Shown here one piece after another: positions 1 to 64,000 of a DNA stretch of 64,000 bases (position 1 is the stretch's first letter; every line of letters begins with the position of its first letter). The notes beneath the pieces are model-generated. The model did no database searches. It was not told where the DNA came from and saw only the letters and a program-made list of their open reading frames with translations. The position numbers and the translations under genes were made by a program. The stretch spans positions 33,790,001 to 33,854,000 of the forward strand of contig OX485804.1 in NCBI GenBank assembly GCA_950295325.1. Reading direction: 5' to 3'. Source of the stretch: Polytrichum commune. Its lineage: Eukaryota > Streptophyta > Polytrichopsida > Polytrichales > Polytrichaceae.

Positions 1-784
1 AAGTAAATTTCAAATAATCATGTTGTTGTTCTGTTCCAGTAATCTGAAGGATCTGGATAAAGAAACTAATTCACGCCTCCTCCTTATGCTTGAAGGCTCC
101 GGCTCACTCATATTCTAGAACAATCTAGAACCAACCCAAAATAATTTGAGTTATAAGGATGAGGAATGTCTCGTGTTTTTTCCACCAGTATCCGAACTCA
201 CGTTTCACAATAGCAACAAATTGTTCCAGGAAATTAGCCTCGGTCGGCGCGTTTTATGTAGAAATCGCACACATGATTCGACGAGGAGTTGTTGCTTCTT
301 GAGAAAATCAGCTGATTGAAGGAAAGCTATAGAATGAAGTCTAGCTTCTCAACTCTGCCGAATGACAGCCGAAGTGATGATGGGTTACTTTTGTACGTGC
401 AGAGATCCTCGATAGCAGGGAACAAGCAGACCTAGAGGATCTGGCTGGTGATCCTAGCCCGCTTTACAGAAATCGCTTCTGAAGTTCCAGAAGTTACATG
501 TTCATCTCTAAGTGCAAAACATGAAGCATTGCAAGTGGTTTAGGGGAGACTCGTGGCCACCACAGGCTCATCAGCATTCATAGGCACTGGTTGTAATCTG
601 TTTGCTCCTTTGCAGAAGTCTTTCAGGAAAATAGCCTCCATCGGCCGTTGCGTTTTATGTAGGGACATGAGATTCGTTGATGAGTTGTTGCAAGCCTCTT
701 GACGAATCAGAAAGGTGATTAATATATAAACTAAATGAATAACTGAATAGAGAGCTTCTGACTCATGTCGATTGATCGATTGAC
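1..784. other. Upstream region of the FAD monooxygenase gene with a direct repeat
   Basis: No coding region is recognised. A block of about 100 bp at 222-320 recurs in the same orientation, with changes, at about 620-725; both copies share the core CGTTTTATGTAG followed by an ATGAGATTCG-like stretch and GAGTTGTTG. The second copy lies just upstream of the presumed start at 785, so this may be promoter or 5' UTR sequence that was duplicated. No TATA box was assigned with confidence. Confidence 0.45.
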
Positions 785-3700
785 ATGGGTTTTGTGCGTC
801 CAGAGAATATCATCCTCGATCGATCAAACGCTGCTGAATTGGATACAATGGCGGTGGAATTAGTCAAAGGCGATCCTCCCCAGACCATTTTGGTGATCGG
901 AGGGGGCTTGGGCGGGCTAGCCTTCGCCCAGATTCTGCGACACTCACCCGCGTCGCACAAGTACAAAGTCCTCATCTTCGAGCGCGACGCGGCCGCCACC
1001 GCCCGCGAGCAAGGCTACCAGATCGGGATCAACAACTCCGGGGCCTCCTGCCTCTCCTCGATCCCCCACGTCGCGGAGCTCCTCGCCAGAACAAAGCACA
1101 AACCGATTGCGTTCGCCCTCGTGGACACCAACCTCACCGTCATGATGTCGATGAAACAAGGCCCTCTCGCAACTAGCCCCGAGGGCTTCGCAGGCTTGAT
1201 CAACCGTCGCAAGGTATGAAGGGATACTAAAGTGTCCACGGACATGAGAATACCCTTCAAGTGTGGTGACACAGTCATGATATCATTCTATGTTCGCATG
1301 ATTCATGTCACTCTGATTTCGGTTTCTTGATCGAGCTGAATTCTGAATTCTTGGCATTTCTAAACTGAATCGTGGGTCATTGGTAGTGTACTCGTTAGGA
1401 AATCGAGGAAGCTTGAGTCAATAAGCAATGCACCAGGCTCGAGTCATTGGGAAGGGTGTGGATAACCAACGAGAGGAGAGTGGACGACGAGCGAGAGTCA
1501 TTCACCTTCTGCTTATCTAGCCCATAACCGAACCGAGCAGCTTATATATAGAATCTAGGCATTGTGACGGGTTCTGATAACCCTTCTGCTCTTGAATGAG
1601 CGACCGGATTGGTATCGGTTTAAAATATATGTCTGAAACTCGTTTTTCAAACTTTGGAATTGTGGGTCATTTTTGTACTAATACTCGTGAATCTCAATTG
1701 TTAGGAAATGTACAAAAGACTCAAAATTCGGTGCACCAGTCATTCATTCAATATATGCAGTGCTTTGTGTAATTGCATATGTCTATGTCTTACCTCACCT
1801 TCCGGTTTCTTGAACTTCTAAAATTCCTTCCCTTTTAAAATTTCAGAACATTACTCGTGGATGTCAGCTGTTAGGGACTGGAGGAAAGACTCCCAAATCG
1901 ATGCACCAGTCATTCATCTAACATCTTAAGCGCAGTGGTGCGTCCGCGATGATCCGCGAACGCAACCGGTCTTAGGCGAGCGAGACGGGGCAATTAGTGG
2001 CCCGCATTGATTTGATTGGGTAGGGTGTTTTTTTACGGTTGCACGCAGCTCCGTGTCGCTCTGGCGGACGGGGTGAGCGTCGAGTGGGGAAAGAAGTTCG
2101 TCAGCTACGAGGAGACGGCCACTGGAGTGACGGCCGTCTTCGAGGACGGGACGCGCGCGACGGGGGAGTTTCTGGTCGGGGCCGACGGGGCGAGGTCGCG
2201 GGTGCGAGCCCAGCGGTGTCCCGAGCTCCAGCTGGAGAGCCTCCCGGTGGCGGTGGTGGCGGCGTCGGTGGTGGCGTCTCCCAGCGTGAGAGCCAAGGTG
2301 CCGCGAGTGGCGGACCTCGTCGCGAGTTCTTTCATCGTCCGCGCTCTGGCGCCGGGGGGACACACCTTGTTGCTCATGGATTACGAGGGCGACGTGGACG
2401 ACGAGGGCGAGGAGATTGCGAGTGCGGGAGAGACAGAGACGGCAACGGCGAAGAAGAAGAAGTTCCTGTGGTCCTACTCCTTCCCTGTCAATGCGGCTGC
2501 TCCTCCCACCTGGTCTAGTGAGCCCACAGCACTCAAACAGGTACATCTATTCATTCCTTCCACCTGGCTCTCGCATTCGTGCCGCGCACATGAGCGGGGA
2601 TCAGCCGTTCCGCAAACTCATCCTCGCTCTGTGTAGGACGTCCTCCCTAAGCCGGTCGCCCGCGTCACTGAGGCCCTCTCCTCACTTGACATCAATTAAT
2701 TTGGACATCAATTAATTTGGACCACAGTTAATGGGGAGCTGCATTCTAGGACCCGTGCCGGACCTTGCATGCCCGCCCGCGTTTGGGACCCGTGCCTGAC
2801 CATGGGCGCCTGCCACCTAGGATTTTTTCAACCGTTGGATGAATGTTACCAAGTGAGCGGCTCAGATTGTGGGAGCCGCCCACAGGCCCGGCTCCCTAAT
2901 CCGCACCTCAGTGACGCGGGCCGGCGAGCTAGGGTGGCGAAGCGGACCCTCCGCTGCCCTCGGTCATGCAAATGTTTTAGGGGGCTGCTCCACAAATTGC
3001 AGTAATTACACTGTTGGAAGAAAGAAAATTCATTTGCAAAAATTACTGGGAGAAGGTAAGCAAAGAAGACGGTGGAGAGCGGATGCGGGCTGATCCCGCC
3101 TGCTTGAGAAGCCAAGGTGCCGTCAGTGTGAACATGCCCCCCTTCGACCAACCGTGGGGGGCCACCTGGAACTATGCCAGGCAGATGGCGGAGCACTCCA
3201 GCGCGAGGGCCCAACAAAATGGAGCAATCCTATTGGCCATATTTTTGGAGGGAAACGCACTAGTGATTCGAACCAAGCCTATGAAGTTCAAAGGAGAGTT
3301 TTGTTTGGAGGATCATTTTGGGAAGGGAGGGTCTACAAGAGGGTCTGGTTTAGGGCTTTGATTTGCCTCAAATTGCTTCAAATTGGTCCGAAGGCCTTTA
3401 GATCAAGAAGAGGCAAAGCGAGGTGTGTCCTCCATGGCATCATTTTGGAGGGAAACACACGAAGTGGTTTGAACCCAAGCCTACGAAACTCAAAGGAGAG
3501 TTTTGTTTGAAGGATCATTTTTGGAAGGGAGGGTCCAAAATAGGGTATGGTTTAAGGTTTTAATTAGCCTCAAATCGCTTCAAATTGGTCCCTATGTTTT
3601 GGAGCGTGGACTCCATCCAACCCCCCATTCGAGGGTACAACAAATTGAACCCTTAAACAAGACCCTCCTTTCCAAAATGGTTCTCCAAATAAAACACGAG

Positions 3701-5186
3701 CTCTCCTTTGAGCTTCATTTCTTGGTTCGGATCATTAGTGTTGCCCTCCAACATGATGCCATGTACGAGTCACCTCACTTTGCATCTTCTTGGTCTAAAA
3801 GTCTTCGGTCTAATTTACACATCTCGACCAATAGGATTGCTCCATTTTGTTGAACCCTCGCCCTTTGACGCCCACCTTAAGCAACCCAAGCATGCACTTA
3901 AAAACAATCAATGACCTCTTCACTAACTGCAAGCATGCACCAAAAACGTATTGAACGTGGGGATGTATTGTACACAAAGGGAGGGAAATATCACTTGTTT
4001 CTTGTTAGACTAGCTTGACCACCAATAAAATGTCCCTCAAACAATTGACTCCTGCTTATATGTGGCCATCTTTCTAATGATATAAGACCCCTACAGAATT
4101 TTCTTTCACTAGATAGTTAATGGATAATTTTAAGGGGGTCCACTATCAAAAGCAGAGGTGAAACAAGTAAAGGTAACAAAGTCGAGGCGAACTACACTGA
4201 CTATCCCAATTAGTGCACGTTACTCTTCGGAGTTACGCAAATGCAACAACATCTTACTGGGGAGTTCAATATATTACTAACGCAAGTTCAATAGGTTGTT
4301 CGGACATTACCGAACATGAAGCACTTTGCTTTGCACAATATTACATTCTCATCAAATAGTTATAGCACTGTGTAGCTCCGAACAGTACCACGCATTAATT
4401 GAGATAATCAGTGTACTGAAAACATTACGCTTGTTACAACAATGCAGTCGATACGAGAACGTAATCCTGAGAAAGTTATTCAAGACTTCAGTCTTCTAGT
4501 CAATTACCAAACTCACAAAGTAATGTGTATATGGTGGACCAATTGCTCGTCAGTTGCACGAGTTCGTCCAAGAATTGTCAACCACTTTAATTTGACGATT
4601 GAATGCTGTCGAGTGCTTGCCGAAATTTCATTCTCCGAAAGCAGCTCCTGTGAACTGCTGCAAATTTTATTTTTAGAGAGTTTGTCACTCGCCTCTTTTT
4701 CCAAGGGCAAGCACTAATGAAGAGATTGGTGGAATTGTGCAACAGGCGGTAGATGCTCAAGCCGCGATTTTGGGCCCCGAGCTTGCAACACTGGTACACG
4801 AAACAGCGTGTGAGGGATACGCTGTGTTGCCACGCACTATGACATCCATTGTTCCCACAAAAGAAAACCCGCTGGGTAAAAGCTCGACACGCGTCACTTT
4901 GCTTGGGGATGCTGCGCACGCCATGACGACACACCGAGGGATTGGTGCAAACACAGCATTTGCGGATGCCTTCGACCTTGCGAACGCCTTGATGCGCAAA
5001 GACAACCCATGGAAGGGTATTGCAGAATACGAACAAACCATGATCAAGCGTGGATTTGAAGCCGTCCGAGCATCCAAACAAATGACTGAGGCGATTCACA
5101 CAGCCGGGGTGAAAGGTGTCTTTCGAAATATGGTTATCAAAGCAGTTGGGTGGATGATGTGGGCCAAACAATTGCTGCTGGGTTGA
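785..5186 (+). CDS. Class A FAD-dependent monooxygenase (aromatic-hydroxylase-like), 3 exons
   Basis: Likely a single-component flavin monooxygenase that hydroxylates a small organic substrate using NAD(P)H and O2; the substrate cannot be read from the sequence. Exons: 785-1213, 2049-2540 and about 4725-5186, joined in phase 0 at GT-AG sites, giving about 460 aa. Visible motifs are the FAD dinucleotide fold VIGGGLGGLAFA (residues about 37-48), the DG motif LVGADGARSR (about 185-194) and the GD motif LLGDAAHAM followed by RGIGAN (about 366-383). These three in this order define the family. Exon 2 carries an acidic stretch ending in KKKK. The exon 3 acceptor is the least certain join: 4725 keeps phase but follows a weak AG. 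An alternative start at 849 has the better ATG context. Exons 1 and 2 are markedly GC-rich compared with exon 3. Intron 2 (about 2.2 kb) holds two transposon-like inserts. Confidence 0.85.
2658..2921. mobile_element. Small inverted-repeat element (MITE-like) in intron 2
   Basis: A 264 bp segment is bounded by a perfect 16 bp terminal inverted repeat, GCCCGCGTCACTGAGG at 2658-2673 and its exact complement at 2906-2921. A near-identical terminus occurs at 28154 in another insertion, which suggests a family. No target-site duplication is obvious here. It holds no coding sequence. It lies in intron 2 of the monooxygenase gene, so it should be removed with the intron. Confidence 0.6.
3203..3864. 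mobile_element. Foldback element with long inverted arms in intron 2
   Basis: The two ends are inverted copies: the left starts GCGAGGGCCCAACAAAATGG (3203) and the right ends with the near-complement, finishing CCCTCGC at 3864. Inside, a block of about 200 bp (marker AAAGGAGAGTTTTGTTTG) is present twice in tandem in the left arm (about 3287 and 3493) and once inverted in the right arm (about 3600-3810). The whole 660 bp could form a long imperfect hairpin. It has no coding capacity, and no clear target-site duplication was found. Best read as a non-autonomous foldback or MITE-type transposon. Confidence 0.65.
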
Positions 5187-7873
5187 GGCAGTGGATGCTT
5201 ACAATGCTATGTAATGTAAAGGGGTGGCCTCACTGGTACGCCCTGGTGTTGCTGTATAGTGGCAAATGTTGGAGCCATTGAAGTCAATACACTTTGAACT
5301 CTTTACAACGCAGTAGGAGGAGGATGTAGACTACTGTATGTGGCACTTGTGGGCACTTCCAGCTCCGGAGTTGAGATGCGAAAGTTACAATAGCTCAAAG
5401 TGGAGATAAGGCTCTCCCAATTATGTTGATTGTCAATCGCATTGCAATACATGTCTTTTACATGTCCAATCTTACCAACAAGTCGTGCTACATGCCTCTT
5501 AAATTTAGATGTTCAATTCAGAGGAGTGACCCCATATGGCCCGCAGAAGGGCCTAGTTTAATATGACATTGAAATGTTATTTCCTAATCTCTCCAAACCT
5601 CGTAAAGCTTAGTCTAACCTTAAACCCTCAACCCTTTTAACCCTATAGGCCAAAGCAAAATCTTCTCAAAATTGCCTAAAGCAGTTCAATCCAATTCAGA
5701 TGCTTAATAAAGAAAATTGGCACCTCTTGTGGTAGATGTGACTGTACAGATGGAAGCTTTTTAAAATTAGGATTGTGCACACAAAGTTTTAGCCCTAAAC
5801 CCTAAATCCTAGGTTTTAACCCACAAACGCCGGTGCCTCTATCCACGTGACTGGTCACTACAGAAGCCCTCGTGCACACATTAAAAAAATCACTTACGAG
5901 GGCTGCCTTTAGGCCTTGTAAGACCACCTCTCATCACCTTGAGATTCTACATTGCAAGTGGCAATTTGATCAAAGGAGTCCTTCGTTGACAAATTGACTC
6001 CTTTTTGCTAATTAGTTGCTGTTTTGAAATTTGAACACCTTGCGTGTATTCTACTATCAAAAGTTAAGACCATACTCTCTGGCAATACTTTAAATGCCAT
6101 TGTGGGGATTGAGCTGCATTTTGGACCATGGCACATTATATCACCATGTGCAAAGTGGAGCCACATCTACTCAAATAGTATTATACAACGTCCATATTTA
6201 TGGGCACCTTCAGCCACATACTTATGAATCACCATTCAGAATTTTACATAGTCCAACTATCATGTCGTAACATTGGGTTCTGAAAGGGGCCTGGAAAATA
6301 TAGAGGAATGCTGAGCTTTGCTCAGAGCTGCTACAAATTGTATTTAGCAATCGCCTGCTCAATATGCACCTAGGCTGTAGACTAGCTTTGTATACAGTCT
6401 ACTAAATTAATGGTACCCCTGATAAATGTTAACACCACATCATTAGTGTTACAAGTTTCCTTGCTCTGAAGTGTTAACAGATATCAATGGTGCACTGTAA
6501 TGGATTGGTGGACACATTTGCTTACGGGAGACAGATAGAGAGGCAAAAGCACAATATGGTACAATCCATTCCTCACCAAATTAACACACATGTCCTAAAG
6601 TGCATGCATGAAGCACACATCACCTCCAATTATATCGGCATGTGACTTGACCAAAATCTCAAGTCATGTACAACTTCGAAATTTTGCGTTGTATAATAAT
6701 TTGTTTGGATTGGTCCTAGATTTTGGGAATGGTGCTTATTCGTGTGACTACACCACATCCACTGTTGCATTAAGAGCTTGTGGAATTTCTATGAAAGTCT
6801 ATTGCAGATATTTATGGGTATATTACTACGCATAGTATGCCAGAGCAAGTATGAAATATGATTCTTAAATGCATGTAATACAGTTATTTTTGCTTCATTG
6901 GAGAGATGATAACATTATCTAGTAAGCTTACCCATATGATAAGTAGAACCAAAATCTCCCGAATTGCAATACTTTAAACTTGATTTAAAGAGCTCCAGTG
7001 GTGTAAAGTTGTCGCAATTTTGGACCAGCTTACACAAATTAGCTAAAAACTCACACACTGTTCAATATTCGATGTGTTTAAAAACTTGACTTGTATTTGA
7101 TCATGATTCAGGAAGTCAGTGTTTATACCTATCTATTTGAAGCCCACATTCAGAAGTTTTGTCTGTCAAAATTCCAACTGAGATAGGTCCTTGGTGAGCC
7201 CAAGAAAGTAGTAACATTTCAAATGGATATGAATTCCCCAGAGGGTAAGCAAATGGAAGATTTGCCTTTGCCAACGACTAAAGTGGCATGGACCTCCTAA
7301 GGTAGACATTCTTATGATTCTTCTAGATTTCTACTCGAGAGAGATAACAATGTATTTTCCTAAAAACTTAAATGGGTCATTGAAATTTTAAAGATGTTCT
7401 TGAATACGATCATGACATTTTCACCCCTTTTCACTCCAAGTAGTACATACACCAGAACTTTGATTAAGTAATGCAGAGCTGTGCATATCCTATTGGTTGT
7501 GACCTAAGGATGTGAAAATTTCAAACCTGACATCAACGAGGTTGCATACAAAATGGACATAAGATAAACCAATCTGATAACCAATCTGTATTCAGAGAGG
7601 AGAGGTTATATTTTTGCCGCAATTCTTTAAAACCATACAAATGGAACACTTTGACCTTCTCCTCATCAAACTATTGAAACTCCACCAATCACTTCTGATT
7701 GAAAATGAAGCTCTAGAAAAATAGGCTGAACAAATTACGGGTGGCGTCAATTTCCAATGCTACAAGACTAGGTGAAAAATTTCAGCTATGGTACAATGAA
7801 ACAAAATTCTTAAATTTAAGAATCTAAAGCATGTGTTGAGGTAACCTGGATACAAGCAAGGTGCACAACTCCT
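5187..7873. other. Intergenic region between the monooxygenase and LPA3 3' ends
   Basis: This is an AT-rich stretch between two convergent genes and holds no protein I recognise; short open frames here look random. A short CCCTAAACCCTAAATCC run near 5790 resembles plant telomere repeat but is isolated. Part of each flank must serve as 3' UTR of the two genes. Confidence 0.5.
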
Positions 7874-10469
7874 TCAAGTCCTCCAAGCTGAAGACTCCTC
7901 CAGCTCTTTGTCTTCTTCCCACCATGTCGATGTCTTGTAACCCCTTCTCAGAAATTCCATCGTACTGCCAACCTCTTCCTGCAAGCCTAGAGAGACGAGC
8001 AATTCTTCTTTTGTTTGCCCGAGTGTGAACCTCTCTGCTGCCTCAGCTACACAGGCGTATGATCCATCTGTTTGTTTCAGCATCACCTGCAATTGCAAAC
8101 AATTGTAACAACGCTCAATCATGTGGTGCCAAAAACTTGGCATTGAGCCATGCACTTTGTGAGATATCTCCTTCTTTGTTTGCTACCCTGTCTTAACTTG
8201 ATTCATTAGCTCTAGCACGCCTCTCCCATGCCACAAAGGTTTACAAAAAGAAGACATTAAAGAAGGGATCAACATCCTGACAAAAGTGAAGTATTCCCTG
8301 GCCACATGGCTCAAGTGCAAACTTGTGATTGCACTAGTGGAAACGAGAAGTCCCTTAAAGTAGGTTGTTGTCTTATATGTGTGCACACAACCACCTTCCA
8401 TCTCTCAAGTACTCTAAGTGTCATGGTGGCTATCCTACTTAGCGGTTGCCTTCCATTCTCACGCACCTATGTAACCTACTTGAAAGTCATTTTAAATGAC
8501 GTACTCAAGAGCCATTTTCCGAACTCACTCCAGGCAACTATCCACATGTTGATTCAACTTCATGCGCAAGCGGCCCATCCTACCCATGGTTCACATGGTT
8601 ACATGAACCAATGGCCAGTAGGTGACTGTTTTTTCTCCATTCCACTGGCCCCATTCTTGAAAAGCCTCACATTGGGCCCCCCTGTGTAGACAACCTGACA
8701 ACACCTAGTGTTTAAAGACAGGTCAAGAATGCAATGTCAACCTTCTCAACCAATCACCTCGAGAGCCTGGTATTTGAGACTTAATCCCGATCAGAACCAT
8801 CAAATACATTGAGTTGAGATTCTCAGGGACCTTACAGAATGTAAATTTAACTATTAGGCAGACTTCATCACTCAAATGAGGTCTAGGGAGGGGGCCATCA
8901 AAGCTCATCCACATCTGTGCCATGAATCCGTTGGTAACACACTAGCTAATTTTTTTGCGGTGGTGTTAAGTTTTCAGTGTTGACATTTAAAATAAGAAAA
9001 ATGGGATGCTATTGCTAGCACATTTGCGTGGTCTGATCATGTCATTAGCTTTCTGCGTTCACAGATTCGTTTGAAAGACCATGAGTTCATGCGTATACTT
9101 CCAAATCCTCATTCTTAGCATGTATTCTCCCTTGATTATCATCGACCTCAAGCAATTTCTCAATTGATACGACATCCTTGACAATAGTTTTCTACCACAA
9201 ATTTGCCACGAAACGCTTGGACAACCATCGCATGAACAAAACTGGCGCCCAAGCCATTTCCCGAGAGAACCACAAACCTCCAGGAGCATATGCTTCTCCA
9301 GGTATGTCATTTCATGGTACTATTGGCAAGTTTTCTTCCTTTAAAAGTAAGTTTAAATCATTGACCTCACACAATGATCCAGGCCTACAATTTCATCAGT
9401 GTGCAGAAATTACCTGCCAAGGTCCAGGATACATCCGAAATAGCGCTCCACTATAATTCAATATAAACGGCGCCACGGACACGCTCTTGGAATAGTCCCT
9501 GGTACGAATATAGAACACAGGCAAGAACTGCGCGAGAAATCTGTAATGCAAGTCCTTGGGAGGAAACCCTAGCAGTCCAAGGTCAGCACGCAGAGTATCA
9601 GTCTCGAGGTTGAAGATCACAACAGGAGTGTCTTTCCCGAAATGGTTCACATACTCCTCCACCGCAGGAAGCTCAGCCGTGCTACAATTCAACACAATGT
9701 AGAGCCCGGGAGTCTCCGAAGACTCGTACTTCCCTTCCACGTCTTCCCCGAAGTCAAAATCAAGAGCGCTCCGTAGTCCTCCCCAGAAGGACTTCCCTGC
9801 GCCTCCAGGCACATCTTCCAAGCATCCTATGGAGACGCACCCTGCCATTTCGATAGCGGAGCCGAAGTTTCTCGAAGCTTTTCTTCGTTCTGGTTTGTCG
9901 GGGAAGACGAGACGAGAGGTCACCCCCTTGAGCTCGTGGAGCTTGCGAGCTAGGGCTAACGCTAGCTGGATGTTAGCGTCGATGAACTCGTCTGAGGCGC
10001 CCTTGTATCCCGAGACTGCGCTTGGCAAGGGCGGGAAGTCAATTTCCATCCTCTTCAGGTTATCGTCCAAGCCATAGCTCAAAGATTTCGCAGCGTCCGC
10101 CACCAGAGTGTCATACGAGGCGGGCTTGTACACCGAAATACCAAGCTTAGGGTCGGTTTCGACCTCTGCGCGGACCTCGAAAACGCGACATTCTTGCGAC
10201 ACTCTTCTTCCTGCTCTACTTCCTCGGGAATTGTACAGAGTTGAGACGGGGCGTCCGTGGAGAGATAGCTTGGAAACAGAGAGCTTCAATTCGTGTTGCA
10301 GTGAAGACGGAGATGGATTACCTGAATTCTGGGCCAGATTTCGAGTGAGATGGCTCGTCGGAAAGGTTGGAGTATGGGCGAGGCCATCAGTGCTTGATTT
10401 GTGACGAATTCGTGGCCCCTCGGCGATTGCGAGAGCGTGAAGGGCCGGTGTCTGGGAAGCGAGCGCCAT
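7874..10469 (-). CDS. LPA3: LPA3-like photosystem II assembly factor (DUF1995), chloroplast
   Basis: Homologue of Arabidopsis LOW PSII ACCUMULATION 3, a plastid protein reported to help assemble the CP43 subunit into photosystem II. Two exons on the minus strand: 10469-9414 (352 codons) and 8086-7874 (70 codons plus stop), joined in phase 0 across a 1.33 kb GT-AG intron, giving 422 aa. The first about 105 residues are rich in Ser, Thr, Arg and Ala with few acids, as in a transit peptide. The DUF1995 region follows, with [12 protein letters not shown] near residue 119, [13 protein letters not shown], a GLYIVLNC strand, [22 protein letters not shown], and then [10 protein letters not shown] at the exon end. 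Exon 2 supplies the typical family tail, with [20 protein letters not shown] and [15 protein letters not shown]. The start at 10469 is the first ATG that gives the leader. A second DUF1995 gene lies at 44467-47666. Confidence 0.92.
8087..9413 (-). other. LPA3 intron, 1.33 kb
   Basis: GT-AG intron of the LPA3-like gene. The donor follows CCTTGGCAG and the acceptor is CAATTGCAG (minus strand). No coding sequence or clear repeat was recognised inside it. Confidence 0.75.
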
Positions 10470-10800
10470 AGCTGCGCTTGGAGCTGCAGCGGTGCACTGA
10501 ACTCACTCACCACCACTGACTGCCTTCCATCCCCCCACCCAGTTCACGTTCCCTAATGTTCCCCACTGTTCCCGACTCCTATTCTTTCATCCAAACTCTG
10601 TCAAAGTCACCGTTTGTATTTCATCTTATTCACCTTTATTTATTTCACCTTCCTAGCTTTCCAACCCCCTTATATAATATCCCTTAATAAATTTGGAGAA
10701 AGAAATATTCTATAGAGGTGCCATGTCATTTGGGAGGATGACTACCATATAGTCTTAAAAAAGACAAGAAATATTGACTTCCTCATCCCTGATTTGGGTG

Positions 10801-10874
10801 AACCAACCCATACACTCGTTTCTTTTTGGATGCCTAAACCATTGCCTCCAAAGGAACTAGTGTATGGGTTGGTT
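10801..10874. repeat. Hairpin-forming inverted repeat upstream of LPA3
   Basis: Two 25 bp arms, 10801-10825 and 10850-10874, are inverted copies with about three mismatches (shared core AACCAACCCATACACT), separated by 24 bp. It could be a small MITE remnant or a structured element. Its position 330 bp upstream of the LPA3 start makes a regulatory role possible but unproven. Confidence 0.6.
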
Positions 10875-11974
10875 CCCCCTAGCCCTCATCCCTCCCATCC
10901 TTCCTTCCTCTCCTCTTCCGTTGTAATTCTTCTATCCTCCTCGCTTAGCCTTCCTTCCCGTGTCTTCAAACACATTGTGGTCAAGCAAGCTTACAAACTT
11001 ATTTGGTTCCAAGATTATGACTACGGTGTTTCAAATAGGTTGCCTTAGCGAATATGTTGTCCTCAGGTTGCCTTTTTTATGCATGCAAATTACCTTGGGT
11101 TAAAACTACATCACAAGAACTTGTAACTTTGTCTATTCACCCGTATCAATCAGAGTTAAAAAAGAAAAAGCTATCCACATTTTGTTGTTGTGGATATACA
11201 TACATAAAACAATGTGGATTGTTGATAGATTATTGTGGGCCAATCCTATTGCACATATTGATGTAAGGTAGGCCACCCATTCTTGACTAGTCAAGCAATT
11301 TAGCATATTCGTGGTTTAGGTACGATCAAAGACAAAATCCCCCATGTAGAGAAATAAAAATAAGAAGCATTTCATTCTTATTTTGAAAATGTATTCTCAC
11401 AATATCCAAATTATTATGAATTTTCTAAGTGTATATCCTCTATGACCTATACTCATGATACAAGCTACTTCTCTTTCTAATCACAAAACTAAGAACGCTT
11501 CATTCCCGTAAATGATAGAGTACAAACATCCATAACCGATCACTTAAGAGATTTTGTACAAGGTAGTGCAAAATTTTCATGTGTAGGAAGAGAGAAAATC
11601 AAGAAGACTGCAAAATTTTCGGTCATTTTATTCATTACATTGAAAGACAATGATTTTTTTAAGCTAACAATTGGCTCAAACATATTACCAATGTCGTGAG
11701 TCTGCCATAACCGCTCATTCCTCCTCACTTTAGCACTCAAAACCAAGACATGTGTCACGGCACTGTTGCTTCCAACCTTATCAAAATTCCGGTACCCTAA
11801 AGATTGCAGATGGGATCTTGATCGGGAACGACGCCTCTACTTTAATTGTGGCACTCAAATATGCTTGCAATCTAAACCTCTGAACCCAACCCTGAACTTA
11901 GCCACATACGTTTTGCCAAGTAGGATTTCGCCAATGCCACGTCAGCATTAAAACCACAAATTGATGTTGTATTA

Positions 11975-12272
11975 GGTAATCGTTTTATTGGAACCGGTTA
12001 TCGGTGCAGAACTGGTTTTGTCAAGGTGGCGAGCCCGTGGACGAGCCAGCTTGACAGAACCGGTTCCAATAAAACGATTACCGGACGTAACCGGTTGGCC
12101 GCTTTGTTGAGCCGCGCAGGTGACCTAAACAGTGGGTCACCTGTCACCATAACCGATTTAGATGATCATAACTGGCTGGGATGTCGAGGTTATCGTCTGC
12201 AAACTTGTGTGCTCAGAGCCAATCGTGTAGTGCCACCTCGGCGAAACAAAGCGGCCAACCGGTTACGTCCGG
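11975..12272. mobile_element. Double perfect inverted repeat rich in AACCGGTT
   Basis: Two perfect inverted repeats abut. The first has 25 bp arms at 11975-11999 and 12058-12082 (58 bp loop). The second has 28 bp arms at 12081-12108 and 12245-12272 (136 bp loop). All arms contain AACCGGTT. The perfect arms imply recent origin or gene conversion. No transposase is present. It is probably a MITE-like non-autonomous element or a composite of two. Confidence 0.65.
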
Positions 12273-12929
12273 AGCCAATTCGGTCTCGATATCCGTTTTG
12301 GAAATTAGATTGGGTGAGGGCCGCGCGAACGCGAGCCCCCGCTGCCACAAATTATGACGTGTATGCCTCCCGTAGGAAGATACTAGAGTCACCCGGCCCG
12401 AAGTGCAATGGGGCAGGCTTCTCTAGGCCATCCACCTTCTGGATCATGGATACACCCCGCCCAGGTAAGTGAAGAGAATGTATTGCATTCGCGCCCTTAT
12501 ACTCTCCGCTCTCCCTCTGCTGCCCAAACCATATGGGATAAATTAAAGATCCCATGTAAGCTACTGTAGCTCCCCTCTCCAGGGGCTCGGCGTTTGGTAA
12601 TTTACTCTACTACCCAGTCTGCCGCTTGGGTTAACCTGGATTCCTCCGCGACAGAGCCCATCACGTTCCTTGGCTAATGGCTATTGTTACTCCCATGGGT
12701 CAACGCACATTGGTGGCGGTGGTTTTGAGTGTTTGTGGCCTTTGTGACAACACGGTAGAGTTACAGAGCTATCCTCTGATTCAAGATGACTTTTGATGAG
12801 GAGTTGGTTATTTTGCTTGCAGCGCTTTCTATGTTTGGCGAGTTCCGAGGGCATGCTTGAAGGTGGTGTGGTGGTTTGACTGAAGAACATTCTACGACGG
12901 GTTCGTTGAGAGTCAAACTCATTCTGGCA

Positions 12930-13110
12930 TGACAAGAGGTGCTGAGACGAGCTTGGCCTTCAATGAACCGAAATAGGTTGCTCTTCATTCCAATTCACAC
13001 ATCACACGTGGAAAGAAATTATTGATATTGTATGCAAAACGACCAATTGGAAATCATGGGGGACCAACTCCTGATGAGAAGTCTCATTGAATTGAAGGCA
13101 AACTCGGGAC
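12930..13110 (+). repeat. Dispersed repeat, copy 1 (partner near 62275)
   Basis: Sequence around the marker AATGAACCGAAATAG (12962) recurs in the same orientation near 62302 and continues with alignable stretches (ACACGTGGAAAGAAATT against ACAAGTGGAAAAAAATT, then TGCAAAAC and CCAACTC) for about 160 bp. The copies are diverged. It is probably an old transposon remnant. Confidence 0.5.
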
Positions 13111-14438
13111 AATGTCATTGAGCTTGGCGAACTTGAACATCATGTCCACTTAAACTATCCTGAAGGATGCATCTCATTAACTAGGGCGTGAGGAGCTGGC
13201 AGGCTCATGTTATATCTCATGAATACGAACGGTTGACCAACAGTCAAAAATCCCAACTACAAATGTTAACACGTTGCACCAAAACTGAAGAGAGCATATG
13301 AGGCGTGAGCAGTCAAGTCTTACCATTATCAAAAGCAATGGCATCCAGAAGCTACATTTTCACACTTATCTCAGTGTAATATACTTGTGTATCTTCTTAG
13401 AATGATTTTAAGTGTTGCAGATATTTATACATCTTTTTCTTGTCCACGCCAGTCCAACAATAATCAGAAATCAGATCTTTGTATATATCCAAGGTTGGTC
13501 TATGGGCGAGTCCTAGTGGGGCCCAGAAATGTGAGCCAACTCTTGCAGACAATTGTCGTGGTTTACATCATTTATACAAGAAGGACATCAAATGCGTTAC
13601 AGAGCGCACTTCAAACTCCTTGATACATGTTGGGGCCTGAGCTGAATTGTCCACCAATGCACTCACTAACTCAGAATTATGAAATTCATATAGCCAGCTC
13701 TTGTCAGCACGTCTCGAGGTCGGTTTGTCATGTGGCAATAGAGGTGAAGGTTGCTCAAGTTAAGAGGTGGTGGGACCTTGATATTAATGAATTATTTGAA
13801 GAGAGGGTCAATTTGTTGTTTGTACACTTGTGTTACGACGTCTCTTCTAACCTTCATGGTTGGAGTAAGCATTCCATTCTCAATCTGCACACACACATAA
13901 CCACATAGACTCGTCAAAAGCTTGTTAGCAGGTGTACATATCAAGGAGCCACTCAATTGTACCATGCAAATTGAAAAGCCCCTTTGGCGTTATATTGAGG
14001 GAAATCACTCTCTGATGCATAAAAACACCTCATCACAAGGTGTTGACTTCTACCTCGTGAAAGAGATGAACAATGTGCTCACCTTCTGAAGTCTCCCTTA
14101 AACTTCCAAGATATTTTCTATTGATGAACTTCCAGTAAATTACCACATCTATAGCAGGCACTGAAACGAACTATCAAACTCAGCCCCCATTTGATCAAAT
14201 GTGAGTGATGATATTCTGGGACTGTATGCCGTAACAAGTGATAAATACAGTTGTATGGCCCAAAATTCAAGTATACATTGTCATACAGCAGTACGCTTCT
14301 ACATGACAAATAGTCTGACCCACTAAAGGTGACAGTAATTGATGAGGCAGACATCCTACTTTAATTTTGTGATATTTAAGAGTGTAGAATGCCACATACC
14401 GTAAAAGGCTCATATAACACTGCAAATGTTACAATTGG

Positions 14439-14606
14439 ATGCGAGCAGTTGGCACCGCTGCACAGGCAAAACAAGAAGATGCAATTAAGGAGGAGAAATT
14501 GCGTAGTGACTATGCAATGCTTTCCTCCATTATGAAAGTTGGCATTGTGGGAGCCTTTGTAGTTAACCTAGTATATAATGAATTGACGGGACTAACACCA
14601 CACTGA
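14439..14606 (+). CDS. Small ORF, 55 aa, one predicted membrane helix, unrecognised
   Basis: Open frame from ATG to TGA encoding 55 residues. The first half is charged (KQEDAIKEEKLRSD, residues 11-24). The second half contains a continuous hydrophobic segment (residues about 32-45, IMKVGIVGAFVVNL) followed by a short tail ending TPH. The composition (amphipathic charged lead, then a single membrane span, no low complexity) looks like a real coding exon rather than a random frame. It ends 24 bp from the stop of the oppositely oriented acyl-activating enzyme, so the two are tail to tail and its transcript would overlap that gene's 3' UTR. It could be the last exon of a + strand gene whose upstream exons were not recognised, or a stand-alone micropeptide. 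No function is assigned. Confidence 0.4.
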   Translation: MRAVGTAAQAKQEDAIKEEKLRSDYAMLSSIMKVGIVGAFVVNLVYNELTGLTPH

Positions 14607-14629
14607 CAATGGAAGGGAGGAGTAGCTCA

Positions 14630-22515
<7,886 letters not shown>

Positions 22516-23245
22516 AGTGGACCAATTGCCAAACCACTCACTCTACTCTCTCCCCCACCACCACCACAACACTCGCACACAATCACCCGAATCTCCCCCT
22601 CCTACTAACTAAGAAAATTCAACAAATGCGAGCATCAAACTCAATTTCCCACACTCCACACATCCAAATCTCCCAATACCTCTCAAAACACTCCAGCTCG
22701 CACCCGGAGCCTCCTCATCACCCAAATCCACCAAAACCTTCCAAAAAGTCAAGGTCATGCCCAATTGTCAACACGACACAACACAAAATAAAATCCCCCT
22801 TAGTAATTACTAAATTCAGAAACTGCGAGCATCAAGCTCAATTCCCCACACCTCCGAAGTTCTCCACGTCCCACATTTCCGGTTCCACGTCACACTTTCA
22901 GCTACCTACCCATATCCAAGAATTTCCAAACCTCCAAATTTCCCAAAACCTCTCAAAAAGTCTCAAAAAAAGTCTCACAAATTCACAATTAAAAAACTTC
23001 TCAAACCCCTCCAGTTGGCATCCGGGGCCTACTCATCACCCAAATCTCTGTCGCGCCACACCTTGAATCCACCAAAACCCTCCCAGAAAACTCAAGCTCT
23101 CATGCCCAATCCACGTCAACCCACCACGAAATATCTGCATTCCAGCCCCTGGCGACATGGAAACTGGCAGTGCGAATTGAGCAAATTAGGTGAATTGAGT
23201 GAATTGTGGAAGTTTGGGAGGTGAAAAGTTCGTCACCCCAGTATC
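22516..23245. other. Low-complexity C/A-rich intergenic sequence with a diverged duplication
   Basis: Immediately upstream of the acyl-activating gene. The strand shown is rich in C and A. GCGAGCATCAA is present near 22628 and 22826, CAAATCTCCCAATACCTCTC near 22665 has a counterpart near 22935, and CTCATCACCCAAATC occurs near 22712 and 23031, showing an imperfect duplication. The long open frame here (22626-23066, rich in Ser, Pro, Lys and His) is an effect of composition and is not called as a gene. Confidence 0.5.
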
Positions 23246-23339
23246 GCCGTGTGTGCGGAGGGATCAACCATCCGAGCGATCACATTTAGCAGGATCCCGA
23301 TGTTGATAGGCTGCCTGGCCACTCCCAGCTGCAAGCGCT

Positions 23340-24140
23340 TCGCGCCTTCATCCAAATACATCATCCATCACCGTTGCCCGATCATCCATGTACTCGGATG
23401 TCCCCCAATTCCCTCCCACCTTGGTGCAGTGAACCGGGCTACATCATCCATCTCTGGATGATTCCTATCGACTTACTGCTTGACCATCCCCACTTGTTCA
23501 TCTACACACATTCATCCCGGAGGGCCAGACCTTCTCACCTTCACCCGTATTTTCCATCCATCTCCGTTGGCCCATCATCCATGTGGTCGGATGTCCCAAC
23601 TACCAAGTGTCATTTGCCGGGGCCCTCCCACCCACCTTGGTTGCAAGTCAACCTGGGGACACCATCCATCGCCGAATGATTCTCATTGATGTCCTACTTG
23701 ATCATCCCCAGTTCTCATCTGTCCACATTCATCCCAAATAGGCAGAGCACTTCGCCCCTTCATCCGTTTCTTTCACCATGCTCATCCATCCCTGTTCATC
23801 CGTTGATTCCTACCATTGTTCGTGAGCTCTATAATTGAATGCATGGTATCAATAATGAACATCAATAGTGGTATCAAAAAACCTACCCGTGGGTATCAAA
23901 ATTGTATCACCAGTCAAATATTGATATGTGATGGGTATGTTTCATCCTTCATCCATATCTTTCACCATGCTCATTCATCCATGTTCATTCATTGATTTCC
24001 ACCATTGTTAGACACGTCTATAATTGAATGCATGGTATCAATAATGAACATCAAATAGTGATATCAAAAATACCTACCAGTGGGTATCAAAATTGAAGTA
24101 CTAATCAAATATTGATATGTGGTGGGTATGTGAAAGTGAG
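23340..24140 (+). repeat. CATCC-rich tandem repeats followed by duplicated GGTATC units
   Basis: A unit of about 205 bp occurs twice (about 23350-23555 and 23555-23765), sharing CATCATCCATGT, TCGGATGTCCC and CCACATTCATCC-like words. It is followed by two copies of a roughly 186 bp unit (about 23776-23945 and 23962-24130) with GAATGCATGGTATCAATAATG (written here as a 21-base block split: GAATGCATGG, TATCAATAATG) and GTGGGTATCAAAATTG. More CATCC words continue to 24800. Non-coding. Confidence 0.6.
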
Positions 24141-25069
24141 AGAATATTCATACACCTTACTAGTTATTATTTGCATCAATACAAATCCAAACCGTATTAA
24201 TGTTAAGGCGATTTTTTCTCGGTATGAATGTTATTACATGGTATAAGCTTATAGACTTGAATGGTATCGAAACAATATTATCATCAAGTATTAAAAATAT
24301 ATGAAACCCTCACTTCCGGAATGATACATGAATGGTTTTTTTAAAAGACTCTAAAAACCAATGCTAATTTATGCCCCGTCCACACATGTCATCCCCCATG
24401 TCCTCGCGAGTCACAACCAGGGCCCACTCTCGACAGATGGTTCTCATCTCCGTCCACGTTCTTATCCAGATGTAATCATCCTAATATGTCGATGAATATC
24501 ATCCACAAGCACGTTATCATCTACGATAAACCATCCACCTGCAGCTAGGCACTCTCCCACCTTCAATTGATGTTTCATGAATCATTGGTTGGCAGCTCAT
24601 CCGTCTCTTTGGATGCTTCATCCACCATGTGTCATCCCCCTGGGCCCTTTTATCTTAACGGGATTCCTCCCTTGGTGGATGTCGTTCGTAGATGTTTTGA
24701 GTTATAATCTACACTTAATCATCCACGTTGGCTTAGTTGCTTCGTCCCGTATAGGATGTACGTCATCAGGAAGTGATTTATCATCCACCTTCATTCATCC
24801 CCGGTGGTCACAATGAGTGCGGTGGCGAGCAAGTAAACTCCCTATTATAGTAAAATCCTTGAGGCAAGCAAAGAGCCTATGGGGTTGCGCCATGTGGAAT
24901 GCTTGAGAGGTGAGGGATGGAAAGGGTGTCTCATCATCATCATATGATTTATCGTATATATTGTTTGTATGTTTGTGACTCCTTTTCTTTCTTCATTTAT
25001 TATCGCTTTTGTGTTATTATCGTACCATGCTACGTCAAAATTGGTCTTCTGGACATTATATAACATTGA
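24140..25069. other. Intergenic sequence, CATCC-rich, no gene seen
   Basis: It continues the GGTATC-type repeat to about 24345 and then another block with scattered CATCC words to about 24820. No recognisable coding region, RNA gene or terminal repeat was seen. Confidence 0.4.
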
Positions 25070-25650
25070 TCACCATTTACTGGAATTAATTCCAGTAAGT
25101 ACATTTTATAATTAATTAGTCTTAATTACATTAATCACATTTAATTATCTTAAATGCATATGCATATGAATACTTTGTGAAAGTAGACGGTATTAACTTC
25201 ATTATAATACTTAATATAATAAAAATAATTTTAGTTTCATTTTAGAATGACAAAGACAATTTCAAATTATAAGTCACAAAAATTATAACTTTAAAGTTAA
25301 TGAGGATTCTGTAATATTTTTGACATCCAAGTTAATTGTGTGCTTTATTATTGATGTTTTCACTTTCAAAATGAAATCCCAATCAATTGCTTATTTATTC
25401 AATGAAAGTGATCATATATATTGGATTTTGGACCTTGAAGGTGAAGTGCACTCAATATGGGATTTGTGGATAAGTGGCTTTCAAGAATGCAAGGGCAATG
25501 ATTTTTTTGAAGTCGGGCAGGTGGGCAATAGTTTTCGGTTGAGGTTACAAAATTTGGATTTCTTTTTGGGTGGTTGCCCCAGCCCGGATCTGATAGCCTT
25601 TGAAAGTTCGTGGGCGGAGGGGGTGTTTGATGTCCCCCCTAGAATACACA
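25070..25650 (+). mobile_element. Dispersed AT-rich element, copy 1 (partner at 60890-62085)
   Basis: It begins with the palindrome TACTGGAATTAATTCCAGTA (25078) and aligns along its length with the element at 60890-62085: AAATGCATATG, ACTTTGTGAAAGTAGA, AAGTCACAAAAATTATAAC, ATATATATTGGATTTTGGAC, GAAGGTGAAGTGCACTCAAT and CAAGAATGCAAGGGCAATG all occur in both in the same order and orientation. It is non-autonomous, with no intact ORF of transposon type. Copy 1 lacks the internal triplication seen in copy 2. Confidence 0.7.
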
Positions 25651-26515
25651 TGTACATGTGATTCTCAAAAGGATGGCCTAAGTGTTAGTGTCGCAGCAAG
25701 GTCCCACTACCAACATGGGGTATTTGTAGCACATACTCGGGGGGGGGGGGGGTAGTCATTGGTTGGAGTAGCAATATACGTGCGAACAAATGATAGGGTA
25801 TTTTAAAAACATGGGGGCTAAAAATTATAAATGGACTTAAGAGTAATATAGGGTATCAAAAATGGCACTGGACATCTTTAAAGTACTATAGGGTATGGAA
25901 TAATAGGTAATTTGGAATTATAAGTAATGCAAGCCATTTTTCTATTAACCCAAAGTAGAAATTTACATAATGATAGCATGTGAAAAAAAAATTGAAAGTA
26001 ATACCCCCCTATAAAATAGTGGTTGTTCGCACCTATATCCTTAACTTTTTAACACACTGCCCCCCCCTCCGAGAGCACATATAATAACTATAGTTTCAGT
26101 TGCCTTGAACATACATAATAATTTGTAATTGCATTGGACAATAATAGCAAAGTTGGCTGACGGTGATGGACATTGTGTCATACCATTATTCAACAGAGGT
26201 GGTGAATTCCATTTTCAAATATAAATGGAGATACTTACAACATTGTAGGTTATAATATTTCTAGTTGATTTATTATTTACATGGATGCACCCTATTTTCA
26301 TGTGGGATGGTGTGTAATGTGGCTCATAGTATAGGGTTTCCCATGGTGTTTCACATTAAATATCAGCCCACAATTATTCCCATAGTTTAAATTACACATA
26401 ATATTACTCTTTGAACTTCATCGATTCGTATGTCATATGTGTGATAAACTTGGATTAAACTATTTAAGGTTTGATTAAGCAAGAAATAAGGACTAACCAT
26501 ATTTTGCTATACTTA
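25651..26515. other. Intergenic sequence with homopolymer tracts
   Basis: Contains a G run at 25740-25752 and C runs near 26005 and 26060. It is AT-rich otherwise. No gene was recognised. Confidence 0.4.
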
Positions 26516-26900
26516 GCATGTGAGCATATGGTGTTTGGAGTAAGACAATTCCAAATAAAGAAGCGGATTAGACAACCCAAGAAAGAATGATGCACAAGGG
26601 CTAGACAACTCCAACTAGGAGTTAGCCACCTCCCTCCATAAGGTTTTTGTGTTGGACTTAGGCAACTCCCATCATATGGATGTTATTCATGGGAGTTAAA
26701 CAACTCTTAATGAATAAATGAGTCTAGTTGGAACTAGGCAATTCCAACTAGGAGAATGGATGAATGGATCTAGTTGGCATTAAACAAGTCTAACTAGAAG
26801 AGTGGATGATTGGATGACGTTGGAATTAAACAATTCTAAATAGAAGAATAGATGAATGCATCAAGCTGGAATTAGACAACTCCAACTGATGGATTGTGAT
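26516..26900 (+). repeat. Degenerate minisatellite (ACAACTCCAACTAGG type)
   Basis: A motif of about 55-60 bp built on TTGGAATTAGACAACTCCAA, with ATGGATGAATGGAT spacers, recurs imperfectly six or more times. It is non-coding tandem sequence; the repeated GATGAATGGATC words make phase slippage likely. Confidence 0.55.
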
Positions 26901-27179
26901 TGAGCCAAAAGATAGAAGATTCCTAGTAGAACCAAAGATAGAGCTATGAATAGAAAACGTTTACTATATGAGAAATAAAAAAAAAGGAAAAGTAGTGATT
27001 TGGCATAAAAGGGAGCTCAGGGGAGGACAGAGGATCTTTGGTCTCTCTCCTATGGTTGGGTTGTTCGAGCTCAAACGCAACCACAATCTTGTGGTTAAGT
27101 TGCAAAGCTTTTGGAATATACAAAGTTTGGAAGTTCAAAACCTAGTCTTTTAGGTGCATTCTTGAGTGTATTATTGTTG

Positions 27180-28860
27180 TGGAAAAAAAGGAACATGCCA
27201 ATATGCACGGGTGCATTGGGCCAAAACAACACGGGCCAAGCTAGAAATTATAAGTAGGAAGATGGAGTAAAGAGGGAAGGGATTAGGGGTCACAATAAGA
27301 GGGAGAGGAAAAATCAATCATATACCCCTCATAATTTATATGCACATATGCAACAGGCAAGGACAACATGGGTCCAAGCTAGTAGTAATGTAAAAATTGA
27401 TATATTTTGTCCCGTAAAGTGTCTTCTTGCCATTCTATGTGTGGCTCACTATGTATTTGATGGTCTTTTCCGACTACAAACTTCCCTTGGACTATGCATG
27501 GGTGGACTAGACCAAAACCACAAATTATAATCAGATAAACATGGTCAAGAGAGTAGAGATTGCAATAAGAGGGAGAGAAAAACGACTATACACCCCTCAT
27601 AATTCATATGCATGGGTACAACACATGTCCCAAGGTAGTATTCAAATAAAAGATGATATCTTTTGTTTCGTAAAGTGTCCTCCTACCATTTTATGTGTGG
27701 TTCACAATGTATTCAATGGCCTTTTGACTGACTACGAACTTCTCTTGAAATATGCATGGGTGCACTAGGCCAAAACAACATTGGCCAAAGCTATAAAATA
27801 TAAGTAGAGAGATGAGGTCAAGAGAGCAGGGGTTGTAACAAGAGGAGGGGGGGGGGAACCAACTATACGCCCCTCATAATTCATATGCACATGTGCAATA
27901 GTTTGGGACGGCACGGGTCCCAACGTGGTATTCAAATAGAAGATGATATCTTTGGTTTCATAAAGTGTCCTCCTACCATTTTACGTGTGGCTCACTGTGT
28001 ATTCAATGGCCTTTGGTTTGACTATGAACTTCTCTTGAAATATGCATGGGTGCACTAGGCCAAAACAACATTGGCCAAGGCTATAAAGTATAAGTAGAAA
28101 GACAGGATCAAGAGAGTAGGGTTTGTAATAAGAAGGGGGGGAAAACAACTGTCACCCGCGTCACTGAGGTGCTCTGAATGCCCTCCCATCAACTCGCACG
28201 CTATGAAGATCTCGGCCGTCGATTTCAATCTGAGAGATCTAAAGGCTCCTATGTTGCCCCAACTTCTAGCTTCTCTACCCCTCGGGTAGAGCTTGAAAAA
28301 CTTCACGTTGGATGAAGTCTCCACCTCCATCCACTTATGAATCTAGGATGAAAATTTTCAAACTCAATCCTTCATTAAAAAGACTTATGGAAGAGATAAT
28401 GCCAATGGGGGGAATCGAACCCTCTCAGAAGCTTCAAAACCCCATACGAATGCTCTCATACAATCGGATGCACAATCAACCCCTTCATCTTGCAAACATT
28501 GATTTTCCATCTGCTGAAATTTCATCTGTCGGAAGCTATTTTCGGGCTGCCCGAGAAGTTTCATAGACTGTAGGATGGGGCGTTGTGAATGGATGGCTTG
28601 GATGTGGTCTGCCCACAAAACCACACCCTTCATTCATAACGCCTCAATGACATGGACTGCACACCCCTCATGATTCATATGTACATGTGCAACAAGTTGG
28701 AACATCACAAACCCCAAAATAGTATTCAAATAAAAGATGATATCTGGTGTTTCGTAAAATGTCTTCTTGCCATTTTATGTGTGGTTCACTGTGTGTTCAA
28801 TGGTCTTTTGCCTGACTACGTGCTTCTCCTGCAACTCATATGGGATCACACAAACAGTAC
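27180..28860 (+). repeat. Satellite-like array, about 270-290 bp monomer, four copies
   Basis: The landmark CCCCTCATAATTCATATGCA (or a close variant) occurs near 27326, 27593, 27876 and, after removing a 504 bp insertion, near 28668. Each copy is followed by AAAGATGATATCTTTTG-like and GTAAAGTGTC.TCCTACCATT-like stretches and ends with CATGGGTGCACTAGGCC. The copies are diverged by roughly 10-25 percent by eye. The open frames inside (for example 27348-27530 and 27541-27768) follow the repeat and are not called as genes. Confidence 0.75.
28152..28655. mobile_element. 504 bp MITE-like insertion inside the satellite array
   Basis: The satellite monomer is interrupted here. The ends read TCACCCGCGTCACTGAGG on the left and, inverted, CCATGTCATTGAGG on the right, sharing the GTCAYTGAGG core. 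ACTG lies directly on both sides (28148-28151 and 28656-28659), consistent with a 4 bp target-site duplication. The left terminus matches the terminal repeat of the element at 2658. The interior has no transposase. Confidence 0.65.
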
Positions 28861-30669
28861 AAGATGGTTGGCAAATCTAAATCGAGGCCCCGGCCACTTT
28901 CCTTGAAGGCTCCAGTGCTCCTCTGAAATATTCTTGTTTGTGATCAGAGACTGAGAGCCCGTGACCAGTACACTTCAAGCACTCTCATTGGTGGAAAAGG
29001 TGGAGCCGGTCCAAGTTTGCTACTTCACACTATGCTCGAGGGACCAACGGAGTATGTGAATGCAAGATGGATGTAAAGTCCACATGGATTCCTACATGGC
29101 ATTGAATGGATCATGTTTCATGGTCACTTGGACTATTTTTCAAAAACCACCTCATGGAGGTAGGCCTATCGCAGAACCGAGAGACCATGGCACTCTGAAC
29201 GCTCACAACCGTTGATTTATTCTATTTTATCATGTGTGAGGACCCGCATGAAGAGAAATTCGTTGAAGTAGCATTTGGTTGAGGGTCCGGTCACATATGG
29301 CTTCGCACTACACTTGAGGGTCCGTGACCACACTACATGATTTTGGAGGTCTGTTGGGACGGCCTCTGGATGCTTTCTTTTGGGCTCTCACAATCTCATG
29401 GTCACGGCTCTTGGCTCGTGTGTGAAGTGATCTTGAAGTTATATGTAAAGTAAAGCAAATGAAACCATGGGTTTAAGTCTTGGTTTTAGTCCTAAACCCT
29501 AAGTTTATGAGAATCAACACTAAGTCACCCAAGGTTTCTCGATGCTTAGATTCCCATACAAAAGAATGGTGTCAAGCTATTAAACACAAGTTTTCTAGCT
29601 TCTCCTACTTGGGTGGTTGGGCTAAGCCATCTTGCATAAGTCTGTCCATGATTTAAGACAACGGGTCTCATGCGCATACCCTATTTTGAGATTCTAGAAT
29701 TTTCTCAAAGTTTGAGAGGTGAAAAAAGGGGGTCCAACATGTTTCACCCAACCTTTAAAGTAGGCTCCGATACACAACAAGTTAACAAACTATTAATAGC
29801 CTCACATGACCATAGTTCTCCTTTAAATATGGATTTTCTTGTTTATGGGAAGCACTCAAGCTGTACACTATGGACTTTTTGACAAACAATTATAAATCAC
29901 TAGAGCTTTTTAATTGCAACCTCTTTCTTTGGAAAGAGACCATCATGTAGTTGCTTAATAATATTATATAGTGTAAATTATATATTATATATAACTATTA
30001 GGGGTAAGACGTCCTTACTACACTAAATATGATATATTAGTGTCATAGGGTATTTTATGTTACTATGGTGGCTTTTTGGATGAGTCTTCTTACGAATTAG
30101 TGAACAAATGTTGTCATGGATGGCGGATGAGTTCATCTATTGGCCAAAACCTTCCTTTCTCTTTGTTAGCAACTTATGATGAAATATTGACATGGATGAT
30201 TAAAAATTTGGATGACAAGTCACTTGGTAATTGATAGCAATTGTAACACTGTAAATGTATAATCCCCCTACAAATAATGGCAAATAATGTTGGGTTCACA
30301 TTTAGTGTTGGTGACACTACACCAAGGTTTACAATTAGTATTGAGCAAGATAATTAGAATTTCTAAGACTAAATATCACATGTAAGGGTGTTGATTCCAA
30401 TGCGAAATTTTGCATGAACATCGGTGGTGTTCAATCTAATAAAAGTGAAACATTTTTTGATGTTCATGTAAAAGCAACCTTTGCGCTCACATGAAACCAT
30501 TCAATTCGACATTTGAACACTCTCTGGTTCTTAGGGAATTCTATGCATATATATGGTTAGAAACATGAGACAATTAACATACTCCAAATGCAAGGTGGCT
30601 AGCCTATTGTGGTTTGCACATGTTGGCATGAAAATTTATAGAGGTGCTCAATTATTGAGTTGTTCCCAT
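28861..30669. other. Intergenic sequence, no gene seen
   Basis: Repetitive phrases such as GAGGGTCCG.GACCAC near 29280-29330 suggest more old repeats, but no coding region, terminal repeat or RNA gene could be supported. Confidence 0.4.
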
Positions 30670-32042
30670 CTAGTGGATCACCCTCAACTCCCTAACAGGG
30701 ACATAGAGAGGGACTCTGGATGTTCCAACATTGAAAACATTGTAGGCACTCCAAGGACGTGGACGCTTGTGATTGGTTGTTATTGTCAATAGGTGCAACA
30801 ACAATAGATGATGGGGAAAGCAACCGCCGACATTGAAATCAACTTGCACTAGGAACATCGTGACGAATTGTAGCACTTGCATATATAAATGCCCTTGGCG
30901 ACACCCTCCAATTGATGTTCCTCCAACCATCACGCTTGGAGATTAGTGCCCTTGCCATCAACACCCACACCACCGTTCTCACGAAGAGCTTGGTTGATTG
31001 CTTCTTCTTCATTGGCATGTTCAATTGCGTTTTGTTGAGGCTTCAAATACCTAATGTTCTTGACTCTTGAAATTGCATCGAAAAACGCATTGGAGATGTC
31101 TTCCATGTCAATGTCGTGGGGGTTCATTATAATCTTTCATATTGAGGCCGCCCTCCTCACATCGATACCTGCCAATCTCATTGGAATAACCCAAGTTGGA
31201 TTCGGGCAAAATTGACCACTTTTGCATATGTAAAATAAAACGTATTGGGAAGAGCTACACCCAAATGTTTTTTCCTACAACAACAAACCCATTGATGAGC
31301 TTTTTTTTTGGTGCAAAATATTCGAATGTGAAAGGCTCACACGATTTTTCAATCCCACCTTACCAAACTTTGCATACTCCATTTTGCCTTCATTCATGTC
31401 AGGGGCGGACGCATTGTGATGCACAAATTCAAAATGCTCCTCCCCGTTATCTTTCATCCAATACTGGGCCATTCCCATGAACACCTGCTAGCCCTCATCT
31501 TGCCACCCCTTGCAAGAAACCACATGACCTGTTGAAGGATTTTCATCTCGCCCCAAATAAACTTTGATTTTTTTGTTCAACACTGGTAGACTACTGAAAT
31601 TCCCCTTCACCATCATTTGAAAATGTTTGTGCATCAACACTCCACCATGATCCATGGAGCACAACCCCGCCACACATTCTTCCTCAATGAACTTCCTTGA
31701 GTTCATTAATTAGAAGTGCAATGTCAACATCCTATTCACCCACCGCAATTGTCATAGAGGCCTCAAAAATACTTCAATGCAGAGTGGGTGCGCTCTTGCC
31801 CTTGAGAGATCTCGTTAAAGCCCTCATCCTTGGTGCCATCACAATTGCCTTGTTCACTACAAATAAACTAAATCACATACCACTTTGCCAAACAATGTTG
31901 AAGTCTTGGGAGAAGAAGGTCTACGAAGCCCTTGGACATCAAGACACCCCACAACTATTGTTGTGGGTTTGATATTGCCACCTCGCTGCCCTCCCAATGG
32001 GGACAAGAACAACCACAACATGACGTTGCCCTCTGCCACCAC
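30670..32042 (-). pseudogene. Decayed transposon gene with HUH (rolling-circle Rep-like) motifs
   Basis: On the minus strand, translations in more than one frame read as one broken protein. From 31706 the frame runs through GGVLMHKHFQMMVKG, meets an in-frame TAG at 31488-31490, and continues in the same frame through MAQYWMKDNGEEHFEF to about 31300. After a frameshift, further pieces follow, including MNPHDIDMEDISNAFFDAIS (about 31127) and an Ala/Glu-rich tail to about 30930. The HKHFQ segment fits the two-histidine motif of HUH endonucleases, and the Y..KD..EE segment fits their catalytic-tyrosine motif, as in rolling-circle Rep and Replitron-type transposons. Family assignment is inference. 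Remnants of the N-terminal part may extend to about 32042. The gene is dead (stop plus frameshifts). Confidence 0.55.
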
Positions 32043-33421
32043 ATGACTGTCCTGCCACTGTTTGCAGGCCTAACCTTCCTCCACCATGTTATTTCCTCAT
32101 AAGCAAGCTCCCCCTCCCCCTAGCCAATCAAATGTTGGACAAGCAAATTTGTCCCCATCATCAGCCCCCACTAATGCACCCGATCGGGTCTCACTTATTC
32201 AACATATAAACGATTGGACTTGAAAACACTAGGATCTCGACTGATTATGCCCAAAAATTTGCCCAAACATTGGGAGAGGGGCATGTTGAGGCTTGGGACT
32301 TGACCATGGATGGATGTGGGATGGATGTGGCAGAGAATTTGTCATCCAGAGGGCCGCCATTCTGCATGGAATGGGCCTGGGAAAGGTTCGGTTCGGGCGT
32401 TACACTCACTTATCTACATACTCACACTCCACGTCCATCTCTCCTCTCCTCTCCTCTGCTCTCCTCTCGTTCAATCGCAATTGTATGAATGAATCTTTCA
32501 ACATTTGGCACTGGAAAAATGGACAGTAGCTCAGTCAAGTGATTGATCAGAGGAGCTCAGAGGATTGCTTCAGAGTAGTTTAGTGGCAGTTGCCAAAGCA
32601 CTTGCTGCTTCTTTCAATCTTGTGGCTGGACTCACATAAGACAGGGTGCGCTGGAGCAGTGAACAATACAATTGAGTCTGTTGGGCAAAGAGATTCACGC
32701 TATTTTTCAAAGAATTTTGTGGTTGTTGCCAAAAATTTGGCAGATTCTTGGGCTGTTGGGGATGCTAATTCATGTGTTGGGTTCAGATAACACAGGCTGA
32801 GGTGGAACACTAAACACAATACAATCAACTGGGTTGAAGTAGAGCAGAGAGATCCTTGTAGTAGTTGCGGCTTCTTTCAATCTGGGGGGCTTTTGGGGCT
32901 ACGGGGATAAAATAGGGTGTGGTATCCCAGCTTGATGTAACAGTGCGATTCAGACTATTTTCAGAAATTCTTGTAGTTGTTGTTAAGAATTTTGCGGCTA
33001 ATTTATATGTTGAGATCACGTAACACAGGTTGAGGTGGAACACTGAACACAACACAATCGATTGGGTTGAATTTGAGCAGAGTGATTCAGCCTTACTGTT
33101 GTCAGAGATTTCGTAGTTGCTAATTCATGTGTTGGCCTCACATAACTTAACTCAGGGTATGGTGGAACATCCAACAATACTTAACAATTAGATGTATGAA
33201 TGGGATTCCGAGTCGTCTTATCTGACATCATTCCTGTACTAGTAGTTCCAACTTCTTTCATCCAAATTTGGCTGCCCTCTTGAGCTCAGATAAGACGGGG
33301 TATGAGAGGTTAGGGTGCGGAGCTCCAATTGGGGGGTTAGGTTGGAAGAAATTTACACGAATTGAGGAAGAAGGGACATAGATTGAAGTTGGAAAGAGAA
33401 GCATCTTTCTCCCCATCTACG
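32043..33421 (+). repeat. Upstream region of the TraB gene with degenerate tandem repeats
   Basis: A unit of about 235-260 bp is repeated imperfectly between about 32590 and 33260. CTTTCAATCT occurs near 32612 and 32874, GCTAATTCATGTGTTGG-like near 32763, 32997 and 33118, and GGTGGAACACTAAACACAA-like near 32798 and 33032. A CT-rich stretch (TCTCCTCTCC, about 32440) lies upstream. This is where the promoter and 5' UTR of the gene starting at 33422 should be; which parts are transcribed cannot be told. Confidence 0.5.
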
Positions 33422-36400
33422 ATGACCACATCCGGTGGAATTTCAACGAGATTGTTTTGCAAACCGGAAGGCATTGCCACATCTTGTAGGCCAGTTGTGT
33501 GCTTAGGTTCTCATTGCTACTCTACCCGCTTTGACCGCACCCATCCAACTACTACAACTACATCAGCCTCTCCTTCTTGTTGCGTAGTAGCTTCGCTTTC
33601 TTCCTCAGTCCGGCGAGTAATCAACACTATTGAACATTCTTTTGTAGAGAGTTCTCCTCGAAATTTGTCTTCGGGGGTTGGCAACCTGCAAGGGCGGGTT
33701 GGGGTCTCACATTCTTATTCTTCTAAGGGTCATAATAGTAGGAAATATGTTCGGATGGCTCTGTTTTCATGGGTACCAGAGCCATCTCCAGCGAGTGAGT
33801 TGGAGTTCGATGATTCGCCCATCATGGAGGTTTTAGAGAGTGTAGGGGAATTGAACTCCATTGCCGATTTCACACGGTTCCGGGATAATGGAGAGCAGGG
33901 TGCGGAATTGCAAACTGCCATCATCACATACAAGAAGCAGTTCCCCTGGTCGCTCTTTCAACGCCAACAGGTCCAAGACAAGACTATTCTCTTTCTCATT
34001 TAACTAAACCCTTAACCCTTAACGAGATTATTTACTGAAGGTTCGAGCTCCATCACATATCTTAAGATGATTTTTCATTCATGGGTTTCACAATATATAT
34101 GTTTTAAAAATTTCTTTCTTGCAAGTATTAGGCGCCAAAATATCTGGGGTCAGTCTCAGGGCATTGAAGGAGACCTAACAGATGTTTGTGCATTGGAAAT
34201 CATTCACTCAAGGAGAAGAACGTTTTCGTGTTTGAGAGGCATAGCTTTGAGTTAGCTAAGAATCAGTTAATCGTTATTGACACAACCAGGCATTGATCCA
34301 GCTCCGTCACGCACCATAAGACTTTCATTCATGGGTTTCACTCAATTTTTTTTCTCAGAAATTATAGGCGCCAAATTTATTTGTTCACAATGGAGGGTTA
34401 GGCCAAGGGCAGAGAAGGCGCCCTAACAGATGTTTGCATGATGAAATTACAGTGTGCTTGCTTGCAGACATAGTATAGTGATGTTGTGCATTGGGCTTTC
34501 CAACCTGGAGATCATTCACTCAATCAGAAGTATTTTTCGTGTTTGAGAGGAATAGCTTTGGGCCAACAAAGTAGTGACTTATTCATTATTGACACAATCA
34601 GAATGCCATTGACAATTCATTTGATCCATGAAGCTCTAAAGATTTAGTGCCTTGCCACTCATAAATTGGTACTTCGAGGTTTGTGGGTTAGAGCACCAAG
34701 TGTGTGCATTCCTCCGAAGTTGTTGTGATTAGTTTATGTGAACTCTTGCAACACTGCGAAGTAAAGTTGAAGGATTTACATTGAACCTTGTTTTGACTGA
34801 ACTCCACGTGTGTATGTTGTACAGGTTGATTTGGTGGCAGCAGTTCATATTGCCGATAGAGAGTAAGTTTGGATCTACCGATTTCTTGGGCATGTGTCAA
34901 ACAATGTATAGTCATCTCTCACTACTCCGAGCTTACTCAAGGAGATTTTTGCATGAACATAGTTAGTTGGGTGTGGCAAATTCATGAAGTTGAGTTCCGT
35001 AACTTGTGACATTGCAACAGGTACTTCTCATCGCTGCAAAAGGAGTTGAGCACATATGATCGTGTCTTATACGAAATGGTGGCAGATAAGGATAAGTTGC
35101 AAACAAATAGGCTCGGAAAATTGCGATGGAGACCTCCTAGGAGGCTTCCTGGTCGTCGGGGCAGCCAGGGGTTTAGCATAATTGGCTTCATACAAAGGGT
35201 GATGGCTTCTATACTTACATTAGAGTTCCAATTAGAATGCATGGACTACCGACGGGAGAATTGGTATCATGCAGATCTTGACTTTGACACCTTCCAAGTT
35301 TTACAGGTAACTACAATCACATGACTTAATCTTCGATGTGCAATCTTCCAGTGTCTTTGTGGTTTTATTAGCTTTGTGAGAGGTTTTTTTGCTTCCGGTT
35401 CGTAGCCAATACAAGCATTGTACTCTTGATGCAGAGGGAACGAGGAGAAACATTTCTCTCGTTTGCAAAAGATTTGACGGCCATGTCAAGCAAGGCCATC
35501 ACAAAGGCTGCTTTTGCACCTAGTCCAAACCTAGACCCTTGGAGGCAGAAGCTTCTTTGGGTTTCTAGGGTGATGCCAATGCCCTTGGTGGGGCTGTTTG
35601 TGATTGAGGGAGTTTGTGCACCTTCAGATGCGCCACTGAAGACGGCACCGGAGATGAAGGCCCTTTTGGATTTGGATATAGCGGGGGCTTTCAAAGTGTT
35701 TCTGGCTAAGCAGATAACCACCGAGTAAGTTTCAGTTCTTGTAATGCACTTCATATGGCTTCAAGAGATCCACAGTCTATAACATGTCGCTCATTGTGTC
35801 CACATTGCAACCTGAATTTAAGAGCTCATATCCAGATAACCTCTTGAATGTTAGCCACTATGATTGCACCTATATATGAAAGCCTGACAAGTGCCGAGGT
35901 TTTCACGATATGTCACGTAGTTATCAATGGTAGCCACAGTAGTGGTAGAGGATTAAGAAGAGTCAAGGGGCTCCGTATTTCCTATTCTAACACGTTATTG
36001 TGATTTCTTGAACAGCACATGTGATTGTGTGAGCCCACATGTTCTGGAGGCAGAATGAACTGAAAACTCACAAGTGTCTGGAAATAGTCTGGATATAACG
36101 TCTGTATTGATATGGTGATTAATGTCAAGTTGGTCTATATGATGTCCTGTGGGTTAATAATCATGATGAAACTGTGGAATGGTTTTGCAGTTTGACAGAT
36201 AGTACATCATCTTTGGTGGAGAATTCAGTCATTATAGGGGAACGGAATCGAGTAGCCATGGATGAGTTAGAAGCTGCCTTCAAAGAGGGCTGCTCAAAGG
36301 TGGCTATCTTCTACGGCAGTGGGCACTTACCTGACATGGACCGCCGTTTGCGGGAACAATTTTGCCTAGTGCCCACAGGAATCAATTGGCGAACCGCCTG

Positions 36401-36638
36401 GGCAATTAAGGGACGGAAATTCAACCCTGCCGATGATTTTTCTGTCATTTTGAGTGCCTTAGCCAAGGCTTCTGGGTGGCCACTCAACAGATATCAAACA
36501 TTGGCATTGGTACTTCTTTCAGCAATCTTGGCAGTGGATCTCTGGTTCTGGGAGCTATTTCTGGGTGCATGCAATGAGTATATCGATCAGACGCTCGCCT
36601 TCATTGTGGGGCTACTTGACAAAGGCTGGAGTTTATGA
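33422..36638 (+). CDS. TraB-family (TIKI/PrgY/GumN-related) protein, probably plastid-targeted
   Basis: Member of the TraB/PrgY/GumN/TIKI superfamily, some animal members of which are metalloproteases; the role in plants is not known to me. Five exons: 33422-33970, 34825-34862, 35021-35306, 35435-35724 and 36191-36638, all GT-AG and phase-consistent, giving 536 aa. The leader (about residues 1-110) is rich in Ser, Thr and Arg, as in a transit peptide. Family motifs: VDLVAAVHIADREYF (split over exons 2 and 3, from about residue 184), TYDRVLYEMV, then GERNRVAMDELE and VAIFYGSGHLPDMDRRL in exon 5 (about 400-440), which matches the conserved GxGH segment. A hydrophobic stretch near residue 495-515 (LALVLLSAILAVDLWFW) suggests one C-terminal membrane helix. 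Exon 2 is only 38 bp but restores the conserved histidine motif, which supports the model. The start is the first ATG in frame. Confidence 0.9.
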
Positions 36639-37378
36639 AAGGCATCCTAACTCCTGAGACTTGAAACATTACCTTGAGACATTAGCATTTGTTATGCTGT
36701 TACTTTGTGCTGGTGAGCATCTCCATTCACAACTTTGTTATTGGGTGCCCTTAAGTGGAACCCTTGGTATTAGCTTTCAAATTCAACCTTACCCTGGTTG
36801 ATGAAATTTACTTCAATCTATGCACTTTGCAATGCAAGTGATTTCTTTTTTGGACTGTCCCATCTTCCCATGAATTCACAAAGGGGGAGTCAGCTGTGCA
36901 ACTAGGGCATGATGCACATCACACGGCTTAGAAAGTTTGGTGATGGATTGAGCAAAACACCAACACCAGCTGAGACGCTCTATCTTATTTGGTGATTTGT
37001 TTGATCATCAAACCAACAGTCTAAGAGGATGTGGGTTGTGTCCATGTGTTGTGGATCTAATTTTACACTCCATGTTTGGTGTGATCTGTCTCCTAACTCT
37101 AGTGTGGGTTACCGGATATGTCAATCACCTGGGCCGCATATGATCCTGAACATCTAGTACCAATGCTTCGCTTTATGAAAATGAGCAAATTGTACAATAA
37201 TCATGAAGAGGAATCTGGCAGCCCATAGGAACATCTTTTTTTGACAGTACTACAGGTTGAAAGGTGGCAGCGACCTCCAAGCGAAGTGGCTCTTCATTTA
37301 TGCTTGCTATCATAGGAAAACCAGCGTTTATATCTATCTATCTATCTATCAGTTCTCTGGCTGCTCCAGACTATGTAG
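36639..37378. other. Intergenic region with a TATC microsatellite
   Basis: Lies between convergent genes and presumably holds their 3' UTRs. A (TATC)5 run occupies 37331-37350. No other feature was seen. Confidence 0.5.
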
Positions 37379-37903
37379 CTATCTAGAATCCATTTCTGCC
37401 CAGGTGTCAACCCCAGGAGGAACTCTTTGAGCTTCATGAAGTGCAGTGTCCTCACGATTCGGCCACGGGGTAGTTGTGGGGTTGTTAAAACGTTTCGGAT
37501 CCAATGGCAACAACCCATGAGCAACCAGGTTCCCACATTCTTCTCTAAGTAACTGCAATATGAGCTCCTCATTCTTTAAAACCCACTTGATTCCATACCG
37601 GTGCTGACTTAGTCGAATCCCATAGAATAACTTGAACACAAGTTTATCAAGGTGAAGCGGGAAGTCATCGCCTATGTGCAGCTTCTTCTCTCTCTTTAAC
37701 ACATTCTCCGCGGCTGCAATGCATCGAACGAGGTACTCACAGAATTTCTCACATGGCCCTCTCGGGACTGTGACCTCCATCCATTCTGTGATTTTTGTTT
37801 CTCGGAATGCGCAGCGATCTTGTGGTGCAACGTGATCCAGCAGTGGGTTCTTGTACCAGTCAGGTGGGTCTGCACACACATTTCCTTTGCCCTCCTGTAG
37901 CAT
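37379..37903 (-). CDS. Unrecognised protein, about 174 aa
   Basis: A single open frame on the minus strand, from ATG at 37903 to TAG at 37379. I do not recognise the family. The predicted protein is soluble, with balanced charges, conserved-looking aromatic and Pro content (DPPDWYKNPLLDH near the N-terminus, HRYGIKWVLKNEELILQLL in the middle), four Cys in the first half and a Pro-rich tail ending in TWAEMDSR. The frame stays open 10 codons upstream of the ATG to 37933, so it may be the last exon of a longer gene. Composition argues for real coding sequence, but no domain, intron evidence or homologue could be named. It faces the TraB gene tail to tail. Confidence 0.45.
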   Translation of the reverse strand: MLQEGKGNVCADPPDWYKNPLLDHVAPQDRCAFRETKITEWMEVTVPRGPCEKFCEYLVRCIAAAENVLKREKKLHIGDDFPLHLDKLVFKLFYGIRLSQHRYGIKWVLKNEELILQLLREECGNLVAHGLLPLDPKRFNNPTTTPWPNREDTALHEAQRVPPGVDTWAEMDSR

Positions 37904-37933
37904 AACCACATGGGAAGGTGTAGGGTCGGTCAC

Positions 37934-38504
37934 TTTTACATGACTTCCGAATATGTGGTTTCAGGGGTTTGATCAACGTCGCTTGGGCACGTAAATTGGC
38001 AGTCCCGACTCATTTTTGGCCTCCCAGTTAGTCAAGAAACCAAGGTAGATGGGTCTCAAATGGCTACTTTTTTTGACTAGCCCACTTCTCCAAGGATATG
38101 AAACATGTGATAAGAACAAGACAATTAGCAAATCCAACTCGAGGCTGTAGTTGCTTTCCTCTAATTTTTGGAGCTCAAATGAAAACTTATTCATTATCAA
38201 AGTGAGGATTATCGTGTTCATTAAGTGGTTATATACGTACCCCAATTATGTTAACTATTGAACCCAATATAGTTAAAGCACTGTGAGCACGCACTCCAAT
38301 CTCTTTCAAACACAAGTCTTTTTGGTGTCCGTTCTATGAGTCACCTAACCACATACCACTCAAATATTGGTGTTGCAATAAGAAGTAACCAAATAAGGGT
38401 TGTCTACCTTATACACCATACTCTAGTCAAATAAGCACAGAAGTGATACACTAGGTAGTAGCTAAAATGTAGAGAAATGGGTTTGTACAGTGTTGGACTT
38501 GTAT
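37934..38504. other. Region upstream of the unrecognised ORF
   Basis: No recognisable feature. A minus-strand frame at 37973-38245 could be an upstream exon of the unrecognised gene, but no splice pair joining them in phase was convincing. Confidence 0.35.
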
Positions 38505-39325
38505 CACCTTTTTAGTCCTGTATAATGATGATTTTACCGTTTGTTTCGGATACCAATACATTGTTTATGGTATTTAGTGTCACTTACTATTTGGAGTTAC
38601 ATACCACTAGAACATTTTATTGTTAGTGTAAATTTTCACTAAGTAATGATTTTAATGTTATGCAGTGTCCAGACAACCAATTGGACCTTTGTTGGTAAAG
38701 ACCTAGATTTATAATAACAAGTTATAGCACAATGTAAGTCCAAATAGTAAGTTTAACTAAAAACCACAACCGGTGTAGTGTATATATATTTGTTTGAGAT
38801 TTTTTGGTTTAATTATGATACCATTTGGTCTATACACCAAGCACTGAGAACCTTCATACTTAGGTAAAATTACCCTATCATCAATGTGGTATTTGGATGG
38901 TATTGATCCAAGTACTAATTTGGGCATACAAAGTTTCTTTTGTCTTGTGATACCCACCAAGTATCAATATATGATTAATATTACAATTTTGATACTGGTC
39001 GTATCCATAATGGTATCAAAGAACCTCCCCAACCCGTATTACAATTACAATACCAATCAAATATTGATGCTTGATGCTTGATGCTTGGTGGGTATCACTA
39101 GATGAAAGAATCTTTGTATACCTAAATCAGTAATTGGGTTAATACCATCCGAATACCACATTGATACTAGGGTAATTTCCATAGGTATGAAGACTCTTTC
39201 TAGCATGGTATATGTAGCTGAATGGTAAACTGTACCCTACGCTACTGGTATCAAAAAGTCGTAAAATCCTCTTCAATTACACATGAGTGGTATAAAAAGA
39301 TGATACCAAGTTAATGCTGGTTTGC
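38505..39325. mobile_element. GGTATC-rich foldback element, about 820 bp
   Basis: The two ends are inverted copies. GTATCACCTTTTTAG near 38505 pairs with the complement of the stretch ending near 39310 (AAAAAGATGATACC). Further in, CTTCATAC..AGGTAAAATTACCC at about 38850 and ATCAATGTGGTATTTGGATGG at about 38880 (listed as two parts, ATCAATGTGG and TATTTGGATGG) pair with sequence at 39140-39191. The arms are each about 400 bp and imperfect. Many GGTATC and GATACC words occur throughout. Related shorter copies lie at 15600-15790 and 23845-24340. No coding capacity. Confidence 0.65.
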
Positions 39326-40439
39326 ACCTGAACACTCTAATTGCATTTGACATAATGAGGTTCAACACAGAGGCTTTCCAACCTGTAGTACTGAGATTAG
39401 GTTAAAACGCTACTATATTTTGAGCCACAACGACATCTTGGTGCTGTCATGTCATACTTTTATTTCAATATATGAGATGGAACACAAATTCCACAATGTG
39501 TGCTTCAACTACAATTTCTGTGACATCATTCCACCAAGATCTATGGTGAAAGCTGGCGATGACCTTCATAATAAGGGTACATTTTGAGCATGTCAACAAC
39601 TCCTGTTATATTGGAATAACTCTACTACCACAGCATGTGGAAACATATTTAACAGCCATATGTGAATGTTCCTAATCTGGCATGAGATGCTTGGCGAAGA
39701 TTGGCAAGAAAAATGTGCCTATGAATTTCAGTCAAGAACTCACAAGAGGATGAAACTCAAAGTGCATAAAAAAGAAACCTCCTAAACATAAGAAACGCTA
39801 CGTAGGTGGTCACCAGGGATAAAAAATTCAGTGATGAAGAATAAGCAAATACAATTGATGTCTTCAAGACATCAGATTTATTAGGATTATTCCAATGAAG
39901 CCATCGCCGTACTTACTTCCAGTGCTGCCTATTTTATTTTTTAATACGAGTACCTCTTAGGGCAGGGCCAAAGAGATCATCACTTTAATTGCCTTTCAGA
40001 TCCTCAACAAAATGTAAGGGTGTGCCCTTTCAATGTGGAAGAGCTGTGCCCTTCTAGGCTCAGACCCTCCAGTGTGACTACGTAGATAATAGATTACAAT
40101 TATCTGAAGCACATGGTATATGCTAAAGTAAGATTCTGGGGCAACTGGTTAACTTAGAGTATCCAACGGTTGAAATTCATGTAGGACCCAGAACACCATA
40201 CACACAGGAACAGATAGCACTCAAAGCATGGTCTCCCCCAAGATGTAGCCGGGCAGCAGCCTGGCTACTACAAACAAGCTCTTCTAACCCAGGTGTGGCT
40301 TTATAATCTATTATCAAGAATGAGCTTGGAATATACATCATTTATTTTGACTGTGAGGGCTTACACCAATCTTACTGAAATGCTTGTGAATACAATCAAA
40401 GGTTGAACCATGAATTTCTGATGTATTTGTCTCCCATTG
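39326..40439. other. Intergenic region downstream of the NmrA-like gene
   Basis: Includes the 3' UTR of the minus-strand NmrA-like gene. No other gene, RNA or repeat was supported. Confidence 0.4.
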
Positions 40440-43400
40440 CTAGTAGTCAAAGCCATCAGCATATGTTCTGGTTGCATCAGCCCAGTGAGAGAGCTCTAGA
40501 AATTCGCAAAAGGTGAGCAATCCAGGGAAACGTCGACGACAATCAGTAATGTCTGCCTTGTAGCCTTCCTCGGATAGGAATGTAGCTATTCGATAAAGAT
40601 CTCTGCAAGACCACGAGATCAATTTCATCAGCTGCCGCGAGGGACAACAAAATCTCCCCAAAACCTGGCCTGAAGTTTCCCAACCCCAAACCTCAAGATT
40701 TTATATTCTTGAGCACATGTACATTGTTCTTCTACAAGCATCAAGAAGACTAAAGAAGAAACATAGACATATCTCAATACAAATAGCTCAGATTCTTTTG
40801 GTTACAGCAAGAGTGTAGTTTTTCATTAATTTTGATCCAGTATATTACAAAGACTCATCACAAGATAAATATAACAACAGCGAAGTTTTTGGATTCAACA
40901 GTAGTCAAAGGATACAAGGCACTTGCCTGTTCAAAAACCAGAACAAAAATTTTGGGGGGCTGAAGTGGCTCACTTTCGAGCCTTGAGCTTTAGAGTACGC
41001 CTCGCACATTTGCAGTGCTGTAAGCTCATCCCCAGCAAGTTCAAGACTGATGCCACCATACTTTTCTGGCTGCAGTCCACAACTCAGCTGTGTTAAATTG
41101 AACCAACAAAATTGAAATTACAAAGTTGGACAAATAAGTAGAAAATAATATTGAAACCTCTAAATGCTTATGGATCCACACTTGAGACAGGATGCCAGAG
41201 GAGCAACACCTTCTCTTGCTCTAGTTTGTCGTCTGAAAATTTAAGCCCAACTTCTCAAGAGTAGAATGTTGAGATCAAAATTAGAAGCATATATTCATGT
41301 GTGTTCACCAATAAAATGAGAGGATTCTTAGGCAGCCGCTTCCTAATGGGTAAGTTATCACTTAACAGTTGACCAATAAACTCAACCAGTGCTCAGCAAA
41401 ATGAGTATTTATTAAGTTACCGATACACAACTGAAACAACCTGAAAAGTTAGTGCCATGGAAACACACCTGCTTTAAGGCAATCCCTGCAGCTAGTCCCA
41501 TGTCTTTAACAGACAAAAGCTGGAGAGGCTTGTTGCCTGGCATGCTGAATGGAAAACTTCCCTGAACAATATTGTTTATAGCTTTATTATATAGCAGATA
41601 AGATACTTAACCCTCATTAAACTGAAACTATGAAAACATTCATAATAACCTGCATGACTCTGTTCCACAAGTTCTTGAGAAATACTTTAAGGAGCTACTG
41701 TCTTACTTTCAGGATTTGCGGTCTCGTGTAAACCTTCCAGAACTCTTCCATGAACATTGTTGCTTGAAGGTTGGTGGTCGGGATGCCTGAATTCTTGAAT
41801 ATTTTCTCAATATTATGCTTCTGTTCCACCTGCGTAATTCCATGTCCGCCACCACCTACAGAGGATTAACTAAAACCTTAGTTTCTATCATCAATCAATC
41901 AATCAATCAGTTCTACAACAAACTTGGTAACCACATGTAAATTGCACATTGGTAAAATATGCACATAGGTTCAAAGTTGGCGATGTCTTTCCTGAGAAAT
42001 CATTTGTTTTCATATCCATATGGGTAATAGGTACCCACACCCCAAGTTTTCACTCCCTACATGATATTGTATTTAATGCAAATAAGTAGAGAGGCCAGAA
42101 GCTGAAAGGATATGCGCAGTTACCAACACCCACAAGAAAGTTGTGCAATTCCTGCAACCTTAAACAAAATCTTGTAGTCTATGCATGTAGAGAGGCCAGA
42201 AGCTGAATGGATCTGCACAGTTACCAATACTCAGAGAAAAAATTGAGCGATTCTTACAATCTTGGACAAAAAGTTGTATGTACTCAAGAAGATTTGATTC
42301 ATACCGGAACTATTATAGACAATATGCTCTACACCAGCAGCGGCAGCCGCCTTAGCGAGTATCTCAGCTCGAACCTCGCCTGCTGGGTCGGCCTTTGCAG
42401 CATCTTTACTCGTAGCATGGCAATAGATGGCCCGTACTCCTGAAACCCATCGACTTATCAATTCTTCAACCTCTAGTCATTTGATGCCTGTCCACTACAT
42501 TACACATTGTACAACTATTTTCTTCTAGTTACAGTCGATGAAATTGATGATAGACGATATAAGACCTTGTTGCAGCTGCACAATTTCAAAGATTAAGCTA
42601 ACCCCAACAAGCCATTATTGAGAATAAGGTTGTGTGTTTTCAGAGGGAGATCAGCTCCTGGCACCTAAAATGTTGAAAAGAGTTCCAGGTCTAATTCTTG
42701 CTGATGTGCTTAAGTATAACCAATTAGAAAATCCATAAAAATTACAAGAAATCTTCCGCTAGTCGGTGGTAGGGTTACATGTCAATGGAGAGAGAGGAAG
42801 CATTTCGAAAGAAGACAATTCGGAGAAGCAATGAATTGATCACATATTGCAAATCTATTTTCTAGTGTCAGTCGATGGAATTGATGATAGAGGATACGAG
42901 GCCTGGTTGCAACTGCACAGTTTCAAAGGTTGGGGCTAACTCTACAAGCCATGGTTGTGTACTCCTAGGGTAAGGTTGAGTAATTTCAGAAGGAGATCAG
43001 CTCCTGGCTCCTACGATGTTGAAAAGAGTTCCAGGTATAATTCTTGCATGTACTGCTGATGTACTGAAGCATAACCAATTCCAAAATCCATAAAGAGTTG
43101 CAAGAAGCCTTCCACAGTGTTTACATTGAGATGTGTGAGAGAGAAAGGACTTCGAAAGGAAAATTTCGGAGAATCAGAATTCGGACAAGTGCCTCTCACC
43201 TTCCAAAGCCTTGTTCACGGTGCTTGCATCATCCAAATCTCCCGCAACCAGCCGCACGCCTCGTGAGGCCAGACTGCGAGCGGCATCGCTTGTGGGATTG
43301 CGCGTCAATACGCAGAGTGTCGAACTCGGAACTCCAGAAGCTAAGAGGCCACTGAGTACCGAACTCCCCGTTCCCCCCGTCACTCCCACCAACAAGACTG

Positions 43401-43671
43401 TATCATTTTTGGTGGTAATGGTGTTGCCTAATTCCAGTTCTTGTTGCATAGAAGAAGAAGCTGTGATTGCGCTTTGGCTGGCTCTTCGAAACTTAACATG
43501 GGGGAAAAAGCGAGAGGCTGAGACAGAAAAATCCGGGTTGCCCAATTTCAAGCAAAACGACTTCACGGGAAATTGAGAGTTCAGACAATTATATTGAGGA
43601 GGGTGAGTGATGGGATTGTGAAAGAGGGTCGACGTCGGAATTGCAAGGAGAGAAGCAGCGGATGCCGCCAT
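40440..43671 (-). CDS. NmrA-like NAD(P)-binding Rossmann protein, probably plastid-targeted
   Basis: Atypical short-chain dehydrogenase of the NmrA / NmrA-like 1 type: either an NAD(P)-sensing regulator or a reductase; the substrate is unknown. Six exons (minus): 43671-43200, 42439-42305, 41855-41707, 41561-41469, 41069-40927 and 40602-40440, giving 384 aa with consistent phases. The leader of about 70 residues is Ser/Phe/Pro-rich and basic, as in a transit peptide. The nucleotide motif VLLVGVTGGTGSSV sits near residue 92-105, followed by VLTRNP and LVAGDLDD. Exon 2 gives GVEHIVYNSS, exon 3 continues with GIPTTNLQATMFMEEFW, and exon 4 carries LLSVKDMGLAAGIAL, all typical of NmrA proteins. The last intron has a GC donor (AACAG|gcaagt) and is the only choice that keeps phase. 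Introns 1 and 2 hold tandem duplications. Confidence 0.87.
42090..42285 (+). repeat. Tandem duplication, about 97 bp, near exon 2 of the NmrA-like gene
   Basis: GAGAGGCCAGAAGCTGAA appears at about 42091 and 42190, each followed by GGAT.TGC.CAGTTACCAA. The second copy runs towards the exon 2 donor region (intron side). Non-coding. Confidence 0.6.
42527..43180 (+). repeat. Tandem duplication, about 335 bp, in intron 1 of the NmrA-like gene
   Basis: The copies run from about 42527 and from about 42862, sharing CAGTCGATG.AATTGATGATAGA, GGAGATCAGCTCCTGGC, ATGTTGAAAAGAGTTCCAGG and CATAAAGAGTTGCAAGAA-like stretches. Similarity by eye is 80-85 percent. The second copy ends beside the exon 1 donor at 43199. 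No exon sequence is duplicated. Confidence 0.65.
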
Positions 43672-44466
43672 AGCTGGCTGAAGAATGGAAGCTTTTTCTT
43701 CCTATCATTGCTAAGGAACCACCACGTGGTAGGTGTTGCTCGGATTTGGGGGCATGTCAATGCATTAAAACGAGATAAAAATGATTCATTCCTGTGATAT
43801 TATTGGTTGTAATCAGCTTCGTCATCAGAGGTGGCTGGAATGATGTAGTTCGTCTACTTTAGGACTCAGGAATATTTCAATTCAGTGGAGAGACTTGGAT
43901 GCTACATTGGGTGTTGTATATTACTCATCCTGGGTCGGTGACCACATTTGAGTTTAAAGATGTGTCTATCATGATTGCATACGGTTTCAGCCAACAAATG
44001 CTTTCCATATTGAGTGATGTATCATTCACCATGTTGAATATTTGGTTTTCATCCAGTCCCAGAATCTACAATTGGGTTTCTATCCTTCAGAAATATTCCA
44101 GGAAATACATAACAATTCACCTCAACCAAAGACACAGCAAGATCTTCAAAGTTCAGGTCATCTTGAATCTCATGGGCAACAACATATGCTGTGAAAATGT
44201 GTGGGACTCAGAAACTTTGGTTGCAACACGTATTTTCTTAAATTGCAATTCGAGGCCATGAGTGGGGAGTTTAAAGGAAAGAATTGTGCACACGAAAGAC
44301 TTCAAATACCAGCACACGCTCAAGTAAGAACCTCAGACAGCATTATTACGATTCCCTAGAATGGGCTGCTACTGTAGAACTTTGAGATGGTGGAGGACTT
44401 CCAGTCTGATTGTCTTCACATCTTTTTATTGTGTGAAGCAGACAAAGCTTACATTGGTATCAACAA
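43672..44466. other. Short intergenic region between NmrA-like gene start and DUF1995 gene end
   Basis: About 800 bp holding the promoter side of the NmrA-like gene and the 3' UTR of the DUF1995 gene, both on the minus strand. A + strand frame at 43899-44261 has no recognisable family and is not called. Confidence 0.45.
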
Positions 44467-47400
44467 CTACTGACTCAACGATCGCATGAACCTATTGAAA
44501 GAGGCAAAGACGCCCACAGCATTAGCCAAAGCTGATGGTTTCTCTGCAGACTCGCTGTCCCCTCCGCTTAGTAACAGCATCTGACCCAACCGAACAAACA
44601 GTTCAGTTAGACCCCATCCAATAGAAAGACTTTCACCCCTCAGAAATTCAAGCCAAAGAATCATGAACACCACATGTGCTTTTTGGGCATTTTAGGGGTT
44701 AAGAAGGATTTATTTATGGTTAAATTATGGATCCCCGTGTGTATCACTCTACAAGTATCCTATCCACTCTTGTACGTGATAAAAGTGATGTTGATAGAGA
44801 AGAGGCCATCTAAAGCATTTACAGAAGCCAAGATACAAAAACACCTACACAAATTATAGATCCACCAAAATAACAGAAGAGCTTTCCTAATACTGGATAC
44901 CACATACACAAATTGCTAGCATTTTAGATTCATGGATGAAGAAGTCCTTACATCTAGATCATCCAGAGTGGGTCGACTTGGTTGCTCCTTCGCCAGAATC
45001 AGGCGACCAGGATTCTTCACATCTTCTAAGAAGACTTGCCACAATCTGGACACAAAAATCAGATATGTCAGTGGACTGACGATTGACCTGATGATGCACA
45101 AATAATAAATTATTATCACTTCAAGGATATTGTGTCATGTACTACTTGAAAGAGTGCATAGATAAGTTAAATAAATGCATCATGAACTTTACATGACACA
45201 TAATTTCATGATGCATTGAAAGGATGAAAGCAAGAATGAGTGGGTCCTTTCCTCTTCTGCATTGCTCAATAGACCACCACAAAGTGTTCAAATAACAAAG
45301 CGTTGTGCAACATACCCAGGGTATTGCCTGAAAATAGTTGCCTCTGGCCTAGGCCGTACAGAGTATACTGTGGTAAACTTGCTGCATTACACCGAAGCAT
45401 AATTTGAAAGCAAAAAACATCAATGTTACAAGTAAGCTCGTCCCATATCAGAAGTTAATAATCTTGCCAAACAAACATTGCAAAGAAATAAGTTACCAAG
45501 AATACTAGTAATTTGTACAGCCTTTAAAATGGCAAAGGAGGGTAGATTATAGCGACATGCTCTGAAATGTGAAGTCCTGAAGGTACAGACTTTGAATTCT
45601 GAGCATCTGGAAGAAAGAAAAGTTGCAGATAGCCCTTCTTTGGACCGCTTACAAGGTTGGTATGATAGAAAAGAATGTTGGTGGAAATCATCAATAAAAA
45701 AGAGACTGAAGATTCACCTAAGAAGGCGTTCACGCATGCGTCGTACATTGAGACCAACTCCAACATCCCCACTAATAAGGCGTGGATTCAACATAACCAT
45801 TGCCCTTGCCTATATTCCCAATACCCCAGAATTGCAATTCAGTAACAGAAGGTCCTGATCATTATGAGGACATTATAGGATACTGATCAGATGGAATAAT
45901 AAACAGTGAAAAAGACTAGAAGAGAATGAACAATTAATGGTAATAAAAAAAGCACAATAAATCATACCGGAGTGTCATCATCACCACCAAGAATGCCAGC
46001 AATCTTTTCAACATCTGGTAGACCTTGATGATCGGGTGTCAACAAGACAACCACTTCATCTTCATCTGCAACTGGCCTTCTGTCATTTAAACTGCAATGG
46101 CATACTCGATTAATATCAACAGTCAAAAGCTGACATCTAGGAAAAACGACAAATCAATTTCTAATATGAAGACCTGCCAGGATCAAGAACATAGAAAAAA
46201 TCATGTACCTGCCAAAAAAGAAGGGGGCATCTGTCCACTGGTATTTTACCATAGCTGCAACACCAGCATCTGGGAAAATTGCTTTTACACGCTGTACCAT
46301 TGCAAATCAATCCCGTCCGATTAGAATGTCCCCTAAACAGAACTTTCTAGAAAAGGCTTATCTCAAACATATCCATCTTGTTGAATCCAGGAAGTAACAT
46401 AATAATCCTTCAAAGTTCCTTTGAAGCATTATAGACGAGTTAACAATAGATAAGAGTTGCAGTGAGATCAACAAACCTGGTCCCCCAAACTCTCTTGCAA
46501 GGTATCCAGGAATAATCTGGCAAGATCCCAAACTCTTTGTTGAGCACCATCCTCATTTAATTCTTCAAAATCAGGTACTAACATCTCAACCTGCCCCAGA
46601 CCACCGCCCTCCAAAATTTTAGGTATATTTCTTATTATGAACTTGAACTGGCAAAATTATTGGTGGAATAATCATGAATATAGACAATCTTTTAAGTTGC
46701 AATATATGGAAGGGAACTCGTGAAACTTTCTATTCTTATCCTTATTACCTCAGATTTTAATACACTGGAGGACATCCATATTTAGCAATGAAGCTCAAGT
46801 AGGAGGCTGAAGTAAGATTCTTACTATAGCACGTGTTCCACCAGCATTTAAGAAATTTCCTGCAGACTCACCGGCCTGAATGACGGCCGTCTCTAGGTTT
46901 TGCGGCAAGATCCTGTCAATGGAAATTCAGAACATGGTCAAAATCCTGCCACTTCTGACTCAAAGCTTTCTCCTCATTACTGTAGAAATTCATTTTGAAC
47001 AACAAAGTTATGTCCATGGCAGTAAGGCAACTGCACCTACTGCCAACACCTTGACAATGATCTCCCATGACATCTAAGGGTGCACATCTACTAATGCACA
47101 TCATCTTCAGGAAGCACTTACATAAGCATTGACAATGATGTCCATTGTTTAATAATACCACACAAAAGGTTTACTACAAACATGAATGTTTCACAGATTT
47201 GGTTGCCCAAATGCCTGATTTCATTGGAAACTAACACAACAAAGGACAAATAAATGACCACTTGTAATAAACACACACCAGAATATATACAGTTGCACAT
47301 AATCTGCATTCAAGTACCTAGCTACAGAAGTAAAATATCAGTGCAAACATACTGATCAGCTGCAACATCCTCCTCCTCTTCCTGCATCTCTTCATCAGCT

Positions 47401-47666
47401 GTTGCTGGGCTCCCTTCCGCTAATTTCCCATCTGTATTGAATTGTTGGAACTTTGCACAGAGCTTGAATGATGAGGATCCCCGGGAATGAGAAACCCTCA
47501 TGCCCCCAGAGCTACAACAAGAAAGTCCTTCAGGTGCAAATGATGTAGTTGAGGCCCGAAGATGCAGCAATGGCAGGGGGCTTGCATGTCTACTGGTAGT
47601 GGTAGTGGAGAAGAAAGTGCGTGGGGTCACTAGTGTGTCAACCACCATGGCTGATGCCGTGGCCAT
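44467..47666 (-). CDS. DUF1995-domain protein, chloroplast-targeted (second in window)
   Basis: Plant DUF1995 protein of a class distinct from LPA3; its function is not known to me. Nine exons (minus): 47666-47353, 46912-46825, 46590-46477, 46291-46209, 46091-45968, 45809-45718, 45381-45316, 45045-44952 and 44580-44467, all phase-consistent, giving 362 aa. The leader is Ser/Thr/Arg-rich, followed by an acidic linker (EEMQEEEEDVAAD) at the exon 1 end. Family landmarks: AVIQAGESAGNFL, RVWDLARLFLDTL, VKAIFPDAGVAAMVKYQW, VVVLLTPDHQGLPDVEKI, MLNPRLISGDVGVG, VYSVRPRPEATIFRQYPG and LWQVFLED. The YPG..W.VFLED segment corresponds to the YPGPWQ region of the LPA3-type gene at 7874, which is why I group them. 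The start is the first ATG of the leader; the upstream GTG is not used. The 45524-45772 frame is intron. Confidence 0.88.
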
Positions 47667-49769
47667 GGCACCACACACTTCAGAGAAGATTTCTTGTCAG
47701 GTCCTTCAAGCAGAGCCGGCTTCGTGCTTTGAAGGTTTAAAAATCTACTCAACCCAACTGCACACAACACAGGAAATTCAGAGCCTGGATTCTTGGAAGA
47801 AGCAGACCGATTCCTTGTGTCAATTTGTAAGTATTAAATAATGGGGTAGTGTCCCCTGAAGGAATTTTCGTTAATCCTTGAAAGAAGCGGACCAATATAG
47901 GCTTCACCAAATCCTTACCCTGAATGGAACTGTCACAACAGACAGATTCCTTCTCCAATTAAAATCTCATCAGCAGAACCACATGTAAAATGCACAGAAA
48001 AACAACCACCCAGCAAATGTTTCTTTTTACACTACAGTTAGCAGCAAATTTTTCTGTAACTTGGTGAAATTCTTTAAAACTACCGACAGCGCAAGGACAG
48101 CTCCATAAAGAAAACCGCGCTACTTCGGTCATACATTTCAGCTGTTTAGGAGAGACATTCGGACAAAAAAACCTCAAGCCAACTCGAAGGAAAGGGCAGG
48201 TCGAAAGGGATGATGCCACTTGCTGCGGAATCAAGGATATAACCTAAGAAGAAGCTGGGAAATGCTTGGAAATCTCTACATTTTTGCATTCTCACCCACT
48301 ACAACTGCAGAATCTATTGCAAGATGATTCGCGAGCCTAGCCTAGCCTTCCGTCCCAACCGACCCAAGCAACTCACGGCAGGAACCAATTTAAACGATTC
48401 AGCACGACAAGGACAGAGGTAACACACAGCTCCAGCCAGGGTTCAAGAGCCTAAGAAATTCAACTCGACAAGTTGAACTACAAAGTCTGCTCCCAAGAAC
48501 AGACGACGAGGCACAACGTAGACCAGAACTTACAAATTTTCACAGTAAACACCACAAGTCAAGCGCAACAACCCCTGCAATTCCTTTAAAGAAGACTGCG
48601 GCAACCCCAGAGTAAGATGTGGAGGAGTAATGCGAGCTACGCCTCATGCAGAAAATTGGTAGAGCGAACGGAATGACTAACGGTGGCGGCAGGCTGGTTT
48701 TCAGATTACGAGAGAAATTGGAAAAAAGAAAAGAAAAAAAGAATGGTAGCTAGAAGCCATAAGAATGGATAAATCAAGACTGCCGGTGCACCGAACTTGA
48801 CACTTAGCTGTATTTTTTTTGGCTTACAAGGTGAAAATCAATACATTGCGTAGCATTCTAACCTGGAGGTTCCCAAGAATAATCTACGTGCACATAAGCA
48901 ATTGCATATCCTTCCAGCTTTTACAGCAAGTTCTCGAAATGCATCATAAGCTCAGAACCTCCATTTCCAGCCACAGGAAAAGAAGAACATCACAAGTTTG
49001 TGTGCACCGGAGAATTTGGAAATCACCGAGAAGAACGTCAAGAGCGAGGTGGGTATGCCATCGAACAATCCTAAATGCTTACATTAGGGTATAAGCTTAC
49101 CATGCTTTCACGTGGCGCAGGATTGGTTAACGCGAAAATGGCGAAATGGATGAAAACTGATTTCTGGATAGCGTCAGGTTTTCATCCAAGGGGACTCTTG
49201 ATTTTGCATACCTCAGTCAGACTACGTTCACAACGAATTGCATCAAGAAGCTGCACAGGATATTACCCTTGCACTGACACTCCTCATCAGCTTGGCATGC
49301 GTATCTGCCATACCTTGTTGTTATCTGCCATACCTTGCTCATAATATACATGCCTGCAAGAATTTTTAGTTCCCGTGAAATTTCAGCCGTGTTCGACCTG
49401 GAATGAGTGTAAGAACTGCGCAATTCCTCAAACCCATACAAAAAATTGCATCAAGAAGCTGCACAGAAGGTAGCATTTCATACCATCCTGATATCACAAG
49501 GTATGGCAGATACGGTTGCAGGAATTTGCGGTTGTCAAGAAGTGGCGCTCGAAACTGGAGCCATTATCATCGACATTATAACAGGTGATTTGCATTTATC
49601 TTAATATGCTACAAAGTCGGTCCAAGTGTTCTCTTATAGTGCAGTGTACGGTTACATCTGAGCACTAATCGAAATTCGCTTCACTCCTTGAGAAGTCTAC
49701 AGTATGGTACAATTTCGGAGTCGGTGGCTGTTAAAATTGGATTCCTATATAGGTATGTCCACCTTTCGT
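47667..49769. other. Intergenic region between DUF1995 gene start and SBPase locus
   Basis: Promoter side of the DUF1995 gene, then unassigned sequence. Short duplicated phrases occur: TTGCATCAAGAAGCTGCACA near 49239 and 49448, and ATCTGCCATACCTTG near 49303 and 49325. No coding region was recognised. Confidence 0.45.
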
Positions 49770-50270
49770 GGTTGCTTATCTTATCTACATTAAGGTTGCA
49801 GATACTCCCAGTAACACGGCTTTCAATCTGCGGACGTGCCGCTCAAATCCCTCCTCAAATCGGACAATCTCCTCCTTAGAGCCAAAGGCCGGTTGGGGTC
49901 TATCCCCAGAACCGGTAACTATTTTGTCAAGAACCGATTGCCAGCCGTCGTTACTATGCCCTCCTGCATACTCCACAAGCAGACCAAGGGGTGCAACCTC
50001 GACGAGGAACCGCACCTTTGCCCTCGTGCTCGGGGAAGCCACTTTCATAAACCTACCTCTCTCCTTGGCATCCTGATCTGGTTGACATCCGGCACCATGC
50101 CCCCAGTGTATCGCAAAGCGTACTTCTCTCTCACGTATTGTCAAATTAAGTCATCATATTCCGGGTTGTCGAAGGTAGCCCTCATGATTCCCGGAGAGAG
50201 ATCCTTTCCCTCTTTGATGGAGGTGATTTATTTCACATTTGACCACTTTCCATCGTCCATCAACAGAAAC
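49770..50270 (-). pseudogene. Tandem 3' fragment of the SBPase gene
   Basis: About 500 bp duplicates the last about 155 codons and first about 20 bp of 3' flank of the SBPase gene, directly downstream of it and in the same orientation; the same landmark TAAGGTTGCAGATACTCCC lies at 49791 and 50291, exactly 500 bp apart. The upstream boundary falls within the codons for the FLLMEDGKW segment, after which sequence switches to the gene's own 3' flank, so the fragment has no promoter or 5' part. The open frame is interrupted near its 5' end by a frame change around 50140. Substitutions are scattered, so the copy is diverged. It ends with the same style of stop (TAG). Confidence 0.85.
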
Positions 50271-50284
50271 TTGGTTATCTTATT

Positions 50285-51499
50285 CTACTTTAAGGTTGCA
50301 GATACTCCCAGTAACTCGGCTTTCAATCTAGACGTGCCGCTCAAAGCCTCCTCAAATCGGACAATCTCCTCCTTAGAGCCAAAGGCCGCTTGAGTTCTAT
50401 CCCCAGTACTGGTAACCAATTTGTCGAGAACCGATTGCCAGCCATCGCTACTATGCCCTCCTGCATTCTCCACAAGCAGACCAAGTGGTGCAACCTCAAT
50501 AAGCAGCCGCAGCTTCGCCTTTGTAGTCGGAGAAATCACATTCATAAACACGCCCCTCTCCTTGGCAATGATCTGGTTGACATCCGGAACCATGCCACCG
50601 GTGTAACGCAAAGTATACCTCTCTCTCACATAGTGTCGAATCAGGTCATCATATTCCGGGTTGTCGAAGGTAGCCCTTAGGTTCCCCGGGGAGAAGAGCT
50701 TGCCTTCTTTGATGACGGTGGTTTCTTTCACATGTGACCACTTACCATCTTCCATCAACAGAAACTCATGTGTACCGGGAAAACCCTTAATGGCTATGAC
50801 ATAAGTGGTTCGTGGACCGTAAACCCCCATAGCCGCAGCAACCTGGTCACGGCCCGTGACTCCTGTGAGCTTGTCCCCTGGCCAGACACCGAAAATGGTC
50901 CCCACCGTGATATTTGCATCTACAACACTGGAGCCATCCAAAGGATCGAATGCAACACTAAATCCATCTGATGGCCCTCCGGAGTCAACAAGCTCAGCTT
51001 CCTCCTCCGAACATGCGAACTTGCACACATGGGAGAAATGCAAGGCTTGCAAGAGAACCTGGTTAGCAAGCATGTCTACCTCAAGCTGTTGGTCACCGAA
51101 TGTGTTCATGCATGCTGTGGCTCCGTAGGACGCTGTGCGGATCTTGAAGGCTATGGTGCGGATGGCCTCCCCCATACATACCAGCAATCTCCCTAACCTT
51201 TCATCATGTGCTGTGGCCTTCGCCAAAAACTCCTCCAAGCTGTCTCCGAGTGCCGCTTCAAACCTTGTGGAGGTTTTAGCAATCCTTCTTGATGTCTGCA
51301 TGATGCTGCACTTCTTGTGTGTCGATCGCACAACGGCAACGTGACCAGTGTAATTGCCTGCAGGCATGTGAGTGCCATACAATGAGCTCGATGGACAACC
51401 CCCTAATGCCAAATTTCGATGGCAAACTCCAGCACGACTTCTCTGCGACGCAAGAACTCTAATTTTGACCTGCGAGGCTAAGCTCAAGGAATTTGCCAT
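50285..51499 (-). CDS. SBPASE: Sedoheptulose-1,7-bisphosphatase, chloroplast, intronless, altered redox cysteine
   Basis: Calvin-Benson enzyme that hydrolyses sedoheptulose-1,7-bisphosphate to regenerate RuBP in the chloroplast stroma. A single uninterrupted exon of 404 aa from ATG at 51499; an upstream ATG at 51559 would add 20 residues, but the [10 protein letters not shown] start gives a better transit-peptide leader. Mature-domain landmarks: [31 protein letters not shown] (metal-site Glu pair), [13 protein letters not shown] (about 184-196), [27 protein letters not shown] and FEVAPLGLL-like [15 protein letters not shown]. These separate it from FBPase. Known plant SBPases carry a CGGTAC thioredoxin-target pair after RTAS; here the segment reads YGATAC, so the first Cys is Tyr (codon 51125-51127) and the second is kept. 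Plant SBPase genes usually have several introns, so a retrocopy is possible. A partial tandem copy follows downstream. Confidence 0.93.
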
Positions 51500-54400
51500 G
51501 GAGCTGCTCCCAGGTGCGTGTACCACAATTGCCACCATATCTTCTTTATATCCCTGCACTGATCGAAATTTGGCTAAATTTTCCTCCAGGAGCAGAGTTT
51601 CAGAGCAGAGAGGAAAGCGACGTTGTTAGCCATCTACACTGAGATTTCCTACATAAGAATTTATATAGCTACAGCTACTGTGACTTGTGCAATGATCTTC
51701 GGAGAGGTGAACAGTTAGAGAGGCAGCAATATCCAAGGAAGTTACCCAATTCTCAGTACACCGGAATATTGGGGAGAGGAATGGAATCCGTGGGACTTGA
51801 TTAATCAATGGTTTGTGCACTGATTTCTTTCGAGTATTTATACTCAATGATACTTCTACTACCTCCAAAAATGAATAAATGAAGCTGCCATGACCAATTG
51901 CATGACCTGATTTCGGTGGCATGTCACAGTTATTCCGATGTGCTTTGGTAAGCAGCTGATGCCAAAACAACATGTGGATTTATACGGTCCAAAATACTCG
52001 TTGGGATACTGATTCTCCTCGCTCCTTGTGAGGTGCAGGAGTTTGGCACAGGAATCAAAGCTAGCTACCTCACCCATTGCTCATCCCATTTTCAAGCTTC
52101 TTGCTGTTCATGCGACTTTCTTGCAAACAGTGTTTGATGTTGTGACTTGATCCTCGGTTACTTACTTATATCCAACAAATTCACCTGTTTTGTATTCCAA
52201 TAGGTTCTGTGTATCGCATATTGAGCGATGCAGAGTCCTATGAGTTCTACAAATATGTCTAGATGGTATTACTTTGCAAGCACAAATTTTGTTGGAATTC
52301 GATGAGTCTGAGGTAGCTCAAACTGAAAGGTCTCAAAGTGACCTTAAGCATTCTAGATGAGTAGATGAACAACCACGTGATTGGTGTTCCAATTTCTTGA
52401 CCTGAAGCGTCAAGAGACTACAAATGTACCAATTTACATTTCAATTAAGAGGCTTGGGGTGAGAGGAAGATCGTCAACTTATGTGACTTCCTTATCTATG
52501 ATTGAGTGGAGAGCCTTTCTAAAACTTCTTTGTCTATCTTGATTATCCTGTCTATCACAATTTCTAACAATTTTGCTAACACAAATATGATTTCTTATGG
52601 ATACAGTTATATCAAAGAAAGAGTAAGTTTGTCATCCATGCACTCATGATAAGTTGTCCTCTTTACATTGTGGCCTCTCCAATCCAAAACCTTTCAAGTG
52701 TTGTTTGTTGGGGAAAACAACATTTGACTTGCATTCTAACCTTGCTCACTAGATTCAAAAATCTCTCATAGTTTCCACTTGTGCCATGTAAACCTTCTTC
52801 GTTGTTCTGGACAATTTTATTAATGTGTTTGCCTTTTGGCAAACCGGTTAATCCTAACGAGTCATATACAAAGTTATGATGTAGCATGCTTATCATATAT
52901 GTCAACTCTCAAGCTCTTCACCACGTGCTAATAACTTAGATTGTCTATCTCTAGGTGAAGAAATTTATCATTTGCTTTTAAAGTGATCACCAAGCTTGAG
53001 TTCCATAACCAATCGCTCATCCAAGTGGAGGGTACTTCCAACAACTCTCTTGTGCTTTTTCTTGGCATATAGAGGACATTTCATCCATATATTTTAATAT
53101 ACATCCATGAGTAGAATGATTATGTCCCATAATGGGCAAGAGCCAATGAATGTCTTGTTGCTATCGCAACATGTCCACAAGGATTTAGGTTACAAGTATA
53201 GAGACTTTTATGTACCTATAAATTCTTCAAATGTCAAAAATTTTGAATCAAAACCATAGTTTGATTTGCTATTTTGGACTACCTTACAAGATTAAGCCCA
53301 ACTTAAGGCATGTGACCATGATGTGTGGGAACCCTTCATCCACATGAAAAAGTGAAATTGAACTTTGTGTGGTCAATTGTCTCCAAGTGTAGTATAAAGA
53401 CAAATGTGACAGGTTGTCAACCAAATGCTATTCAGTACCATCCTATTCGTGTGGATCCTTCCACAACATAAATTACAAAATATTCAATGGTTTTAAGACT
53501 TTGAAGTCTCATGGTCACCCAATTTTGTGTTACACTTACCTCTTTGCGAGATCTAATAGACCGTGAAACATTATACATTACATGCCATGTAGGACACCGT
53601 GTAGATTTTCCACCCATGCAATCCTATTTGGTCTCTTAGGCCCTCAAGCTTTAACCTCTACTGTAGTGTGTAAAGTGAGAAGGATAGTCTCGGCCAATGA
53701 GAGATTTTAGGTTTCATTGGTCACGGGCCCTCAAGCTCCAGCGTAAAGTGCCCCTGTAACTTACAAGGCCAGCGTGATACCGACATTGCCGATTTTAGGA
53801 CGAGAATCCATGACTGAGTTAAGGAACGGTCTTAGGGTGGGTTTTGGCATGGCAAACGTGTCCGTCGGATCCACATCGACGGTCTCGATGGCTGTTGCAC
53901 GGAATTGCAGTCGTCTTCAAAGCTACGCAGAGTGTAGCGCCCTTGCTTAATCCGTGTGCACTCTTTTCGGATCTCCATCATCGTTCGGACCATTTCCCCC
54001 TCGTTAGTAATAATACCTCTGGTGCATGCTCTACGGCCGAGGCCAAACCCATTGCATCGTCGGAAGAGCAGACGCTTCTGCTGTAAGTATTCACCTCGTA
54101 AGTTTGGGCCACCTGCTGACATTAATATTGTAAGTGACTCGCTGCACGAATTGGTATCGTTTGTGAGAGATGTTATTTAAGAAGGAAAAATCGCTATGTA
54201 TCTCCTGTCTTTTATATCGTCGTAGTGTCCTAATTTTCACCACTTGCTGACGTCCAGACTGGCCGCACTTTTCAACTTTATAATCTGAAAGTAGCGACTC
54301 CATTCGTCGCCATTACAAGATTTCGGGCTGAGACTCGGTCTGTTCTCACTTTCAACACCCATTTATATATGATCCATACTGCTCATGTATGTAATGATCG

Positions 54401-55175
54401 CAACGAGGTTCTGCTCATAATTTTTTTCTTGCTTGAGCTCTTCTTACAACTCGTTCCGTACACTCTTAGGTCACCAAATGAAGGAGCAACACTGTTGCAG
54501 TCATGTCTACCTTTTCCTTAGTACGATCGACATCTCCGTTGCAATGATATTTTAGCATTTTGGTTATTTTTTTCTCTTACCTCGAATTACAACTGGAATA
54601 TTGATAGAGTTCGTCGCGAAAAACTCATTCTGAAAATTGCCTGGTGGTCTCTGTAAATTCTGTACAAAGCCAATCCCAAGAACTTTTTTCAGATAAATAC
54701 GGAACTGATAAGTGAACATGCTGGCTGCCAAAAAATTCTTGAATTGTGACCTGTGTATTCCAGCTCGTGTGCGATTCAGAATAAAATCTTTTGGTGCAAG
54801 CGTCTCCGCCCTACTTTGAGTCTTCTGATAGCTTATCCTCTAACAATCAATCTGCAGCAGAGTAGGGTGTTGGATATGTGTCTCAATGTCATCTATTTTT
54901 ATTCCTCTCTCTGGCGTCGATTGAGCATATTTGGTATCAGGATTTCTTTCAAAAGAGGTTCCAAGGAGTCTACTCTGCAATAGGATCTCATGTACTGAAA
55001 GAGGTCTACTTAATGATGTAATAGAATGCTGTTACCTTTTAAACTTTGTCGATTGTGGAAGCAAATGTGACAGTATATACGCAGTACTTTTTTTTCTCAC
55101 TGTTGATTGATCCGATGTTGCAGAAACTGTGGCTGTTGTGAATCTTCCTAAATTTGGAGGAGAAAGAGGTAAAGA
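51500..55175. other. Intergenic region between divergent SBPase and LC8 genes
   Basis: About 3.7 kb between divergently oriented genes, containing both promoters. Short open frames (for example 53832-54122 on both strands) show no recognised family. No repeat or RNA gene was supported. Confidence 0.45.
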
Positions 55176-56497
<1,322 letters not shown>

Positions 56498-57871
56498 GAC
56501 TGAGCCTAGCTCTTACGACAGGTTCTTTGATTTACAACCTGGGTACGTGTAAATAAAAGACAACTCTATCTGTGCAACATTCAGCTGGCAACATTGGACA
56601 GCGATGTAGGTTTGGATGCACAACATATATTGAGCATTATCACAGGTTTTGCAAGGAATAGCAGACAGTGTGACCTTATGGCATTTGAAGAGTTGCAAAG
56701 TTACATAACAGCTACAGGGAGATGTGGGATATCCATTGAAGATGAACATTGCTCTGATGGCTCTGATTATGATGACACTCAATGGTACGAAAGTTAGTTT
56801 ATCAATCTCAGGAAAAATAGTATACCAGCCCTTGAGTACCTTCAGTCTCTGGTCTACTGTGATTGTAGATTGGAAGTGTGCACAAATCTCTACAGATATT
56901 CTCTGGGGTTGAGGACTTTTGCAACTCATAGGATCATGGCGAGGAGATGGGACGAGCCGGAAACAAAATATGAACGCATTCATATGATATTCCAAGAATT
57001 ATTTTTACCCTGCCGATATGACACATGCTTCGCTTGCAGAGATGTCATTTCAGTGGGCATCTTGACACTAATCGTCCAGAAAGTGAAGTTTACTGGAATG
57101 AACGGGTTTCTGTAACAACTCTGACTGCTTGTTCTCGTGAGATTTACGAATACATATTAGCACAATCTGCAGACGACTTTCATCCTCTTCCAATTCAGTA
57201 GAAGTCTTGCTCATTGATTTTCATGTCAGCATGGTTTAAGGGGAGGGTTGATAGTCTTAGTACACTTAGTGACGGACTTGGGAAGGCAAGCAAGGGAGAT
57301 TTATGAATTCGTAAGTTCACGTTGAATGATGATTCGAGATGTAGGAATGGTCAGACTCGCGAACAGATAATCATTCCACACCTTCACTCGTAGAATCGGA
57401 TCCAGTCTTATGTGGAAATATGTGGAAAAAGATGAATGCCAAGGTTAAATTGACTTTGGTAAAATTGTTTAAATGAAACTCCATAGAAAATTCAATCTTC
57501 AACAAAACATCTTGTCATGAGGATGATTGCCTACTCATGTATTCCCTTGATTTCCTGAAATCTTTTCACATGTAAGTCAACGTTTATGTCTGTCGAATCA
57601 ATCGAAAGTAGTGAATGAGCTGAAGCATATTGAGCAGATGATGTCAAATCTTACCTACGAAACCTACGCTTCTTGACCATCCGCGTTCAGTATTCCACTT
57701 TCATCTACTCACCATCAGTTTCAATCCCCGGTGAGATCATGTTGCTACTGGAGCTAGTTCTGCGGCGGCCTAGTTTAGCCAGTTATTGCTCAAACACGAG
57801 AATACACTCGTTATTTGAGCAAACTCGCGAGCACCTACTCTTCTGATATTTTATGATTCAGGAATTTCACC
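56498..57871. other. Intergenic region after LC8, no gene seen
   Basis: Holds the LC8 3' UTR. Open frames on both strands (largest 56513-56995 on the minus strand) lack recognisable domains and are not called. Confidence 0.45.
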
Positions 57872-60253
57872 ATGCATTGGGCACTGACTAAAAAATGTTG
57901 CAACTGCCACTGTGACGATCCTCCAATCAAAGTACCGAAGAAAACGAGAGACCGCAATGTCATTTATTCTCTCTCTCCCGAGGTGCAGCACTACATTTTG
58001 CTGGCTTTCAAGGTTATCCGTGGAACTTTGATTCGTCTTGGCCCTTATCTTTTCGTTCAGTAGCTGCTCTTGTTTCCACTACGTATATTTAAAAGTTCTC
58101 TCTAGAGTCTCTGAGTTTGTGTCAGTGGGAACACTATACCATAACCACGAAGGTCTGCAACAGGATCTAAATGTAGTATTCCATCTCTTGAATGATTCAC
58201 TGCAAAGGTAACGGTCATATTTCTTGACAAGATAACTCCATGGAAACAGAAGCTCAAATTTCTGTCGCCTTTGCCAATCTCGTATATGTTGCATACTTGC
58301 TTAATGTGAAGGTTTCAAAGAAATTCTTCATTTAAGTTGCGGTTGCACTTGGTAAAAAATTAGAAAGATCATTCGATTTTTATGTGTAATTTTTTGATAT
58401 ACCAGGCGGACTTTCCACTGTTGTCGCCAAAAGAAGGCGTGACCTGCGTACGGGCTTTCTACGGCACCGAAGACCCCTTATCGGCGCAGAAATGGCTCGC
58501 AAACTTTATACACTGGGCTGACCAGCACAACCTCTCCACCATGAACATGCTGAAGTACGCCGTCACTGCATTGTTTGGGGATGCACGTGATTGGTTCCAG
58601 GGCTTAGGAGAAGTAGCGACATGGAGGGATTTCTGGTTTCTCTTCCGAGAGAAGTTCCTCCAGGAAACTGCGATTTGGACAGGTACTATTGTATTGGACC
58701 TTCTTCAAACAAAAACAAAACAAAAAAAAAAAAAACAGTCTTGCAATCTGTGTTAACATCCTATACATCCATCCAATTAGTCATAACCAACATTTTGTTC
58801 ATGGTCTTGCGGATTTCTATGACTCTCATTCTACATTTAAAATAGCTAACACGCTGTCCGATGCAGGAACCAGGTGTAACCCATACCGCTTATATTTTAG
58901 CGCGACTGTGAAGGATAAGATAAGTCAAGTAGGCATCGGAGGAATGCTTTGGAGCCCCACCGGAGGGTTCAAGTGGCACCTTGTGAGCCAATCCCTTAAT
59001 CTGGAGGAATTTAAGCAACTGGCAACCTATGAAGCTCTCATCGCCGGCCTGAACGCCGCGTTTAACCTTGGTGTGCGTCACATCATTGCTTGCGGTCAGC
59101 CCGAGGATCTCACCAGAATCATTACTGAGGTACACACACATCTCAGGTCCAGTAAATCTTTCAAAATCAGGCGTTCAAACATACAGTCCTCTAACACACA
59201 GTTCCGAATCAAGAACATAAGTGTTGCGAGTTCGTGCTTATTCTCCGGGTGCTATAATGCCTAGCACTCTTTGGTCACAATCCAAGTGTCACTCCACCTC
59301 GGATGTTGTGTCTACTACTGTGTGAGTAAATTAAACAATTCTGTCCACCAACTCTAGTTATGGAGCCATTTTTGTGTGGCTCTGCTCCACGTAATGCCTT
59401 AAGCAGACAAGAACAACATTTATCTTGAATCACGAACTATTGCAACATCCATGCATTAATATCCAATAATAATGATGAGGTTCATATTTCTGCAATGCAT
59501 CCTTAGCGAGAAATGGTGGAAGTGAGATGTATGCTTCATTGATTTTTGTCCAGTTTCATATTTGAACAAAATTTCTACCTCACTCCACCTGTGTGAGTAA
59601 ATCGAACAATCACGTCTGGAAACTCTAGTGTATGGAGCGAATTTCTTGACTCTGCTCCTCGTAGTGCTTTAAGCAAACAACAACAGTAGTTATCTTGAAT
59701 CAAAGAATATTGGAACATTCATGAACCGTCGCTAGTCAGAGATGGCTAGTATTCACCAAATACTATGGAGAGAGTCCTTTTTCTGCTAACCCGTCCTGCA
59801 ATGCATCTTCAGCAAATAATGGTGGAAGTGATGTCTGCGCAGGTACACGAGTGCTGTCTGATGGACCACCACGCTCCGCACACCAAAACCCTCGACCAGC
59901 GGTTCAAACGAGTCCTTCACCTCAACCGGCGATTCCACTCGCTCCAATTCCGGGCGACCAAGAGCTGCCGCAATGCCGTCGCGAGCAACCTCGCCACCCG
60001 AGGTCTCAACAGATGGTTAGCGAACAACTGCGAGGCTGGCGACAAGGAGCGGCGAAGAAAAGCTCGCTTCCACGTACATTACAAACAGCACGAGTCCACG
60101 CGGCGATGTCGCGAATGGGAGAAGCTCTTCCTCAAGAAATTCCGCTTCGGGAGCATGGCCATGGCCAGGGCCAAGTGCCACTTGGAGGATTGCGCGCCGT
60201 TCCCAAACTGCGCTGGGAACTGCGCGGCCGCTCTTCGGCTGAAAGCCGCGTGA
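57872..60253 (+). CDS. Spliced gene with retrotransposon Gag-like and degraded RNase H domains
   Basis: Four candidate exons, 57872-58012, 58406-58682, 58867-59129 and 59843-60253, join in phase at GT-AG sites without a stop, giving 363 aa. Exon 2 is a Ty3/gypsy-type Gag segment (AFYGTEDPLSAQKWLANF, then a WFQGLGE and W..FWFLFREKF pattern). Exon 3 and the start of exon 4 form an RNase H fold of the plant RVT_3 type (YRLYFSATV, GGMLWSPTGGF, LATYEALIAGLNAAF). Three of four catalytic acids are replaced: Ser at about 151, Gln at about 217 and Ser at about 275; only Glu 195 remains. Exon 4 then adds a basic, Cys-containing GC-rich tail (KERRRKARFHVHYKQ; CREWEKLF). Protease, reverse transcriptase and integrase are absent. 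Exon 1 (CCNCHCDD) is the weakest part. This reads as a domesticated or chimeric gene, but a decaying retroelement with chance splice sites remains possible. Confidence 0.6.
59280..59842 (+). repeat. Tandem duplication within intron 3 of the Gag-RNase H gene
   Basis: Two copies of about 265-280 bp start near 59280 and 59575. Shared stretches are TGTGTGAGTAAAT, CTCTAGT.TATGGAGC, TTATCTTGAATCA and CTGCAATGCATC. The second copy ends in the acceptor TCTGCGCAG of exon 4; the matching end of copy 1 (near 59535) lacks a usable CAG. Confidence 0.6.
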
Positions 60254-60714
60254 ATGGCCGTCCCCAAGCGCCACAGTTTGTTTGCAACTGCTGCTGCTGT
60301 CTCTTTGGCTCAATGTCACGTGAACTGCTGAACCGCCATAGTGAACGTAACCGTTTGGCGTCTGGTGGCGTTCAAGGACTGGGGACGACGATGATTTATT
60401 CTAAACCCTAATCTTCGTTCTCCACCGTCCTTGATCTAAACGGTAGATCTTCATGATCGGAGGGTTTAGAGTAGATGGCGTCCAAAATGGTTATGGTTTG
60501 TAATCCTCCTCGGGTATCTTGGCCATTAGAGGACTACACTAATTATCCTAATTAGTGAGGGTGGTACTAATTCCCAAAGCATGCACCATTTGAAATTTTT
60601 ACAGAGCAACACTTCAAATCATGAGTACGTGCTCATTTATCATAGATTTCAAGGAAATTGGTGCGTGCTTTACAGTGTTTGAAGAGTGATAAAAGAAAAT
60701 TTTAATGGGGACAC
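60254..60714. other. Downstream of the Gag-RNase H gene
   Basis: GC-rich 3' flank to about 60410, then AT-rich sequence. A frame overlapping exon 4 in another phase (59851-60411) is a GC-driven shadow. Nothing else was recognised. Confidence 0.4.
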
Positions 60715-60890
60715 ATGTTTGTCAATGAATAGTGTCAAGTGCTGTTACTTTCAATGACTAGTGTCAAGTGCTATTACTTTCAATGACTAGTGTCAAGTGC
60801 CCGTATTATCAATGAATAATGGCAAGTGCCGGTCCTTCCAATGAATAGTGCTATTATGAATAGTATTTTCAGTGAATAATGTCAAGATGA
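60715..60890 (+). repeat. Minisatellite, about 31 bp unit
   Basis: The unit TCAATGACTAGTGTCAAGTG followed by about 11 bp repeats in tandem at about 60720, 60749 and 60780, then in degenerate form (TCAATGAATAATGGCAAGTG) to about 60885. It immediately precedes the hairpin terminus of the dispersed element. Confidence 0.65.
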
Positions 60891-62085
60891 ACAATGATAA
60901 AATGTGCTTACTGGAATTAATCATGATTTAAAATACCAGTAGATTAAATCATGATTAATTCCAGTAAGTATATTTTATCATTAAGTAGGCTTGATTGATT
61001 TGGTAAGCATGCTTTCTGATTTAATTGGGCTCAATTAGAATTGATCAAGATTAATTTGACCTAACTACATTCAATCACACTTAATTAGTTTAAATGCATA
61101 TGAAAACTTTGTGAAAGTAGAAGGTATTAACTAAACTATTTTAATATTTAACATACTAGAAATAAATCACTAATTTTAGTTTCATCTTAGAATGACAACA
61201 TGATTAAATCCAGTAAGTATATTTCATCATTAATGAGGCTTAATTAATTTGGTTAGCATGCTTTCTGATTTAATTGGGCTCAATTAGAATTAATCAAAAT
61301 TAATTAGACTTATTTCCATTCAATCCCACTTAATTAGTTTAAATGCATATGAAAACTTTGTGAAAGTAGAAGGTATTAACTAAAATATTTTAATATTTAG
61401 CATACTAGAAATAAATCACTAATTTTAGTTCCATTTTAGAATGACAACATGATTAAATCCAGTAAGTACATTTTATCATCAATGCGGCTTAATTAATTTG
61501 GTAAGCATGCTTTCTCATTTAATTGGGCTCAATTAGAATTAATCAGGATTAATTAGACTTAATTACATTCAATCACACTTAATTAGTTTAAACGCATATG
61601 AAAACTTTGTGAAAGTAGAGGGTTGTAACTAAAATATCTTAATATTTAACATACTAGAAATAAATCACTAATTTTAGTTTCATTTTAGAATGACAAAGAA
61701 CCTTGCAATGGTAAGTCACAAAAATTATAACCTCGGTTCTAATGAGGATTTTGTAATATTTTGACTTCCAAATTAATTACATGCTTTATTGACAGTTTCA
61801 CTTTGAAAATAAAATCCTAATTAATTGCTTGTTGACTCAATGGAAGTGAACATATATATTGGATTTTGGACCGTGAAGGTGAAGTGCACTCAATGTGAGA
61901 TTTGTGGATAAGTGGCCTTCAAGAATGCAAGGGCAATGGTTTTTTCAAAGTCGGGCGGGAAGGCAATAGTTTTCGGTCGGGTCCTGAAAATCTGGATTTT
62001 TTGAACGGGCGGCCGCCCCTGCCCGAATCTACTCCCCCTATAAGTTCATGGGGGCACTTTAACGTCCCCCGCCAACTTTGGGTAA
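60891..62085 (+). mobile_element. Dispersed AT-rich element, copy 2, with internal triplication
   Basis: It opens with a 39 bp inverted repeat (60893-60931 and 60944-60982, 12 bp loop, core CTGGAATTAATCATGATTTAA, given as CTGGAATTAATC and ATGATTTAA). A roughly 248 bp subunit beginning GATTAA..CCAGTAAGTA follows three times (about 60953, 61203 and 61451). The remainder to about 62085 aligns with the element at 25070-25650 in the same order. It has no ORF of transposon type and so is non-autonomous. Confidence 0.7.
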
Positions 62086-62274
62086 CCGTCACTACAGGGC
62101 AGAGTGTATTTGGACTCGATTTCTTCTAGTGCTTACAGAAATTGCCGCGTGCTTTGAATTGAATCTTCAGTTCCTATTAAAAACCGTATAATCATCACTC
62201 GCACCTTTTGTCCCATTAACCTTTTTAGCTTCCTTGACTTTAAAATCAATTTCATTTCATTTTTGATATCTCCA

Positions 62275-62440
62275 GAGGTGCTAAAATGAGTTTGGCCATG
62301 AATGAACCGAAATAGATTGTTCCTCCGAGCATACAACACAAGTGGAAAAAAATTGTTTATTTGGCATGCAAAACAACCACTGGAAGCCCAAATTTCAGTG
62401 AAAAGTCCCGTTGATTTCGTCCCCAACTCTATTCTCGCAA
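62275..62440 (+). repeat. Dispersed repeat, copy 2 (partner at 12930-13110)
   Basis: AATGAACCGAAATAG near 62302 and flanking sequence (GAGTTTGGCC, GTGGAAAAAAATT, GCAAAACAACCA, TCCCGTTGA) align with 12930-13110 in the same orientation. Diverged, non-coding; it lies just downstream of the SET-domain gene. Confidence 0.5.
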
Positions 62441-62568
62441 ACACATAATTTTACACTCCAAGAAGTTGCGGAAAGCAAGACGTTGTCGACAGGGAATTTG
62501 GTTAAGCAATGTGCCAGTCGATGACATAAAATTACGGAAGGCTGTGTACACTGGGAGCATGATCAATC

Positions 62569-63771
62569 CTACACCTGATAATCGCTTTTATCTACTATAG
62601 ACTGCAAAAGACTAAGCCTCTGCTTCCCGTATGTGGACCGACAAATGTTGAGTGCACGTTGGTTGGCAGATTTGAACTGGACGGACTTCTTGCCACGGGT
62701 TCTCCGGGCCGAATCTTTTGCAACAACAGCCATGTGCAATGTTGTCTCGCTTCCTGGACAAACGGTCCCCATAGCCTCGACAACCGATTCTAGATGAGGA
62801 TGTAACTCATGGTCACCACTGATCATGTCGATGTAATGCAAGAATGAGGAGCGAACCCAATTGTTTTCTGCAGCATTCAACTTGAAGTCCTTCAGCTTAC
62901 TCTCAAGTTTTTGGAAGAACTTCAATGCCGCCGATGTCTGGGTCTCTGATAGCTTCTCATCTGATACATACTCTGTCTTTGACCTGCTTGCCAACTCCAT
63001 CTGCATGACATACATCACTGGGAGCATTAATGTACGAAGTCGAATTTACAAATTAAATTTGCCAGTATATCATAATTTAATTACCAAGAGAGATAGTTAA
63101 TCCAGAGCTTTTCAAGATACATACTCGATAACAAGCAATCAAAAAAAGATGATCAGATGTATATTGAAATACAAACAAAACAAACATGAGGCAATAGGCA
63201 AATTTATGGTGGCTAGCCATTTGACCAGGGGCCATCCACAACAATCTACATGGAAGAAGCCATTTTCCAAGACATCCCCTCTGACTTCCTCGCATCCCGA
63301 CAGTGGATCCTTGTCTTGAGTTTCGGCTACAGCTCTATAGATAACGGAAAGACTCCAGAAAACTTCATGTCTCAACTCTTGCTATTGTGGTTGCACGATT
63401 TTTTAGCAAGATAAGTGTGCAAAGCAAAAAACTGCGTCTTAGAGACAACAAGTGGCTTACAATTGACACAGCGATGCAAAACTCACCAGCTTCGTATAAC
63501 GCTTGGTTACTCTGGAAAGTGGAACGTGGAGGGCGTCTTCAAGTTTGCAACGTGGACAGTGGCAAACAAAACCCCAACCCTTTGTACTCAGCTCCCTTCG
63601 CTGCTCTAATGGCTGGAAAATATCAAAATAGCTGCGTGTGACTTCGTCACCAGCACGCAAGTCACGAGAGGCAAAGATGAATAATGCCCTGCCCACAAGA
63701 ATTGGTGATGAACTTGGAAGGCACGAGTGGTTGATGAAGGAAGGTAGCCACCAAAGCCCCCAGTGCTCAAC
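62569..63771 (-). CDS. SET-domain protein of the SMYD/TPR class (C-terminal part; 5' end outside window)
   Basis: Protein lysine methyltransferase-like gene, partial. Two exons are visible on the minus strand: 63771-63487 (95 codons) and 63000-62569 (143 codons plus stop), joined in phase 0. The first encodes the end of a SET domain: PSFINHSCLPSSSPIL (the NHSC motif that contacts cofactor), ASRDLRAGDEVTRSYFD (the catalytic-site Y in a GDEV..SYFD context) and a post-SET zinc motif CHCPRCKLEDAL. This layout resembles Arabidopsis At1g33400-like SET/TPR proteins. The second is a helical C-terminal region with LKFFQKLESKLKDF, HYIDMISGD, ETTLHMAVVAKDS and a basic KSVQFKSANQRAL segment. The NHSC is followed by LPSSS rather than the usual xPN, so the Asn after Pro is replaced by Ser. 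Earlier exons lie beyond position 64000. The intron holds a dispersed repeat. Confidence 0.85.
63080..63370 (+). repeat. Dispersed intronic repeat, copy 2 (partner at 20845-21130)
   Basis: Aligns in the same orientation with the intronic repeat in the acyl-activating gene. Landmarks: GTTAATCCAGAGCTTTT, AACAAGCAATCAAAA, GGTGGCTAGCCATTTGACCA, CCACAACAATCTACATGG and GATCCTTGTCTTGAG. It lies in the intron of the SET-domain gene. Confidence 0.6.
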
Positions 63772-64000
63772 CTGCAAAATACTTGTTCTTTGAGTTGGAA
63801 TTGTGCATGTACCATATAATCAAGCTATTTACTGGACATACATAGTAAAGAGAGAAAGACACTGAGCACAACATTGGAAATCAAGTATTCCTGTTCTACT
63901 TCCCCCACAAAAACTCGCATACTAAAAGCTATTTCTATAAGCTACTACGAGCAACTCTTGTTTGCAGGGCTCCATGCAGAAAAATGCTGACCTTCTGATC
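63772..64000 (-). other. Right edge, intron of the SET-domain gene
   Basis: Sequence upstream of the exon starting at 63771. The last bases (minus strand GATCAGAAG followed by gtcagc, at about 63992-64000) could be the end of the preceding coding exon, but too little is present to test it. Confidence 0.35.

What the first reader, a model, noticed from the sequence alone, without database searches (positions are those of the whole stretch)
57872..60253. Domesticated Gag plus RNase H fusion gene with a dead nuclease site
Four exons join in phase at canonical splice sites to give 363 aa with a Ty3/gypsy Gag-like segment and an RNase H fold but no protease, reverse transcriptase or integrase. Three of the four RNase H catalytic acids are replaced (Ser 151, Gln 217, Ser 275), while the fold-defining YEAL segment is kept. 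A basic, Cys-containing tail follows. Loss of catalysis with an open frame across introns is what a co-opted binding protein would look like; possible roles are RNA or DNA binding or retroelement restraint.
Basis: partly seen in the sequence, partly recalled or inferred. Interest (0 to 1): 0.75.

Follow-up and report, generated by a model that had tools for sequence, protein, structure and literature searches.

The report
Moss half-capsid, dead RNase H fusion
A plant (probably a moss) carries a small, old family of four host genes that join half of a retrotransposon shell protein to a broken copy of the cell's own RNase H enzyme; such a protein can no longer cut RNA but could still grip retrotransposon shells and nucleic acid, so it may restrain mobile elements.

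Summary
Four exons join in frame at canonical splice sites to give 363 aa. The first half is a Ty3/gypsy capsid N-lobe; it finds Drosophila Arc1 capsid in the PDB at E 5e-6 from the single sequence. The second half is a type 1 RNase H domain, above Pfam's RVT_3 cut-off. Two corrections. Second, the RNase H half is not a leftover of retroelement Pol. Its exon 3/4 intron sits at the same codon and phase as in the genome's own RNase H1 gene, whereas the Tat retroelement RNase H is intronless. It is not a lone decaying insertion. Three paralogues on other chromosomes carry the same capsid-lobe exon, phase-1 intron and degenerate RNase H. They are 34-39% identical in the capsid exon, with synonymous sites near saturation and dN far lower. 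No retroelement copy is closer. So this is an old chimeric host gene family under purifying selection. Best guess at mechanism (inferred): a non-cutting adaptor that binds retroelement capsids through the N-lobe and nucleic acid through the RNase H fold. Orthologues and transcripts could not be tested.

The parts
57872..58012 (+). Exon 1, residues 1-47: Cys-rich start, then a YSLSP segment
   Evidence: Open frame, GT donor; YSLSP lines up with the YSLSP/YALS stretch just before the capsid lobe in the paralogues, where no intron interrupts (shuffle p 0.05 against L013 only)
58013..58405 (+). Intron 1, phase 0, found only in this member
   Evidence: GT..AG; paralogue homology runs on across it
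58406..58682 (+). Exon 2: capsid N-lobe (about residues 60-132, 58442-58660)
   Evidence: PDB hit to Arc1 capsid, E 5.1e-6 alone and 2.6e-6 as profile; three paralogues at E 2e-13 to 3e-10; only open frame and best codon score of six
58683..58866 (+). Intron 2, phase 1, shared by all four family members
   Evidence: donor after W-x-G and acceptor before G-S/T..P in all four
58867..59129 (+). Exon 3: first part of degenerate RNase H domain; S151 (58899-58901), T193 (59025-59027), Q217 (59097-59099) at three catalytic positions
   Evidence: RVT_3; alignment; only frame without a stop, joint best codon score
59130..59842 (+). Intron 3, phase 0, same place as in the host RNase H1 gene
   Evidence: identical position in L012, L013, L014, L034, L035, L036, L038 and L037 (RNase H1 with hybrid-binding domain)
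59843..60028 (+). Exon 4, first part: end of RNase H domain; S275 (59984-59986) at the fourth catalytic position
   Evidence: RVT_3 match reaches profile position 122 of 123; weak match to paralogues, 14-25% identity
60029..60253 (+). Exon 4, last part: basic Cys-containing tail; coding status unsure
   Evidence: Paralogue tails look different; other frames also open in this GC-rich stretch

Best explanation
This is one of four members of an old, intron-containing host gene family that fuses a Ty3/gypsy-derived capsid N-lobe to a degenerate RNase H domain of the host RNase H1 lineage. Shown: architecture, shared introns, loss of the active site, constraint on both domains across paralogues. 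Inferred: it works without cutting. The N-lobe, which lacks the C-lobe and zinc knuckle needed to build a particle, binds capsid proteins of Ty3/gypsy elements, and the RNase H fold binds RNA:DNA hybrid or structured RNA. Together they would cap or misload retroelement particles or occupy their reverse-transcription intermediates, giving restraint. I give about 0.85 to the structural and evolutionary part and about 0.35 to the restraint mechanism.
For: Capsid N-lobe match with real gags as yardstick; RNase H fold. Three paralogues with the same exon order and identical phase-1 intron, a closed set of four by reciprocal search. Exon 3/4 intron identical to host RNase H1. No member keeps DEDD: S/T/Q/S, N/E/I/A, D/K/E/S, S/E/D/Q. 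In pairs with this gene dN is 0.61-0.71 and dS 2.8 or saturated. DNA single copy, no LTR-like repeats around it, while the genome is full of possible target elements (at least 150 gag loci, many with long open frames). Precedent: mammalian RTL8, an N-lobe-only gene, binds the N-lobe of PEG10 capsid and lowers its particles (PMC11684626); engineered Gag-RNase HI fusions with this same order block retroviruses (PMC5035972).
Against: No transcript or orthologue evidence could be obtained. Nothing shows binding to capsid or nucleic acid. The N-lobe is far from every retroelement gag sampled in the genome, which weakens direct co-assembly with present elements. The dead site removes the nuclease step that makes engineered fusions potent. 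The RNase H domain of this member has a long branch, so its fold may be drifting.
Confidence: 0.5

Rival explanations
1. Host adaptor unrelated to retroelements: the N-lobe has become a peptide- or partner-binding module (as in Arc) and the RNase H fold a nucleic-acid-binding platform, for example in R-loop or RNA metabolism.
For: Family is old and far from all present gags; a capsid N-lobe can bind host peptides (Arc, general knowledge); RNase H lineage is cellular.
Against: No evidence of partners; catalytic loss differs in each paralogue, which fits relaxed constraint as well as a new role.
Confidence: 0.3
2. Retroelement-derived gene as a whole: a shortened Tat element whose own additional RNase H and gag were retained after deletion.
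For: Mosses carry Tat elements with an RNase H ORF just upstream of gag (PMC10508981), and such elements are in this genome (L039, L019, L020, L021).
Against: Order is reversed (RNase H then gag in Tat); Tat RNase H has no intron, whereas this gene shares one with host RNase H1 at the same codon and phase; Tat gag is a poor match (hhalign probability 9%); holding the RNase H of both groups together costs 6.2 log units, p-AU 0.087.
Confidence: 0.07
3. Recently silenced or decaying copy: the family was functional but this member is a pseudogene in the making, with a dead and fast-drifting RNase H.
For: Longest branch in the RNase H tree (2.16); exon 4 poorly conserved; tail without support.
Against: No stop or frameshift in 363 codons despite that divergence; splice sites intact; capsid exon as constrained as in the paralogues.
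Confidence: 0.13

Closest known systems
Half-capsid domesticated genes of mammals (RTL8, RTL6 of the SIRH/RTL family; PMC11011659)
   Same: Ty3/gypsy capsid N-lobe kept, C-lobe lost, small multigene family, host-retained
   Different: Plant not mammal, no sign of a shared origin, several introns, fused to an RNase H domain
Arc (Drosophila Arc1, mammalian Arc)
   Same: Capsid N-lobe homologous to Drosophila Arc1
   Different: Arc has both lobes and builds particles; no RNase H
Plant RNase H1 (HBD + RNase H), here L037
   Same: RNase H domain of the same class and an intron at the same codon and phase
   Different: RNase H1 has a hybrid-binding domain in front and keeps catalytic residues at the three positions read; here a capsid lobe is in front and the site is dead
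Tat B LTR retrotransposons of mosses (structure #4, RNase H upstream of gag; PMC10508981)
   Same: Gag and an archaeal-type RNase H in one element
   Different: Reverse order, no introns in the RNase H, pol genes present, intact DEDD, distant gag
Engineered capsid-targeted inactivation proteins (Gag-RNase HI; PMC5035972)
   Same: Capsid part followed by RNase H
   Different: Man-made, whole Gag, active nuclease
Yeast retroelement-derived restriction factors (Ty1 p22, PMC4599808; domesticated factor against Ty1', PMC10951436)
   Same: Gag-derived protein that restrains retrotransposons
   Different: From Ty1 elements, no RNase H named in the abstracts; restraint not tested here

Membership tests
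Domesticated Ty3/gypsy Gag (half-capsid) gene | Homology to Ty3/gypsy capsid N-lobe | tested here: met
   PDB search E 5.1e-6 (single) and 2.6e-6 (profile) to Arc1 capsid
Domesticated Ty3/gypsy Gag (half-capsid) gene | Not part of a mobile element (no LTRs, no pol, single copy) | tested here: met
   Pfam scan of the gene shows no protease, RT or integrase
Domesticated Ty3/gypsy Gag (half-capsid) gene | Retained under purifying selection | tested here: met
   Against paralogues only: dN 0.61-0.71, dS 2.8 or saturated
Domesticated Ty3/gypsy Gag (half-capsid) gene | Orthologues in related species | not testable with these tools
   No other plant genomes are held
Active type 1 RNase H | RNase H fold | tested here: met
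   By sequence: RVT_3 33.7 bits; family profile to PDB RNases H E 1e-13
Active type 1 RNase H | DEDD catalytic acids | tested here: not met
   S151, T193, Q217, S275
Host RNase H1 lineage | Intron at the same codon and phase in the RNase H domain | tested here: met
   L037 with Cauli_VI domain
Tat LTR retrotransposon | Tat order (RNase H upstream of gag in mosses), pol genes, LTRs | tested here: not met
Capsid-forming Gag | Capsid C-lobe and zinc knuckle | tested here: not met
   Exon 2 ends about 8 residues after the N-lobe match and the RNase H domain follows
Retroelement restriction factor | Lowers retrotransposition | not testable with these tools
   Needs gene removal or co-expression

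The most novel reading that the evidence does not exclude
A natural counterpart of capsid-targeted inactivation: a land-plant gene family in which a capsid N-lobe delivers a non-cutting RNase H fold into Ty3/gypsy particles and blocks reverse transcription by occupying RNA:DNA hybrids.
Probability: 0.22. Interest if true: 0.87.

Novelty: new variant of a known kind. Interest (0 to 1): 0.62.

Why it matters
Domesticated capsid genes are well known in animals; my paper searches turned up none in plants, and no description of a capsid lobe fused to an RNase H. If the family is real in other mosses, it gives a compact test of whether plants, like mammals and yeast, turn gag fragments against retroelements, and whether a dead RNase H can act as a hybrid-binding module. 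It also shows how a retroelement exon can be joined to a host gene and then multiply.

Tried and rejected
Fold of the capsid exon from the single sequence was poor (mean pLDDT 59.5) and its structure comparison uninformative; it shows only an all-helical model. Exon 1 alone finds nothing else in the genome. The neighbouring SET gene has relatives on C2, C3, C6 and C7, none near the paralogues, so it gives no sign of shared block duplication. Recent insertion rejected. Tat origin of the RNase H half disfavoured. Paper searches for a plant gag + RNase H fusion gave nothing.

Full report
What was checked. The four exons at 57872-58012, 58406-58682, 58867-59129 and 59843-60253 join in frame with GT..AG at every intron and give 363 aa and a stop. 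Codon statistics and stops favour the proposed frame for exons 2 and 3 (only frame without a stop; best or joint best score of six), are neutral for exon 1 and do not support the last ~75 codons, where other frames are open too.

Capsid half. Pfam alone is weak: Retrotrans_gag 9.2 bits for this member, and Ty3_capsid at E 0.012-0.17, over the same N-terminal part of the model, for the three paralogues. The decisive result is an unbiased sequence search of the PDB. Exon 2 alone finds Drosophila Arc1 capsid at E 5.1e-6 over residues 60-132, and the profile of the four paralogues at 2.6e-6. As a yardstick, two undoubted gag proteins of the same genome reach only 0.024 and 0.0013. The match covers the N-lobe only. 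The RNase H domain follows directly, so the C-lobe and zinc knuckle are missing.

RNase H half. RVT_3 matches at 33.7 bits, above the 21.6 cut-off, and runs across the exon 3/4 junction. The four-member profile finds type 1 RNases H in the PDB at E 1e-13. The alignment puts S151, T193, Q217 and S275 at the four catalytic positions. The paralogues read N/E/I/A (L012), D/K/E/S (L013) and S/E/D/Q (L014): none keeps the set. A free-standing relative, L034, keeps D/E/D/D.

Family. Searching the genome (407.8 Mb; seven large contigs hold nearly all of it) with the capsid exon gives three clear others: C6:27.04 Mb (L012), C1:59.67 Mb (L013) and C5:15.23 Mb (L014), at E 2e-13 to 3e-10; the next match is at E 0.8. 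Reciprocal searches return the same four, plus one chance-level match at E 0.6. Each has an RNase H exon downstream, and the intron between the two halves is phase 1 at the same place in all four. The first intron is particular to this member; in the others the YSLSP-like stretch and the capsid lobe lie in one exon.

Where the RNase H came from. The intron between exons 3 and 4 is phase 0 at exactly the same codon in the four fusion genes, in four free-standing RNase H-like genes (L034, L035, L036, L038) and in L037, which has the RNase H1 N-terminal hybrid-binding domain in front and so is taken as the host RNase H1. [quoted passage not shown]), but theirs is intronless. Holding the fusion family together with the Tat RNase H costs 6.2 log units, p-AU 0.087: not a rejection, so the intron is the main argument. 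The simplest history (inference) is capture of a capsid-lobe exon by a host RNase H-like gene, followed by DNA-level duplication.

Selection and copy number. Pairs with this gene show dN 0.61-0.71 and dS 2.8 or saturated, and third positions differ more than first and second (Fisher p 0.035 to 5e-5). The test rests on protein-guided alignments and averages over the time since duplication; it does not isolate this member's own branch, which is long in the RNase H tree (2.16). The DNA of the capsid exon is single copy, no LTR-like repeats flank the gene, and no retroelement gag is closer than the paralogues although at least 150 gag loci exist.

How it may work. Shown: architecture, dead active site, constraint. 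Inferred: a half-capsid without C-lobe should not build particles, but N-lobe-only RTL8 enters PEG10 particles, binds the PEG10 N-lobe and lowers particle number (PMC11684626). Engineered Gag-RNase HI fusions in this very order inhibit retroviruses through nuclease activity (PMC5035972). The protein here lacks that activity, so if it restrains elements it must do so by binding. A host-only adaptor role is the main rival.

Limits. No other plant genome, transcript or protein database was available, so orthologues, expression and taxonomic spread are untested.

Noticed in passing
L039:3062-5201 (C1:44.46 Mb); also L019, L020, L021: LTR retroelements with an archaeal-type RNase H ORF (DEDD intact in L039, L019 and L020) directly upstream of gag, matching moss Tat B 'structure #4' of PMC10508981.
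   Followed up: partly
L034 (C2:63.85 Mb), L035 (C1:26.44 Mb), L036 (C4:18.18 Mb), L038 (C1:63.50 Mb): Free-standing intron-containing RNase H-like genes without a detected capsid lobe, with graded loss of the catalytic acids (L034 intact, L038 D/K/D/D, L036 D/D/D/A, L035 D/K/N/D).
   Followed up: partly
window 49788-50150 and 50288-51625, minus strand: An FBPase gene with a partial tandem copy of its C-terminal domain just downstream.
   Followed up: partly
window 60943-61696: Three tandem copies of a 249-base unit, 91% alike, just downstream of the gene.
   Followed up: no
window 59318-59358 and 59589-59629: A 41-base stretch repeated at 78% identity inside intron 3, spacing 271.
   Followed up: no
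window 59725-60411 and 60017-60400: Long overlapping open frames on both strands over exon 4, from its high G+C content; a warning against trusting the tail by openness alone.
   Followed up: yes
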